NCBI RefSeq assembly: GCF_036885605.1
Contig: NZ_CP142523.1
Location: 5,704,001 to 5,768,000, forward strand
Direction: 5' to 3'
Source: Janthinobacterium sp. TB1-E2
Lineage (GTDB): Bacteria > Pseudomonadota > Gammaproteobacteria > Burkholderiales > Burkholderiaceae_D
DNA: 64,000 nt
Shown here in pieces: positions 1 to 64,000 of the stretch (within the stretch, counting starts at the first letter, position 1; each line of letters opens with the position of its first letter). Made by a program: the position numbers and the translations under genes. The notes beneath the pieces were generated by a model, which saw only the letters and a list, made by a program, of their open reading frames with translations, made no database searches and was not told the DNA's origin.

Positions 1-1158
1 CCGTACTTCTGGGACGCGGACGGCAAGCGCTATATCGACTACATCGGCTCCTGGGGTCCGGCCATCGTTGGCCACGCCCATCCGGAAGTGGTGAAAGCGG
101 TGCAGGATGCGGCCGCGCTGGGCCTGTCGTTCGGCGCGCCGACGGAAGGCGAAGTGCTGATGGCCGAGGAAATCACGCGTTTGGTACCGTCGATCGAGCA
201 GGTGCGCCTGGTCTCGTCGGGCACGGAAGCGACCATGAGCGCCCTGCGCCTGGCGCGCGGCGCCACGGGACGCGACAAGATCGTCAAGTTCGAAGGCTGC
301 TACCACGGCCACGCCGATTCGCTGCTGGTGAAAGCGGGCAGTGGCCTGCTCACCTTCGGCAACCCGACGTCGGCCGGCGTGCCGGAAGACTTCGTCAAGC
401 ATACCCTGGTGCTCGACTATAACAACGTCGAGCAGCTGAACGACGCCTTCGACAGCTTCGGCGCGGACATCGCCTGCGTCATCGTCGAACCGGTAGCCGG
501 CAATATGAACCTGGTGAAAGCGACGCCGGAATTCCTGCAGGCGATGCGCGAACTGTGCACGCAGCACGGCGCCCTGCTCATTTTCGATGAAGTCATGTGC
601 GGCTTGCGCGTGGCACTGGGCGGCGCGCAGGCGCTATACGGCATCAAGCCGGACCTGACGGCGCTGGGCAAGGTGATCGGCGGCGGCATGCCGGTGGCGG
701 CCTTCGGCGGCAGTGCGGCGCTGATGCACAACATGGCGCCGCTGGGCGCCGTCTACCAGGCCGGTACCTTGTCGGGCAACCCGGTCGCCGTGGCGGCCGG
801 CATGGCCACCTTGAAACTGATCCAGCAGCCGGGCTTCTACGAGCAGCTTGGCGCCACGGCCAAGCGCCTGGCCGAAGGCCTGACCGCCGCCGCCAAAGAA
901 GCGGGCGTGGTCTTCTGCGCCGACTACATCGGCGGCATGTTCGGCATTTATTTCAGCGAAACGCCACCGACCAGCTACGCGGAAATGATGGCCGGCGACC
1001 GCAGCAAGTTCAACGCCTTCTTCCACGCCATGCTCGACGAAGGCGTGTACTTCGCGCCCGCCGCCTTCGAAGCGGGTTTCGTCTCGGCGCAGCACGACGA
1101 TGCCGTCATCGACGCCACCATCGCCGCCGCGCGCAAGGTGTTTGCTAAGTTAGCCTAA
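1..1158 (+). CDS. hemL: Glutamate-1-semialdehyde 2,1-aminomutase, 5' end missing
   Basis: This PLP enzyme converts glutamate-1-semialdehyde to 5-aminolevulinate, the last step of the C5 route to tetrapyrroles. The reading frame is open from the first base, so about 40 N-terminal residues lie outside the window; 385 residues are visible against about 427 in the family. Visible signatures are [15 protein letters not shown], the cofactor aspartate in [15 protein letters not shown], and the Schiff-base lysine in [16 protein letters not shown]. The familiar T-G after FDEVM is C-G here, a conservative change. The gene ends convergently with the next gene, leaving only 6 bases between stop codons. 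Confidence 0.96.
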
Positions 1159-1164
1159 ACGCAG

Positions 1165-1881
1165 TCAGACAGTCGCGGTGTCCATCACCGCGGCCACCAG
1201 CGCCGGCAAACTGGCCATGTCGCTGAACACGACATGCGCGCCGGCCGCCTTCAGACGCGCTTCCTGGCCGGGCGCGATATGCCCGCCGCCGATGAATCCC
1301 AATACCGTCATGCCCGCCGCCACGGCGGCCGTCACGCCCGTGACGCTGTCTTCCAGCACCAGGCACTGGCTTGGCGGCACGCCAAAGGCGGCCGCCGCCG
1401 CCAGGTAGACGCCCGGATGCGGCTTGGCGTGGCCGACCAGGTCCGGTGTGAACACGCGCTTGTCGAACAGCGGCGCCATGCCAGTGCGCTCGAGCGCCGA
1501 CAGCACGCGCGCGCTGACGCTGTTCGAAGCGACGGCCTTGGGCAGCGGAATGGCGGCCAGCGCCTGCGCCACGCCGGGCACGGCGCGCAATTGCGCATCG
1601 CAAGCCGCATCGACGGCATTGCCGATGGCCATGATCTCGTCGGCCGGCAATTGCGGCAAACCCAGTTCCTTGTAGATATCCTGCATCAGCGGCACCAGGC
1701 GCTGGCCCAGGCGCGGCTCGATCAAGCCTTGCAGGGTGACGCCCTCGGGCAGGTTCGGCAGGCGCGGCCCCAGCAACTCCAGCAGCGCTTGCAGGGCCAC
1801 GGCTTCGCTGTCGATCAGCACGCCATCGCAGTCGCTGATCAGATGGGTAAAGCGCGGTGGGGTGGTGGCGGTATCAGGCAT
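1165..1881 (-). CDS. HAD-superfamily phosphatase, beta-phosphoglucomutase/YfbT-like
   Basis: A cytoplasmic HAD hydrolase of subfamily IA with 238 residues. Motif I is DCDGVLIDSE, with the nucleophile Asp17 and general acid Asp19; an alpha-helical cap follows (about residues 30-100); motif IV lies in LVLEDSVTGVTAAVAAGM. Sequence of this kind fits small phosphosugar phosphatases or phosphomutases, and the substrate cannot be named. The start at 1881 is chosen because GGAGA sits just upstream; the frame stays open further upstream to 1953, but the extra residues look non-coding. It is monocistronic and convergent with hemL. Three phased copies of AATACCA lie 165-190 bases upstream. Confidence 0.85.
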   Translation of the reverse strand: MPDTATTPPRFTHLISDCDGVLIDSEAVALQALLELLGPRLPNLPEGVTLQGLIEPRLGQRLVPLMQDIYKELGLPQLPADEIMAIGNAVDAACDAQLRAVPGVAQALAAIPLPKAVASNSVSARVLSALERTGMAPLFDKRVFTPDLVGHAKPHPGVYLAAAAAFGVPPSQCLVLEDSVTGVTAAVAAGMTVLGFIGGGHIAPGQEARLKAAGAHVVFSDMASLPALVAAVMDTATV

Positions 1882-2045
1882 GGACTCTCCAGAAGACAAC
1901 GGTGACAGGAAATGCGGCGGCCAGCCGGCCAAGGCCGGCATCGTAACGATCATAGGTGGAACAGGCGGACGCTACCACGCAGAAAATGTCTGAATGACGA
2001 TACTTTTCTGCACAGCAGGCGGCAGGCATCAATCGGCAAATACGC

Positions 2046-2073
2046 AATACCAATTTAATACCACGCAATACCA
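2046..2073. repeat. Three phased AATACCA repeats, possible operator
   Basis: AATACCA starts at 2046, 2057 and 2067, that is every 10-11 bases. The outer two are part of a longer exact direct repeat, ACGCAATACCAAT, at 2042-2054 and 2063-2075. Copies on one helix face suggest a protein-binding site. The stretch lies in the 273-base gap between the corA stop and the HAD phosphatase start. No regulator is encoded nearby. Confidence 0.35.
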
Positions 2074-2154
2074 ATGATTATCGCCGATTTTTGAAATTGC
2101 TGCGCTCGTGCTGAAACCGGGGCGCGGAGCACGCCGGCGATGCTGCGATACGGC

Positions 2155-3120
2155 TTATTTCAGCCAGCCGCGGTGGCGGAAGTACAGGAACGGTGCGATG
2201 GCGCTGGTGATCATGAGGCCCCAGGCCCATGGATAGCCGAACGACCATTCCAGTTCCGGCATCAGCTTGAAGTTCATGCCGTACACGCTGGCGATCAGGG
2301 TTGGCGGCAGGAAGGCCACGCTGGCCACCGAGAAGATCTTGATGATCTTGTTCTGGTTGATGTTGATGAAACCGACGGTGGCATCCATCAGGAAGTTGAT
2401 CTTGTCGAACAGGAAAGACGTATGGCCATCGAGCGATTCGATGTCGCGCAAGATCTGCCGCGCTTCCTCGAACTGCTCGGAATTCAATAAGCGGCCGCGC
2501 ATCAGAAAACTCACGGCGCGGCGCGTATCCATCATGTTGCGGCGGATACGGCCGTTCAAATCTTCCTCGTGGGCAATCGCATTCAGCGCTTCGGCCGCGT
2601 GCGCATCGGTAAATTCCTTTTGCAGCACGCGCGTGCTGACTTCTTCCAGGTTCTGGTAGATGCCTTCGAGCACGTCGGCCGAATACTCGGCATCGGTGGC
2701 GTACAGGTCGAGCAGCACGTCCATGTAGTCGGCAATCGAGCCTGGCCGCGAACGGGCGCGCATGCGCACCAGGCGGAACACGGGCAAGTCGTCCGTATGC
2801 ATGGAAAACAAAATCTTGCGGGCAAGAATGAAAGCCACGGTGATGACGCGCGAGGGGCCGTCGTCCTCTTCGCGCAGGAAGTCCGTGCGCAGGTGCAAGT
2901 CGCCGTTTTCCGCTTCGTAATAGCGGGCCGACGCTTCGATATCCTTGACTTCGTCTTCGCCCGGCAGGGTGACGTTGTAGATGGCCTTGACCCAGGCCCG
3001 TTCATCATCGGTGGGGTCGGTCAGGTCGACCCACACCGGTTCGGCATTTTCGAGGTCTGCGCGGCTGTCGATCGGCACCTGGTTGAGCCGGCCATTCTGT
3101 AATACAAAGACATTGATCAT
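2155..3120 (-). CDS. corA: CorA-type magnesium/divalent cation channel
   Basis: A 321-residue inner-membrane Mg2+ channel subunit (a homopentamer in the family). The long N-terminal part is the cytoplasmic funnel with a charged helical region. Two C-terminal transmembrane helices follow, with the signature YGMNF at the end of the first (near residue 281) and a periplasmic loop MPELEW before the second. The short C-tail is basic (FRHRGWLK). Length and motif match E. coli CorA (316 residues). It is monocistronic; the 222 bases upstream should hold its promoter. Confidence 0.93.
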   Translation of the reverse strand: MINVFVLQNGRLNQVPIDSRADLENAEPVWVDLTDPTDDERAWVKAIYNVTLPGEDEVKDIEASARYYEAENGDLHLRTDFLREEDDGPSRVITVAFILARKILFSMHTDDLPVFRLVRMRARSRPGSIADYMDVLLDLYATDAEYSADVLEGIYQNLEEVSTRVLQKEFTDAHAAEALNAIAHEEDLNGRIRRNMMDTRRAVSFLMRGRLLNSEQFEEARQILRDIESLDGHTSFLFDKINFLMDATVGFININQNKIIKIFSVASVAFLPPTLIASVYGMNFKLMPELEWSFGYPWAWGLMITSAIAPFLYFRHRGWLK

Positions 3121-3342
3121 GCGCGCTCTCAGCCGGATGTGGGGTTATCGTGATGTGCTGGCGCTGGCGCCAAAAATGAAAACAGCGCAAGTGTACCCGC
3201 AAAGGCCTTTTCACGACCACCCCCGGCACCGCTTTTTCACGGAAAAAGTGCGGCGTTGCACCAAGCGGGGCCGATTAAGATGCTGCGCCGCAATAGTGCC
3301 AATCAGGCAGCTTTAACTTTATGAAAAGAAAGCCCGCTGCCA

Positions 3343-4068
3343 TCAAGGCAATTCCGCCGCTCCCATGCGGCGCAGGATCACACCCGTGCGCCGGTTCAGG
3401 TAACCCGTATCGCGGTGACGGTCGTAAAAGCGGGGATTCGGCAGCATCACGGCCAGTTTTGCCGCCTGTCCCGCGCTCAGGCCCGCCGCGCTGACCCGGT
3501 AATAGTGGCGCGCGGCCGCTTCGGCGCCAAAGGTGCCCGTGCCAAACTCCACCACGTTCAGATAAATCTCGAAAATGCGCTCCTTTTCCATCAGGTTTTC
3601 CAGCATATACGTGATGATCAGTTCCTGGCCCTTGCGCACATAGCTGCGCGAACCGGACAGGAACAGATTCTTCGCCAGCTGCTGCGTGATGGTGGAGCCG
3701 CCCGCCACGACCTTCTGCTTCTTGCTATTCTTTTCATATGCCTTTTGCAAGGCTTCCCAATCCACGCCTTCGTGCTCGGAGAAATTCGCGTCTTCCGAAG
3801 CGATGATGGCCCGTTTCAGGTTGTTCGAGATGCGGTTGTACGGCACCCACGTGTGCTTGATCGTGGCCTTGGGATTTTTGTCCTGCAAGACAGACAACTG
3901 TTCGCGCATGAAGGCCGTGCTGGACGGATTATGGTCGACCCACCACCAGATTTGCAGGAAGAAATACAGTTGCACGACGATAAAGGCCAGCACGGGGACG
4001 ATGAACAGCCACTTGATCCAGCCGTAGCGGCCACCGCTTTTGCGGGCGCCCTTCTTGCCGGCGCTCAC
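3343..4068 (-). CDS. mtgA: Monofunctional biosynthetic peptidoglycan transglycosylase
   Basis: This glycosyltransferase of family 51 polymerises lipid II into glycan strands at the periplasmic face. A single membrane anchor lies at about residues 16-38 ([19 protein letters not shown]), followed by the GT51 domain with the catalytic Glu motif [15 protein letters not shown] and [17 protein letters not shown]. No transpeptidase domain is present. I choose the GTG at 4068 because it overlaps the aroE stop as GTGA, giving a normal length of 241 residues; an ATG at 4125 would lie inside aroE. It is translationally coupled to aroE. Confidence 0.94.
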
Positions 4069-4892
4069 AGGGCACTGCGCAGTTGCGCCAGCAAGTCCTG
4101 CGTCTGCGGCCGCACGCCACGCCACACGTAAAACGCTTCAGCCGCCTGCTCCACGAGCATGCCCAGGCCGTCGCGCACCTGCGCGCCATGCTGTACGGCA
4201 AAGTCCATGAAGACGGTGGGCTGGGCGCCGTACATCATGTCCAGCGCCAGGGTATGGCTACCGAAGATACCGGGCGGCACGGGCGGCAAGTCGCCCGCTA
4301 GGCTGGCCGAGGTGGCGTTGATGACGATATCGAAGACGCCATCGGGCTGCGCGAAACCGCCGGCGCGCAGCTGGCCGGAGTGGGCAAGCGCATCGGCAAA
4401 CTGCGCCACCAGCGCCTCGGCCGTGGCCACGGTGCGGTTGGCAATGAAGATTTCCTGCGGTCCCTGTTCCAGCAAGGGCAGCACGACGCCGCGCGCGGCA
4501 CCGCCCGCGCCCAGCAGCAGGACGCGCTTGCCGGCGACCTTCACGCCCGCGTTGCGCACGATGTCGGCCACCAGGCCCGCGCCATCGGTATTGTCGCCAA
4601 GAATGGTGTCGCCATCGAAACGCAGGGTATTGACGGCGCCGGCCGCTTGCGCGCGCGGCGTCAGCTCGGTGGCCAGCGCGCACGCGTCCAGCTTGAAGGG
4701 CACCGTCACGTTCGCGCCCTTGCCGCCCTCGGCGGCAAACGTGCGGGCCGCCAGCGCAAAGCCGTCGAGCGGCGCCAGCCGGCGGTCATAGACGATGGGC
4801 TCGCCCGTCTGCAGGGCAAACGCGGCGTGGATCAGGGGGGACTTGCTGTGGGCGATGGGATTGCCGAAGACACAATATTGATCAGGATTCAT
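4065..4892 (-). CDS. aroE: Shikimate dehydrogenase (NADP+)
   Basis: Reduces 3-dehydroshikimate to shikimate in aromatic amino acid synthesis. N-terminal substrate domain: [18 protein letters not shown], with the catalytic Lys in [10 protein letters not shown]. The Rossmann part carries [17 protein letters not shown], then the NADP-selective NRT motif ([10 protein letters not shown]) and INATSASL. About 275 residues, as usual. ATG at 4892 is preferred; a TTG at 4907 overlaps the upstream stop and would add five residues. It is the middle gene of a leftward tonB-like/aroE/mtgA unit, with 4-base overlap to mtgA. Confidence 0.95.
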
Positions 4893-4903
4893 TGCTTGCT
4901 TGT

Positions 4904-5821
4904 TCAATTGCTGCCGCCAGTCAGGTTAGCTTCCATTTTTTCTTCACGCGTAAATTTGAAGCGGGTAATCACCACCCACAGGTCATCCTTGTCACTCGAC
5001 AACATGTTCGGTGGGAAACGGCCAAACGGCGCCGCGCGGCGCACGATGGCCAGGGCCGCCGCATCGAGGGCCGGATTGCCCGAACTTTTTTCCACGCGGG
5101 CGCCGCCTTCCTTCTGGTAAATCGTGCCGTCCTGGAAGATGGGGATGTAGACGACCAGTTCGCCATACATCTTGCGGCCATTCTTTTGCGGGAAATTCAG
5201 GGTGCCGATTTCCTCGATACGCTTTTGCAAGGTCTTGTAATACATGGCATAGCCGACCTCTTGCGTACTGGGTGTAATGAAGGTCTTGCGCGGGCGCTTG
5301 TTCTGGTCTTCCACGGTCTGGCTGATCTCGGCCGCCATACGGGCGATGGCCTTGCTGCTTTCCATCAAGTCCGAGCCGGTGGCCAGGGGATTGGGCTTGT
5401 CCTTTTCCGTGACGGGCGCGGCGCTGTAAGGCGTCGGCCTGGCCGCCTGCGTCAGCAGTTCCTGCTGTTTTTGTTCCAGTTCGGCGATGCGCCGGGCGCT
5501 GGCCTTGACGCTGTCGCCCTCTTCCACCTTGCGCATGTCGGGCAAGGGCGACTTGGCGCGGCCCTTGTCGGCTTGTCCGCCACCGTCGAGGTTGGCTTGC
5601 GCCAGGGCGTCGGCCTTCAGCGGCTTGTTCGCATGCTTGGCGTTGACCAGGATCACTTCCAGGCCGGGATCGGTGGCCACGGCCCGCTGCGGCGCCGGGG
5701 CGACAAAATGCATCGCCAGCAAGGCGCCGTGCGCCAGCAGCGATACCGCCACGGCTATCATCAGGAAACGATTCTCTCGGAAAGACTTCACGCGCAACCC
5801 AGTTCGCAACAAGCACACCAT
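4904..5821 (-). CDS. TonB-family C-terminal domain protein
   Basis: A 305-residue envelope protein with one N-terminal membrane anchor (about residues 20-40, [20 protein letters not shown]). A Pro/Ala/Lys-containing periplasmic linker follows, then a C-terminal TonB-like domain ([36 protein letters not shown]). The protein ends with a predicted strand, [12 protein letters not shown]. No exbB/exbD lies next to it, so a role in energising outer-membrane receptors is not certain; many such orphans are annotated only as TonB family. A GTG at 5791 is a plausible alternative start and would remove ten residues before the anchor. It is the first gene of the aroE/mtgA unit. Confidence 0.82.
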
Positions 5822-5898
5822 ACAAGATGGCTGAATTCTACGTCAAAGGCGGTGCCGGCAACAGTTTTCAGCACCGCCTTTGCAGCCTGATTGGCGCC

Positions 5899-7986
5899 TT
5901 ATTTGAGCTCGGGCTCGCTGACCACGTCTTCGCTGGCCAGTTCCGCCACTTCCGCATCGGCGTCGCTGACTTGGTTCGCCGCTTCCGGCGATGGCTCGGC
6001 CGCCACGTCGCCTTCGTCCGCAGCATCGTCGCCCGCCTCTTCTTCGTAGTCGAGCTCGGCGTCGGCCGCCGCATCGGGCACGGCGGCGATTTCCAGCAGG
6101 CGCGCTTCGATGCTCAGGTCGACTTCATCCCAGCGCAGCAAGTCCAGTTTCACCTGGGCGCCGCGTGCCACCGACGGCATGCCCGGCAGCTTGATGACCA
6201 GCGGAATGTCGACCAGGCGCAGGATTTCATCTTTCAGCACGACGGCGTCGACCTGGCGCGCATTTTCCTGGTGCAACCAGCGCAAGCACCAGTAGCGTTC
6301 CATGTTCGACTGGAAATCGCCATACGCGGCATACGCGGCGTCAAACGCCGAAACGATGGCGAACAGATTCGCATCGCGCGGCTTGAACGGGGCCACCAGC
6401 GGCGCCGTCACGCCATGCTCGGCGCAGGCGATGATTTGCCACTGGTTCACCAGATCGGTATAGCGGCGCAGGGGCGAGGTGCTCCATGCATATTGATCGA
6501 CGCCCAGGCCCTGGTGCGGCGCCGCATGGGTAACCATGCGCACCTGCATCTTTGCCGCCCAGCTATTGCCGCTGCCGCCGCCCTGGCTGCGGTAAATGCC
6601 GGGCACGCCATGGTCGTGCAGCATCTTGCCCCAGGTACTGTTGGCAAAAATCATCAGCTCGGCGACGATCTTGTCGAGCGGCGCGCCACGCTTGCGGCGC
6701 GCCACGGTGACGATGTCATTTTCCACATAGAAGTTGAAATCGACGCGGTTATTCTGTTCCGGCTTCAGGCCAAACGCTTCGCGCTTCTTCATGCGGCCCT
6801 GTTCCAGCTGCTGCGCCCATTGCCACAGCACGGCAAAATCGGCCTTGTGCGGGTACTCGCCTTCGCCGCTGGCCAGGGTTTCCTCGTTGACCAGATCATC
6901 GAGCTGGTTATGGCGCAAGTTGCTGGCAATCGGCACCAGTTCGGCGCGCGTCTGCGTGCTGACCACGGCCCAGTCCGCTTTCGGGTCCAGGGTCGCGTAC
7001 AGCGACAGGGCCGGGCACGTCGTGCCTTCCGCCAGCGTAAACGCGTTGACGATTTCGTCCGGCAGCATGGTGATCTTGTCGCCCGGCATGTAGACGGTCG
7101 ACATGCGCTGGCGCGCCATCTTGTCGATCACGTCTTCCGGACGGATGCCCAGGCCCGGCGCGGCGATGTGGATACCCACTTTCACGGTGCCATCGGGCAG
7201 CGGCTGCACGGAGAAGGCATCGTCGATCTCGGTCGTGGTCACGTCGTCGATCGAGAAGGCGGCCACGTCGGCCAGCGGCAGCTTGGCCGTCACGGACGGC
7301 ACGGGCACGCTCGGGAAACCTGCGCCTTTCGGGAAATTTTCAAATAGGAACTTCGACAGGTGCAAGTCTTTCGGCGAAGCAATACCACCGACAGCCAGCA
7401 TCAGCCGCGGCGGCGTCGTGTGCAATTCCGTACACGCCGCTTCCAGCGCCTTGTATTCAATCGTGTTCTTGTCCGGCTTGAACAGCAGTTGCAGCACCAT
7501 GGGCTGCATCGAGGCGGGCAAGCGGTTCTGCTTCAGCTCTTCCACATAGCCTGCCTGCACCAGCGCCTGCTGTTTTTTCTTTTCGATACCGGCCAGGGCT
7601 GCCTTCAAGGACGCTTCCGGCGCCGCCTTGTAGCGGCCACGGCCCTTCTTGTAGAAATACACGGGCGCCGAATGCAGGGCCAGGATCAGGCCGGCCGCTT
7701 CCGGCGGCAACGGTGCGTGGCCGAAATACTCGGCGCCCAGCTCGGCAAAGCCGAACTCGTCTTCGCCCGCCACTTCCCACAGGAAATCAAGATCGATCTC
7801 GGCGGCAACCGCCTTGGCCTGTTCCAGCAGCTCGGCCGGGGCCGGCTTTTCATACTGCAGCAGCACGTCCTTGACCTTGACCTTGGTGCGCTTGCCGCTG
7901 GCCATTTCGACCTGGTACGCTTCACCCGCTTGCGACAGGACCGTGCCGACCTTGAAATCGCCGGATTCTTCAAAAAATAGATTCAT
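5899..7986 (-). CDS. RNB-domain exoribonuclease (RNase II/R family)
   Basis: A 695-residue 3'-5' exoribonuclease. The N-terminal region is a small beta-rich module (residues 1-60) plus a helical part; the RNB catalytic core starts near residue 240 with FSIDDVTTTEIDDAFSVQ, which supplies the metal-binding aspartates, followed by VGIHIAAPG and TVYMPGDKITMLPDEIVN. A degenerate S1-like end (LPGMPSVARGAQVKL) is followed by a strongly acidic tail of about 60 residues rich in Asp, Glu and Ala. It is shorter and less canonical than RNase R, so I give no symbol. Its start codon lies 2 bases after the ubiC stop, so it may be co-transcribed with mpl/yqiA/ubiC. Confidence 0.9.
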   Translation of the reverse strand: MNLFFEESGDFKVGTVLSQAGEAYQVEMASGKRTKVKVKDVLLQYEKPAPAELLEQAKAVAAEIDLDFLWEVAGEDEFGFAELGAEYFGHAPLPPEAAGLILALHSAPVYFYKKGRGRYKAAPEASLKAALAGIEKKKQQALVQAGYVEELKQNRLPASMQPMVLQLLFKPDKNTIEYKALEAACTELHTTPPRLMLAVGGIASPKDLHLSKFLFENFPKGAGFPSVPVPSVTAKLPLADVAAFSIDDVTTTEIDDAFSVQPLPDGTVKVGIHIAAPGLGIRPEDVIDKMARQRMSTVYMPGDKITMLPDEIVNAFTLAEGTTCPALSLYATLDPKADWAVVSTQTRAELVPIASNLRHNQLDDLVNEETLASGEGEYPHKADFAVLWQWAQQLEQGRMKKREAFGLKPEQNNRVDFNFYVENDIVTVARRKRGAPLDKIVAELMIFANSTWGKMLHDHGVPGIYRSQGGGSGNSWAAKMQVRMVTHAAPHQGLGVDQYAWSTSPLRRYTDLVNQWQIIACAEHGVTAPLVAPFKPRDANLFAIVSAFDAAYAAYGDFQSNMERYWCLRWLHQENARQVDAVVLKDEILRLVDIPLVIKLPGMPSVARGAQVKLDLLRWDEVDLSIEARLLEIAAVPDAAADAELDYEEEAGDDAADEGDVAAEPSPEAANQVSDADAEVAELASEDVVSEPELK

Positions 7987-7988
7987 TG

Positions 7989-8603
7989 TTATGCTTTGTT
8001 TATTAATGTGTCGGTTGCAACGGTACGAGTGACGGGCGTCAACTCCAGCACCGCCGGCAAAAATACTTCCGTTACCAGCAGCAATCCCTGGTGACGCTGA
8101 TACAGGCAGCGGCGGGCAAAAAACAGCGCCTGAGCGTCGGCGCGCCGCCCTTCGAATGCCAGCGCCGCCTGCGCCCGCTGCACCAGCGGGTGCCCGGCGC
8201 GCAAGCGGGCAAATTCCAGTTCGCCGCGGCGTACCATGCGGTCGCCAAACAGGGTCGTGCCCAGCGAACGCTCGCCCAGCGCGGAAAACAAGGGCCAGTC
8301 CGTGGCCGTCGCCTGCATGGGCACGACGGTATGGCCAAACACGGCCGGTCTGTCATCACAACGCAACAGCACTTCACGTTCCCACACGCGGCCCGCGCGG
8401 TGCAAACCAATGATGGCGGCCTCGTCGCTCAAGCAACGTGCCGTTTCCTGATGCAAACATTGCACGCGAAATGCCTGGCTATGCGCTTTCAGCTTGGCGG
8501 TCAGCGAACCGCCGCCCGTGAGCCAGTGGCGCAAGGCCGGCGGCGCATTGACGGCATTTACGTGCGCATGCCATTGCGCCTGCCGCAGCGAACCCGGCCT
8601 CAC
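7989..8603 (-). CDS. ubiC: Chorismate--pyruvate lyase
   Basis: Releases 4-hydroxybenzoate and pyruvate from chorismate, the entry step of ubiquinone synthesis. Family features are the WLTGGGSLTAKLKAH segment near the N-terminus, REVLLRCDDRPAVFGHTVVP in the middle, and LGTTLF before a C-terminal FARRCLY...VTEVFLP. The GTG at 8603 overlaps the yqiA stop as GTGA and gives 204 residues, close to other betaproteobacterial forms; an upstream ATG at 8630 would lie inside yqiA. Aromatic precursors for it come from the aroE and aroQ steps also encoded in this window. Confidence 0.9.
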   Translation of the reverse strand: MRPGSLRQAQWHAHVNAVNAPPALRHWLTGGGSLTAKLKAHSQAFRVQCLHQETARCLSDEAAIIGLHRAGRVWEREVLLRCDDRPAVFGHTVVPMQATATDWPLFSALGERSLGTTLFGDRMVRRGELEFARLRAGHPLVQRAQAALAFEGRRADAQALFFARRCLYQRHQGLLLVTEVFLPAVLELTPVTRTVATDTLINKA

Positions 8604-9184
8604 TGGGCAGCGTCCGCATCGATGCCGCAAAAGGCCAGCACGGGCGCCAGGTAGTCGGCAAATTCGCTGATGCCATGGTCGCTGCCGTCGATGAGCAACT
8701 GCCGCGCCCCCTGATAATGCGCCACCATGTCGCGGTAGTCGAGCACTTCATCGCCAGTGGCGGCAATCAGGAAATAGCGTTGCGGCTCAGTAATTTTCTC
8801 TACGGCAAACGTGCGCAGCTCGTCGATGTACTCGCGCTTGAACTCGAACGGCTTGTCCGAATGGAATTCCGTCGTCACGCCCACATGCTGTTCCAGGTCG
8901 ATCAGGGGCACGATGGCAGGATTGAGCAATACGGCGCGGCAACCGAGCTGCTCGGCCAGCCAGGTGGCGTAATAGCCACCCAGCGAGGAGCCGATTATCG
9001 TCAGCTCGGCCGCCGCCACGTCCTTGACCAGCGACAGGGCCAGCTCAATCGCCAGTTTCGGCGAAGCCGGCAATTGCGGGCACAGCCACTGTCCTTCGCG
9101 GCCCAGCGCCTGCATCTGCGCGGCCAGCAGGCGCGACTTCATCGACAGGGGCGACGAGCGGAATCCATGCAGGTACAGAATCAT
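8600..9184 (-). CDS. yqiA: YqiA-type esterase (alpha/beta hydrolase)
   Basis: A 194-residue minimal alpha/beta hydrolase. It begins MILYLHGFRSSP (oxyanion-hole strand), has the nucleophile elbow GSSLGGYYA with Ser near residue 70, an acid in ATGDEVLDYRD and the catalytic His in DGSDHGISEF. This order is typical of the YqiA family; E. coli YqiA acts on palmitoyl-CoA and p-nitrophenyl esters, but its physiological role is unclear. The ATG at 9184 overlaps the mpl stop as ATGA, and its own stop overlaps ubiC as GTGA, so mpl-yqiA-ubiC are coupled. Confidence 0.93.
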   Translation of the reverse strand: MILYLHGFRSSPLSMKSRLLAAQMQALGREGQWLCPQLPASPKLAIELALSLVKDVAAAELTIIGSSLGGYYATWLAEQLGCRAVLLNPAIVPLIDLEQHVGVTTEFHSDKPFEFKREYIDELRTFAVEKITEPQRYFLIAATGDEVLDYRDMVAHYQGARQLLIDGSDHGISEFADYLAPVLAFCGIDADAAQ

Positions 9185-10557
9185 CGGCCCAGGGCCTCCA
9201 GCAATTTCTGGTGCACGCCGCCAAAGCCGCCGTTGCTCATGACCACGATCTGGTCGCCGGGACGCGCGCTGGCCGCCACGGCCGCCACCAGGGTATCGAT
9301 GTCTTCGTAGGCGCTGGCAATCTTGCCCAGCGGCGCCAGCGCGTCGCCCAGGCTCCAGCCCAGCGCTTGCTGGCTGCCGAAACCGAAGACGAGGTCCGCA
9401 TCCTTGAGGCTGCCCGGCAGCGCATCTTTCATGGCGCCCAGCTTCATCGTGTTCGAGCGCGGTTCCAGCACGGCCAGGATACGGGTGCCGCTGCCTACCT
9501 TCTGGCGCAGGCCGCCCACGGTGGTGGCAATGGCCGTCGGGTGGTGCGCGAAATCGTCGTACACGGTGATGTCGTTGACGACGCCGCGCACTTCCATCCG
9601 GCGCTTGACGCTCTCGAACGTGGCCAGCGAGGCGCACGCCTGGGCTATCGGTACACCCACGTGGCGCGCGGCGGCGATGGCCGCCAGCGCATTGCTGCGG
9701 TTGTGCTTGCCCGTGAGCGCCCACGCCACATGGCCTTCCTGCTTGCCATTGAAGAACACGTCGAAGCTGCCATCGGCCTGCTCTTGCAGTTGCCAGTTGG
9801 CATCTTGACCAAAACTTTCCTTTTCGCTCCAGCAACCGCGCGCCAGCACGCGCTGCAGCGACGCTTCATCGCCGTTGAACACGAGACGGCCAATGCCGGG
9901 CACGGTGCGCACCAGGTGGTGGAATTGCGTCTCGATCGCGTGCAGATCGGGGAAGATGTCGGCGTGATCATATTCCAGGTTATTCATGATGGCCGTCTTC
10001 GCGTGGTAATGCACGAACTTGCTGCGCTTGTCGAAGAAGGCCGTATCGTATTCGTCCGCTTCGATGACGAAGAAGTCGGAATCGGCGCTATTGCCGTCGA
10101 TCTTGCCGCTAAGGCGGGCGGAAATGCCAAAGTTCATCGGCACGCCGCCGATCAGGAAGCCTGGCGCGTAGCCCGCGTCTTCGAGTATCCAGGCCAGCAT
10201 GGCCGACGTGGTCGTCTTGCCATGCGTGCCAGCCACGGCCAGTACCCACTTGTTGCGCAAGATGTGTTCGCCGATCCATTGCGGGCCGGACACATACGGC
10301 AGGCTGCGGTTGAGGATCTCTTCCACCAGCGGGTTGCCGCGCGAGACCACATTGCCAATCACATACAAATCCGGGTTCAGCTTGGTCTGTTCCGGATCGA
10401 AACCCTGGATCAGTTCGATTCCCTGCGATTCCAGCTGGGTGCTCATCGGCGGATACACGTTGGCATCGCAACCGGTAACTTTATGGCCGGCTTCCTTGGC
10501 CAGGACAGCCAGGCCGCCCATGAAGGTACCGCAAATGCCGAGAATATGAATATGCAT
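9181..10557 (-). CDS. mpl: UDP-N-acetylmuramate:L-Ala-gamma-D-Glu-meso-DAP ligase
   Basis: Recycles the murein tripeptide by attaching it to UDP-MurNAc. A 458-residue Mur ligase with the N-terminal Rossmann motif HILGICGTFMGGLAVLA, the ATP loop AGTHGKTTTSAMLAW near residue 110, the central EADEYDTAFFDKRSKFVHY and the C-terminal YDDFAHHPTAIA typical of Mpl. It heads the leftward mpl-yqiA-ubiC unit and is divergent from the gene at 10673, leaving about 115 bases for both promoters. Together with AmpD at 26.7 kb it forms part of the cell-wall recycling path. Confidence 0.96.
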   Translation of the reverse strand: MHIHILGICGTFMGGLAVLAKEAGHKVTGCDANVYPPMSTQLESQGIELIQGFDPEQTKLNPDLYVIGNVVSRGNPLVEEILNRSLPYVSGPQWIGEHILRNKWVLAVAGTHGKTTTSAMLAWILEDAGYAPGFLIGGVPMNFGISARLSGKIDGNSADSDFFVIEADEYDTAFFDKRSKFVHYHAKTAIMNNLEYDHADIFPDLHAIETQFHHLVRTVPGIGRLVFNGDEASLQRVLARGCWSEKESFGQDANWQLQEQADGSFDVFFNGKQEGHVAWALTGKHNRSNALAAIAAARHVGVPIAQACASLATFESVKRRMEVRGVVNDITVYDDFAHHPTAIATTVGGLRQKVGSGTRILAVLEPRSNTMKLGAMKDALPGSLKDADLVFGFGSQQALGWSLGDALAPLGKIASAYEDIDTLVAAVAASARPGDQIVVMSNGGFGGVHQKLLEALGR

Positions 10558-10672
10558 GTGATCAGTGCGAAAGGCGCACGCTTAAGTAAGTAAGACGGTG
10601 GGATAAAAAACAGCAAGTGCAGGATTTTACCTGACGCCATGACTTTTTCCGCTTCGGAGTATCATCTCGCTC

Positions 10673-11311
10673 ATGACGAACGATGCATTTGACGATAGCG
10701 CGCAGTTGCGCCTGGAAATCGCCGCCGCTGCCGCGCGCCTCGTGGCGCAGGACGGCGCCGACTATGGCAGCGCCAAGCGCAAGGCGGCGCGGCAAGTCCT
10801 CGGCGACGCGCCGAACCGGCCCAATATCCTGCCTGACAACGACATGATCGAGGAGCAGGTGCGGCAATACAATGCCCTGTTCCTGGCCGGCAGCCAGCCG
10901 GCGCGGCTGTTCCAGCTGCGCACGATCGCGCTGCAGGTGATGGAAGCGTTGCAACAATTTCATCCCCTGCTCAGCGGTCCCGTGCTCAATGGCACGGCCG
11001 GCCCGCACGACGAGATCTATTTGCAGCTGTTTGCCGAGAGCGCCAAGGAAATCCACATCTTCCTGCTGAATAAAAATGTCGTGCTCGACATGTCGGAAAG
11101 CCCGCATTTCAAGGGGGCGCGTTATGATGCGGTCGAGACCGCCAGTTTCTTGTGGAAAAACGAAGGCGTGCACGCGGCCATGTATGAGCTCGACGATATG
11201 CGCGGCGCGCTGAAAGCCAAGGCGGATGGCAAGGTGCTGCGCACCGACATCGCCGGGCTGCGCAGCCTGCTGGCCGCCAGCCTCGCAGATGGTATGCCGG
11301 CTGCCGACTAA
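10673..11311 (+). CDS. Conserved hypothetical protein next to mpl
   Basis: A 212-residue soluble protein with no signal peptide or membrane helix. It opens with an Ala-rich helical region, then has a patterned core (YNALFLAGSQPARLFQLRTIALQVMEAL, GTAGPHDEIYLQLFAESAKEIH). I recognise it as a protein commonly found beside mpl in Burkholderiales, but I cannot assign an activity; a nucleotidyltransferase-like fold is possible only as a guess. The gene is divergent from mpl and lies 19 bases before the thioredoxin-like gene, probably in one transcript. Confidence 0.8.
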   Translation: MTNDAFDDSAQLRLEIAAAAARLVAQDGADYGSAKRKAARQVLGDAPNRPNILPDNDMIEEQVRQYNALFLAGSQPARLFQLRTIALQVMEALQQFHPLLSGPVLNGTAGPHDEIYLQLFAESAKEIHIFLLNKNVVLDMSESPHFKGARYDAVETASFLWKNEGVHAAMYELDDMRGALKAKADGKVLRTDIAGLRSLLAASLADGMPAAD

Positions 11312-11330
11312 CATTGATATAGATAAAGTT

Positions 11331-11885
11331 ATGACAAAAAAGAATTGGATCGCGTGCGCCATCGTGGCGCTGATGTTTGGCGGCATGGGCGCTTACGTCG
11401 GTTTGAGCAAGGAAAAAGCCAAAGCAGCAGGGCCGCTGACGACGACCATCGCGCCGGGCGCGACGGGCCCCGTCACCGAGCTGTATGCGCTGTCCCTGCC
11501 GGACGCGGCCGGCGCCACGCAAGCGTTGTCGCAATGGAAAGGCAAGAATGTGCTGGTCAATTTCTGGGCGCCGTGGTGCCCGCCTTGCGTGGAAGAAATG
11601 CCGGAGTTATCCGAAGTGCAAGGCCACTATGCGGCGAAAAACCTGCAGGTGATCGGTATCGGCATCGATTCGGCCAGCAATATTGCCACCTTTGCCAGCA
11701 AGTTCAAGATCGCCTATCCCGTGTATGTCTCCGGCATGAGCGGTACCGACCTGTCGCGCCATTTTGGCAATGCCACGGGCGGTTTGCCCTTCACGGTGCT
11801 GATCGGCGCCGATGGCGAAGTCAAAAAGACCTATCTTGGCCGCTTGAAATTTGATCAATTGCGCGCCGATCTGGATAAATTGTAA
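11331..11885 (+). CDS. TlpA-family membrane-anchored thiol:disulfide oxidoreductase
   Basis: A 184-residue thioredoxin-fold protein anchored by one N-terminal helix (residues 6-24) and facing the periplasm. The redox site is WCPPC with Cys83 and Cys86, after VLVNFWAP; the cis-proline lies in GGLPFTVLI. The family reduces periplasmic substrates, for instance apocytochromes or copper-centre proteins. A TlpA protein followed by aroQ-accB-accC is the usual arrangement in Burkholderiales. The ATG at 11331 precedes a normal signal-anchor sequence; longer readings run through the upstream gene. Confidence 0.92.
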   Translation: MTKKNWIACAIVALMFGGMGAYVGLSKEKAKAAGPLTTTIAPGATGPVTELYALSLPDAAGATQALSQWKGKNVLVNFWAPWCPPCVEEMPELSEVQGHYAAKNLQVIGIGIDSASNIATFASKFKIAYPVYVSGMSGTDLSRHFGNATGGLPFTVLIGADGEVKKTYLGRLKFDQLRADLDKL

Positions 11886-11967
11886 ATTCGGAGCGTGCTT
11901 TTTTCTCTTGCCAATGCGTATCTTTGGCGGCAAAATGCGGAACTTTCGCTAAAACGGTCTTCCATAC

Positions 11968-12405
11968 ATGGCAAAAAACCTCCTTCTGCTCAACGGTCCC
12001 AACCTGAATTTGCTGGGAACGCGCGAGCCTGAGGTCTACGGCGCCAGCACCTTGGCCGATATCGAACAGGCAGCAATGGCGCAAGCCATGGCGGCCGGCG
12101 CCGACCTGGTCTGCTTTCAAAGCAACCACGAAGGCGCGCTGATCGACCGCATCCATGCCGCGCGAGCGGAAGGGATCGATGCCATCGTCATCAATCCGGG
12201 CGGCCTGACCCATACCAGCGTTGCCTTGCGCGATGCGCTGGCCGGGGTCGCCATCCCGTTCGTGGAAGTCCATATCTCGAATATTTATCAACGCGAGACG
12301 TTTCGACATCACTCATTTCTCAGCGCGATCGCGCAGGGGACGATCTGCGGGCTGGGTATCGATGGATATCGGTTTGCCATCGACTTTGCGCTTAAAAAAC
12401 GTTAA
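11968..12405 (+). CDS. aroQ: Type II 3-dehydroquinate dehydratase
   Basis: Dehydrates 3-dehydroquinate in the shikimate pathway. A 145-residue protein of the dodecameric type II class: [19 protein letters not shown] carries the catalytic Arg and Tyr, [13 protein letters not shown] the active-site Asn/His region, then [16 protein letters not shown] and [18 protein letters not shown]. Length is standard. It sits 82 bases after tlpA and 91 bases before accB, the usual neighbourhood in this group. Confidence 0.97.
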
Positions 12406-12496
12406 TCTACGCGATCTGCACGCATTTAGCGCGGCGATAGGTTCTTGGACATCACCGCATCACTCAAAAAACAAACTACATTCCTAGGGGTTTTAC

Positions 12497-12961
12497 ATGG
12501 ATCTACGAAAACTCAAGACCTTGATCGACCTGGTCGCCGAATCGGATATCGCAGAGCTGGAAGTTACCGAAGGCGAAAGCAAGGTTCGCATCGTCAAATC
12601 GTCGGCCATGCCGCAAAACCAGATGGTCATGATGCAGCCGCAAGGCATGCAAGCCCAATACCAGCCAGCCGCGCCAGCCGCCGCTCCCGCTGCGGCAGCC
12701 GCCGTCGTGGTCGCCGCCGAGCCAACGGGCTATGTGGTCAAGTCGCCGATGGTCGGCACCTTCTACCGCTCGTCCGCTCCTGGCAGCGCCGCCTATGTTG
12801 AAGTGGGCGCTACCGTCAAGGAAGGTGATACCCTGTGCATCATCGAAGCGATGAAGCTCCTGAATGAAATCGACTCCGACAAAGCCGGTGTCGTGACCCA
12901 GATCCTGGTCGAAAACGGCCAACCGGTCGAATTCGGTCAACCCTTGTTTGTGATCGGCTAA
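12497..12961 (+). CDS. accB: Acetyl-CoA carboxylase biotin carboxyl carrier protein
   Basis: Carries the biotin of acetyl-CoA carboxylase in fatty-acid synthesis. The 154-residue protein has an N-terminal helical AccC/AccA interaction part ([16 protein letters not shown]), an Ala/Pro-rich linker at residues 57-76, and the biotinyl domain with EAMKLLNEI; the biotinylated residue is Lys120. The protruding thumb typical of AccB is visible as [17 protein letters not shown]. It is followed after 101 bases by accC. Confidence 0.97.
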
Positions 12962-13062
12962 AACCCAGTCCACACGGCCGGCAACGGCCGTTTGCAGTTT
13001 TAGCCCCTCACACTTGTTGTTTCGCCGGCTCGCCGGCTCTCACAGACATACGCGAACCTACC

Positions 13063-14474
<1,412 letters not shown>

Positions 14475-14478
<4 letters not shown>

Positions 14479-15419
14479 GCTGGACAGAAATCGTCATCGA
14501 AATCGCCCGTGACAACGCCGAGGCCATGTCCGACGCGTTGATGGAAGCGGGCGCCCTGTCGGTGTCGGTGGAAGACGCCGATGAAGGTACCGAAGCCGAG
14601 CAGCCCCTGTTTGGCGAGCCCGGCATGGAACCGAAGGAAGCGGCGTGGGAACGCAGCCGCGTGGTGGCGCTGACCGACGTCGACGCCGACCAGGCCGCCA
14701 TCGTGGCCGCCGCAGCCCAGGCTGTCGGCATGACGGAAGTGCCCGCCTTTACCATGCGCCCCGTGGAAGAGCAGGACTGGGTGCGCCTGACGCAGTCGCA
14801 ATTCGCACCGATTCACATCGGCAAGAATATCTGGGTCGTGCCCAGCTGGCACGAGGCACCGGACCCTGACGGCCTGATCCTGGAACTGGACCCTGGCCTG
14901 GCCTTCGGCACGGGCAGCCATCCGACCACGCGTTTGTGCATGGAGTGGCTGGAAGCCAATCCTGCTCCAGGCAAGACCGTGCTCGACTACGGTTGCGGCT
15001 CCGGCATCCTGGCCATGGTGGCCAAGAAACTGGGCGCGCAAACGGTAGCCGGCGTCGACATCGACCCGCAGGCGATCGAATCGGCGCGCGACAATGCCGA
15101 ACGCAACCAGTGCGACATCGAATATTTCTTGCCAGACACGTTTGCCACGTCGGCACACGCCACAGCCAAGTTTGACATCGTCGTCGCCAACATCCTGTCG
15201 AGCCCATTGAAGCTGATGGCGCCGATGCTGTCGGGCCGTGTCGCCGATGGCGGCGCCCTGATCCTGTCCGGCGTGCTGGCACGCCAGGCCGAAGAAGTGG
15301 CCGCTGCGTACGCACCGTTCATCGAGCTCGGTGTGTGGGCCGAGCAAGACGGCTGGGTGGCGCTGCATGGCCGCCTGGGCAGCACGCAAGCGCCTGCGCC
15401 CCGTGCGGAAGGTGCATAA
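14475..15419 (+). CDS. prmA: Ribosomal protein L11 methyltransferase
   Basis: Trimethylates several residues of ribosomal protein L11 using SAM. The 314-residue protein has the N-terminal substrate-recognition domain ([18 protein letters not shown]...), and a C-terminal class I methyltransferase with [17 protein letters not shown], the SAM loop [37 protein letters not shown] and the NILSSPL motif. ATG at 14475 overlaps the accC stop. The accC-prmA coupling is common in this group. Confidence 0.95.
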
Positions 15420-15427
15420 GCACAGCA

Positions 15428-16672
15428 ATGGCCCTCGCCACCAAATGCCCCCATTGCAACACGATATTTCGGGTCGCTGCTGACCAATTGAAGTTACGTG
15501 GGGGCATCGTGCGCTGTGGCACGTGCAGAGAAGTGTTTGACGGCAATGCCGCGCTGGTCGATCCAGCTGCGGCATCGCCGTTTTTAACATCGGCCCCCGG
15601 CACTGCCGCCCCGCTGCCAGACAGTTACCCTGCCGACAACAGCTTGCCGTCCGCCACGGACGACGAACCCATCTATTCCCTCGACTTCGACACTTCGTTC
15701 GACCCGTTCGGCATCTTGCCTGAAACGGCGCAGCTCAAGGACGATGAAGACAATGGTGAGCATATCGAGCTGGACCTCGACGTGGCCCTGCCCGAAGAGG
15801 TACCGGCCGCCGCACCGCTCGACATACCGCTCGATAGACCTGAACCTGAAGAAACCCCGGCAAAGCTGCCCGAAGCACCGCTGCCTCAGCCGATGGCGCC
15901 CTTTAAGCGCCGTCAGGTCGATGACGCGCCCGCCTTCGCCACGTATTTGCGCGACAGCCGCCGCGAACCGAATCTGGAAACTGGCGCCGCCCCGGCGCTG
16001 CCCGCGACCGAAAAAGTCAGCCTGGACAAGCCCGCGCCCGCGCGCCGTGAACCGACGCTGGCCGACCACTCGTTCGAAGCGCTGCCCGCCGCGCCCGTCG
16101 CGCCGGAACCAGCCGAAGAGCAGGAAGAACCTATCCTGCCGCCAGCCGACGACGAGCCGGCCTTTGTAACCTTGGGACGGCGCCGCGAACAGAGCGGCAA
16201 GGCCTTGCGCATGGCCATGGCCGCCGGCTCGGCAGTACTGCTTTTGCTGCTATTCCTGCAAGTAATGACCACCTTCCGCAACCCGCTGGCGGCGCAATTT
16301 CCGCAGTGGAAGCCAACCCTGGTGGCGCTGTGCAAGCTCAGCGGCTGCCAGGTCGACTTGCCCGCGCAGATCGAGGCGCTGGCCATCGAGCAAGGCGAGT
16401 TGCAGACCTTGAAGGACCACACCTTTTCCTATGTCTCGCTGCTGCGCAACCAGAGCCGCAGCGTGCAAGCCTGGCCCAGCATCGAACTGATCCTCAACGA
16501 CGCCAACGACAAGCCCGTCCTGCGCCGCGTGATCGCGCCGCGCGACTACCTGCCAGCCAATATCGACGTGAGTAAGGGCTTTGCGCCACGCTCGGAACAA
16601 ACCATCAAACTGTATTTTGCATTAGACCAGCTCACGGCGTCTGGCTACCATATCGCCATCTTTTACCCTTAA
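15428..16672 (+). CDS. Zinc-ribbon, DUF3426 single-pass membrane protein
   Basis: A 414-residue protein of unknown function. It begins with an MJ0042-type zinc ribbon (Cys7, Cys10, Cys30, Cys33 in CPHC and CGTC). A long low-complexity acidic and proline-rich linker runs to about residue 255, then one membrane helix (AVLLLLLFLQVMTTF) and a C-terminal DUF3426 domain of about 130 residues, presumably periplasmic. The family always pairs the zinc ribbon with this envelope domain, but no activity is known. It lies 8 bases after prmA, in the same transcript. Confidence 0.9.
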   Translation: MALATKCPHCNTIFRVAADQLKLRGGIVRCGTCREVFDGNAALVDPAAASPFLTSAPGTAAPLPDSYPADNSLPSATDDEPIYSLDFDTSFDPFGILPETAQLKDDEDNGEHIELDLDVALPEEVPAAAPLDIPLDRPEPEETPAKLPEAPLPQPMAPFKRRQVDDAPAFATYLRDSRREPNLETGAAPALPATEKVSLDKPAPARREPTLADHSFEALPAAPVAPEPAEEQEEPILPPADDEPAFVTLGRRREQSGKALRMAMAAGSAVLLLLLFLQVMTTFRNPLAAQFPQWKPTLVALCKLSGCQVDLPAQIEALAIEQGELQTLKDHTFSYVSLLRNQSRSVQAWPSIELILNDANDKPVLRRVIAPRDYLPANIDVSKGFAPRSEQTIKLYFALDQLTASGYHIAIFYP

Positions 16673-16683
16673 CAGACACTATC

Positions 16684-17622
16684 ATGACCAAAACATCGCT
16701 GATCTGCGGCTCGCTTGCCACCGACACCATTATGCAATTCCCCGGCCGCTTCGGCGAATCGCTGCTGGCCGACCAGTTGCACAAGGTGAACGTGTCCTTC
16801 CTCGTGCCCACCATGCGCACGGAGTTCGGCGGCTGCTCGGGCAACATCGCCTACAGCCTGAAAATGCTGGGCGGCGACCCGCGCATCGTCGGCGTCATGG
16901 GGCAAGACAGCGCCGCCTACCTGGAGCGCCTGCAAAAGCTGGGCATTTCCACCGCCAACATCCTGATCAAGGCCGACAGCTACAACGCACAGTGCTTCGT
17001 CACGGCCGACGCGGACAATAACCAGATCAACGCCTTCCACCCGGGCGCCATGTCGTTTGCGCATGAAAACCCGATCGCCAACGCAGGCCCGGCCAAGGTC
17101 GCCATCATTTCGCCGGACGGCGACCAGGGCATGCTCAAGCACGCCGCCGACCTGGCCGAGCTGGGCATCCCCTTCATGTTCGACCCGGGACAGCAGTTGC
17201 CACGTTTCAATGGCGAACAGTTGATCGACTTCATCAACAAAGCCACGTATGTGTCGGCCAACGACTATGAAATGGAAATGTTAATGGAACGCACGGGCTT
17301 GACCCTGCCGGACATCGCCAGCCGCCTGGAAGCGCTGATCGTCACGCGTGGCGAAAAAGGGTCGGAAATCTATACGGATGGCAAGCGCATCGACATTCCT
17401 GTCGTAACCGCCAAGGAAGTGCTGGATCCGACCGGCTGCGGCGACGCCTACCGTGCCGGCTTGCTGTTCGGCATCACCAACGACCTGGGCTGGGAAACCA
17501 GCGGCCGCCTGGCCAGCCTGCTGGGCGCCATCAAGATCGCCACCCAGGGCGCGCAAAACCACGTGTTTACGCCAGAGAGCATCGCCGACCAGTTCGAAGC
17601 GGCGTTCGGTTACCGCTATTAA
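16684..17622 (+). CDS. PfkB-family carbohydrate/nucleoside kinase
   Basis: A 312-residue ribokinase-fold kinase. The N-terminal part has LICGSLATDTI and the substrate-binding GGCSGNIAYSLKMLGG; the C-terminal signature DPTGCGDAYRAGLLFG holds the anion hole and catalytic Asp. The family includes ribokinase, adenosine kinase and sugar kinases; the substrate cannot be read from sequence alone, though the overall look is adenosine-kinase-like. It is the last gene of the accB-to-kinase run; a repeat element follows directly after the stop. Confidence 0.92.
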   Translation: MTKTSLICGSLATDTIMQFPGRFGESLLADQLHKVNVSFLVPTMRTEFGGCSGNIAYSLKMLGGDPRIVGVMGQDSAAYLERLQKLGISTANILIKADSYNAQCFVTADADNNQINAFHPGAMSFAHENPIANAGPAKVAIISPDGDQGMLKHAADLAELGIPFMFDPGQQLPRFNGEQLIDFINKATYVSANDYEMEMLMERTGLTLPDIASRLEALIVTRGEKGSEIYTDGKRIDIPVVTAKEVLDPTGCGDAYRAGLLFGITNDLGWETSGRLASLLGAIKIATQGAQNHVFTPESIADQFEAAFGYRY

Positions 17623-17625
17623 TAT

Positions 17626-17735
17626 GCAGGTCGGATGTGCGCGGCGCGGCCGCGCGTCATCCGACAACATCATTGGCATGGCAAGTGCTGATGTCGGGTT
17701 ACGCTACGCTAACCCGACCTACGCCACCATCATCG
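17626..17735. repeat. Intergenic two-hairpin repeat element, copy 1
   Basis: Between the kinase and yggT genes lies a structured element. The first part is an inverted repeat with outer arms GGTCGGAT and ATCCGAC. After ACAACATCATTGGC comes a second stem, GTCGGGTTA/TAACCCGAC, around the loop CGCTACGC. A diverged copy lies at 63874-63943. The second stem resembles a widespread intergenic repeat of Burkholderiales genomes. Confidence 0.7.
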
Positions 17736-18263
17736 CACCACAATAATCATTCCCACCAGCACCTGCGCGATCTGCAGCAGGATCAACGCGACCAGCAACG
17801 ACAAATCCAGACTGCCGATCAGCGGCACGACCTTGCGGATCGGACGCAGCAGCGGCTCGTTCAGGGCCCGCACGAACGGCGCCAACGGCGCATGCGGGTT
17901 GACCCAGCTGAAGATGGCTTCGATAATCAGCAAGGCCATGAAACCGTAGAGTATCCATTGCAGGAAGCGTTGCAGCGACTTGAGCAGCACCACTTCGACG
18001 GGATAGCCGGAAATAAACAGCACCGAGCTGGCCAGCAGCACGATCAGGAAGGCGCCGATCAGACTGGCCCAGTCATACCCGCCCACACCCGGCACCACGC
18101 GGCGCAGGGGGCGCACCAGCCAGTCGGACAATTGAAACGTGAATTGCGCCACCGACGAGGGCGGCCGCACGCGCACCGCCTGCATCCAGAAGCGCAGCAG
18201 CAACACGCCGCCCAGCAAGGTAGCGATGGTATCAACGATCAATGTAAGGATAACGATCAGCAC
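17730..18263 (-). CDS. yggT: YggT-family inner-membrane protein
   Basis: A 177-residue hydrophobic protein with two YGGT repeats, each made of a helix pair with the motif seen as LSDWLVRPLRRVVPGVGGYD in the first and LLRPIRKVVPLIGSLD in the second. Four membrane helices are visible. The family is tied to osmotic tolerance and to division or membrane assembly by context, but the activity is unknown. The start is GTG at 18263, preceded by GGAG eight bases upstream. Convergent with the kinase gene. Confidence 0.92.
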   Translation of the reverse strand: MLIVILTLIVDTIATLLGGVLLLRFWMQAVRVRPPSSVAQFTFQLSDWLVRPLRRVVPGVGGYDWASLIGAFLIVLLASSVLFISGYPVEVVLLKSLQRFLQWILYGFMALLIIEAIFSWVNPHAPLAPFVRALNEPLLRPIRKVVPLIGSLDLSLLVALILLQIAQVLVGMIIVVR

Positions 18264-18275
18264 GACTAATTCTCC

Positions 18276-18311
18276 AAAAAAAAACCGCTGTGTGATTGAG
18301 TCACACAGCGG
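18276..18311 (-). terminator. Rho-independent terminator of the H1-like gene
   Basis: On the minus strand a perfect 11-bp stem (CCGCTGTGTGA with its complement, 18285-18311) is followed by nine T residues. It lies 35 bases after the H1-like stop and just before the yggT start. Confidence 0.9.
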
Positions 18312-18346
18312 CGTGTTGCCTCATCCAGGCACCCGTATCGTTGGAA

Positions 18347-19657
18347 TTACGATGGGCGGGTGCTGGTTGGGAATGGCCAGGCTGCAGCCGGTGCCAACAC
18401 GGTTTTTGCTACAGGTGCGATAGGTGCCGATGGCTTGGCGACAGGAGCTGCCTTCTTCGGCGCGGCCTTTTTAGGCGCGGCCTTCTTGGCGGCTGGCTTG
18501 GCGGCCACGGCGGCTGGTGCCGCTGGAGCTGCTGCCGGCGCTGCTGCTGGTGCGGCTGCCACGACTGGCGCTGCGGCTGGCTTGGCGGCAGGTTTCGCTG
18601 CTGCTTTTGCTGCCGGCTTGGCGGCTGGCTTTGCTGCAGGCTTGGCGGCTGGCTTCGCTGCAGCTTTTGCTGCTGGCTTGGCTGCCGGTTTTGCTGCGAC
18701 CTTGGCAGCAGGTTTCGCTGCTGGCTTGGCTGCCGCTTTGGCTGCTGGCTTCGCTGCTACCTTGGCTGCTGGCTTCGCTGCTGCTTTTGCTGCCGGCTTC
18801 GCTGCTACCTTGGCCGCTGGCTTGGCTGCCGCCTTAGTTGCTGGCTTGGCTGCTACCTTGGCCGCTGGCTTGGCTGCCGCCTTAGTTGCTGGCTTGGCTG
18901 CTACCTTGGCTGCTGGCTTGGCTGCCGCTTTGGCCGCTGGCTTCGCTGCAGCTTTTGCTGCTGGCTTGGCTGCCGCTTTTGCGGCTGGCTTCGCTGCCGC
19001 CTTGGCGACGATTTTTTTCGCTGCTGGCTTGGCTGCCGCTTTGGCGGCCGGTTTCGCTGCTGCCTTGGCTGCAGGTTTCGCTGCGGCTTTTTTCACTGCT
19101 GGCTTGGCTGCAGCTTTTGCTGCTGGCTTCGCTGCTGCTTTGGCGGCCGGCTTGGCTACCGGTTTTGCTGCGGCTTTTTTCGCTGCTGGCTTGACTGCTG
19201 CCTTGGCGGCCGGTTTGGCTGCTGCCTTGGCTGCAGGTTTCGCTGCGGCTTTTTTCACTGCTGGCTTGGCTGCTGCTTTGGCCGCTGGTTTTGCTGCGGC
19301 TTTTGCCGCTGGCTTGGCGGCCGGTTTGGTTGCGGCTTTTTTCGCGACAGGCTTGGCTGCTGCCTTGGCGGCAGGTTTCGCTGCGGCTTTCGCTGCTGGC
19401 TTGGCTGCCGGTTTGGCGGCCGGTTTCGCTGCTGCCTTGGCCGCTGGTTTCGCTGCGGCTTTCGCTACTGGCTTGGCAGCCACTTTTGCTGCAGGCTTGG
19501 CTGCGGCTTTGGCGGCTGGTTTTGCTGCTGGTTTCGCTGCGGCTTTGGCAGCTGGTTTAGCGGCAACCGTCTTCGCTGCGGCTGCCGGCTTCTTCGCGGC
19601 AGGAGCAGCCTTGGCGGCTGGTTTCTTTACTTCTGATTTCTTAGCGGCTGTTGCCAT
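18347..19657 (-). CDS. Histone H1-like Lys/Ala/Pro-repeat DNA-binding protein
   Basis: A 436-residue, very basic protein made almost entirely of AAAKPAAK-type repeats, with valine or lysine-lysine variants, closed by an Ala/Pro-rich segment and a non-basic C-terminus (AAWPFPTSTRPS). This resembles the C-terminal domain of eukaryotic histone H1 and bacterial proteins such as Pseudomonas AlgP. The expected role is non-specific DNA binding and nucleoid compaction. The start at 19657 is chosen because GGAGA lies directly upstream; a TTG or ATG slightly earlier would include that site. The coding DNA is internally repetitive, which leaves long artefactual open frames on the other strand and makes repeat-number change likely. 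Confidence 0.92.
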   Translation of the reverse strand: MATAAKKSEVKKPAAKAAPAAKKPAAAAKTVAAKPAAKAAAKPAAKPAAKAAAKPAAKVAAKPVAKAAAKPAAKAAAKPAAKPAAKPAAKAAAKPAAKAAAKPVAKKAATKPAAKPAAKAAAKPAAKAAAKPAVKKAAAKPAAKAAAKPAAKAAVKPAAKKAAAKPVAKPAAKAAAKPAAKAAAKPAVKKAAAKPAAKAAAKPAAKAAAKPAAKKIVAKAAAKPAAKAAAKPAAKAAAKPAAKAAAKPAAKVAAKPATKAAAKPAAKVAAKPATKAAAKPAAKVAAKPAAKAAAKPAAKVAAKPAAKAAAKPAAKPAAKVAAKPAAKPAAKAAAKPAAKPAAKPAAKPAAKAAAKPAAKPAAAPVVAAAPAAAPAAAPAAPAAVAAKPAAKKAAPKKAAPKKAAPVAKPSAPIAPVAKTVLAPAAAWPFPTSTRPS

Positions 19658-19750
19658 TTGTCTCTCCTTCATCTGAGATGAGAAATTTAAGCTACAAGAT
19701 TTAAACCCGTCCGACCCACCACAGGGATAGGCCAGGCGAATTATTCATCG

Positions 19751-19770
19751 GCGCAAACGGTCGTTTGCGC
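19751..19770. promoter_or_regulatory. Inverted repeat upstream of the H1-like gene
   Basis: GCGCAAACG and CGTTTGCGC form 9-bp arms around a 2-base centre, about 95 bases upstream of the H1-like start. It could be an operator for a dimeric regulator or a hairpin in the leader. No regulator can be assigned. Confidence 0.4.
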
Positions 19771-19950
19771 TAATGAATTCGGCACCAGCTGAACTGCTGC
19801 AACTCCTCACGTTTGCAGCACTTCAGCCATCGTCGGTGCCACCCTGCTTTATCTCGCAGCTGGTGGCAAAGTCTGAATTCGGTCATTCGTTTTCGATGCC
19901 GTGCGTTTTTTCGCTCCTCGCATCGCGCTCGCCACAACACCGATACGTCA

Positions 19951-19991
19951 AATAAAAAACCGCCATGCCTGAAAAAATTCGGGCACGGCGG
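19951..19991 (-). terminator. Rho-independent terminator in the intergenic region
   Basis: On the minus strand the stem CCGCCGTGCCCGAA pairs with TTCAGGCATGGCGG with two G-U-type positions, followed by TTTTTTATT. The nearest upstream gene on this strand is LysR, whose stop is more than 440 bases away, so the terminator probably belongs to another transcript. Confidence 0.75.
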
Positions 19992-20103
19992 CAGACGAAA
20001 ACGGTGTGGTTTTGTGCATATCCGTGTAAATCTGTATCCCTGTTTTGCGAGGTTTTTTCGCTACCGCGCTGGTTAAAAAACCCCGCATTCTAACGCTCGC
20101 ATT
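19951..20103 (-). ncRNA. Candidate small RNA, about 150 nt
   Basis: On the minus strand a perfect -35 TTGACA (20132-20137) and a partial -10 TATGAG (20110-20115) are 16 bases apart, predicting a start near 20103. The transcript would fold a 5' hairpin with 12-bp arms (20047-20058 with 20075-20086, one mismatch). A single-stranded stretch of about 55 nt follows, then a terminator stem at 19960-19991 followed by T6ATT. This is a standard small-RNA layout. No sequence match to 6S, 4.5S or another known RNA is apparent. It could instead be part of the H1-like leader. Confidence 0.4.
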
Positions 20104-20436
20104 TGCAATCTCATAAAGTACACGAAAACCTTGTCAATGCGCAACCGGCACGACACGTTTTCGTCCGCTTTTTTGCACGATACGCGTGCTATCGCACAAT
20201 CGCGCGGCAAATGCCGCCGCCAGCGTGTGCGGAAACGATATTTACACCCCGCCCCGCGCGCATTGGCGCCATCAAAAAAATGCGGTGCGGCGCGCGATGC
20301 GGCGAAAAAATGGCCGCACTTTTCTGCGCCGGCGCGCCACTGCACTTCATGAAAAAGCAGCGTGGAAAAAACGCGGCAGGCGATGCCGCAGCCGGCCTCC
20401 AGGATGATGGCGGCAGGCCGGAAAAAGCAGGCGAGG

Positions 20437-21357
20437 CTAGCGCGTGTCGCCGGAAGACGCGGGCCGGGAAAGCGCCAGCGCCGTATCGATGAAGGCGCGC
20501 AGTTTGGGCTGGCTCTGGGTACGCGCGGGAAAATACAGGAACAATCCGCTCGTCGGCGGCACGTAGTTTTCCAGCACTCGCAGCAAGCTGCCGCTGGCCA
20601 GGTCAGCTTCGATTTCCACGTCGGGCATATACGCCAGGCCCAGACCCGAGCGCGCGAAATCGGCGATCAGCGTAGTGTCGTTGACGACCACGGGTGCGCC
20701 CGTTTCCACCAGAAATTCCTCGCCATCGCGCACGAAGCGCCAGCGGTGCAAGGCACCGGAAGTGTGGAAGCGGTAGGCCAGCGTGTCGTGGCGCATCAGG
20801 TCTTCCGGAATCAGCGGCCGCCCTTTCCGCTCGAAGTAGCCGGGCGCGCCAACCACGGACCAGCGCAGGTCTCCCGTCAGGCGCACGGCCACCATCCCCT
20901 GCTCCACGAACTGTCCCAGGCGGATGCCGGCGTCATAACCGTGCGCCAGCAGATCGACCGCGCCGTCGTCGAGCGACAGGTCGATGGTCACGTCAGGATA
21001 GCTGCCGCGAAAACGCGGTATCAATGCGCGCATGACCAGCGCGCCCAGCGCGCGCGGCACCGTCAGCCGCAAATGGCCGGCGGGCCGGTCGCGAAACATG
21101 GTCAGCGCGGCGAAGGCGTCATCGATCTGCCGGGTGGCGCCGGCCAGGCTGGCGTACAGGCCCGCGCCGGCTTCGGTGAAGGCGACATTGCGCGTATTGC
21201 GCTTGAAGAGCAGCACGCCATGCTGGCGCTCCATCACCTTGACCGCCTTGCTGGCGGCCGTCACCGTCACGCCAAGCTGCAGTGCCGCGGCGCTGAAACT
21301 TTTGCGCTCGGCGACCGCGAGAAAGGTACGGATGCCATCGAGAGAGTTCGTTTTCAT
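20437..21357 (-). CDS. LysR-family transcriptional regulator
   Basis: A 306-residue regulator with the N-terminal winged helix (TFLAVAERKSFSAAALQLGVT, helix-turn-helix near residues 18-40) and a periplasmic-binding-protein-like effector domain (PAGHLRLTVPRALGALVMRALIPRF). The small deviation AASKAVKVMERQHGVLLFKRNTRN is typical of the CrgA/AaeR-like branch. It is divergent from the NTF2-like gene at 21480 with 122 bases between, so it probably controls that gene and the former SDR gene behind it. Effector unknown. Confidence 0.93.
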   Translation of the reverse strand: MKTNSLDGIRTFLAVAERKSFSAAALQLGVTVTAASKAVKVMERQHGVLLFKRNTRNVAFTEAGAGLYASLAGATRQIDDAFAALTMFRDRPAGHLRLTVPRALGALVMRALIPRFRGSYPDVTIDLSLDDGAVDLLAHGYDAGIRLGQFVEQGMVAVRLTGDLRWSVVGAPGYFERKGRPLIPEDLMRHDTLAYRFHTSGALHRWRFVRDGEEFLVETGAPVVVNDTTLIADFARSGLGLAYMPDVEIEADLASGSLLRVLENYVPPTSGLFLYFPARTQSQPKLRAFIDTALALSRPASSGDTR

Positions 21358-21479
21358 GCGCGATCACGCCGCCAATAATGAACCTGAAGTGTAAAGCCTA
21401 TCCCCCCTACTCTACTATTTCTCTGCAATTGAAGGCCATATGATGGTCGCTCCCTGCCTCTTCACCGAAAGGAAGCACC

Positions 21480-21809
21480 ATGTCTCTCCTCATGCCGGCC
21501 ATCGTCGGCGACTACTTTAGCGCCGACAAGCATCACGATAGCAAGGCCGTGGCGCAATGCTTCGCCGCCGATGGCGTCGTTCACGACGAAGGCCGGACCC
21601 ACGCGGGCCATGCCGCCATCCAGGCCTGGAAAGAAGCTGGCAGCCAGCAGTACGGCGCCACCGTCAGCCCCATCTCGGCCGACACCCAGGGCGCGCGCTG
21701 CGTGGTCACCGGCAGCGTCAGCGGCAGTTTCCCCGGCAGCCCGCTGGCGCTGCGCTTTGCCTTCACGCTCGCCAGCAATCGCATCCAGACCCTGGAGATC
21801 GGCGCATGA
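21480..21809 (+). CDS. SnoaL/NTF2-like small protein
   Basis: A 109-residue protein of the nuclear-transport-factor-2-like fold: ADKHHDSKAVAQCFAADGVVHDEGRTHAGHAAIQAW is the usual helix-strand start, ending with FAFTLASNRIQTLEIGA. Such proteins bind or isomerise small hydrophobic molecules, and here the ligand is unknown. GAAAGGAAG precedes the ATG. Its stop overlaps the start of an SDR remnant as ATGA, showing that the two genes were once an operon under the divergent LysR gene. Confidence 0.85.
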   Translation: MSLLMPAIVGDYFSADKHHDSKAVAQCFAADGVVHDEGRTHAGHAAIQAWKEAGSQQYGATVSPISADTQGARCVVTGSVSGSFPGSPLALRFAFTLASNRIQTLEIGA

Positions 21810-21868
21810 ATACCGATTTCAAGGACAAGCGCGTGCTGATCACGGGCCGCACCATCCCGACCGTGTGA
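21806..21868 (+). pseudogene. Collapsed short-chain dehydrogenase gene (20 codons left)
   Basis: Coupled by ATGA to the previous gene is a 20-residue frame reading MNTDFKDKRVLITG then RTIPTV and stop. The first part is the start of a Rossmann SDR (strand 1 plus the beginning of the TGGT/TGxxxGxG motif). The last residues resemble the end of many SDR proteins, which finish with GGTIPTV. The simplest reading is an in-frame deletion of nearly the whole gene, joining the first GG-T coding segment to the last. No product of this size could be an enzyme. Confidence 0.65.
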
Positions 21869-21897
21869 GCCCGATGCAATAAGCTCTCCAGATAGCA

Positions 21898-21923
21898 AAA
21901 GGCCCCGCATTTGCGAGGCCTTT
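21898..21923 (-). terminator. Terminator after nrdB
   Basis: An 11-bp stem with one mismatch (AAAGGCCTCGC with GCGGGGCCTTT on the minus strand) around an AAAT loop, ending in TTTT, lies 35 bases after the nrdB stop. It is nearly symmetrical and may also stop the rightward transcript. Confidence 0.75.
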
Positions 21924-21957
21924 GTTACATACATGAGTTGTGACGCTATCGGCTGGC

Positions 21958-23109
21958 TTATTCCCAGTTCAGCGCGCCGCCGGTCTGGTATTCCGTCACG
22001 CGCGTCTCGAAGAAGTTGCGTTCCTTCTTCATGTCGATCATTTCGCTCATCCATGGGAATGGATTTTCTTCCTGGGCGAACAGCGGCTCGATGCCGATCT
22101 GCTGCGCGCGGCGGTTGGCGATGAAGCGCAAATAGCCCTTGAACATCGGCGCGTTCAGACCCAGCACGCCGCGCGGCATGGTGTCTTCCGCGTATGCGTA
22201 TTCCAGTTCCACGGCCTGCATGAACAACACTTTAATCTCTTCGCGGAATTCGGCCGTCCACAGCTGCGGGTTTTCCATCTTGATCGTGTTGATCAAGTCG
22301 ATGCCGAAGTTGCAGTGCATCGATTCGTCGCGCAAGATGTACTGGTACTGCTCGGCCGCGCCCATCATCTTGTTCTGGCGGCCCAACGCCAGGATCTGCG
22401 TGAAGCCGACGTAGAAGAACAAGCCTTCCATCAGGCAGGCAAACACGATCAGGGATTTGAGCAGCTTCTGGTCGTTTTCCACCGTGCCGGTGACGAACGC
22501 AGGGTCGGTCAGGGTGTTGATGAACGGGATCAGGAATTCATCCTTGTCGCGGATCGACTTGACTTCGTTGTAGGCGTTGAAGATCTCGCCTTCGTCCAGG
22601 CCCAGCGATTCGACGATGTACTGGTAAGCGTGCGTGTGGATCGCTTCCTCGAACGCCTGGCGCAGCAGGTACTGGCGGCACTCGGGCGCCGTGATGTGGC
22701 GGTAGGTGCCCAGCACGATGTTGTTGGCGGCCAGCGAGTCGGCCGTCACGAAGAAGCCCAGGTTGCGCTTGACCAGGCGGCGCTCGTCGTCCGTCAGGCC
22801 GTTCGGGTTCTTCCACAGCTCGATATCACGCTGCATGTTCACTTCCTGCGGCATCCAGTGGTTGGCGCAGCCGGCCAGGTATTTGTCCCACGCCCATTTG
22901 TACTTGAACGGCACCAGCTGGTTGACGTCCGTCTTGCCGTTGATGATGCGCTTGTCGTCGGCATTCACGCGGCGCGCCACTTGCTCGGCGTTCGCTTCGG
23001 ACGGCTCGGCACCTGCCGGCAGGTTCAATTCGGTATTTCCCAGTGGCGCTTGCTGCGCCGGACGCGGCACAGCTGCCGACGTGGTTTCATCATCCCATGA
23101 CAACGACAT
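21958..23109 (-). CDS. nrdB: Class Ia ribonucleotide reductase, beta (radical) subunit
   Basis: Holds the diiron-tyrosyl radical cofactor that starts nucleotide reduction in NrdA. The 383-residue ferritin-like protein shows metal-ligand helices in [21 protein letters not shown] and [18 protein letters not shown], and the C-terminal region ends [12 protein letters not shown], which docks into NrdA. ATG at 23109 is chosen because GGAAGAAG lies upstream; an in-frame ATG six codons earlier overlaps that site. It follows nrdA after 224 bases. Confidence 0.96.
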
Positions 23110-23333
23110 ATTCTTCTTCCTTTCCATGCCGGCGAGCCGGCGATCCGCAACAGGCCCGTTGAATCGGACAATGCGGATATTGACAACATTGAATCAGCCC
23201 AGACGCTCTGGGCTGACAACTTTAAATTTTTTAAAAACCGTCGCGAGCAAGCCCGATATCGGGTCGAGTAGCGCAGCCGTACTTTAGTACGGTGAGCAAC
23301 ACAGAACCCGAGAGGGGGCTGCGCAGCAGGTTT
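23110..23333. other. nrdA-nrdB spacer with several palindromes
   Basis: The spacer holds CCGTACT-TTAGTACGG-like, CCCGATATCGGG and GCCCAGACGC-TCTGGGC inverted repeats, an A/T-rich run (AAATTTTTTAAAA), and a CGGCTCGCCGGC palindrome shortly before the nrdB ribosome site. There is no gene. It may process or modulate the nrdAB message or carry a second promoter for nrdB. Confidence 0.5.
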
Positions 23334-26285
<2,952 letters not shown>

Positions 26286-26677
26286 TGAAGCTCCCGTTGT
26301 CAGCTAAAGTCAGCCTGCAGTTTTGCTGCCGCGTGTGTTGTTGAATAGAACGCCCGATGGTCAGGGTTTCTTCAGGTATTTGTTGCTAAATAGTAAATTA
26401 TTAATGCATAAAACAGAGTCAGAAGCCATATCGCCACACCGTACTGCCCGGCTGGCGCGAAACACGATCAAGGGTGATAAACCGCCAGTTCCAGTGCTTT
26501 ATCAGCAATCCGGGTAGCTTTGACAATAATTCTGAAAACGTCTGTGATGGCACTAGATATAGTCTTTACATCCAACTTCTGCACTAATTGTAGTACCCAT
26601 CGGAGGGTGATGCAATAGTTTTCCGGCATCCGCCGGCGTAATTTTTTGTATTTTCATATACGATTTCGGTTGACTTT
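26286..26677. other. 392-base region upstream of nrdA
   Basis: No protein gene is seen between the ampD stop and nrdA. It contains the nrdA promoter with NrdR-type boxes at 26551-26615 and, downstream of it, a leader of about 290 nt. The leader is A/T-rich in its middle (TAAATAGTAAATTATTAATGC). I see no match to the cobalamin riboswitch. Confidence 0.55.
26551..26615 (-). promoter_or_regulatory. nrdA promoter with tandem NrdR-type boxes
   Basis: On the minus strand TTGCAT (26610-26615) and TACAAT (26587-26592) are 17 bases apart, a good sigma-70 promoter. Box 1, CTACAATTAGTG (26582-26593), overlaps the -10; box 2, CTATATCTAGTG (26551-26562), lies 31 bases downstream. Against the known NrdR consensus CWATATATWGTG they match 9 and 11 of 12 positions. 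The 31-base spacing is the one known for paired NrdR boxes. Binding would block polymerase when dATP/ATP levels signal sufficiency. Confidence 0.72.
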
Positions 26678-27289
26678 TCAGGGTATGGATGGAAAGCCCA
26701 ATCCCCGCGAAGTAAGCGCTAACGCAGGCTGCCCGCGCAAGATTTCCAGCCAGCATTTTTGATAAAAATGCCAGTCAAAAAACGGCCCCGGATCCGTCTT
26801 CCTCCCCGGCGCGATATGCTCGTGCCCGCGCACCTGCGACAGCCCGTAGCGCGCCACCAGCGCCGCCGTCAGCGCCGCCAGCACATGGTATTGCCGCCGC
26901 TGGAAGGGCACGTCGTCCGCGCCTTCCATTTCGATACCGATGGAATAGCCATTGCACTGCGGGCGTCCTTCAAACATGGACGCGCCCGCATGCCAGGCAC
27001 GTTGATCAGTAGAAACATATTGCAGCAGCGCACCATCGCGCCGCACAAAAAAGTGCGCCGACACCTGCAAGCCACGCAGGTCGGCGAAAGAAGGATCGGC
27101 ATTATAATCTACCCGGCCCGTAAACAAGTCCGACACATGCGGCCCGCCAAAGTGGCCACCCGGCAAGCTGATGTTATGGATCACCAGCAAGTCGACTTGC
27201 GTACCGTCCGGGCGCGCATCGTGGTGCGGCGAGTCATAGCGCAGCGCGCCAGCGCACCAGCCATCTTCATCTATCGTCCATACGCTCAT
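26678..27289 (-). CDS. ampD: 1,6-anhydro-N-acetylmuramyl-L-alanine amidase AmpD
   Basis: A cytoplasmic Zn amidase that removes the peptide from anhydro-muropeptides during cell-wall recycling. The 203-residue protein has the amidase_2 motifs: LLVIHNISLPGG (first zinc His), RAWHAGASMFEGRP, NGYSIGIEMEG (catalytic Glu) and RGHEHIAPGRKTDPGPFFDW (zinc His and Asp). ATG at 27289 is preferred to a TTG one codon earlier. Its start overlaps the end of the sigma-54 regulator, the usual pilR-ampD order in betaproteobacteria. Confidence 0.94.
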   Translation of the reverse strand: MSVWTIDEDGWCAGALRYDSPHHDARPDGTQVDLLVIHNISLPGGHFGGPHVSDLFTGRVDYNADPSFADLRGLQVSAHFFVRRDGALLQYVSTDQRAWHAGASMFEGRPQCNGYSIGIEMEGADDVPFQRRQYHVLAALTAALVARYGLSQVRGHEHIAPGRKTDPGPFFDWHFYQKCWLEILRGQPALALTSRGLGFPSIP

Positions 27290-28355
27290 CAAGTAAAGCT
27301 TCCTGTATCGTCAATTTCTGCATGCGGTAACGCAACTGGCGCACGCTCAAGCCCAGCTGGCGCGCCGCCCTTGCGCGGTGGTAGCGCGCCTGTGCCAGCG
27401 CCAGCATGATCATGTCGCGCTCGGCCTGGCGCAAATACACGTCGAGCGGCAGGACGGGGGCCACGCCATGCGCGGCCATGCCGGGCAGGCACAGTTGCCG
27501 CTCCGGCAAGTCCGGCAGTGCCGGCAGTGCCGGCGCCGCCCGCAAGGGCATAGTGCCCGCCGTGGATGGCAAGGCCAGCCCGTCGAGCGCGATCACGCCG
27601 CCGTCGGCAAACGCCAGCGCCCGCTCCAGCACGTTTTCCAGTTCACGCACATTGCCGGGAAACGCATACGCACCCAGGGCCGCCAGCACCGGCGGCGCCA
27701 GGCTCACGGTCCGGCGTGGCGACAGGCGCGCGAGGATCACCTCACATAATACCTGCAGATCGCCGCGCCGCTCGCGCAACGGCGGCAGCGCCAGCTCGAT
27801 CACGTTGAGCCGGTAAAACAGGTCCTGGCGGAATGTGCCGGCGGCCACGCCGCGCGCCAGGCCATGCTGGCTCGCGCACAGGATGCGCACGTCGACGGCT
27901 TCGTCGCTGCTGCCGCCCAGCTTGCGCACGCGGCGCTCCTGCAGCACGCGCAACAGTTTTACCTGCATGGCCAGCGGCAGATCGTCGACTTCATCGAGCA
28001 GCAAACTGCCGCCATGGGCCGCCTGGAACAAACCCTGGCGTTCGTGCAGCGCGCCCGTATAGGCGCCCGGGCGGCAGCCGAAGAATTCCGCTTCCATCAG
28101 CGCTTCGGGAATAGCGCCGCAGTTGACGGCGATAAACGGGAAGCTGGCGCGCGCGCCCTGCGCATGGATGGCGCGCGCCGCCAGTTCCTTGCCCGTGCCC
28201 GATTCGCCGCGGATGGCCACCGGCGCGCCACAGCGGGCGATGCGGCCGATCTGCGCGCGCAGCGCCTGCATGGGCAGCGAGTTGCCGCTCAGTTGCGGCG
28301 CCGGCGGCATGCCGGTGGCGGTCACGGTATCCGGACCAGGATTGGGACGGGACAT
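27267..28355 (-). CDS. Sigma-54 activator without receiver domain, PilR-like position
   Basis: A 362-residue bacterial enhancer-binding protein. The AAA+ domain starts almost at the N-terminus: Walker A GESGTGKE at residues 50-57, the sigma-54 contact loop GAYTGA (standard GAFTGA), Walker B GGSLLLDEVDDLP, and LPPLRERRGDLQ. A Fis-type DNA-binding helix-turn-helix ends the protein (ARAARQLGLSVRQLRYRMQKL). There is no N-terminal response-receiver domain, and no sensor kinase is adjacent. In relatives this slot before ampD is held by full-length PilR with PilS. Start at 28355; ATG codons upstream would add 14 residues. Confidence 0.85.
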   Translation of the reverse strand: MSRPNPGPDTVTATGMPPAPQLSGNSLPMQALRAQIGRIARCGAPVAIRGESGTGKELAARAIHAQGARASFPFIAVNCGAIPEALMEAEFFGCRPGAYTGALHERQGLFQAAHGGSLLLDEVDDLPLAMQVKLLRVLQERRVRKLGGSSDEAVDVRILCASQHGLARGVAAGTFRQDLFYRLNVIELALPPLRERRGDLQVLCEVILARLSPRRTVSLAPPVLAALGAYAFPGNVRELENVLERALAFADGGVIALDGLALPSTAGTMPLRAAPALPALPDLPERQLCLPGMAAHGVAPVLPLDVYLRQAERDMIMLALAQARYHRARAARQLGLSVRQLRYRMQKLTIQEALLDERMDDR

Positions 28356-28474
28356 GGAAGCGCGCCTTTCCGCAATGGCGGCGGCGAACCGCCTCATGCA
28401 GATGCTACGCCGGACGGAGGCCGGAGGACGTTACGATACGGATGAGCAACGCGAGCGCACCTGCGGGCCTGCCC

Positions 28475-28735
28475 TTACAAGGTGGCGTGCGCGTGGCTGC
28501 AGTAATCGTGGCCCTTGGCCTGCACGTTTTCGGAGGCCGGGTAGTACACGCCGCAGTGGGCGCAGCACAGCATCAGCTCGGCATCAGGCAATTCCTGCGG
28601 CCGGCCGGGCGGCGCAAACGGGTTCGGCTGCTGTTGTTGCTGCGCGCGGGCCCGTTGCTGCATGCCACGGATCTTGCTGCGGATCGCAAACAGCACCAGG
28701 AACACCAGCGCCAGCCAGAATAAAACACGTGTCAT
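28475..28735 (-). CDS. PP0621-family small membrane protein
   Basis: An 86-residue protein with one N-terminal membrane helix (VLFWLALVFLVLFAI), a Gln/Pro-rich linker and a C-terminal cysteine cluster, LMLCCAHCGVYYPASE followed by YCSHAH. The Cys/His pattern suggests metal binding. The family is known only as conserved beside cytochrome-assembly-like genes. The ATG overlaps the ypjD stop as ATGA, so both are translated together. Confidence 0.88.
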   Translation of the reverse strand: MTRVLFWLALVFLVLFAIRSKIRGMQQRARAQQQQQPNPFAPPGRPQELPDAELMLCCAHCGVYYPASENVQAKGHDYCSHAHATL

Positions 28736-29535
28736 GCGAATCCTCGGTGTAAAACCACTTCCAGTACAAAACGGCTGCCGACATAGGCCAGCAGCAAGGT
28801 GGCGAAACCGGCCAGGGTAAAGCTCAGGGCCGTCTTGCCGCGCCAGCCGCGAAAGCGCCGGCCTGCCAGCAGCGAGGCAAACAGCAGCCACGACAGCATG
28901 GTAAACACGGATTTGTGATCCCAGTTGAGCGCCTTGCCAAACAGTTGTTCGGAAAACACGATGCCCGACAGTACGGTCAGGCTGAGCAAAATAAATCCCA
29001 GGCCGATCATGCGGAACAGCAGCTTTTCCATCGTCAGCAGGGCTGGCAGCTGGTCCAGCGCCGTGCCGATGAAGCCGCGGCTTTCGCTGCGCGTATGCAA
29101 ACGCGATTCCTGCAGCGCCATCAGCACGGCGTGAAAAGCGGCAATCGTCAGGGTGCTGTAGGCGAGCACGGCCACGGCAATATGCCAGCCGAAGACGGCC
29201 GACTTGCCTTCCATGCTGACCTGGCTGCCAGGAAAGGCCCAGGCCAGGCCAATGGCGAGGACGGCGCTGGGCATGACCATGCGGCGCAGTCCGTCCAGGC
29301 TGAAATTGCGGTTCTCTATCCAGTAGGCGCCCACCGACACCCACAGCGCGGCCGACAGCATGGCGGAAAAACCGAAGCGCAAGGTGCCCGGCGCCATCAG
29401 GTCGAACCACAGGGTGGCGGCGTGCGCCAGCCAGGCGACGCCGGTCAGGCCGGCAATGAGCCGGGCACGGGACGAGGGAAGCACCGCGCACGCCGCATAC
29501 AACAGGGCGGCGATGAAAAAGAAATAGATCTGCAT
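28732..29535 (-). CDS. CcsA/YpjD-family inner-membrane protein
   Basis: A 267-residue polytopic protein with about eight membrane helices. The cytochrome c assembly domain includes a conserved histidine in VFGWHIAVAVLAYSTLTIAAFHAV and one in LNWDHKSVFTMLSWLLFASLL. It belongs with E. coli YpjD rather than with dedicated CcmC/CcsA haem exporters. YpjD has been linked to metal tolerance there. It is the first gene of the unit with the PP0621-like gene. In many proteobacteria it is divergent from ffh, which here lies 11.8 kb away. Confidence 0.88.
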   Translation of the reverse strand: MQIYFFFIAALLYAACAVLPSSRARLIAGLTGVAWLAHAATLWFDLMAPGTLRFGFSAMLSAALWVSVGAYWIENRNFSLDGLRRMVMPSAVLAIGLAWAFPGSQVSMEGKSAVFGWHIAVAVLAYSTLTIAAFHAVLMALQESRLHTRSESRGFIGTALDQLPALLTMEKLLFRMIGLGFILLSLTVLSGIVFSEQLFGKALNWDHKSVFTMLSWLLFASLLAGRRFRGWRGKTALSFTLAGFATLLLAYVGSRFVLEVVLHRGFA

Positions 29536-29798
29536 AGTTTAAGTTTACACCATAGCCGGCAAGCGCGATTCAAGCGACAGTATGGGCTGCAGGCAATTCG
29601 CCGCCAGCCGACACCGCAAGCCTGCCATGATATCGCGCCTCGGGCGCGGCGGGGTAGCGCACCCTCAAGATTTTGGCAATCTTTCCTGCGGCGCACTGCC
29701 GCCGCGTCACGGCCACGTTGCCATCTGGATGAGCCAGCCCTATAATTATGTCCATAGAGCAACAATCTTTCACTTTTCGCCACTCGCCCACCACCGCC

Positions 29799-30407
29799 AT
29801 GTTTTCTTTCAAAAAAATTTCCTGGACCTGTCTCCTGCTGGCCGCCTGCACCGTATTAAGCGGTTGCATGAAAGATGCGCCTTCCCAATCCACATACGAG
29901 GAGTATTTCCGCACGTCCATCCAAAGCTATGACCTGTACAAGGAGTACTTCGACATTGCAAAGCTGGAAAAGCTGAACGGCTGGAAAGAGAACGAACAGT
30001 ACGAAATCAAGGGCTCGGCCGTGCTGCGCGCCAAGGTGGGCTACCTGGAATTGCTGGCCGACGTGGCCGACAAGCTCGAAACGCAGGCAAAGACGGACGG
30101 CTCCGTGGGCATGACCATGGGCCTGGGCCTGATGGCGCGCGGCATGGGCGGAGAGAACAAGGTCTTCCGCGAATTCTGGGTGCAGCAGCAGGAAAAGAAG
30201 GCGATTCCCGCGCCGCTGCTGGCGCGCCAGGCGGCGATGACGGCCGAGCGTTTCGATAACCTGATGCAATGGTCGGACCAGCTCGTGCAAGACAATTACG
30301 GCGCCATCATCAGCCGCCAGCTGAAGAAAGGCGATGAGCTGACCCGCATCTACACGCTGAGCTTCCGCCAAACGGAGAAGGGCTGGATGGGTTTTAACGC
30401 CCGCTAA
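29799..30407 (+). CDS. Putative lipoprotein of unknown function
   Basis: A 202-residue secreted lipoprotein. The signal peptide FKKISWTCLLLAACTVLSGC ends in the lipobox LSGC with the modified Cys near residue 24. The mature part is helical and charged, with a small Gly/Met-rich stretch (GMTMGLGLMARGMGG). I recognise no family. It stands alone; a symmetrical terminator follows 15 bases after the stop. ATG at 29799 is chosen because a signal peptide begins there, while an earlier ATG adds polar residues in front of it. Confidence 0.8.
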   Translation: MFSFKKISWTCLLLAACTVLSGCMKDAPSQSTYEEYFRTSIQSYDLYKEYFDIAKLEKLNGWKENEQYEIKGSAVLRAKVGYLELLADVADKLETQAKTDGSVGMTMGLGLMARGMGGENKVFREFWVQQQEKKAIPAPLLARQAAMTAERFDNLMQWSDQLVQDNYGAIISRQLKKGDELTRIYTLSFRQTEKGWMGFNAR

Positions 30408-30421
30408 GGCCACCCTTCCAT

Positions 30422-30461
30422 AAAAAAACCTCCGCGCCATCGCTGGTGCGGAGGTTTTTTT
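30422..30461. terminator. Bidirectional terminator between lipoprotein and solute-binding genes
   Basis: A perfect 14-bp stem, AAAAAAACCTCCGC with GCGGAGGTTTTTTT, has T runs in both directions and lies between two convergent genes. Confidence 0.95.
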
Positions 30462-30475
30462 CATGGCTGCCTGAT

Positions 30476-31459
30476 TTACTTCACGTTCAGGCTCTTTTTC
30501 GCCTGCTCCAGCAAGTCCGTCTTGACCCAGTCCTTGGCCACGGGCGGCTTCGTCATGCGGCCCACGCCCGTTTTCACCATCACGTCCGTGGTGATCTGGA
30601 TATGCTCGGGCGAGATATCGTACGAATACGGCGAATTGCTGATCGCGTCGTCGAAGTCATCCTTCGTGATCTGGCCGCGGAACACGACTTCGCGCACATA
30701 TTTTTCCGCCGTCGCCTTGTTGTCGATAAAGGTCTTGGTCGCTTCGACGAAGCAGCGCATGAATTTTTCCGCCACGGGACGGCGTTCCTTGTAGAACTTT
30801 TCCGTCATCACCATGGTCCGCACGGGCTCGCCGATCGGCGTGTCGTACGGTTTGATGACCTCAGTGCCGAAACCCTTGTTGATCGCCTGCGACGATTGCG
30901 GCTCGGACTGCATCATCGCGTCGATATTCTTGCCCATCAGCGCCTGGTTCAAGTCGGCGTAGGCGAGAAATACCAGCTGCACATCCTTGCCCTTGGTTTC
31001 CGAGTACGTCAGGCCCGCCTGCGACAGCTCGGCCAGCAGCAGCACTTCCTGGATGCCGCCGCGCGTCACGCCCACGCGCTTGCCCTTCAACTCCTTGACG
31101 CTGGTGATCTTTTGCCCCGCCCCGCCCACCAGGCGCGCGCCGCCCTTGGCAAAACCGGCGACCACATAGATCGGGGCACCGCCGGCGCGGCCGGAAATGG
31201 CCGCTTCGGACGCCGTCGCGCCAACGTCCAGCTCGCCCGCGATAATCGCCTGCATCACGTCGAGGCCCTTGGCAAAGATATGCTCTTCGACCTTGATGCC
31301 GCACTTGGGCGCGATTTCCTTGATGTACGACACGGCGCCGTAATGGGCGAATTTCAAATTGCCCAGGCGCACGACTTCCTGCGCCTGCACGGCGCCCATG
31401 CCGAAGGCCAGCATGAGGGCGGCGGCGATACCGGTCTTCAGGGTTGATTTTTTCTGCAT
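30476..31459 (-). CDS. ABC-transporter solute-binding protein, NMT1/SsuA-like
   Basis: A 327-residue periplasmic binding protein with a signal peptide cut after AVQAQ. Domain features of the nitrate/sulfonate/thiamine-precursor group are visible: AIIAGELDVGATASEAAISG, KGKRVGVTRGGIQEVLL and a helix-rich C-terminus (FIDNKATAEKYVREV). No permease or ATPase gene is adjacent on either side, so it either serves a transporter elsewhere or has another role. Ligand unknown. Confidence 0.88.
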   Translation of the reverse strand: MQKKSTLKTGIAAALMLAFGMGAVQAQEVVRLGNLKFAHYGAVSYIKEIAPKCGIKVEEHIFAKGLDVMQAIIAGELDVGATASEAAISGRAGGAPIYVVAGFAKGGARLVGGAGQKITSVKELKGKRVGVTRGGIQEVLLLAELSQAGLTYSETKGKDVQLVFLAYADLNQALMGKNIDAMMQSEPQSSQAINKGFGTEVIKPYDTPIGEPVRTMVMTEKFYKERRPVAEKFMRCFVEATKTFIDNKATAEKYVREVVFRGQITKDDFDDAISNSPYSYDISPEHIQITTDVMVKTGVGRMTKPPVAKDWVKTDLLEQAKKSLNVK

Positions 31460-31605
31460 CGGGTTCTCCTGTGGTGGTTGGTGTGTGCCCGCAAGGGCAC
31501 GCGAAACACTGCTTTTATTATCAGGAGATAGTACCGCGTGTTAGAGCCAGGGCAACATTTTTTTGCCGGCAGCCACGCTGCCGGCGTTGTTATTACTGCC
31601 TGTTA

Positions 31606-33609
31606 TTACTGTCCAGCCAGCGCCACGACCGGATCGAGTCCCGACGCCTTGCGCGCCGGCATGAAGCCAAATACCAGCCCCGTCACCACGGCGCAGGCAA
31701 ACGCGCCGGCAATGGCGCTCAGGGAAAAGATCACCGGCACGTCCCACACCAGCAGCAAGCCGGCCACCGTCACGCCGACCACGATGCCGGCCACGCCGCC
31801 CACCACCGACACCAGCACGGCTTCGGTGAGGAACTGGCGCAGGATGTCCCGCCGGCGCGCGCCCGTCGCCATGCGGATGCCGATTTCGCGCGTGCGCTCG
31901 CGCACCGTCATCAGCATCACGTTCATGACGCCGATGCCGCCCACCACCAGCGAGACGACCGCAATCAGGCTGAGCATCATGGTCATGTTGTCCTGCGTCT
32001 TGGCTTCGGCGGCGATCGAGGCGGCCGCGTTGCTGATGCCGTAGTCGCGGATGCGGTGGCGCTCGAACATGGTGGCGTCGACCGCCGCCTCCACCTCCGT
32101 CACGCGCTTGACGTCGTCCACCGCCATCACCGTGTAGGTGGGCTCGCGCTGGCCGAAGACGCGGATGCCGGCCGTGGAAAACGGCAGCAGCAGCACGTCG
32201 TCTTCATCCTTCTCGCCCGTCAGCGCGCCCTTCGCGCTCATCACGCCGATCACCTGGAACGGCACGTTGCCGATCAGGATGCTCTGCCCCACGGGGTTGG
32301 GTACGTCGGGCATCAGCTTTTCCGCCAGGTGCGCGCCCAGCACAGCCACGGTCGCCATCTCGCGCTCGTCTTCCTCGGTAAAGAAGCCGCCCTTGGCCAC
32401 GGGCCAGGTCTGGATCTGCGGCAGGGCCGGCCCCGTGCCGCGCACATAGGTCTGCACGTCGAGGTTGCCGTGGCGTATCACCTTGTTGCCCGTGACGTTA
32501 GGCAGCACGTGGGAAATGCCCGGCACGTCCTTGAGCGCATCGAGGTCGGCCAGGGTAATGCTGCGCCCGGGGATGCGCGAGCTTTCGCCGCGCGACGCCA
32601 TGTACAGCAGATTCGAGCCGAACGCGCCCAGTTGCGCCATCACCTGCTGGCGCGTGCCCAGGCCGATGGCCAGCATGACGATCACGGAAGCGACGCCGAT
32701 GACGATGCCGAGCAAGGTCAATCCCGTGCGGAAGCGGTTGATCCACAGCACGCGCCAGGCCGCGCGGGCCGCGTCGAGCAATTCCGTGCCCAGCGACGCG
32801 CCAGTGTCGTGGGCGGCGCGCGACATGTCAAGCGGTGGCAGGGCCGTCGACGTGGCGGGAATGGCGATGGCGCCCAAGTCTTCGACGATTTCGCCATCGC
32901 TGATCTCGATCACCCGGCGCGCCTGGGCCGCCACCTTGCGGTCATGCGTAATGAGGATGATGGTGTGGCCCGCATCGGCCAGTTCGCCCAGCAGGGCCAT
33001 GACTTCGGCGCCGCTGCTGCTATCTAACGCCCCCGTCGGCTCATCGGCGAGAATGATGCGCCCGCCATTCATCAGGGCGCGCGCGATCGACACACGCTGC
33101 TGCTGCCCGCCCGACAACTGGTTCGGCCGGTGATCCAAACGTTCACCGAGGCCCAGGCGCTTGAGCAGCGCTTCCGAGCGCGCATGGCGGGCCGCCGCCG
33201 GCATGCCCGCGTACAGGGCCGGCACTTCCACGTTTTCGCGCGCCGATTCCGTGGCGATCAGGTGATACCCCTGGAAGACGAAACCGAACGCTTCGCGCCG
33301 CAGCCACGCCAGTTCATCGGGGTTCAGGCTGGCCACGTCATGGCCGGCGAAGCGGTACGTGCCGTCGCTGGGGCGGTCCAGGCACCCCAGCAAATGCATC
33401 AGGGTCGACTTGCCGGAACCGGAGGCGCCGACGATGGCAACGAATTCGCCGGCGCCAATCGACAAGGTCAGGCCGCGCAGCACTTCCACGGCCGGCGCGC
33501 CATCGTGGCCGCCGTAGCGCTTGCGGATGCCAGCAAGTTCAATCAATGGCGCCGGCTGGCCAGGTTCTCCTGCTTGTCCCAGCGACCTGGCCTCGCTCAT
33601 CGCGCTCAC
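31606..33609 (-). CDS. MacB/PvdT-type ABC exporter (ATPase fused to permease)
   Basis: A 667-residue fusion. The ATPase has Walker [16 protein letters not shown], signature [15 protein letters not shown] and Walker [12 protein letters not shown]. The permease has four membrane helices, one near residue 310 and three at the C-terminus, enclosing a large periplasmic MacB domain. Such proteins work with a MacA adaptor and a TolC channel. PvdT, which recycles pyoverdine in Pseudomonas, has the same architecture and size. GTG at 33609 overlaps the macA-like stop; an ATG at 33600 is also possible. No TolC-like gene lies nearby. Confidence 0.93.
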
Positions 33610-34793
33610 AGCTGGAACCTGCTGGCGCCGCTGTTCGATGGCTGCTCGCCTGTGACCAGCAATTCGCCTTCGCGCAAGCCTTGCAGCACTTCCGCGCTGA
33701 GGCGGTTGCGCACGCCGACGGTGACGGCGCGCGTATCGACCTTGCCGTCCGCACCCATCACGCGGGCCGTGAACTGCCCCGGCTTGGCGCCTTCTTCCGT
33801 CGACGGTTTCAGGGCCGGCAAGGGCACGGCCAGCACATTGTTCGCCGCCGCCGTGACGAACACCACTTGCGCCGTCATCTGCGGCATCAGTTCGCCGTCC
33901 GCGTTATCGACGTCGAACAGCACTGTATACAAGATCACCTTGCTGGTCGACGGCGCCAGGGCCGTGCCGGCGGCGGAACCGCCGGGCACTGGCGGCGCAG
34001 GCAGGACTTGGCGCACCTTGCCGCTCCAGCGCCGCTGGTCGCCGCCCAGGGTGGTGAAATACACGGGCATGTCCGGGCGCACGCGGCGCACGTCCGCTTC
34101 CGACACTTCCGTCCATACCGTCATGGCCGACAGGTCGGCGATGCGCAGGATGTTCGGCGTCTGGTACGTGGCGTTCAGGGTTTGCCCTTCCTTCGCGTCC
34201 AGGCCCACCACCTTGCCGGCCATCGGCGCGTAGATGCGCGTGTAACCGAGGCGCGCCTCGTCCGCCTTCAGGCTGGCCTGGGTCTGGTCGATCTGCGCCT
34301 TCAGGTGGTCGATCTTGGCGCCGGCCGAGGCCAGCGTGGCTTCGGCCGTTTCCAGGTCGGCCAAGGGGGTCGAATCGAACTTGGCCATCTGCTTCTGGCG
34401 CACGTGCTGCTGGCCCGCCAGCCGGTGCTGCGCCTGCTGGTCGGCCAGCTGCGCGCGCAAGCCCGCCAGCGCGGCGCGGCCCGCATCGACCGTGGCTTGC
34501 TGCACGCTGGGGTCGATCTCGGCCAGCAGCTGGCCTTTATCGACGTCGCTGCCCGGCTGCACGTGCAAACGCGTGATCTGGCCCGACACCTGCGCGCCCA
34601 CGTCGACATAGGTTTGCGGCTGCAAGGTGCCGATGGCCGTGACGCTCGCTTCGATGTTGCCGCGCTTGACGGGCGCCGTGTCGAACACGGTGCTCGGGCC
34701 GCGCGTGGCCCACAGGGCGCCGGCGCCGAACAGCACCAGCAAGACCACGCCGCCCAGGATGCGGGCGCGGCGGGAAGGCAGGCGGGCCCCCAT
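33606..34793 (-). CDS. MacA/PvdR-type periplasmic adaptor
   Basis: A 395-residue membrane-fusion protein with an N-terminal anchor (residues 11-28). The biotinyl-lipoyl domain is split around a helical hairpin ([19 protein letters not shown] and [20 protein letters not shown]); the hairpin runs about residues 95-190 and is Gln/Ala-rich; beta-barrel and membrane-proximal domains follow. It connects the MacB-like ABC pump to an outer-membrane channel. It is translationally coupled to the pump gene. Position behind a siderophore receptor cluster points to siderophore secretion or recycling. Confidence 0.93.
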
Positions 34794-34884
34794 CAGGCGG
34801 CCGCTTTCAATATAGTCACAACATCGGTCGGTGTCGCCAAACGTGAAAAGTGCATCGGTCTATCCTTGAAAATGGCGGTGAATA

Positions 34885-35226
34885 TCACCGCAGGAACGTC
34901 ACAAGACCTGCCAGCGCGGCGACGGCTGCCAGCAGGGAACTACGAAACAGCAAGCTGGGCGCATACGGCAGCAACAGGGCCACCAGCAGCGCGCCGGCCG
35001 ATATGAAACCAAGCCAGGCGACGACGCCGACGGTCGCGCTCCAGCCGGCCACGCAGGGCCAGATGGCCAGCGCCAGCAGGACCGCGCCCGCCAGTTGCAG
35101 CGCGCGCCGCACGTTCGGCGCCGCATCCCTGCCCCAGACCTGGCCATGGTGGCGGTCCATCGCCAAGGAGAGGCTGGCCATGCCCGCATACGACAGGCCC
35201 AGCGCGCACAGGATGGTAGGGATCAT
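34885..35226 (-). CDS. DUF3325 small membrane protein
   Basis: A 113-residue protein with three or four membrane helices, starting MIPTILCALGLSYAGMASLSLAMDRHHGQVWG, where the conserved Asp-Arg-His-His lies after the first helix. Members are nearly always encoded with PepSY membrane proteins and siderophore receptors; in Pseudomonas similar small genes accompany fpvG, needed for iron release from ferri-pyoverdine. Its ATG overlaps the PepSY gene stop. Confidence 0.85.
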   Translation of the reverse strand: MIPTILCALGLSYAGMASLSLAMDRHHGQVWGRDAAPNVRRALQLAGAVLLALAIWPCVAGWSATVGVVAWLGFISAGALLVALLLPYAPSLLFRSSLLAAVAALAGLVTFLR

Positions 35227-36926
35227 GACTGTCCTTCCGTATTAATTTGCAGGCTGGCCGTGGGCGCGGCGCTTTCCCTGGCGGCGGCCTTGCTGGCCGG
35301 TTTTTCCTTGCGCTTGTGGACTTTCCACGCGCCCCAGGCGGCCAGCAGGCCGAAGGCCATGCTGCCCAGTTCCACGCCGGCACTTTCCCAGTCGCCGCGC
35401 GCGATCTGCGCCGCCAGATTGTCGCCCGTGCTCAGTACATTGAGCACCGGTAGCAGCAGGCACAGAGCCGCCAGCAAGCCCAGTTGCTCGATCCACGCGC
35501 GCTTTTCCGCGCGCAGGCAGGCGTGCACCAGCATCACAAACCACACGCCGAAGAAGGCGCGCAATTCCCAGCCGGCGCGGTGTTCGACGCCGACGGGAAT
35601 CAGGCGGTTGGCCCACAGGAAGCCCACGCAGGCGATGGACAGGCCGGCAATCGCCGCCACGTTCAGGCAGGCGACGGTGCGGTACACGCGCTGCGTGTAG
35701 GTGCCGAACTCGCCGCCGGACTTCTGGCGGCGCTTGACCATGAACAGGATGGCGCCCGTGCCCATCATGGCTGTGCCGGCCAGGCCGCAGAAGAAGTACA
35801 GCCAGCGCATCGGCGTACCGCCAAAGCCCACCATGTGCAGGTTCGACATGACGGCGCGCGTCAGGCCCGCGCCGCCCGTATCCGACTCGCCGGGACGGCG
35901 CAAGGCGACCTGCTCACCGGTGGCCAGCGCATAGCAAGCCCTGCCCGTGTTGGCGCTGATGCGTTCCATCGTGTCCGTCTCTTCATTCCAGCCGTACATG
36001 CACACGCGCATGGAGGCGTCGTTCGGGTTGTCCAGCACCACGGCGCGGATTTCCTGGCCGATAGCCTGCTCGGCGCGCAGCGCGTACGGTTCCAGCGCGG
36101 GAATGGCCAGCGGCTGGCCTGTCTTCGCGGGCTTGCCCACATCGTTCCAGTCGGCCAGGAAAGCCTTCTTGGCGTTGTCCATGCCGTATTGCGCCACCAC
36201 GGGGGCCGGCACATAGTCATCGCTGAAGAAGGCCAGCCCCGTGTAGGCGATCATGAACTGGAACGGCAAGGTCAGCACGGCCACCGCGTTGTGCGCGTCG
36301 AGCCACGAACGCTGGCCCTTGGCCGGGCGGAAGGTGAAGAAATCCTTGAAGATGCGCTTGTGCGTGATGACGCCGCTCACCAGCGCCACCAGCATGATCA
36401 TGGTGGTGATGGCGACGATCCACACGCCGATGCGTCCCGCGTGCAGCTCGTAGTGAAAATCGACGAAATGGTGGCCGCCGATGGTGTCGCGCTCCGTTGC
36501 CTCGCGCGCATGTTCGATGACGGCGCCCGTCAGCGGATCGAGGTCCGCCGAGCCATAGCCGCCGGCGGGCTGGAACCAGTAGGCGGACAGGCCGTGGCTG
36601 GGACGCTGCACGGGCCAGATTTCCCACATGTCCGCCTTCGGATGTTCCTTCGCCATGAAGTCGAGCGCCAGTTCCAGGCGGTGCCCACGGTCCGTGACCT
36701 TCGGCAGCGGCGGATCGTTTGCATGCGCCGCCTCTTCCAGTGCATGCTCGGGCGTCATCCAGTGGGTGATCGGCTCGTCGAAGACGGCCAGGGTGCCGGT
36801 GAGGAAAATGGCGAACAGCAGCCAGGAAATCCACAGGCCACTCCATGTATGCAGCCAGGCCATGGCCTGGCGCAAGCCGCCCTGCTGCGGCGTCTTGGCC
36901 ACTTTGTCTACCTTGACGGCGTTCAT
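35223..36926 (-). CDS. PepSY-associated membrane protein, FpvG/PiuB-like
   Basis: A 567-residue inner-membrane protein with about five membrane helices. The first is LWISWLLFAIFLTGTLAVF with the nearby PITHWMTPE typical of PepSY_TM proteins; conserved His residues occur in TIGGHHFVDFHYELHAG and in later helices, suited to haem or iron binding. The family is iron-regulated; FpvG is its member that reduces iron from siderophores in the periplasm. It overlaps both neighbours by 4 bases (DUF3649 before, DUF3325 after). Confidence 0.9.
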   Translation of the reverse strand: MNAVKVDKVAKTPQQGGLRQAMAWLHTWSGLWISWLLFAIFLTGTLAVFDEPITHWMTPEHALEEAAHANDPPLPKVTDRGHRLELALDFMAKEHPKADMWEIWPVQRPSHGLSAYWFQPAGGYGSADLDPLTGAVIEHAREATERDTIGGHHFVDFHYELHAGRIGVWIVAITTMIMLVALVSGVITHKRIFKDFFTFRPAKGQRSWLDAHNAVAVLTLPFQFMIAYTGLAFFSDDYVPAPVVAQYGMDNAKKAFLADWNDVGKPAKTGQPLAIPALEPYALRAEQAIGQEIRAVVLDNPNDASMRVCMYGWNEETDTMERISANTGRACYALATGEQVALRRPGESDTGGAGLTRAVMSNLHMVGFGGTPMRWLYFFCGLAGTAMMGTGAILFMVKRRQKSGGEFGTYTQRVYRTVACLNVAAIAGLSIACVGFLWANRLIPVGVEHRAGWELRAFFGVWFVMLVHACLRAEKRAWIEQLGLLAALCLLLPVLNVLSTGDNLAAQIARGDWESAGVELGSMAFGLLAAWGAWKVHKRKEKPASKAAARESAAPTASLQINTEGQS

Positions 36927-37204
36927 GCGGCACCCCGCGACAGCAGCAGGCCGATGCCGCCGCAGGCGATGGCCGGCAGCAGCATGCCGAGCCAGGCGCG
37001 GCGCAGGTCCTGCACGGCAAAGACCCAGATCACGGCGCAGGTATAGACGACGAAGGCGCTCAGGGTAGCCGTCAGCACGGCTTCGGCACGCGACAGCGGC
37101 AGCACGGCCGCCAGCAGCACGGCCACGCCGGACGTCAGTGCATAGCCGCCAAAGATGGCGGCGAGCACGCGCGAGAACAACATCATGTGGGCCGATTTCA
37201 TCAT
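36923..37204 (-). CDS. DUF3649 small membrane protein
   Basis: A 93-residue protein with three membrane helices (FSRVLAAIFGGYALTSGVAVLLAAVLPL, TATLSAFVVYTCAVIWVFAV, and a C-terminal helix ending ACGGIGLLLSRG). It is a regular partner of PepSY and DUF3325 proteins in siderophore-uptake operons. ATG at 37204 has GGGAG upstream; a second ATG follows directly. Coupled to the PepSY gene by ATGA. Confidence 0.85.
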   Translation of the reverse strand: MMKSAHMMLFSRVLAAIFGGYALTSGVAVLLAAVLPLSRAEAVLTATLSAFVVYTCAVIWVFAVQDLRRAWLGMLLPAIACGGIGLLLSRGAA

Positions 37205-37314
37205 CGCGGCGCTCCCTGTGGCATACGCTGGCTCACACCGTCGCGGGCCCGATTCAACTGCACTTCCATAAGCCATGCATCCTTCATCAAGATAGATCAT
37301 TCAAAAGCGGTTAT

Positions 37315-39513
37315 TTACAGTTTGTAGTTCAAGGTCAGCATCAGGTTGCGCGGCGCTCCCACCATGTTGCCGAAGACATCGGAATAGATGCTCTGGTAGT
37401 AGTGCTTGTCGAGCGCATTGTTCACGTTCAGGCGCAGCTCGGCGCGGCTGTCGATCTGCCACGCCGCGTTCAGGCCCACGATCGCGTAGCGGCCCTGGCG
37501 CAGATGGTAGGTGCCGTCATTCGATTCGGTCGCGCCCTGGCCGTACAAGGAAGCGCCGACGCGCCAGCCCTGCGCCGCGCCGGACAGGCGGTAGCTGGTG
37601 GCCAGCTTGAGCTGCTGGCGCGGATAGCGGCTGTTGAAATCCTTGCCGATATTGGCCGGATCGCTGTCGCGCTTGAATTGCGCCTTCACATAGGTAAAAC
37701 CGGCCGACAGCTGCCAGTCGGGCGTCAGCGCGCCCGCCACGTCCAGCTCCACGCCTTCGCTGCGCACTTCGCCCGACGCGCGCTGGCAATAGCCCCACGT
37801 GCTGCCAGGACAGGGGTTCGGGCCGGCCAGGTCGTCCACGCCGCGGTTTTGCTGGCGGATCTGGAACACGGCCGCGCTGGCATTGAGAGCGCCGCCGAAG
37901 TATTCGCCCTTCACGCCCGCTTCATAGTTGGTGCCGCTGATCGGCTTCAATGGCTGCGCATGGGCGTCGGTGGCCGCCTGCGGCTGGAAGATCTCGGTCC
38001 AGCTGGCGTACACGGAATGCTGCTTGTCGAGGTCATACACGACACCGGCGTACGGCGTGAATTCGCGCGCCACCGAGTAGCCGGCATCGTCCTTGTACCA
38101 GCTCACGCGCCCGCCCAGCACCAGCGACAGCGGGTCGGCCAGGCGCATGCGCGTGCCCGCATACACGCCGCTTTGCTCGGTGATGCTGGCCGTGCGCCAC
38201 TGCGCGTAGTTGATGACGGGACGCGCCACGCTGCCCGCATCCCAGTGGAACGGGTCGAGCACCGGCGCCGCCGCGCCCCAGCTGTACGGTGCCCAGCCGC
38301 CATAGCTGTTTTTCGACGAGCGGCGGTGGCTGGCGCCGACGGTCAGCTCGTGCTCGCGGCCGAACAGGCTGTAGCTGCCGCTCGCATACGCGTCGTAGCT
38401 GGTGTTGGCCAGTTCGGCGCGGTAGCTTTGCGAATTGAAGCGCAGGGTGTCGCCGCGGCGGTTGATGCCGGAAAACGTCGTGTCGATCTCGGGCGTCTTG
38501 CGCGTGGCTGCCAGCATGGCTTTCCAGCCATTGGCAAAGCGGTGTTCCAGTTCGGCGAAGATGGTTTTATCCGTCTGGCGCCAGTCATCGAATTCGCTGC
38601 CCAGGTAAGTGGAGCGGGGCAAATTCAAAAAGCGGCCGTCGGCAGCCGTCACCACGCCCGTCGAGACGCCGTCGTTGTCCGTCTTGCGGTAGTGGGCGCC
38701 CACCGTCAAGGTGGTGTCGGGGCGCAGGTCCGCTTCGATGATGCCGTACAGCTGGTGGTTGCGGCCATGCAGCACGTCGACAAAATCCTTCTTGTCCTGC
38801 ACCGTCACGACGATGCGCCCGCGCAGGGTCTTCGCTTCATTGAGCGCGTTGGCCGCATCGGCTTCCAGGCGGTAGTTGCTCCAGCTGCCCACGCTGGCCG
38901 AGAATGACGCTTGCGGCGTGGCCGTCGGGCGCTTGCGCACCATGTTGATGGCCGCGCTGGGCGTGCCGCTGCCCGTCATCAAGCCCGTGGCGCCGCGCAC
39001 CACTTCGATGCGGTCGTAGATGGCCAGGTCGTCATTGTCGCCATTGAAGGTGCCGTTCGCGCCCAGGCTGGTAGGCAAGCCATCGAACAAGATGTTATCG
39101 ATTGGAAAGCCGCGTGCGCTGAAACTGCCCGAATCGCCCGTAAAGTTGCCCTTTTGCATAACCAGCCCCGTGATCGACTGCACGGCGTCGTCCAGGGTCG
39201 TGATGCCCAGGTCGTCGATCTGCTGGCGCGTCAGCACGCTGACCGACTGCGGCGTTTCGCGCAGCGACAGGTTCAGCTTGGTTGCCGTGTTGCTCACGCC
39301 TGTCGTGTACGAGCCGCTGCCTTCCGTTGTCGCATCGCGCCCCGCCGTGACGGACACGCCGAGCATGGTCTGTTCGGTCGCGGGAGTAGCTGGCGCCTGC
39401 TGCGCGATGGCCGGCAGGCTGGCGGCCAGGCACAGGGCCGCAGCCGCTTGCGCCAGCGGACGCAATGCAGAGTGAGGAGACGGCAAACTGACAAAATTCA
39501 AAGCGTGAGACAT
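37315..39513 (-). CDS. TonB-dependent siderophore receptor
   Basis: A 732-residue outer-membrane receptor. A signal peptide ends at SLPAIAQQ. The plug domain begins with LNLSLRETPQSVSVLTRQQIDDLG and contains IDNILFDGLP and YDRIEVVRGATGLMTGSGTPSAAINMVRK. A 22-stranded barrel follows, ending in an aromatic-terminated strand (LMLTLNYKL). The plug motifs are those of ferric hydroxamate/pyoverdine-type receptors (FhuE, FpvA). The N-terminal STN signalling domain is absent. ATG at 39513 with AGGAAC upstream is preferred to 39540. The ligand is not determinable here. Confidence 0.95.
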   Translation of the reverse strand: MSHALNFVSLPSPHSALRPLAQAAAALCLAASLPAIAQQAPATPATEQTMLGVSVTAGRDATTEGSGSYTTGVSNTATKLNLSLRETPQSVSVLTRQQIDDLGITTLDDAVQSITGLVMQKGNFTGDSGSFSARGFPIDNILFDGLPTSLGANGTFNGDNDDLAIYDRIEVVRGATGLMTGSGTPSAAINMVRKRPTATPQASFSASVGSWSNYRLEADAANALNEAKTLRGRIVVTVQDKKDFVDVLHGRNHQLYGIIEADLRPDTTLTVGAHYRKTDNDGVSTGVVTAADGRFLNLPRSTYLGSEFDDWRQTDKTIFAELEHRFANGWKAMLAATRKTPEIDTTFSGINRRGDTLRFNSQSYRAELANTSYDAYASGSYSLFGREHELTVGASHRRSSKNSYGGWAPYSWGAAAPVLDPFHWDAGSVARPVINYAQWRTASITEQSGVYAGTRMRLADPLSLVLGGRVSWYKDDAGYSVAREFTPYAGVVYDLDKQHSVYASWTEIFQPQAATDAHAQPLKPISGTNYEAGVKGEYFGGALNASAAVFQIRQQNRGVDDLAGPNPCPGSTWGYCQRASGEVRSEGVELDVAGALTPDWQLSAGFTYVKAQFKRDSDPANIGKDFNSRYPRQQLKLATSYRLSGAAQGWRVGASLYGQGATESNDGTYHLRQGRYAIVGLNAAWQIDSRAELRLNVNNALDKHYYQSIYSDVFGNMVGAPRNLMLTLNYKL

Positions 39514-39607
39514 GCAAGTTCCTGATAGTAGTGGCGTCATCAGACGGTGAAAAACAGGCGCCCTACTCTGTAGGTGCCGCGAAAACGAAAAACGGGCAGC
39601 CGGATGG

Positions 39608-40612
39608 CTAAATATTTTTTAATGACATGGCCGGTTCGACCGTCACCCAGTAGCGCGTGCGGCTGCGCACCTGCACGGGCAGGGAATTGGGCAGCATGTT
39701 CAAAATGCGCTGCGTGTCGGCCAGCGGGAACACGCCCGACAGGCGCAGCTGGGCCACCGCCGGTGCGCAGTCGATCACGCCGGGGCGGTAGCGGGCCAGG
39801 TCGGCCAGGAAATCGCCCAAGGTCACGTCGTCGACGATCAGCTGCCCGTGCGACCAGGCGTCCGCATACGCACCGAGGGCGTGCGGCGCGTCCAGCGCGT
39901 GGCGGGAAAATGCCACGCCGTGCCCGGCCGCCAGCAGCAAGGGTGCGCCGCCGTCGCGGGGACGGATTTCAACAGCGCTGTCAAACACGTCCACGGTGCT
40001 GTAGTCATCCTGCTGGCGCACGGCAAAGCGCGTGCCCAGCGTGCGCACCAGGCCTTCGCGCGTGGCCACCACCAAAGGCGCGCCGCTGCCGGCGCCATGG
40101 CCGCTGGTGACGAGGATTTCGCCGGCCAGCAGCTCGATCAGGCGGCGGCTGGCATCGAAACGCACGTTCACGGCCGATCCCGTATTCAGGCTGAGCACAC
40201 TGCCATCGTCCAGCGCCACCTCGCGCCGCTCGCCCGTGGCCGTGCGGTAGTCGGCGCGCAGGATGCGCACGCCATCCCAGGCATCCGTCTGCGCGGCCAG
40301 CATGCCGCCGCCGGCCGCCACGCCCAGCCACGCCAGCAACTGGCGCCGCTTGCCGTTGACGGTTTTCTGCTGCGTGCCGGCCAGCGCCTGCGCAGCCGCA
40401 CCGCGGTGCAAGCCGTTGAAGCGCTGCGACACGGCTTCGATATGCCGCCAGGCCCGCTCATGTTCCGGGTCCGCCTCGCGCCAGCGCTGCCAGGCGGCCT
40501 GTTGCGCCGCGTCCATCTCGCCCGACATCAGCATGGTCAGCCATTCGGCCGCCTGCTGCTGCACGTCCTCGCGGATGGCCGCCGGGGCCGCAGCATTGCC
40601 CACCTTGCTCAT
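39608..40612 (-). CDS. fecR: FecR-family anti-sigma/sigma-regulator
   Basis: A 334-residue inner-membrane regulator. The N-terminal cytoplasmic DUF4880-like domain (QQAAEWLTMLMSGEMDAAQQAAWQRWREADPEHERAWRHIE) holds the sigma factor. A membrane segment follows (about residues 90-108, LLAWLGVAAGGGMLAAQ), then the periplasmic FecR domain (TGERREVALDDGSVLSLNTGSAV). The ATG overlaps the fecI stop. It is expected to control the ECF sigma factor in response to siderophore status. Confidence 0.93.
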   Translation of the reverse strand: MSKVGNAAAPAAIREDVQQQAAEWLTMLMSGEMDAAQQAAWQRWREADPEHERAWRHIEAVSQRFNGLHRGAAAQALAGTQQKTVNGKRRQLLAWLGVAAGGGMLAAQTDAWDGVRILRADYRTATGERREVALDDGSVLSLNTGSAVNVRFDASRRLIELLAGEILVTSGHGAGSGAPLVVATREGLVRTLGTRFAVRQQDDYSTVDVFDSAVEIRPRDGGAPLLLAAGHGVAFSRHALDAPHALGAYADAWSHGQLIVDDVTLGDFLADLARYRPGVIDCAPAVAQLRLSGVFPLADTQRILNMLPNSLPVQVRSRTRYWVTVEPAMSLKNI

Positions 40613-41118
40613 GCCGGCAGCGAGAAAAACACCTGGCGGTTGGCGCGCGTCAGGTATTGCTTGACCGAGCTGGCCGACACGTTCAGGCGCGCGGCGATCT
40701 CGGCATAGCTGAGCCCTTCCAGTTGCGCCAGCAGGAACGCCGTGCGCACGGGCGCGGGCAAGCCAGCCAGGGCCTGGTCGATTTCCTGCAAGGCTTCCAG
40801 CGCCAGCAGCCGCTCTTCCGGCGCGGGCGCCACTTCGGGCGGCAGGCAAGCCAGCGCTTCCAGATAGGCGTCTTCCAGCACTTGCCGGCGGTGGCGATGC
40901 GCCACCAGGCGGCGCGCGATGGTGGCCAGAAAAGGCCGCGCTTCACGGATCTGCGGCGCGGCATCGGCCGTCAGCACGCTGACGAAGGTGTCTTGCGCCA
41001 GGTCCGCCGCCTCGCCCGCATTGCCCAGCTTATGCCGCAGCCAGCCCTGCAGCCAGCCGTGATGGCTGCTGTAGAGCGCGTGCAGGTCTTGTTGCTGTGC
41101 AAAATCGGCGGCCGACAT
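40609..41118 (-). CDS. fecI: FecI-like ECF sigma factor
   Basis: A 169-residue sigma-70 factor of the iron-starvation ECF group. Region 2: LVQ-type helix seen as WLQGWLRHKLGNAGEAADLAQDTFVSVL and ATIARRLVAHRHRRQ. Region 4: EIDQALAGLPAPVRTAFLLAQLEGLSYAEIAARLNVSASSVKQYLTRA. It probably transcribes the receptor operon. A Fur box lies 44-58 bases upstream of its ATG, so it should be iron-repressed. Confidence 0.95.
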   Translation of the reverse strand: MSAADFAQQQDLHALYSSHHGWLQGWLRHKLGNAGEAADLAQDTFVSVLTADAAPQIREARPFLATIARRLVAHRHRRQVLEDAYLEALACLPPEVAPAPEERLLALEALQEIDQALAGLPAPVRTAFLLAQLEGLSYAEIAARLNVSASSVKQYLTRANRQVFFSLPA

Positions 41119-41161
41119 GGCATCCCTTTCCGCCCGGACGTGCGGCGCCCGAGAATGTAAA

Positions 41162-41176
41162 TAAGAATTATTCTCA
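41162..41176. promoter_or_regulatory. Fur box upstream of fecI
   Basis: TAAGAATTATTCTCA matches the 7-1-7 Fur consensus TGATAATnATTATCA at 12 of 14 positions. An extra AGAAT/ATTCT palindrome is embedded, and GAGAAT and CATTCT flank it. It lies 44-58 bases before fecI, within the 239-base gap shared with the divergent ffh gene. Confidence 0.82.
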
Positions 41177-41357
41177 TTCTAACCGCGTTCCTGCCATTCA
41201 TGCAATCGCGGCATTGCCAGAAATACCAAGTAATTCAAACGCCGGCCAACCGCCAGGCGGTGCAGCGCGGGACCGCCAGCCACCCGCGATGGGGTAAAAT
41301 GGCGGCCATCGTCCGGCTTGCGCCGCCCACTCCCAAGCTTTTCATTGCAGGTTCATC

Positions 41358-42725
41358 ATGCTAGATAATCTCACCCAACGGCTTGCCAAAGTCGTCAAGA
41401 CCATGCGCGGCGAGGCGCGCCTGACCGAAGCGAACACCGCCGACATGCTGCGCGAAGTGCGCCTGGCGCTGCTCGAAGCCGACGTCGCCCTGCCCGCCGT
41501 GCGCGAATTCATCGCCAAAGTCAAAGAAAAAGCCATGGGCGAGGATGTCATTTCCTCGCTCACGCCAGGCCAGGCCCTGGTGGGCGTGGTGCAGCGCGAG
41601 CTGGCCGCCCTGATGGGCGCCGACCTGGGACCGGAAGCGTCGCAGATCAGCTTTGCGCAGCAGCCGCCCGCCATCATCCTGATGGCCGGTCTGCAGGGTG
41701 TGGGTAAAACCACCACCGTCGGCAAGCTGGCGAAATACCTGAAGGAAGAAAAGAAGAAGAAAGTGCTGACCGTCTCGGCCGACGTGTACCGTCCCGCCGC
41801 GATCGCCCAGCTGCAATCGGTCACCGCCCAGGTGGGCGCCGACTTCTTCCCGTCCACCAGCACGGACAAGCCGGTCGATATCGCGCTGGCCGCGCTGGAC
41901 TGGGCGAAAAAGCATTACCACGACGTGCTGATCATCGATACGGCGGGCCGTCTCGGTATCGACGAAGAGATGATGCGCGAAATCGCCGCCGTCCACGGCG
42001 CCGTGAAACCGATCGAAACCCTGTTTGTCGTCGACGCCATGCTGGGCCAGGACGCCATCAACACGGCGAAAGCCTTCAATGATGCCCTGCCGCTGACCGG
42101 TATCGTGCTGACCAAGCTCGATGGCGATGCGCGCGGCGGTGCGGCCCTGTCCGTGCGCCACATCACGGGCAAACCGATCAAGTTTGCCGGTGTCTCGGAA
42201 AAACTCGACGGCCTGGAAGCGTTCGACCCGACCCGCATGGCCAACCGCATCCTGGGCATGGGCGACATCCTCGCCCTGGTGGAAGAAGCGCGCAAGGGCG
42301 TCGACAGCAAGGCGGCGGCCGATCTGGCGCAGAAGATCAAGGTTGGCGGCAAGTTCGACATGAACGACTTCAAGGCGCAACTGGGCCAGATGAAGAAAAT
42401 GGGCGGCATGGCCAACCTGATGGACAAGCTGCCGGCCCAGTTCCAGCAGGCGGCAGGCGGCAAGAACATGGATCAAGCCGACAAACAGGTGCGCCGCATG
42501 TGCGGCATCATCGATTCGATGACGCCGCAGGAACGCGCCAAGCCTGAACTGATCAAGGCCACGCGCAAGCGCCGTATCGCCGCCGGCGCCGGCGTGCAGG
42601 TGCAGGAAGTGAACCGCATGCTGACGCAATTCGAGCAAATGCAGACGATGATGAAGAAATTGTCGGGCGGCGGCATGATGAAGATGATGCGCTCCATGAA
42701 GGGCATGATGCCTGGGATGAGGTAA
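41358..42725 (+). CDS. ffh: Signal recognition particle protein Ffh
   Basis: The SRP GTPase that binds signal sequences and 4.5S RNA for co-translational targeting. The 455-residue protein has the N domain (MLDNLTQRLAKVVKTMRGEAR), the G domain with GLQGVGKTTTVGKLAKYL, DVYRPAAIAQL and DTAGRLGIDEEMM, and a C-terminal Met-rich M domain ending KLSGGGMMKMMRSMKGMMPGM. It stands alone here; a 13-bp hairpin follows the stop. Confidence 0.98.
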   Translation: MLDNLTQRLAKVVKTMRGEARLTEANTADMLREVRLALLEADVALPAVREFIAKVKEKAMGEDVISSLTPGQALVGVVQRELAALMGADLGPEASQISFAQQPPAIILMAGLQGVGKTTTVGKLAKYLKEEKKKKVLTVSADVYRPAAIAQLQSVTAQVGADFFPSTSTDKPVDIALAALDWAKKHYHDVLIIDTAGRLGIDEEMMREIAAVHGAVKPIETLFVVDAMLGQDAINTAKAFNDALPLTGIVLTKLDGDARGGAALSVRHITGKPIKFAGVSEKLDGLEAFDPTRMANRILGMGDILALVEEARKGVDSKAAADLAQKIKVGGKFDMNDFKAQLGQMKKMGGMANLMDKLPAQFQQAAGGKNMDQADKQVRRMCGIIDSMTPQERAKPELIKATRKRRIAAGAGVQVQEVNRMLTQFEQMQTMMKKLSGGGMMKMMRSMKGMMPGMR

Positions 42726-42727
42726 GG

Positions 42728-42759
42728 CGTCGAAGTCCCCGCTCGCGGGGACTTCGACG
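42728..42759 (+). terminator. Strong hairpin after ffh
   Basis: CGTCGAAGTCCCC pairs perfectly with GGGGACTTCGACG around a 6-base loop, starting 3 bases after the ffh stop. There is no T run, so it may protect the 3' end or assist factor-dependent termination rather than act as an intrinsic terminator. Confidence 0.6.
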
Positions 42760-43069
42760 GCATTCATTACGCCGCACACCCAAGTAAAAACATCGTTCTA
42801 AATAATGCCGGATTGCATTTTCATGTGTCCGGCATCACTGTTCCCTCCCTCAGCAGCCCCCCTCCCCGCATAGCAAGCAACCATGCCATTTACGGGCAAA
42901 AACGCCGTTCTGCGCTCCCAAGCGGTGCGCCCGGGCGACAGCATTGCCATTTCCCTGCTTTTTCCTCGTGAAAACGTGAAAAACACTTGCATACTAGGTA
43001 AATCCACACCAATATTAGCCGTGCGATTAATTGCGCAATTTCCCATGTGTTTGTTAAGGAGGCTCGAAG
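42760..43069. other. 310-base leader region of the SWIB gene
   Basis: No gene is seen between the ffh hairpin and the SWIB start. It contains an A-rich stretch at 42970-43000, a perfect 12-base palindrome AATTGCGCAATT at 43029-43040, and the strong ribosome site AAGGAGG just before the start. I cannot point to one convincing promoter. Confidence 0.5.
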
Positions 43070-43465
43070 ATGGCAACAGCCAAAAAAACCCCAGTAGCAG
43101 CGCCAGCCAAAGCAGCAGCAGCCAAGCCTGCAGCCGCCAAGAAAGCAGCACCCGCAGCCAAGGCAGCAGCTAAACCAGCAGCGGCGAAGAAAGCGGCAGC
43201 ACCGGCAACACCACGCAAGCCAAACGCAGCATTCATGAAAGCAATGACGCCATCGAAAGATCTGGCCGCCGTTGTTGGCGCAGCACCACTGCCGCGCACG
43301 GAAGTGACCAAAAAGGTATGGGATTACATCAAAAAACTCGATCTGCAAGATCCGGCCAACCGCCGCATGATCAATGCGGACGACAAGCTGAAAGCAGTTT
43401 TCGGCGGCAAAGCCCAAGTCTCCATGTTTGAAATGACCAAACTGATCTCCGATCATTTGAAATAA
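43070..43465 (+). CDS. SWIB/MDM2-domain protein with H1-like N-terminal tail
   Basis: A 131-residue basic protein. Residues 1-45 form a Lys/Ala/Pro-rich tail (AAKPAAAKKAAPAAKAAAK) like eukaryotic histone H1. A SWIB domain then covers residues 55-131 (LPRTEVTKKVWDYIKKLDLQDPANRRMINADDKLKAVFGG). SWIB proteins of Chlamydia and betaproteobacteria are thought to bind DNA or chromatin-like complexes. It is probably abundant, given its AAGGAGG ribosome site and strong terminator. Compare the large H1-like protein at 18.3-19.7 kb. Confidence 0.93.
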   Translation: MATAKKTPVAAPAKAAAAKPAAAKKAAPAAKAAAKPAAAKKAAAPATPRKPNAAFMKAMTPSKDLAAVVGAAPLPRTEVTKKVWDYIKKLDLQDPANRRMINADDKLKAVFGGKAQVSMFEMTKLISDHLK

Positions 43466-43498
43466 TCAGATACGCACAGGGCGTCTACGCCGTGTGAG

Positions 43499-43534
43499 TG
43501 CCCCGCCGCTTTACTGCGAGCGGGGCATTTTTTT
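43499..43534 (+). terminator. Rho-independent terminator of the SWIB gene
   Basis: TGCCCCGC pairs with GCGGGGCA across a GC-containing loop and is followed by seven T residues, 34 bases after the SWIB stop. Confidence 0.93.
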
Positions 43535-43542
43535 GGGCATTT

Positions 43543-43609
43543 TGGGGTCAGACCCTCAACACCGTTAACACAGAGCTCTGCGCCAACGCTGCCGGGGGTC
43601 TGACCCCAG
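43543..43609. repeat. GGGTCAGACCC-type inverted repeat element, copy 1
   Basis: TGGGGTCAGACCC at the left and GGGTCTGACCCCA at the right form long complementary arms around about 38 bases; each arm is itself nearly palindromic. A shorter relative lies at 63948-63976. It sits between the SWIB terminator and the transglycosylase stop and could end leftward transcription. Confidence 0.7.
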
Positions 43610-43612
43610 CCT

Positions 43613-44230
43613 TCATTTGAATTCCCACTGCTTCCAAGCCGCCCGCACGGCATTCGGATACTCGGCCCTGCCCCGGCTGCCGTTGTACCGCCCCAGCGCC
43701 AGGTATAAATCACCCTTTTCCATATCCAGGTACATGCGCAGGATCGCGCAGCCGTAGCGCAGATTCGTCTGCATATGAAACAGCTTGCTGCGGTCATGGT
43801 CGCCGATGACGCCCGTCCAGAATGGCATCACTTGCATGTAGCCGCGCGCGCCAGCTAGCGAGACGGCGTATTTGCGGTAGGCCGACTCCACCTGGATCAG
43901 GCCCAGCACGAGGGCCGGCTCCAGGCCCGCGCGGCGCGATTCGTACCATACGGTTTCCAGGAATTCCGTGCGCAGCTGGGCGTCCGGCAGCTTGCGCTGC
44001 AGGCGCGACGACATCTGCGCCAGCCATTGCTGGTAGCGCTGCAAGTCGGCGGGCGTGGCAAATTTGGGTTGCGGCGGGCGTTCGTCGCGGATCGCGTGCG
44101 ACAGGGCCAAACGGACGGAGTCGGCCAGCGCCTCTTCCTTCTGGTTGCCGGCCTGCGCCGGAGAGACGCAGGCCAGACAGGCGGCCAGCGCGAGCGCGCC
44201 AGCCGTCTTGCTTACGGATAGACGCTTCAC
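43613..44230 (-). CDS. SLT-type lytic transglycosylase
   Basis: A 205-residue exported murein hydrolase. A signal peptide ends at VSPAQAG. The SLT domain carries the catalytic Glu115 in [12 protein letters not shown], followed by [15 protein letters not shown] and the substrate-cleft [18 protein letters not shown]. It cleaves glycan strands to 1,6-anhydro products, which AmpD and Mpl help to recycle. GTG at 44230 overlaps the proS stop as GTGA, so it is coupled to proS. Confidence 0.92.
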
Positions 44231-45966
44231 TGCGCCATTTGGCCCTGGATGAAGGCGACGATCTCTTCCGGCGCCACGCCAGTTGCTTCCGCGTCGCGGC
44301 GGCCCTGGTATTCCAGCTTGCCTTCTTTCAGGCCGCGCTCGCCGATGACGATGCGGTGCGGCACGCCGATCAGCTCCCAGTCGGCGAACATGGCGCCTGG
44401 ACGCAAGCCGCGGTCGTCGACGATGACGTCCACGCCAGCGCCTTGCAGGGCCGCGTACAGCTTCTCCGTCTCTTCCTTGACCAGTTCGCTGCGGTCCATG
44501 CCCATCGGGCACAGCACGACCTCGAATGGCGCGATCGACGCGGGCCAGATGATACCCTTGTCGTCGAAGTTCTGTTCGATGGCGGCGCCCAGGATGCGCG
44601 TCACGCCGATGCCGTAGCAACCCATCTGCAGCGGCGCAGGTTTGCCGTTTTCATCGAGGAAGGTGGCTTTCATGCTTTCCGAGTACGCCGTACCCAACTG
44701 GAACACGTGGCCCACTTCGATGCCGCGCTCAATCGCCAGTGCGCCCTGGCCGTCCGGCGAAGCGTCGCCGGCGACGACATTGCGCAAGTCGGCCACGATG
44801 GCAGGCTCGGCCACGTCGCGGCCCCAGTTGGCGCCCGTGTAGTGGAAACCGGCGTCATTCGCGCCGCACACGAAGTCGCTCATGTGGGCGACCGTGCGGT
44901 CCGCCACCACGGTGACGGGCGCTTTGGTGCCGATCGGGCCCAGGTAGCCGGGAATCGTGCCGTAGACTTCCAGGATTTCCGCTTCCGTCGAGAAACGGTG
45001 ACCGGCCAGGCCGGCAACCTTGCCCACCTTGATCTCGTTCAATTCATGGTCGCCGCGCAGCAGCAGCATGAAATGCTGTTTCGTGACTTTCTCGTCCTTG
45101 CCCGTCGTTTCCACGGTCAGGGCGATCGTTTTCACGGTGCGCGACAGCTCGATACCCAGCAGGGTAGCCACGGTTTCGCACTTGACGGTGTCCGGCGTGG
45201 CCGTTTTCGTCAGTGCCTGGGCGGCGGCCGGGCGCTCGCCCGCTGGCGGCAGCGCTTCGGCCGCTTCCATGTTGGCCGCGTAGTCGGACGTCGGGCAGTA
45301 CACGAGCGCGTCTTCGCCCGTGTGGGCGATGACGTGGAATTCGTGCGAACCGGAACCGCCGATGGCGCCGTTATCGGCTGCCACGGCGCGGAATTTCAGG
45401 CCGAAACGCGTGAAGATGCGCGTGTAGGCGTCAAACATGACCTTGTACGACGCTTGCATGCCGGCCAGGTCGCGGTCGAACGAGTACGCGTCCTTCATCG
45501 TGAATTCGCGGCCGCGCATCAGGCCGAAGCGTGGGCGGCGCTCGTCGCGGAACTTGGTCTGGATATGATAAAAATTCAACGGCAACTGGCGGTAGGACTT
45601 GATTTCCGTGCGCACGACGTCGGTGATGACTTCTTCCGACGTCGGCTGGATCGCGTATTCGCGGCCGTGGCGGTCTTTCACGCGCATCAGTTCGTCGCCC
45701 ATCTTGGTCCAGCGGCCCGTCTCTTGCCACAGTTCGGCCGGCTGCACGAGCGGCATCAGCAGTTCGATACCGGCGGCTTTGTTCATCTCGTCACGGATGA
45801 TGGCTTCCACCTTGCGGATCACGCGCAAGCCCATCGGCATGTAGGTATAGATGCCGGAACCGAGGCGTTTGATCATGCCTGCACGCATCATCAATTGGTG
45901 GCTGACGATTTCCGCGTCAGAAGGTGCATCTTTAAGTGTGGAAATAAAAAAACGGGAGGCGCGCAT
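44227..45966 (-). CDS. proS: Prolyl-tRNA synthetase, bacterial type
   Basis: Charges tRNA-Pro. The 579-residue class II synthetase has motif 1 around [24 protein letters not shown], motif 2 [27 protein letters not shown] and motif 3 [17 protein letters not shown]. The INS editing domain that clears Ala-tRNA-Pro lies about residues 225-400. A C-terminal anticodon-binding domain follows. It is divergent from rppH with a 204-base promoter region between them. Confidence 0.98.
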
Positions 45967-46170
45967 AACGGTGAATTCTTTTTAAAAAGAGAGGGTTATA
46001 ATCAACCTAATTTTAAAGGATTAGCTGGCTGATGCGTCCATACTTTACACAAATGCGCTCAATTGGTGCGATTCCGGCGCTTTTCGCACCCCGAAAAGGT
46101 CACCGGCTTGCGAAGTTGTGGGTAATTATGTAAAAAAGGACGCTCTGTCGCAGAAAGTTTGAGGTGCATT

Positions 46171-46803
46171 ATGCTCGACCGTGAAGGGTTTCGGCCCAAC
46201 GTCGGCATCATCCTGCTAAACGCCCAGAACGAGGTGTGGTGGGGCAAGCGGGTGCGCGAGCACTCATGGCAGTTTCCGCAAGGCGGTATCAAATATGGCG
46301 AAACACCGGAACAAGCCATGTTTCGCGAACTTGAAGAGGAAATCGGACTCAGACAGGAACACGTCAAAATTGTCGGCCGCACCCGCGACTGGCTGCGCTA
46401 TGAAGTGCCAGACCACTTCATCAAGCGCGAGATTCGCGGCCATTACCGTGGCCAGAAGCAGATTTGGTTTCTGCTGAGAATGTGCGCGCGCGATAACGAC
46501 GTCAATCTGCGCTTGACCGACCATCCCGAGTTCGACGCCTGGCGCTGGCATGAATACTGGGTCCCGCTCGATGTCGTCATTGAATTTAAACGCGATGTGT
46601 ACCAGCGCGCCTTGCAGGAGCTGTCCCGCTTCCTGACCTGGCCCGTGCATGGCAACGCACAGCAAGCGCACCGCCACACGTCGCGCTACCTGCGCCAGCC
46701 CCATGCGCCACGGGCACAGGACGGTACGGCTGTGGCCAAGCCTTGCGACGGCATTGCCGCCGAAGGGTGTACGCCGGAGCTGATTCTGCCAGGCAAGGAG
46801 TAG
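46171..46803 (+). CDS. rppH: RNA pyrophosphohydrolase
   Basis: Removes pyrophosphate from 5' triphosphate mRNA ends and so starts RNase E-dependent decay. The Nudix box [22 protein letters not shown] is complete; the N-terminus [17 protein letters not shown] is diagnostic. The 210-residue protein has a longer, variable C-terminus than E. coli RppH (176). ATG at 46171 follows GAGGTG; an earlier in-frame codon is less likely. Confidence 0.95.
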
Positions 46804-46832
46804 TCCGCCGCAATGAACGCACTCTCCCACGC

Positions 46833-46866
46833 AAAAGGGGCAGCCTGAACAGGCTGCCCCTTTTTT
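46833..46866. terminator. Bidirectional terminator between rppH and mqo
   Basis: A perfect 14-bp stem, AAAAGGGGCAGCCT with AGGCTGCCCCTTTT, around GAAC, with T runs in both directions, lies between the two convergent genes. Confidence 0.95.
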
Positions 46867-46903
46867 CATGCCGGCAGGAAACTCCCCTGCCGGTCAGGCT
46901 GGC

Positions 46904-48502
46904 TTAGTTTGCTGCAGTAACTGGCGCAGCGGCGGGAACATCCAGCGTGATGGCTTTGAGGCCCAGGATATTGCTGCTGTAGTGGCGGATCTTGTTGGCC
47001 AGGGCCGGGTCGTTGTTCAGCTTTTGACCGTACGACGGCACCATTTCCACCATCTTCGCTTGCCATTCCGGTGTTGCCAGGCGGCTCTTGAATGCCGTTT
47101 GCAGCACCTTGATCATGATCGGCGGCGCGGTCGAGGCGCCTGGCGATGCACCCAGCAGGGCGACGATGCTGCCATCGGCGGCGCCGACGACTTCCGTGCC
47201 GAACTGCAGCAAGCCGCCTTTGACAGGGTCATCCTTGACGATCTGCACGCGCTGACCGGCGTTTTGCAGGGTCCAGTCTTCCATCTTGGCGTTCGGCAGG
47301 TATTCGCGCAGGGTCTTCAAACGGTCTTCCGGCGAGTTCATGACCTGTTCCACCAGGTATTTCGTCAGCGGAATATTGTCGTAGCCGGCTTGCAGCATCG
47401 GTTTTACATTGCCCGTGCCGATCGAGGCAGGCAAATCGATCCACGAACCGTTTTTCAGGAACTTGGTCGAGAAAGTGGCAAACGGACCAAACAGCAGGGC
47501 TTTCTTGCCATCGATGATGCGCGTGTCCAGATGCGGTACGGACATCGGCGGCGAACCGACGGATGCCTTGCCGTAGACCTTGGCCGCATGCGCCGCCACC
47601 AGTTCAGGATTGGTCGTCACCAGCCATTGGCCGCCGACCGGCACGCCGCCGTAGCCCTTGGCTTCAGGAATGCCCGATTTTTCCAGCAGCGGCAGCGAAC
47701 CGCCGCCGGCGCCGATGAAGACAAACTTGGCGCGCATGGTCTTTTCCTTGCCAGCGTTCAAGTCTTTCACCGTCACATTCCACACGCCATCGGCGCCGCG
47801 CTGGATGTCTTCCACCTGGTGGCGCAGGTGCAGGACCATGCCGTGGCTGTCCGTCAGGTATTTCACGAGACCGCGCGTGAGGTTGCCGAAATTGACGTCG
47901 GTACCGATTTCCATGCGCGTCGCCGCCACTTTCTGGCCCTTGTCACGGCCTTGCATGACGAGCGGCGCCCACTGCTCGATCTGCGCCAGGTCTTCCGAGA
48001 ACAGCATGCCCTTGAACAGGTTTTCCTTTTGCAGCGCGGCATAGCGCTTCTTCAAAAAGGAAATATTGTCGTCACCCCACACAAAGGCCATGTGCGGCAC
48101 ATTGTTGATGAAGGTTTGCGGCGCGCCCAGGTGCTTGTTGGCGACCTGATAGGCCCAGAACTGCTTGGAAATTTCGAATTGCTCGTTGATGGCAACGGCT
48201 TTCTTGGTCTCGATGCTGCCATCGGCCGCTTCCGGCGTGTAGTTCAGTTCGGCAAACGCCGAGTGGCCCGTGCCCGCGTTGTTCATCGCGTCCGAGCTTT
48301 CGGCGGCCACGGAATCGAGGCGCTCGACCATTTCCATCGTCAGCGACGGATCGAGTTCCTTGAGCATGCTGCCCAGGGTGGCGCTCATGGTGCCGGCGCC
48401 GATCAGCAGCACGTCGACCGGTTTTTCGGACGAGGCCGGAGGGGTCTTGTTACATGCCGCCAGGATCAGGCACGACATCAAAAGTAATAGCGATTTACGC
48501 AT
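46904..48502 (-). CDS. mqo: Malate:quinone oxidoreductase with lipoprotein signal
   Basis: An FAD enzyme that oxidises malate to oxaloacetate and passes electrons to quinone. The 532-residue protein has the dinucleotide motif [35 protein letters not shown], and a strongly conserved C-terminal half ([32 protein letters not shown]). The N-terminus is an apparent type II signal peptide: hydrophobic [10 protein letters not shown] and the lipobox LAAC with Cys17. E. coli Mqo also has an N-terminal hydrophobic leader, but a lipobox is unusual and would put the enzyme outside the inner membrane. Confidence 0.95.
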
Positions 48503-48943
48503 ACGTAACTCCGTTTATGAATACTGAAGGATGATTCTTGCGCGCCACCGTGGCGGCACCATCGCTGCATGGAATGCAAACAGCCCGCCAGCCGGAACGC
48601 CAGGGCGGCCGGACAGGTCAAGTCGATGGTGATAGGCATGCTGCCGCGCTCCGGGATAAACCAGGAGCAAGATCTGGTGGCAAAGGTGCGGGCAATGGAA
48701 GCACGGAATGACAACAAAATCGTCATCGTGTCCAGAGCAAATATCAAGAGCGGCGATTTTATCACCGTTATTTGGCGCCACCGGGCCGTGGCGGTAGTGG
48801 ATAATACTTACTGCAGGGTATTAAATTTCGGTGACTATCGGGTCATGAAAGCGGGCGCCAGACGGAAAAAAGGGCATCCTCGATGCCCTTCGTTGACGTA
48901 CGCGGTACAATGCCGGCTGCCCTTTAGCCATAGCCATTCAGCC
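48503..48943. other. 441-base region between mqo and the DUF1841 gene
   Basis: Divergent promoter region. An open frame runs through it into the next gene, but it lacks a ribosome site and its codon use looks random, so I treat it as non-coding. It contains a hairpin with a T run on the minus strand at 48864-48890. A TACAAT at 48906-48911 could be the -10 of the DUF1841 gene. Confidence 0.5.
48864..48890 (-). terminator. Terminator-like hairpin upstream of mqo
   Basis: On the minus strand AAGGGCATC pairs perfectly with GATGCCCTT around a 3-base loop, followed by TTTTTT. No gene on that strand ends here, so it may limit antisense transcription coming from the DUF1841 side or end an unseen short RNA. 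Confidence 0.6.
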
Positions 48944-49366
48944 ATGTTCAACCCCTCTTCCGACGACGTGCGCCGCTTCTTTTGCGACACCTTGCGCAAG
49001 CACCGCGCCCATGAAATCCTCACGCCGATGGAAGCCATCGCGCTCGACTGGATACTCGAACACCCCGAGTATGAAAACGAGCTCTCCGACGTCGAAGCGG
49101 CGCTGGCGCGCGACTACTCCGTCGAAGGGGGCCATGCCAACCCGTTCCTGCACCTGTCCATGCATCTGTCGATCACGGAGCAGGTGCAGGTGGACCAGCC
49201 GCGCGGCATCCGCCCGGCCGTCCAGCAGCTGACCCAGCGCCTCGATTCGGCCCATGCCGCCCAGCACGAAGTGATGGAATGCCTGGGCCAGATGATCTGG
49301 GCTTCGCAGCGCTCGGGTTTGCCGCCGGATACGGACGCGTATATCGACTGCGTGCGGCGCCGCTGA
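48944..49366 (+). CDS. DUF1841 family protein
   Basis: A 140-residue soluble helical protein typical of DUF1841: MFNPSSDDVRRFFCDTLRKH, ILTPMEAIALDWILEHPEY and NPFLHLSMHLSITEQVQVDQPRGIR. Members are widespread in betaproteobacteria; the function is unknown. It lies 46 bases before the NAD(P)-binding enzyme gene and may share its transcript. The start is chosen by the family N-terminus. Confidence 0.9.
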   Translation: MFNPSSDDVRRFFCDTLRKHRAHEILTPMEAIALDWILEHPEYENELSDVEAALARDYSVEGGHANPFLHLSMHLSITEQVQVDQPRGIRPAVQQLTQRLDSAHAAQHEVMECLGQMIWASQRSGLPPDTDAYIDCVRRR

Positions 49367-49412
49367 TCAGGTAGTATCATGTTGCCAAGAAACTCAGCCA
49401 CTGAAGGATATC

Positions 49413-50531
49413 TTGGCCCATCACACCATTCTCGTACTCGGCGGTTACGGTTTTTTCGGCACGCGCATTTGCCAGACGCTAGCCGGCAATCAGAATATCC
49501 ATCTACTGGTGGCCGGGCGCGACGCCGCCAGGGCCAAGGCACTGGCGGCGCAATTGGGCTTGCCACCGCGGCAAGCACTGGCGCTCGATGCCGATGCACC
49601 TGATCTGGCGCGGCGCCTGACCGAACTGGGCGTCGATACGCTGATCCATACCGCAGGCCCGTTCCAGGGCCAGGATTACCGCGTCGCCCGTGCGGCGATC
49701 GAGGCCGGCGCCAACTATATCGACCTGGCCGACGGCCGCGATTTTGTCGCCGGCATCGCCAGCCTCGACGACCTGGCGCGCCAGCGCGGCGTGTTCATCA
49801 CCAGCGGCGCCAGCTCGCTGCCAGCGCTGTCCTCGGCCGTGGTGGACCGCTACCTGCCGCGCTTTCGCCAGCTCACATCGATCCGCCACGGCATCGCCTC
49901 CGGCGCCCGCGCGCCGGGCATCGCTACCATGGCAGGCATCTTCTCGTACTGTGGCAAACCGTTCCAGCGCCTGGTTGCCGGCAGCCAGCAGACCACGCAC
50001 GGCTGGCTCGACCTGAAACGCCACCGCTTTGCCGCGCCCGTGGGACGGCGCTTGCTGGGCAGCTGCGACGTGCCCGACCTGGCACTGTTCCCGCAACGCT
50101 ATCCGGGCCTCGACACCGTCACTTTTCACGCCGGTTTTGCCGGTGCGCCCGGCCATCTGTTCGTCTGGGCCGCCGCGCAACTGGTGCGCCTGGGCCTGTT
50201 GCGCAGCCTGCTGCCGCTGGTCAGGCCATTGCACGCCATCAGCCAATGGGTGGAACCGCTGGTCAGCGACAAAGGCGCGATGTTCGTGACGCTGCAAGGC
50301 ACGGGACTCGATGGCCTGCCGCTGACGCTGACCTGGCAATTGCTGGCGGCGCAAAACCACGGCCCGCATATCCCGTGCGGCGCGTCGATCGCGCTGGCGC
50401 ACCGGTTGGCCAGCGCCAGCAGCGGTGGTGCGCCGCTACCGCGCGGCGCGATGCCCTGCGTCGGCCTGCTCACGGTGGAAAATTACCTGGCCGCGCTGCA
50501 AGGCCATGACGTGACCGAGGTACCGGCATGA
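49413..50531 (+). CDS. Saccharopine dehydrogenase-like NAD(P)-binding protein
   Basis: A 372-residue oxidoreductase-like protein with the dinucleotide fold ILVLGGYGFFGTRICQTLAG (GxxGxxG), a second strand ending VAGRD (suggesting NADP), and HTAGPFQGQDYRVARAAIEAGANYIDLAD typical of the saccharopine-dehydrogenase-like group. Substrate unknown. The start is TTG at 49413, eight bases after AAGGA; no suitable ATG exists near it. The stop overlaps the next gene as ATGA. Confidence 0.88.
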   Translation: MAHHTILVLGGYGFFGTRICQTLAGNQNIHLLVAGRDAARAKALAAQLGLPPRQALALDADAPDLARRLTELGVDTLIHTAGPFQGQDYRVARAAIEAGANYIDLADGRDFVAGIASLDDLARQRGVFITSGASSLPALSSAVVDRYLPRFRQLTSIRHGIASGARAPGIATMAGIFSYCGKPFQRLVAGSQQTTHGWLDLKRHRFAAPVGRRLLGSCDVPDLALFPQRYPGLDTVTFHAGFAGAPGHLFVWAAAQLVRLGLLRSLLPLVRPLHAISQWVEPLVSDKGAMFVTLQGTGLDGLPLTLTWQLLAAQNHGPHIPCGASIALAHRLASASSGGAPLPRGAMPCVGLLTVENYLAALQGHDVTEVPA

Positions 50532-50998
50532 GCTGGTACCTGTTCGTCAAATGGCTGCACATCCTCAGCGCCACCATCCTGTTTGGCACGGGCATCGGCA
50601 TCGCTTTCTTCAAGTGGATCAACGACCGGAGTGGCGAGGTGCGTGCGATCCGCCTGTCGGCCGAAAAGACCGTGCTGGCCGATTGGCTGTTCACCGCGCC
50701 GGCCGTCATTGTCCAGCCGCTGTCCGGACTGGCCCTGGCGCACCTGGCCGGCTATCCGATCCTGTCCGGCTGGGTCCTCGCCTCGATGCTGCTGTATGCG
50801 GTGGCCGGCGCCTGCTGGCTACCCGTGGTATGGCTGCAGATCCGCATGCGCAGCCTGGCCCGCCTGGCTGACGACACGGGCACACCGCTGCCGCGCCTGT
50901 ACTGGGTCTATGCGCGCTGCTGGTTCTGGCTTGGCGTGCCCGCATTTGCCGCGCTCATGCTGGTCTACTGGCTGATGGTTGCCAAGCCCGCGCCATGA
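50528..50998 (+). CDS. DUF2269 integral membrane protein
   Basis: A 156-residue protein with four membrane helices, opening YLFVKWLHILSATILFGTGIGIAFF, the family signature with a His in the first helix. It has a further helix WLFTAPAVIVQPLSGLALA. The function of the family is unknown. It is coupled by ATGA to both neighbours and belongs to a three-gene unit with the NAD(P)-binding protein and a DoxX-like protein. Confidence 0.88.
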   Translation: MSWYLFVKWLHILSATILFGTGIGIAFFKWINDRSGEVRAIRLSAEKTVLADWLFTAPAVIVQPLSGLALAHLAGYPILSGWVLASMLLYAVAGACWLPVVWLQIRMRSLARLADDTGTPLPRLYWVYARCWFWLGVPAFAALMLVYWLMVAKPAP

Positions 50999-51378
50999 CG
51001 CCAGCCAAGCTGCAAGGGCTGTACTGGGCCATGCGCCTCGGCATGGCTTTTATCTGGCTATGGACGGCGTTTGTGTCCTGGTATCTGTATCCGCATGCCG
51101 AATCGCTCGCATGGCTGCGCCGCAGCGGCATCACGCTGCATACGGAACACGTGTTTGCCGCCTCATGCCTGGCCGACCTGGCCATGGGCATCGCCTCGCT
51201 GTTCCATGCCAGGCCGTTGCTATGGTGGACGCAGTGCGCGCTGGTGGCCGGCTATACACTGGTGATCGCCGTCTTCCTGCCGGAATTCCTGATACACCCT
51301 TTCGGGCCGCTGACGAAAAATATCCCGCTGGCCGCCGGCCTCGTCTTCCTGGCCCTGTATGAAAAAAGCCGTGGCTAG
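50995..51378 (+). CDS. DoxX-like membrane protein
   Basis: A 127-residue protein with four predicted membrane helices (LGMAFIWLWTAFVSWYLYP, FAASCLADLAMGIASLF, WTQCALVAGYTLVIAVFLP, and a C-terminal helix). It matches the DoxX-like group linked to redox and quinone functions, without a defined activity. It is the last gene of the operon starting at 49413; its stop lies inside the terminator of the convergent norB operon. Confidence 0.85.
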   Translation: MTPAKLQGLYWAMRLGMAFIWLWTAFVSWYLYPHAESLAWLRRSGITLHTEHVFAASCLADLAMGIASLFHARPLLWWTQCALVAGYTLVIAVFLPEFLIHPFGPLTKNIPLAAGLVFLALYEKSRG

Positions 51379-51386
51379 CACGGCTT
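51362..51386 (-). terminator. Terminator of the nirK-ric-norB operon
   Basis: On the minus strand AAGCCGTG pairs with CACGGCTT and is followed by TTTTTT, 40 bases after the norB stop. It overlaps the end of the DoxX-like gene. Confidence 0.82.
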
Positions 51387-51426
51387 CGGGAGAGCGATCA
51401 ACAACACTCGGCGGCGCAGCAACCGA

Positions 51427-53700
51427 TCAGGCTGGCCGTACCGCCTGTGGCAGCGCGGGTGCCTTCGCCTTGTCCATCAAGCCCAGCACCACCTGCAGCG
51501 CCATGGCGATGGCGCCGCCGATGAAGACCACGTCGCCGAAGGTACGTATCCAGCGCAGGTTCTGCAACAGCGGCTGCTGCATGAACGCTTCGCTGCGCGC
51601 ATACCACAGGCCTTCCGTCACGCTGGCGTGGAACTGGATGATGCCTATCGGCAGCAAGCTGGTAAAGATCATCAGCACCAGGCCCACATTCAAGCCCCAG
51701 AACGCCGTCTTCATCAAGGCAGGACTGAAGCGGTAGCCGGGACGCAGATAGCGCAGCACCAGCAAGGTAAAGCCCAGCGCCAGGAAACCGTACACGCCGA
51801 ACAGCGCAGCATGCGCATGCACGGGGGTCGTGTTCAGGCCCTGGATGTAGTACAGGGCGACGGGCGGATTGATCATGAAGCCCAGCACGCCAGCGCCCAG
51901 CATGTTCCAGAAGGCGACGGCGACAAAGCACATCAGCGGCCAGCGCAGGTTTTCCATCCATGGCGCGCGTTCCTTCAGGCGCCAGTTTTCCCACGCTTCG
52001 TGTCCCAGCACGATCAGCGGCACCACTTCCAGCGCGCTGAAGCTCGCGCCGATGGCCATCACGGGCGTGGTGGTGCCGGCGAAGTACAGGTGGTGGAAGG
52101 TGCCGGGTATCCCGCCCAGCATGAACAGCGAGGCAGAGGCCAGGCTGGCCGCCGTGGCCATGCGCACCGACACCAGGCCCAGGGTCGAGAAGATGAAGGC
52201 CAGCGCCGTCGTGGCGAAGACTTCAAAGAAGCCTTCCACCCACAGATGCACCACCCACCAGCGCCAGTACTCCATCACGGACAGGTGCGTGCGCTCGCCG
52301 TAGAACAGGCCGGCGCCGTAGAACAGGCCGATGGCGCCCACGGATGCGGTCAAGAGCGCCAGCAAATTCTTGTCGCCGCCCGGCTTGCGCAGGGCCGGCA
52401 CGACACCGCGCAGCATCAGCACGAGCCACAGCAGGATGCCGATGTATTTACCGATCTGCCACAAGCGTCCCAGGTCCACATATTCATAACCCTGGTGACC
52501 GAGCCAGAAATTCCACTCGGGCGGCATCACTTGCGCAATGGCCAGGTAGTTGCCGATGAAGGAGCCGACCACCACGGCGACGAGGGCCCAGAACAGCACG
52601 TCGACACCGAGGCGCTGCCACTTGGGGTCCTTGCCGCCATTGATCAGGGGCGCGAGGAACAGGCCGGCCGCCAGGAAGCCCGTGGCGATCCAGAACAGCG
52701 CGGCCTGGATATGCCAGGTGCGCGTGAGCGCATACGGGAACCAGCGCGACACGTCGATGCCGTAGAACTGCTGCCCTTCCACCGTATAGTGCGCCGTGAA
52801 GCCGCCGATGAAGACCTGGAAGATGAACAGCGCCACGACCAGGAACAGGTACTTGCCGAGTCCCCGCTGCGAAGGCGTCAGCGCGAACGTGGTGAGCGGG
52901 TCGCGCGGACCGGCCGCCGGCAGCGCTTCGTCATGGTCGCGCAAGAAGGCCCAGCCCCAGACGAGGAAGCCCACGCCGGCCAGCAGCACCACCACGCTGG
53001 CAACCGACCAGACGAGGTTTTCGCCGCTGGGCTGGTTGCCGATCAGCGGTTCGTGCGGCCAGTTGTTCGTATAGGTCACTTTCTGGCCAGGACGCTCGGT
53101 GGCGGCGGCCCATGCCGTCCAGAAGAAGAATTGCGTCATCTGTGCGCGCCGCTCGGCGCTGGGCAGGGTATTTTCCTTCATGGCGAAATGCTCGCGGCTT
53201 TTTTGCAGCGCCGGCGCGTCGGAAAACAGCTGGTCGTAATAGTGGGCCGTGTTGGCGATCGCTTGCACGCGGCGCGGCGACAGGCGCAGCACTTGCGCAT
53301 CATCGGTGCGGTTCCCGCGGTATTCAAGCTTGAGCGCTTCGCGCAGCGCCGCCTGCGCGGGGCCGTCGAGGGCCGCGTACGCCTTGCCATGCTGCTCTTG
53401 CGCGGCCAGTTCCAGCCAGGCCGTCAGTTCGCGGTGCAGCCAGTCGGCCGTCCAGTCGGGCGCCTGGTAGGCGCCATGGCCCCAGATGGAGCCGAGCTGC
53501 ATGCCGCCGACCGATTGCCAGGCCGTCTGGCCGTCGAGGATGCCCTCGCGGTCGAACAGCTGCCGGCCATCCTGCGCCAGCACTTGCGCGGGGATGGGCG
53601 GCGCCTGCCGGTACACTTCGGCGCCGTAGTAGCCGAGCAGCGAAAACGTCACGATCAGCACACCGATCAGGGTGAACCAGAGTTTTTTGTAGGGACCCAT
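51427..53700 (-). CDS. norB: Quinol-dependent nitric oxide reductase (single-subunit)
   Basis: Reduces two NO to N2O with electrons from quinol. The 757-residue protein has an N-terminal helix (residues 8-28), a periplasmic domain of about 200 residues that stands in for NorC, and a 12-helix haem-copper-oxidase-like core. Metal ligands are visible: the His/Glu of VVHLWVEGFFEVFATTALAF, the His pair of GTFHHLYFAGTTTPV, and the His residues of TTPVHAHAALFGVYGF. No norC is present, in line with the qNor type. It is the last gene of the nirK-ric-norB operon, 14 bases after ric. Confidence 0.95.
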   Translation of the reverse strand: MGPYKKLWFTLIGVLIVTFSLLGYYGAEVYRQAPPIPAQVLAQDGRQLFDREGILDGQTAWQSVGGMQLGSIWGHGAYQAPDWTADWLHRELTAWLELAAQEQHGKAYAALDGPAQAALREALKLEYRGNRTDDAQVLRLSPRRVQAIANTAHYYDQLFSDAPALQKSREHFAMKENTLPSAERRAQMTQFFFWTAWAAATERPGQKVTYTNNWPHEPLIGNQPSGENLVWSVASVVVLLAGVGFLVWGWAFLRDHDEALPAAGPRDPLTTFALTPSQRGLGKYLFLVVALFIFQVFIGGFTAHYTVEGQQFYGIDVSRWFPYALTRTWHIQAALFWIATGFLAAGLFLAPLINGGKDPKWQRLGVDVLFWALVAVVVGSFIGNYLAIAQVMPPEWNFWLGHQGYEYVDLGRLWQIGKYIGILLWLVLMLRGVVPALRKPGGDKNLLALLTASVGAIGLFYGAGLFYGERTHLSVMEYWRWWVVHLWVEGFFEVFATTALAFIFSTLGLVSVRMATAASLASASLFMLGGIPGTFHHLYFAGTTTPVMAIGASFSALEVVPLIVLGHEAWENWRLKERAPWMENLRWPLMCFVAVAFWNMLGAGVLGFMINPPVALYYIQGLNTTPVHAHAALFGVYGFLALGFTLLVLRYLRPGYRFSPALMKTAFWGLNVGLVLMIFTSLLPIGIIQFHASVTEGLWYARSEAFMQQPLLQNLRWIRTFGDVVFIGGAIAMALQVVLGLMDKAKAPALPQAVRPA

Positions 53701-53714
53701 GGGTCTTTCCTTTG

Positions 53715-54392
53715 TCAGTGCACCACGGCCGGCGCAAAGCGCTCGAACAGGATATTGTTTTCAGTATGGATGTGCGCCATCAGGTCTTCGCGGAAGGTGC
53801 GCAAGCCCGTGTACAGCGCGCGCCAGGTGGTGCAGGCGCCGGCCGGCGCGGTGATGTCGTTCGTCATTTCCTCCATCGCGCGCAAGGCCACGCCATGGTC
53901 GTCATGCTCCATGCGCATCACGTTGATGGGCGCGCCGGCCCGGGGGCCCTGGCCACGCACTATCATGGGGAACAGCACGTCTTCTTCCTTGCGCATATGG
54001 CTTTCCAGTTCCTGCGCCATGGCCGACAGGTGTTCCGCCAGCCCGTGCGGACAGTCGGCGCGGTCGCCATGCACCTGCTCGACCTTGCGCGCCAGGCGTA
54101 TCAGCTCGGGCAGCTGCTCGCGGTGCACGGCGTGGTAGCGCGACAGGATGTGTTCCACCAGCTCGGTGGCCGAAGCTTCCTGCCAGTCACGCTCGCCGCT
54201 GGCGTCAGTCCGTCCTGCCAGCACTTGCAGTTCCTTGACGATGGGCGCCGTGTCCACGCCGGCCGCTTCGGCCGCCGCGCGCAGGGTCTTGTTGCCGCCG
54301 CAGCAGAAATCCAGGCGGTGGGCATCGAACAGGCGCGTGGCGCCAGGGATGCGGCGGGCCAGCTGGCCCAGGGATTGGTCGATCATTTCCAT
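53715..54392 (-). CDS. ytfE: Di-iron Fe-S cluster repair protein (RIC, YtfE/ScdA)
   Basis: Restores iron-sulfur clusters damaged by NO or oxidative stress. The 225-residue protein has the N-terminal DUF542 domain with the CCGG motif (FDAHRLDFCCGGNKTL). The haemerythrin-like domain follows with di-iron ligands in VEHILSRYHAVHREQLPEL, ELESHMRKEEDVLFPMI, MRMEHDDHGVALRAM and DLMAHIHTENNILFERF. Encoded between nirK and norB, so repair capacity rises together with NO production and removal. ATG at 54392 follows AAGGAAC. Confidence 0.95.
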   Translation of the reverse strand: MEMIDQSLGQLARRIPGATRLFDAHRLDFCCGGNKTLRAAAEAAGVDTAPIVKELQVLAGRTDASGERDWQEASATELVEHILSRYHAVHREQLPELIRLARKVEQVHGDRADCPHGLAEHLSAMAQELESHMRKEEDVLFPMIVRGQGPRAGAPINVMRMEHDDHGVALRAMEEMTNDITAPAGACTTWRALYTGLRTFREDLMAHIHTENNILFERFAPAVVH

Positions 54393-54418
54393 AATGGTTC
54401 CTTGAGGATGAATGGGGT

Positions 54419-55903
54419 TTATTGATGGGCGCCAGCGTGATAGACGCCGGGCACGGGTTCGCCAGTCACTTCCAGCACGCCCACGGCGCCCTTGCCGGCG
54501 CGCGACAGCGCATGGTCGACCAGCAGATAGCTGCCAGGATGCTGTACCTTGAGTTCGACGATGGTCGCGCCGCCCGGTGCCACCAGGGTCGTTTGCACGT
54601 CGTGTTTCGGGCTGCTGATCGAGCCTTCGCTGTACACCTTGTCGAAGATCTCGCCGATGATGTGGAACGATGAAATCTTGTTCGGGCCGCCGACGCCGAA
54701 ATAGATGCGCACCGTTTCGCCGACTTTCGCCTGCAGTTTATGCGTCTTGCTCAGGGCGCCCACTTCGCCGTTGAAGACGTAGTAGTCGGGCAGCTCATTG
54801 GCCATTTTTTCCAGGTTCGCTTCCTGGTGCACGGGTGCGCCGTGCGGACGGCCCGTGTACATCTCGCCCTGCATCACGTAATACTCGCGGTCGACTTTTG
54901 ACAGGCCGCCTTCCGGTTCGACCAGGATCATGCCGTACATGCCGGCCGCGATATGCTGCGGCACCAGCGGCGTGGCGCAGTGGTACACGAACAGGCCCGG
55001 ATTGAGCGCCTTGAAGGTGACGGTTTTTTCCTGGCCAGGCGCCACCTGCGTGTGCTGTCCGCCGCCATGGCCGCCCGTCACGGCGTGCAGGTCGATCGAG
55101 TGGATCATCTTGCTGTCCTTGGCGTTGAACAGGGTCAGCTCCACCGTGTCGCCCACCTTCGCGCGCAGCATGGGGCCGGGCACTTGCCGGTTGAAGGTCC
55201 AGTAGGTAAAACTGGTGCCGTCATCGAGCTTGCCCGGCAATTCCACCGTCTCCATCCGGTATTTCAGGGTTTGCGGCGCGCGCGCGCCGATGGCGGTCGG
55301 CACGGAGGCGGGATTGGCCGCCACGCTGACGGCCGAGGGATCGGGACCGCGCATCGGCGATGGCGCGGGCGTGTACAGGGCCAGCGCGGCGGCCTGGCTC
55401 GATTCGCTGGCAGCGCTGCCGGCGCCAGCGGCCTTCGGTGCCGCCGTCTCGGCCAGCGAAGTGCCGCTCACTTCCAGCTTGCCTTCCATGCCGATCTGGC
55501 GGTGGCCGGGGATCGAGCAGTAATAGGTGAACGTGCCCGCGCGCGTGACCTTGAAGCGCACGGTGGTGCTGCCGCTATTGGCACTGAACTTGGCGGATGT
55601 CACATTCAGTTCCGGGATCAGCAGATCGTGCTCGGCGCCTTCGCCGCTTTTCAGCACGAGTTCGACCGTGTCGCCCACCTTGGCCGCCAGCACGGGGTTG
55701 ACCTGGCCCTTGGCGTCGATGAACACCATCTTGCCATCGACGATATTGGTTTGCAGTTCATAGCGCTTGACCGCAGCGGCGGCCGGTTTGGCGGCGGTGG
55801 CGGCGGCGCTGGCCGGCAGGCTCACCTGGGCTTGCACGGACAGGGGCATGGCCAGTACGCAGACGGCGGCGGCAATGGCGCGGAGGGAGGGAGTCGTTTT
55901 CAT
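54419..55903 (-). CDS. nirK: Copper nitrite reductase with extra N-terminal cupredoxin
   Basis: Reduces nitrite to NO in the periplasm. The 494-residue precursor has a signal peptide (residues 1-25). A cupredoxin domain at about 46-147 carries type 1 copper ligands His92, Cys129, His134 and Met139. An Ala/Pro linker follows, then the two-domain NirK core. Core type 1 ligands are His268, Cys309, His317, Met322; type 2 ligands His273, His308 and His464; catalytic Asp271 and His414. Ordinary NirK is about 360 residues. Hyphomicrobium NirK has the same domain plan. ATG at 55903 follows AAGGAAAG. Confidence 0.96.
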   Translation of the reverse strand: MKTTPSLRAIAAAVCVLAMPLSVQAQVSLPASAAATAAKPAAAAVKRYELQTNIVDGKMVFIDAKGQVNPVLAAKVGDTVELVLKSGEGAEHDLLIPELNVTSAKFSANSGSTTVRFKVTRAGTFTYYCSIPGHRQIGMEGKLEVSGTSLAETAAPKAAGAGSAASESSQAAALALYTPAPSPMRGPDPSAVSVAANPASVPTAIGARAPQTLKYRMETVELPGKLDDGTSFTYWTFNRQVPGPMLRAKVGDTVELTLFNAKDSKMIHSIDLHAVTGGHGGGQHTQVAPGQEKTVTFKALNPGLFVYHCATPLVPQHIAAGMYGMILVEPEGGLSKVDREYYVMQGEMYTGRPHGAPVHQEANLEKMANELPDYYVFNGEVGALSKTHKLQAKVGETVRIYFGVGGPNKISSFHIIGEIFDKVYSEGSISSPKHDVQTTLVAPGGATIVELKVQHPGSYLLVDHALSRAGKGAVGVLEVTGEPVPGVYHAGAHQ

Positions 55904-55948
55904 CAAGCTTTCCTTGGTCTTGTATGCCGGTTCGGCACTCTTACCTAG

Positions 55949-55963
55949 GCAATCCGTGTGCCA
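55949..55963 (-). promoter_or_regulatory. Sigma-54 promoter of nirK-ric-norB
   Basis: On the minus strand TGGCAC-N5-TTGC is an exact match to the -24/-12 consensus, 46-60 bases before the nirK start, predicting transcription from near 55938. It fits the sigma-54 activator NorR encoded divergently. Confidence 0.88.
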
Positions 55964-55971
55964 GGAAAAAC

Positions 55972-55985
55972 TTGTTTTAAATCAA
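55972..55985. promoter_or_regulatory. FNR/DNR-type box upstream of nirK
   Basis: TTGTTTTAAATCAA matches the consensus TTGAT-N4-ATCAA at 9 of 10 half-site positions. Its centre lies about 41 bases upstream of the predicted nirK start, the class II activator position. It may add low-oxygen or NO control to the operon. Confidence 0.5.
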
Positions 55986-56003
55986 CGATTTGAAAAATGC
56001 AGG

Positions 56004-56058
56004 GTCGATATGACCCTGTTCAAGCATGGTCCGTTGTACCCTGCATGGTACTTATGAC
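56004..56058. promoter_or_regulatory. Three NorR-type binding sites (GT-N7-AC)
   Basis: GT-N7-AC cores occur at 56004-56014 (inside the palindrome GGGTCGATATGACCC), 56029-56039 and 56048-56058. NorR of E. coli and Ralstonia needs three such sites for activation. Centres are 71, 96 and 115 bases upstream of the predicted sigma-54 start. The third overlaps the norR start codon, suggesting autoregulation. Confidence 0.7.
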
Positions 56059-57610
56059 CACCACTGCCATCCACCTGCTGTTACTCACAGACCTGGTCGC
56101 CGACCTGCCCGTGGCCGTGCGCCTGCAGCGCCTCGTCGGCAGCCTGCGCGCCCACTTCGGCTGCGAGGCCGTGGCCTTGCTGAAAATCGATGGCGAGCAT
56201 TTGCGCCCCGTGGCGATGGCCGGCCTGGCCAACGACGCGCTGGGACGCCGCTTCGCCGTCGCCGACCATCCGCGCCTGGCCGCCATCCTGCAGCGGCGCG
56301 GCGTGCTGTGCTTCCATCACGACAGCTCCCTGCCCGATCCCTACGATGGCCTGATCGCCGAGCGGGCCGGCGAGCCGCTGCCCGTCCATGACTGCATGGG
56401 CATGGCGTTGGACCTGGAAGGCGAACGCTGGGGCGTGATCACGCTCGACGCACTGCAGGTGGGCACCTTCGATACACAGGCGCAGCGCGACCTGGGCGAG
56501 CTGGCCTGCGCCATCGAAGCGGCCGTACGCGTAACGCGCCTGGAGACGGAAATCCGCGCCCTGCGCCTGTCGGGCGGCGCCATGCTGGCCGATGCGCAGG
56601 CGCCGCGCGAGGAACACGATTTCGTGGGACAAAGCAGCGCCATCACGCACTTGCTGCACGAATTGCAGGTGGTCGCCGATTCCGAACTGCCCGTGCTGCT
56701 GCTGGGAGAGACGGGCGTGGGCAAGGAGCTGTGCGCGCACCGCCTGCACCGGCTGTCGCGCCGCGCGGGCAAGCCTTTGATCCACGTCAATTGCGCGGCC
56801 TTGCCGGAATCCTTAGCAGAAAGCGAATTGTTCGGCCATGTGCGCGGTGCGTTTTCCGGCGCCGTCAGCGACCGGCCCGGGCGCTTCGAGGCGGCCGAAG
56901 GGGGTACCCTGTTTCTCGATGAAGTGGGGGAATTGCCATTGTCGATACAGGCCAAGCTGCTGCGCACCTTGCAAAATGGCGAAATCCAGCGCCTGGGCGC
57001 GGACCGGCCGCGCCGGGTCAACGTGCGCGTGATCGCCGCCACCAACCGCAGCTTGCGCGAACACGTGCGCGACGGCTCGTTCCGCGCCGACCTGTATCAC
57101 CGTTTATCCGTGTATCCCGTGCCGATTCCGCCGCTGCGCGAGCGGGGCAATGACGTGCTGCTGCTGGCAGGCGGCTTCCTGGAACTGAACCGCGCGCGTC
57201 TGGGCCTGCGCAGCCTGCGCCTGTCCGCCGCGGCGGAAAACGCCCTGTGCCATTACCGCTGGCCGGGCAATGTGCGCGAACTGGAACATGTGATCAGCCG
57301 GGCCGCGCTGAAAGCCGTGATACGCGGCGCGGACCGCAAGGACATCGTGACCCTGGAAACGGATATGCTCGACCTCGATGCGCTGGAAACGCCGGCCGGC
57401 ACGGACGCGCTACCGCTGGCGCCAGCCACGTGCGGCACGCCGGCGGCGCCGCTGCTATCGATGCATCAGATCGTCGAAGCGAGCCAGCGCCAGGCCATCC
57501 GGCAAGCGCTGGTCCTGCATCAGGATAACTGGGCCGCTGCGGCGCGGCAGCTGGGACTCGACGCCAGCAACTTGCACAAACTGGCGCGCCGGGTGGGGCT
57601 GAAAGCCTGA
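56054..57610 (+). CDS. norR: NO-responsive sigma-54 activator NorR
   Basis: A 518-residue enhancer-binding protein. The N-terminal GAF domain (residues 1-170) binds NO through a mononuclear iron in the family. The AAA+ domain has Walker A LGETGVGKELCAHRLH, the sigma-54 contact loop GAFSGA, Walker B GGTLFLDEVGELP, and IPPLRERGNDVLLLA. A Fis-type helix-turn-helix ends the protein (NWAAAARQLGLDASNLHKLARRVGL). ATG at 56054 is chosen because the GAF domain starts there. It is divergent from nirK and presumably activates it when NO is present. Confidence 0.95.
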   Translation: MTTTAIHLLLLTDLVADLPVAVRLQRLVGSLRAHFGCEAVALLKIDGEHLRPVAMAGLANDALGRRFAVADHPRLAAILQRRGVLCFHHDSSLPDPYDGLIAERAGEPLPVHDCMGMALDLEGERWGVITLDALQVGTFDTQAQRDLGELACAIEAAVRVTRLETEIRALRLSGGAMLADAQAPREEHDFVGQSSAITHLLHELQVVADSELPVLLLGETGVGKELCAHRLHRLSRRAGKPLIHVNCAALPESLAESELFGHVRGAFSGAVSDRPGRFEAAEGGTLFLDEVGELPLSIQAKLLRTLQNGEIQRLGADRPRRVNVRVIAATNRSLREHVRDGSFRADLYHRLSVYPVPIPPLRERGNDVLLLAGGFLELNRARLGLRSLRLSAAAENALCHYRWPGNVRELEHVISRAALKAVIRGADRKDIVTLETDMLDLDALETPAGTDALPLAPATCGTPAAPLLSMHQIVEASQRQAIRQALVLHQDNWAAAARQLGLDASNLHKLARRVGLKA

Positions 57611-57624
57611 GCCGGCGTTACCGC

Positions 57625-57966
57625 TCAGCGATGAGTGACCAGGCTGCTCGGCAAGCTGTGCAGGTAGGCGGCCAGGTCCTTGATGTCCTGGTTGCTCAGC
57701 GGTTTTACCTGGCCCGTCATGATGGCGTTGTTGCGGCCGTTGGCCTTGTCGCCCCGTTTATACGCGGTCAGCGCATGTTCCAGGTAATCCTTGTGCTGGC
57801 CCGCCAGTTTCGGGTACGACGGGTCGATGGGCGAACTGTAATCCTTGCCGTGGCAGGTGGCGCAGCTGTATTTTTCGGCCAGGGCCTTGCCCGTGTTGAT
57901 ATTGCCGGCGGCGCTGGCGGAAAACGAGATGGTGGCGCAAACGAGGGCGGCGAGTAGTTTTTTCAT
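57625..57966 (-). CDS. Class I c-type cytochrome (c553-like)
   Basis: A 113-residue periplasmic cytochrome. A signal peptide ends at SASAAG; the haem site is CATCH (Cys35, Cys38, His39); the likely axial methionine is Met83 in IMTGQVKPLS. A fold-typical C-terminal helix DIKDLAAYLHSL follows. It is the second gene of a pair of small cytochromes with an 11-base gap, and convergent with norR. A role as electron donor to NirK or an oxidase is plausible but unproven. Confidence 0.92.
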   Translation of the reverse strand: MKKLLAALVCATISFSASAAGNINTGKALAEKYSCATCHGKDYSSPIDPSYPKLAGQHKDYLEHALTAYKRGDKANGRNNAIMTGQVKPLSNQDIKDLAAYLHSLPSSLVTHR

Positions 57967-57977
57967 CGGGCTGGTCC

Positions 57978-58307
57978 TCAGTTCGTCTTGGCTTGTTGCG
58001 CATAATACGCGGCGACATCGGCGATATCCTGGTCCGACAGGCTGCTGGCGATGCCCTTCATGCTGGGGTGCTTGCGGTCGCCCTTCTTGTAGGCTTGCAG
58101 CGCATTCTCGATATATTTTGCCGGCTGGCCGCCGATCATCGGCACCTGGAATACTTCAGGGAAGGTTGCCTTGTAACCGGGAATGCCGTGGCAGCCGATA
58201 CACATTTCCACCTTGGCAGGGGCTGCCTTGGCGTTTCCTACAATGTCAGCCGCTGTGACGGCATTTGCTATGCCGGCAAGCACGAGAAGTGCAAATATTT
58301 TTTTCAT
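57978..58307 (-). CDS. Class I c-type cytochrome (c4/c553-like)
   Basis: A 109-residue periplasmic cytochrome with signal peptide (cut near AVTAAD), haem site CIGCH (Cys36, Cys39, His40) and a likely axial Met in HPSMKGIASSLSDQDIADVAAYYAQ. The sequence GIPGYKATFPEVFQVPMIGGQPAKYIENALQAYKKGDRKHP matches the other cytochrome's build, suggesting duplication. ATG at 58307 is chosen by the signal peptide. A promoter with TTGGCA and TAAAAT lies about 55 bases upstream. Confidence 0.92.
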   Translation of the reverse strand: MKKIFALLVLAGIANAVTAADIVGNAKAAPAKVEMCIGCHGIPGYKATFPEVFQVPMIGGQPAKYIENALQAYKKGDRKHPSMKGIASSLSDQDIADVAAYYAQQAKTN

Positions 58308-58360
58308 AGTGGCAATGTGAACAAAGGTAATCGGAGAAACGCCAGAGCTGGTTTTTTTTG

Positions 58361-58390
58361 ATTTTATGTGTTGACAATTAAGGTTGCCAA
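58361..58390 (-). promoter_or_regulatory. Sigma-70 promoter of the cytochrome pair
   Basis: On the minus strand TTGGCA (58385-58390) and TAAAAT (58361-58366) are 18 bases apart, 54 bases before the first cytochrome gene. Confidence 0.55.
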
Positions 58391-58540
58391 TTAATCTGCT
58401 GCTTGCCGATTCTAGCCAAGATATTCTTGCAAGTCCACCTATAAAACCCGCATTGTAGGCACGCAGGCACAGGCCGTCCGCGTGACGCTGGGCCACAGTT
58501 CTGTTTATACTCACCATTTCCCCACTTTGGCAGACCGCTC

Positions 58541-59410
<870 letters not shown>

Positions 59411-59419
59411 GGAGCGCCG

Positions 59420-60058
59420 GTGAACGACATCAGCCCCGACAAGGTCTTCGTCCCCCTGGAACTGCACGGCATCCGCCTCGAAGCGCTGGCGCCGCACCAT
59501 GCGGCCGGCCTGCGCGCGGCGGCCATGGATGGCGAACTGTGGAATCTGCGCGTCACCTCCGTGCCCGAACCGGACCAGGTGGACCAGTACATTTTCAAGG
59601 GCATCGAGATGCGCCCTTCGCGCTTCGCCTTTGCCGTCGTCGACGCGGCAAGCGGCGAGGTGCTGGGCACCACCAGCTACCACGACGTGGTACCGGCCAT
59701 CGGGCGCCTGGAAATCGGCTACACCTGGTATGCGAAGCGCTGCCAGCGCAGCCACGTCAACACCACCTGCAAATTGCTGCTGCTGGCGCACGCCTTCGAC
59801 ACGCTCGGCTGCGCGCTGGTGGGCCTGCGCACCGATAATTTCAACCACGCCTCGCAGGCGGCCATCGAACGCCTGGGCGCGAAAAAGGATGGCGTGCTGC
59901 GCCACCATGCGCTGCGCCGCGACGGCACCGTGCGCGACACGGTCATGTACAGCATCACGCGCGGCGAGTGGCCGGAAATTGCCGCCCACCTGCGCTACAA
60001 GCTGGCGCAGCGCCCCATCGCCGCACTGCCGCGCGCAGGAGAGCGGTCGCCATGCTGA
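59420..60058 (+). CDS. GNAT-family N-acetyltransferase (RimJ/RimL type)
   Basis: A 212-residue acetyltransferase of the type acting on protein N-termini or small amines: LHGIRLEALAPHHAAGL at the start, then GTTSYHDVVPAIGRLEIGYTWYAKRCQRSHVNTTCK with the acetyl-CoA loop, and TDNFNHASQAAIERLGAKKDGVLRHHALRRDG. The start is GTG at 59420 with AAGGAG upstream. It overlaps the VWA gene by 7 bases. It interrupts the usual MoxR-VWA gene pair. Confidence 0.92.
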   Translation: MNDISPDKVFVPLELHGIRLEALAPHHAAGLRAAAMDGELWNLRVTSVPEPDQVDQYIFKGIEMRPSRFAFAVVDAASGEVLGTTSYHDVVPAIGRLEIGYTWYAKRCQRSHVNTTCKLLLLAHAFDTLGCALVGLRTDNFNHASQAAIERLGAKKDGVLRHHALRRDGTVRDTVMYSITRGEWPEIAAHLRYKLAQRPIAALPRAGERSPC

Positions 60059-61221
60059 TCGATTTCTTCTTCACGCTCAAGGACGCGAAGATTCCCGTTT
60101 CGATCAAGGAGTTTTTGACCTTGCTCGAGGCGCTGCAAAAGAACGTCATCGACCCCTCGATGGATGATTTTTACTATCTGTCGCGCCTGACCCTGGTCAA
60201 GGATGAAGCCCATTTCGACAAGTTCGACCGCGCGTTTGCCCAGTACTTCAAGGGCGTCAATGCGGCCTTCGACACGAACGCGGCAATACCGCTCGACTGG
60301 CTGCTCAAGCGCATGCAGCGCGAACTGTCCGAGGAGCAGAAGGCGCAGCTGGAAAAATTCGGCTACGACAAGCTGATGGACCGCCTGAACGAGCTGTTGA
60401 AGGAGCAGAAGGAGCGCCACGAAGGCGGCAGCAAGTGGATCGGCACGGGCGGCACGTCGCCGTTCGGCAATGGCGGCACGAACCCGGAAGGCATCCGCAT
60501 CGGCGGCAAGGGCGGCAACCGCACGGCCGTGAAAGTGTGGGAAGCGCGCAGCTACAAGGATTACGACGGCGAGCGCGAACTGGGCACGCGCAACATCAAG
60601 GTGGCCTTGCGCCGCCTGCGCAAGTTCGCGCGCGAAGGCGCGGAAGACGAACTGGCGCTGGACGCCACCATCGCCGCCACGGCCAACAACGCGGGCTACC
60701 TCGACATCAGGATGCGGCCCGAACGCAAGAACCGCATCAAGGTGCTGATGCTGTTGGACGTGGGCGGCAGCATGGACGACCATATCGAGCGCACCGAGGA
60801 ACTGTTTTCGGCGGCGAAGACGGAATTCAAGAACATGGAGTTCTTTTACTTCCATAACTGCGTCTACGACTACCTGTGGAAGAACAACCGGCGCCGCAAC
60901 GCCGAGCGTTTCCCCACCTGGGACGTGCTGCGCAAATACCCGCCCGACACCAAGCTGATCTTCGTCGGCGACGCCACCATGAGCCCCTATGAAATCCTGC
61001 AGCCGGGCGGCAGCGTCGAATACAACAACGAGGAAGCGGGATCGACGTGGCTGGCGCGCTTTACCCAGGCGTTCCCGAAATTCATCTGGCTCAATCCAGA
61101 GTCCGAGGGCTTGTGGCAGTACCGCCAGTCGATCGGCGTGATGCGGCAGTTGATGAACAACCGCATGTTCCCCCTGTCGATCGACGGGCTGGAGCGGGGC
61201 ATGCGTCTGCTCAGTAAATAA
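60052..61221 (+). CDS. VWA-domain CoxE-like protein
   Basis: A 389-residue protein that partners MoxR ATPases. The N-terminal half is helical (MLIDFFFTLKDAKIPVSIKEFLTLLEAL), followed by a Gly-rich linker (GTGGTSPFGNGG). The C-terminal half is a von Willebrand A domain with the metal-ion site DVGGS (usual DxSxS or DxGxS). With the MoxR protein it likely forms a maturation chaperone, possibly for copper or haem enzymes such as those encoded upstream; the client is unknown. ATG at 60052 follows AGGAG. Confidence 0.9.
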   Translation: MLIDFFFTLKDAKIPVSIKEFLTLLEALQKNVIDPSMDDFYYLSRLTLVKDEAHFDKFDRAFAQYFKGVNAAFDTNAAIPLDWLLKRMQRELSEEQKAQLEKFGYDKLMDRLNELLKEQKERHEGGSKWIGTGGTSPFGNGGTNPEGIRIGGKGGNRTAVKVWEARSYKDYDGERELGTRNIKVALRRLRKFAREGAEDELALDATIAATANNAGYLDIRMRPERKNRIKVLMLLDVGGSMDDHIERTEELFSAAKTEFKNMEFFYFHNCVYDYLWKNNRRRNAERFPTWDVLRKYPPDTKLIFVGDATMSPYEILQPGGSVEYNNEEAGSTWLARFTQAFPKFIWLNPESEGLWQYRQSIGVMRQLMNNRMFPLSIDGLERGMRLLSK

Positions 61222-61534
61222 AAGCGCCTAACAAAAAGTCCATGGCGGCAGGGGGCCGCCATGCCGTACACTGCGACACGGCACTACCGTGCGGAGCATC
61301 TCCGCCGCGGGCGGGTACCATACGCTGATACCAGCCCTGCCCTACCCTGCTGCACCCTGTGCGCGGCCGCCATGGCCGCGACACTGTTCGATTGCGCACA
61401 TCGTGCGCGCCTTCTGCTCCGGTAGAATCGGCGCATCGCTCTGCGCAAACAATGCACCATCGCTGCACCACGACATTGCCGCGCCAGCCCCCGTGCTGCC
61501 GGCCGGTGCCAGCGCCATTTTCAAAGGAATGAGC

Positions 61535-62722
61535 ATGCAAAGTCTGATCTCGATCGCCGCCGACCTGTCCTGGCCGTTCGCCATTACCCTGGCCTGGGTA
61601 GTGGGCGAATTCGGCCACCGCTGGACGGGCCTGCCGCGCATCAGTTTTTACGGCGTGATCGGCTTCGTCCTCGCGCAGACGCAGGTGGGCATCCTGCCGC
61701 AGACGGACGCCGGCCCCATGCTGGTGCTGGCCGACGTGGCCTTCGGCCTGATCCTGTTCGAGGTGGGCTACCGCATCAACCTGCGGTGGCTGAAGAACAA
61801 CCCGTGGATCGCCGTCACGGGCTTGGTCGAGTCCCTGCTGACCTTTACCGTCGTCTACTTCATCGGCATCGAATTCGGCAGCACTTCGATGACGGCGCTG
61901 CTGCTTGCGTCGCTGGCCATGTCCACCTCGCCGGCCACCATCATGCGCGTCATCAACGAGGAACGCAGCTCGGGCCAGGTCACGGAACGCATCGTCCACC
62001 TCACGGCCTTGAATTGCGTGCTGGCCGTCTTCACGTTCAACATCATCGTCGGCTTCTGGATGTTCCAGAGCTCCACCGATTTGATCGAGGCGAGCAGCAG
62101 CAGCGCCGCCGTGCTTGCCGCCTCGGTTGCCGCCGGCACCGTCTTCGGCATCGTCGTGCCGGCCATGCTGCGCCGCCTGGGCAATATGGCGCAGGACGCC
62201 ACCGTGGCGTTCGCGCTGTCGGTGATGCTGCTCGTCGCCCTCACCTACACCACCAGCCTGTCGCCGCTGCTGGCCACGCTCACCTTCGGCCTGGTGGCGC
62301 GCCACCGCCGTGTCGCCTTCAGCCAGGCGCAGCGCAATTTCGGCGCCATGGGCGAGCTGCTGACGGTGCTGCTGTTCGTGTATGCCGCCTCGACCCTGGA
62401 ATGGGCCAGCGTGACGGCCGGCGCAGGCCTGGCCCTGGCCGTCGTCGGCGGACGCTTGCTGACGAAGGTCGCCGGCGTGGCCGCGTTTTCGCACGTGAGC
62501 GGCATTTCCTGGCGCAAGGGCGTGCTGACGGGCGTGGCGCTGACGCCCGTTTCCGTCTTCATCATCCTGCTGCTCGAACACGCGCGCCAGCACGGCGTGA
62601 ACTTCGGCGACGAATTGAACGCCCTGGCCGCCATCACCCTGGGCCTGGAACTGGTCGGCCCCGTGCTGGTGCAGCGCGTGCTGATGCTGGCCAAAGAAAC
62701 CCACGAAATCAAGGAGCGCTAA
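61535..62722 (+). CDS. Cation/proton antiporter (CPA-family exchanger)
   Basis: A 395-residue membrane protein with about eleven helices resembling Na+/H+ exchangers: LADVAFGLILFEVGYRINLRWL, LLASLAMSTSPATIMRVINEER (the motif after helix 4 with a charged pair) and LSVMLLVALTYTTSLSPLLATLTFGLVARH. No C-terminal TrkA regulatory domain is present. The second of two close ATGs (61535) is chosen because AAAGGA lies at normal distance; the other is at 61529. The substrate ion cannot be told. It ends one base before ybdK. Confidence 0.88.
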   Translation: MQSLISIAADLSWPFAITLAWVVGEFGHRWTGLPRISFYGVIGFVLAQTQVGILPQTDAGPMLVLADVAFGLILFEVGYRINLRWLKNNPWIAVTGLVESLLTFTVVYFIGIEFGSTSMTALLLASLAMSTSPATIMRVINEERSSGQVTERIVHLTALNCVLAVFTFNIIVGFWMFQSSTDLIEASSSSAAVLAASVAAGTVFGIVVPAMLRRLGNMAQDATVAFALSVMLLVALTYTTSLSPLLATLTFGLVARHRRVAFSQAQRNFGAMGELLTVLLFVYAASTLEWASVTAGAGLALAVVGGRLLTKVAGVAAFSHVSGISWRKGVLTGVALTPVSVFIILLLEHARQHGVNFGDELNALAAITLGLELVGPVLVQRVLMLAKETHEIKER

Positions 62723-63853
62723 ATGCCGCTGGAACCCTTTGGCCAATCGGCCGCGCTGACCTTCGGCGTCGAACTCGAACTGCAACTGGTAAATCTGTCG
62801 GACTATGACTTGACGGCAGCCAGCCCCGACCTGCTGCATCTGCTGAACAAGAAACCGTTCCCCGGCAACGTCACGCCGGAAATCACCGAGAGCATGATCG
62901 AGATTAACTCGAGCGTGCACACGCATCACGGCCCCCTGCTGGAACAATTGCAGGAAATCCGCGATACCCTGATCACGGCCGGCGACAAGCTCAATATCGG
63001 CATCGCGGGCGGCGGCACGCACCCGTTCCAGCAATGGTCGTCGCAAAAGATCTTTTCCAAGCCCCGCTTCCAGGAGATTTCGGAGCTGTACGGCTACCTG
63101 GCCAAGCAGTTCACCATCTTCGGCCAGCACGTGCACATCGGCTGTGCCTCGGGCGACGACGCCATGTTTTTGCTGCATTCGCTGAACCGCTACATCCCCC
63201 ATTTCATCGCCCTGTCGGCTTCCTCGCCCTACGTGCAGGGCCGCGACACCCTGTTCGACTCGGCCCGCCTGAACTCCGTGTTCGCCTTTCCCATGAGCGG
63301 GCGCGCGCCGTTCACCCTGAGCTGGGACCAGTTCTCCAACGAGTATTTCGCCAAGATGGAGAACACGGGCATCATCAAGAGCATGAAGGACTTTTACTGG
63401 GATATCCGTCCCAAGCCGGAATTCGGCACCATCGAACTGCGCGTGTGCGACACGCCGCTGACGGTGGAGCGTGCCGCCGCACTGGCCGCCTACCTGCAGG
63501 CCCTGTGCCGCTACCTGCTCGAACGCAAGGAGGTGCCGCCCGTGGAAGACGATTACCTCGTGTACAACTACAACCGCTTCCAGGCTTGCCGCTTCGGCCT
63601 CGATGGCGCCATCACGCATCCGAAAACCTACGAGACGATGTCGCTGCGCGAAGACATCATGACCACCCTGCGCAAGATGGAACCGCACGCCGAGGCGCTG
63701 GGCAGCACGCCAGCCCTGAAACACCTGTCGGACGTGGCCAAGCAATGGAGCGATGCGCAATACCTGCGCAAGCAGCACAGCTTGCAGGGCAGCGCCGAGG
63801 GCATGGTCGATTCGGCGATCAGATGTTTTCGCGGTGAGCCGATGAACTACTAA
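62723..63853 (+). CDS. ybdK: YbdK-type carboxylate-amine ligase
   Basis: A 376-residue ATP-dependent ligase of glutamate-cysteine ligase family 2. It begins with [25 protein letters not shown] and carries [22 protein letters not shown] and [23 protein letters not shown], the metal-binding acid/His motifs. E. coli YbdK has weak glutamate-cysteine ligase activity, but the natural substrate is unknown. Its ATG follows the antiporter stop directly, so the two form an operon. Confidence 0.93.
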
Positions 63854-63873
63854 GGCTGCTCTGCATGGTAACG

Positions 63874-63943
63874 TAGGTCGGATTAGCCCGTAGGGCGTAA
63901 TCCGACAACATTGTTAGCGCCAGTGGTTGGCGTCGGATTACGG
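63874..63943. repeat. Intergenic two-hairpin repeat element, copy 2
   Basis: It starts GTAGGTCGGATTA, with the complement TAATCCGAC after a short loop, then ACAACATTGTTAGC and a second arm GTTGGCGTCGGATTACG. Order and spacing follow the element at 17626-17735, with both stems reduced. It lies 20 bases after the ybdK stop. Confidence 0.65.
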
Positions 63944-63947
63944 TCCT

Positions 63948-63976
63948 TGGGGTCTGACCCGCCGGGCCAGACCCCA
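63948..63976. repeat. GGGTCTGACCC-type inverted repeat, copy 2
   Basis: TGGGGTCTG pairs with CAGACCCCA across an 11-base loop. The same core sequence forms the arms of the element at 43543-43609. No coding sequence follows it within the window. Confidence 0.65.
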
Positions 63977-64000
63977 GCACTCAATAACGTCAACCAAAAA

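Follow-up and report, generated by a model that had tools for sequence, protein, structure and literature searches.

The 150-bp gap that separates norR from the divergent nirK-norA-norB run of Janthinobacterium sp. TB1-E2 is, very probably, a standard NorR enhancer promoter which now drives these three genes. Judged from its sequence, the promoter would be bent by IHF, would respond to NO and would be self-reinforcing yet capped. Control of the run by NorR and sigma-54 is a prediction that we regard as strongly supported, because position, spacing and conservation agree. An earlier sequence-only reading of the window (the whole analysed stretch of 64,000 nucleotides) proposed that NorR, sigma-54 and FNR are wired to nirK at once. 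Its NorR and sigma-54 parts are upheld on these grounds, but FNR as a third input is doubtful, as the bases in question also make up a perfect IHF site.

Genes and elements of the norR-nirK region

The first gene of the run, nirK (54419..55903, minus strand), encodes a copper nitrite reductase that carries an extra cupredoxin domain at its N terminus. The product scores 340.9 bits with TIGR02376 (cut-off 296.3), the extra domain is matched by PF00127 at 108-145, and the best PDB matches are 6tfd (456-residue chain) and 2dv6 (447-residue chain). It is followed by norA (ytfE/RIC; 53715..54392, minus strand), coding for a di-iron repair protein found by NF008221 and TIGR03652 above cut-off, and by norB (51427..53700, minus strand), coding for a single-chain NO reductase. 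PF22085 and PF00115 match the norB product over cut-off and NCBIfam gave no match; we take the enzyme to be of the quinol type. Counted from ORF starts, nirK and norA are 26 bp apart and norA and norB 14 bp, and our scan found no terminator-like site on the coding strand within the run. The genome (6.31 Mb) further encodes RpoN, IHF alpha, IHF beta, NarG, an FNR above its family cut-off with cysteines near the N terminus, and a DNR-like protein that has DNR 3dkw as its best match in the PDB.

The norR gene (56054..57610, plus strand, start codon presumed) codes for a NO-sensing sigma-54 activator with GAF domain, AAA+ domain and C-terminal region. It matches the NCBIfam equivalog NF003451 with 703 bits (cut-off 476), and Pfam recognises GAF and Sigma54_activat. 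The protein shares 51% identity with E. coli NorR and is identical to it at the residues aligned to R75, D96, D99, C113 and D131; the last four are given as iron ligands in passages of a review, and R75 is a residue named in literature passages. The loop contacting sigma-54 reads GAFSGA, a T to S variant of the E. coli GAFTGA which occurs in 39 of the 44 NorR rows compared. At the position of E. coli R81, described in literature passages as a repression residue, the window NorR has Q. We weighed whether this points to altered control and discarded the idea, because R stands there in only two of the 44 rows (L112 and L122).

Read towards nirK, the gap holds NorR sites 1, 2 and 3, an IHF site, an FNR-like box overlapping the latter, and a sigma-54 promoter. 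The predicted NorR sites all lie on the minus strand: the distal site 1, GGTCATAAGTACC (56047..56059), includes the presumed norR start codon, site 2 is GGTACAACGGACC (56028..56040), and the proximal site 3 is GGTCATATCGACC (56003..56015). The three had been noticed before as GT-N7-AC sites; their cores in fact match the stricter GGT-N7-ACC, with spacings of 19 and 25 bp. The consensus for IHF binding is WATCAA-N4-TTR, and AATCAACGATTTG (55980..55992, plus strand), located between the NorR sites and the promoter, agrees with it at 9 of 9 positions. The FNR-like box TTGATTTAAAACAA (55972..55985, minus strand) agrees at 9 of 10 positions with the FNR consensus TTGAT-N4-ATCAA, the score already assigned to it. 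Its TTGATT is also the IHF core, and the other IHF half, CAA, lies four bases off.

The predicted sigma-54 promoter TGGCACACGGATTGC (55949..55963, minus strand) is the exact TGGCAC-N5-TTGC reported on the nirK strand, 10/10. It faces nirK at 60 bp from the start codon, and transcription would begin near 55937. The earlier placing of the FNR-type pair at about -41 stands as a distance of the dyad centre from this inferred sigma-54 start; counted in this way, it does not demonstrate a class II sigma-70 FNR promoter. A consensus scan, which can miss weak elements, found no sigma-70-like promoter in the gap; across 51000-58600 it gave four matches, all at 58294 or beyond. Site 3 together with a T-run can also be folded into a terminator-like hairpin (z -2.9). 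We rejected this as its main function, because distant relatives keep only the GGT/ACC bases.

As site 1 begins with GGTCAT in 31 of 34 norR-nirK promoters, which puts the presumed norR start codon inside it, NorR probably limits its own synthesis. One could go further and suppose that the enhancer serves mainly NorR autoregulation and that nirK is read from an unrecognised sigma-70 promoter. The location of site 1 would suit such an arrangement, and many real promoters are missed by consensus scans. However, the sigma-54 element points at nirK and is close to its start codon. Of 12 loci, moreover, none was found to have a NorR core in the nirK-norA interval, and in 11 of them no sigma-54 match there exceeds 7/10 (L097 has 8/10, lacking GG). 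We thus consider autoregulation as the main role unlikely, although an additional nirK promoter is possible.

Conservation of the NorR enhancer and the sigma-54 element

Taken singly, the motifs say little. The genome has 23 exact copies of TGGCAC-N5-TTGC and the reversed control has 19; for GGT-N7-ACC the figures are 1171 and 1713. The commonness of each motif alone could invite the view that the gap contains chance motifs or remains of a decayed promoter. The spaced NorR triple (at most one mismatch allowed), however, has one occurrence in this genome, with 0 mismatches, at this very gap; searched with this spacing only, the genome has no second NorR target carrying it. The triple is present in 25 of 40 genomes of the genus, once each, always without mismatch and always overlapping the norR start, and in none of the 40 in the reversed control. 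Of the genomes with norR, only G015 is missing from these 25; there, one NorR spacing (locus L034) is 24 instead of 25 bp. Because the triple is unique per genome at the norR start and absent from the control, the combination of motifs in the gap is not chance, though the single motifs are weak. Its core bases are, in addition, strictly kept over divergent genera, and the probability that we are looking at chance or decay is negligible.

Genes for NorR and for this type of NirK (at least 85% identity) co-occur in the same 26 of 40 genus genomes. Promoters of 25 of these 26 loci (L034 was left out) can be aligned without gaps. None of the 18 core NorR columns is variable, compared with 33 of the 39 other enhancer columns (Fisher p 4e-10, only a guide because the sequences are related). 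We scanned 34 norR-nirK promoters, 26 from Janthinobacterium and eight from other contigs listed (some of these eight near-copies of each other), and every one matches at all 18 core bases. Each also has the GG-N10-GC of the sigma-54 element, 52-54 bp away from site 3, in a scan that gave such matches a bonus. The element becomes less perfect in distant members. Among the relatives with a flawed -12 or -24 part, L095, L096, L097 and L101 have TCGC, L100 has ATGC, L104 has AGGC and TCGC, and L033 has TGGTAT.

IHF or FNR at the overlapping box

There are two ways to read the box between enhancer and promoter. Firstly, it may be an IHF site of the usual NorR promoter. Secondly, FNR or DNR may bind at TTGATTTAAAACAA and add low-oxygen control to NorR and sigma-54, the box possibly serving both IHF and FNR. 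The second reading, in which we place limited belief, draws on the Janthinobacterium promoters, 23 of 26 of which have FNR scores of at least 9/10, and on the FNR and DNR-like protein encoded in the genome. Further, passages of Rodionov et al. (PMC1274295) describe a DNR site at P. stutzeri hmp that has the NorR sites on one side and the sigma-54 promoter on the other. However, none of the eight listed norR-nirK promoters outside Janthinobacterium reaches 9/10 (the best is L104 with 8/10), so that the total is 23 of 34, and TTGAT-N4-ATCAA was not found to be conserved with nirK. Three of the four divergent Janthinobacterium loci (L031, L032, L034) drop to 7 or 8/10, yet their IHF score is still 9/9. 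The lack of a sigma-70-like promoter in the gap, as judged by the consensus scan, does not favor FNR either.

In 30 of the 34 promoters, in contrast, the IHF site scores 9/9 at +23/24 relative to the site 3 start, the exceptions being L097 (6/9), L099 (8/9), L100 (7/9) and L101 (8/9). We also compared 30 norR regions facing other genes, which comprise all 23 non-own matches of one search and seven from a second (eight of whose 27 matches outside the genus were used in all). TTGATT is also in place in promoters of this kind that lack the right half of FNR. In 11 regions the IHF score at that position is 8/9 or higher (9/9 in eight), and in two the FNR score is at least 9/10. NorR cores are perfect in only 15 of the 30, which makes the anchor uncertain for the remaining regions. 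In four regions, a 9/9 IHF core lies elsewhere in the interval, in the opposite orientation. In shuffled intervals, the same IHF and FNR thresholds were reached on average by between 0.01 and 0.14 promoters per set. According to the figure legend of a review, IHF bends the norVW promoter of E. coli; our scan of it gave no 9/9 match, the highest score being 8/9, located amid the NorR sites, with 7/9 in the interval where an IHF site would be expected.

Because the IHF site is kept where the FNR half decays, IHF explains most of the conservation at the overlapping box, and we no longer treat FNR as the first choice for TTGATTTAAAACAA. A role of FNR within Janthinobacterium is nevertheless possible, because two Polaromonas loci (JS666 and CF318) that lack NorR sites have retained an FNR-like box in this position. 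In these, nirK-norB stands without norR and norA in the fetched flanks, and the box, TTGATCTAGGACAA, has a score of 8/10 and is located 82 bp from the start codon, just as far as here; the sigma-54 element scores 6/10, and IHF 8/9 and 6/9. The other nirK type of the genus (46-49% identical; L035-L038, four of five such genomes) lacks norR. At the four loci, neither an FNR box nor a sigma-54 element scored 9/10 or more within 400 bp, and stray single GGT-N7-ACC cores occurred at two of them. It was tried as a contrast for FNR and gave none.

Origin, mechanism and meaning of the layout

Among 80 NirK loci listed, kept from at least 565 confirmed stretches, 20 carry norR-nirK-norA-norB: 12 of Janthinobacterium and eight others, the latter including Caenimonas koreensis, Xenophilus azovorans, a Comamonas MAG and a Hydrogenophaga MAG (of the loci, L094, L095 and L096 resemble one another closely). 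The layout with norR and nirK recurs in Comamonadaceae. In the 30 norR regions from other genera of the order, some of which end at contig ends, no NirK match at E 1e-8 or better was found; norA is present in 15, norB in 9, both in 7 and neither in 13. This enhancer is also frequent at loci in which norR stands opposite norA, norB or some other gene; one of these other genes, at L192, is a flavohaemoglobin by its domains. In a tree of 14 norR-nirK NorR rows (the window, five of the 12 named Janthinobacterium loci of this layout and the eight others) and 30 further rows, the 14 fall on one side of a branch (SH-aLRT 84). A NorB tree of 25 rows places 16 nirK-norB rows, including Polaromonas, on one side of a branch (93). 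Both trees were made by a quick method without bootstrap. The window NorB is 92% identical to that of Caenimonas. We suggest, with moderate confidence, a single capture in which nirK was inserted between a NorR promoter and norA, the arrangement spreading later, also into Janthinobacterium. The simplest history of the two Polaromonas loci would then be loss of norR, norA and the NorR sites.

Of the related systems, E. coli norR-norVW has three sites with spacings of 21 and 24, a sigma-54 promoter, an IHF-bent loop and the same NorR iron-ligand residues; norVW, however, removes NO, whereas the first gene here makes it. By its description, norR-norAB of R. eutropha (Cupriavidus) is similar, but here nirK comes first, between promoter and norA. 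In R. solanacearum, literature passages have NorR driving norA. For P. stutzeri hmp, whose target is instead an NO dioxygenase, passages report predicted NorR sites with the spacings seen here (19 and 25 bp), followed by a DNR-type box and then a sigma-54 promoter. Rodionov et al. (PMC1274295), in the passages seen, list norVW, norA and norB, hmp, nnrS and dnrN as NorR targets, and hcp-hcr for NorR2; NorR and DNR are said to regulate nir, nor and nos in Ralstonia in general, and NorR is not named as regulator of nirK in the 10 places of the main text where nirK appears. There and in a review passage, NorR is described as a regulator of NO-removing genes. Control of nirK by NorR was likewise not reported in the passages, abstract starts and titles covered by our literature search, most subscription journals lying outside its scope (the passages included PMC4601167, PMC2941729, PMC8139620, PMC9045102, PMC8510549, PMC5690324, PMC5710167 and PMC4222654).

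Positive feedback of NO on nirK, as put forward in the sequence-only reading, is plausible, though not new in principle. Literature passages describe it as established for R. sphaeroides nirK through NnrR, a NO sensor of the CRP/FNR family, and as modelled for P. denitrificans nirS through NNR. There too, NO turns on a reductase that makes NO, but the activators belong to the CRP/FNR family, in place of NorR with sigma-54. New would be feedback through NorR and sigma-54, with the NO removers behind the same promoter.

The mechanism we propose is as follows. NorR would be bound at the three predicted sites, and IHF would bend the DNA between these and the sigma-54 promoter. Binding of NO to the iron of the GAF domain would free the NorR ATPase, which then opens sigma-54 RNA polymerase, and nirK-norA-norB would be copied into one transcript. 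Because NirK makes NO, the loop would be self-reinforcing; NorA and NorB from the same message would bind and remove NO and so cap it. The NO that primes the loop might come from NarG acting on nitrite (a reaction making NO in Salmonella, according to a review passage), from neighbours, or from basal NirK. NO probably switches on, in this manner, both its own production and its clean-up.

A stricter version, which we offer tentatively and expect to fail sooner than hold, is a NO latch: nirK would be induced only via NorR and sigma-54, NO at a threshold would commit the cell, NorA and NorB would set the ceiling, and the FNR half might act as a gate. If true, NO from outside or as a side product of NarG would, above the threshold, commit the cell to denitrification, and in Janthinobacterium the oxygen state could compete with DNA bending at the IHF site.

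Taken together, a NO-producing step appears to head a NorR target operon, behind the only spaced triple in each of 25 genomes of the genus. With source and sink at one promoter, it offers a compact natural system in which to ask if the switch to denitrification becomes all-or-none through NO feedback. The arrangement predicts that nitrite reductase is expressed in response to NO from neighbours. A genome report on J. svalbardensis, in the part seen, states that nitrous oxide reductase was not found; if nosZ is missing in the present genome too, release of N2O would follow.

Distal and proximal NorR sites of the norR-nirK gap

The presumed start codon of norR lies inside the distal NorR site (window 56047-56059), where GGTCAT is found in 31 of the 34 promoters with norR-nirK layout; taken together, these two features of the sequence suggest that norR is autoregulated. 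At the other end of the array (56000-56018), NorR site 3 widens into a 7-bp hairpin with a T-run behind it, which gives this segment a terminator-like appearance on the minus strand.

NirK, neighbouring cytochromes and a DNR-like regulator

NirK (window 54419-55903) carries a cupredoxin domain at its N terminus, and its top PDB relatives, 6tfd and 2dv6, have a similar long form. Convergent with norR are two small c-type cytochrome genes (PF00034; 57625-58517), whose products are possible electron donors. The same genome encodes a DNR-like protein of the CRP family (L048, 1045-1737). It has alanine where DNR (3dkw) has glutamate (APATLSR versus QPETFSR in the aligned stretch), and its DNA site may be different.

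Related loci in the order

The nirK-norB genes of two Polaromonas strains, JS666 and CF318 (regions L098 5019-5175 and L131 5844-6000), have no norR, norA or NorR sites close by. Their promoter region retains an FNR-like box, and its sigma-54 element has decayed. This is a natural rewiring in reverse. A cytochrome P460 gene (L174 1389-1868; PF16694, 101 bits) lies opposite norR and its three NorR sites in another genome of this order, and is possibly a further NorR target beyond the usual list.
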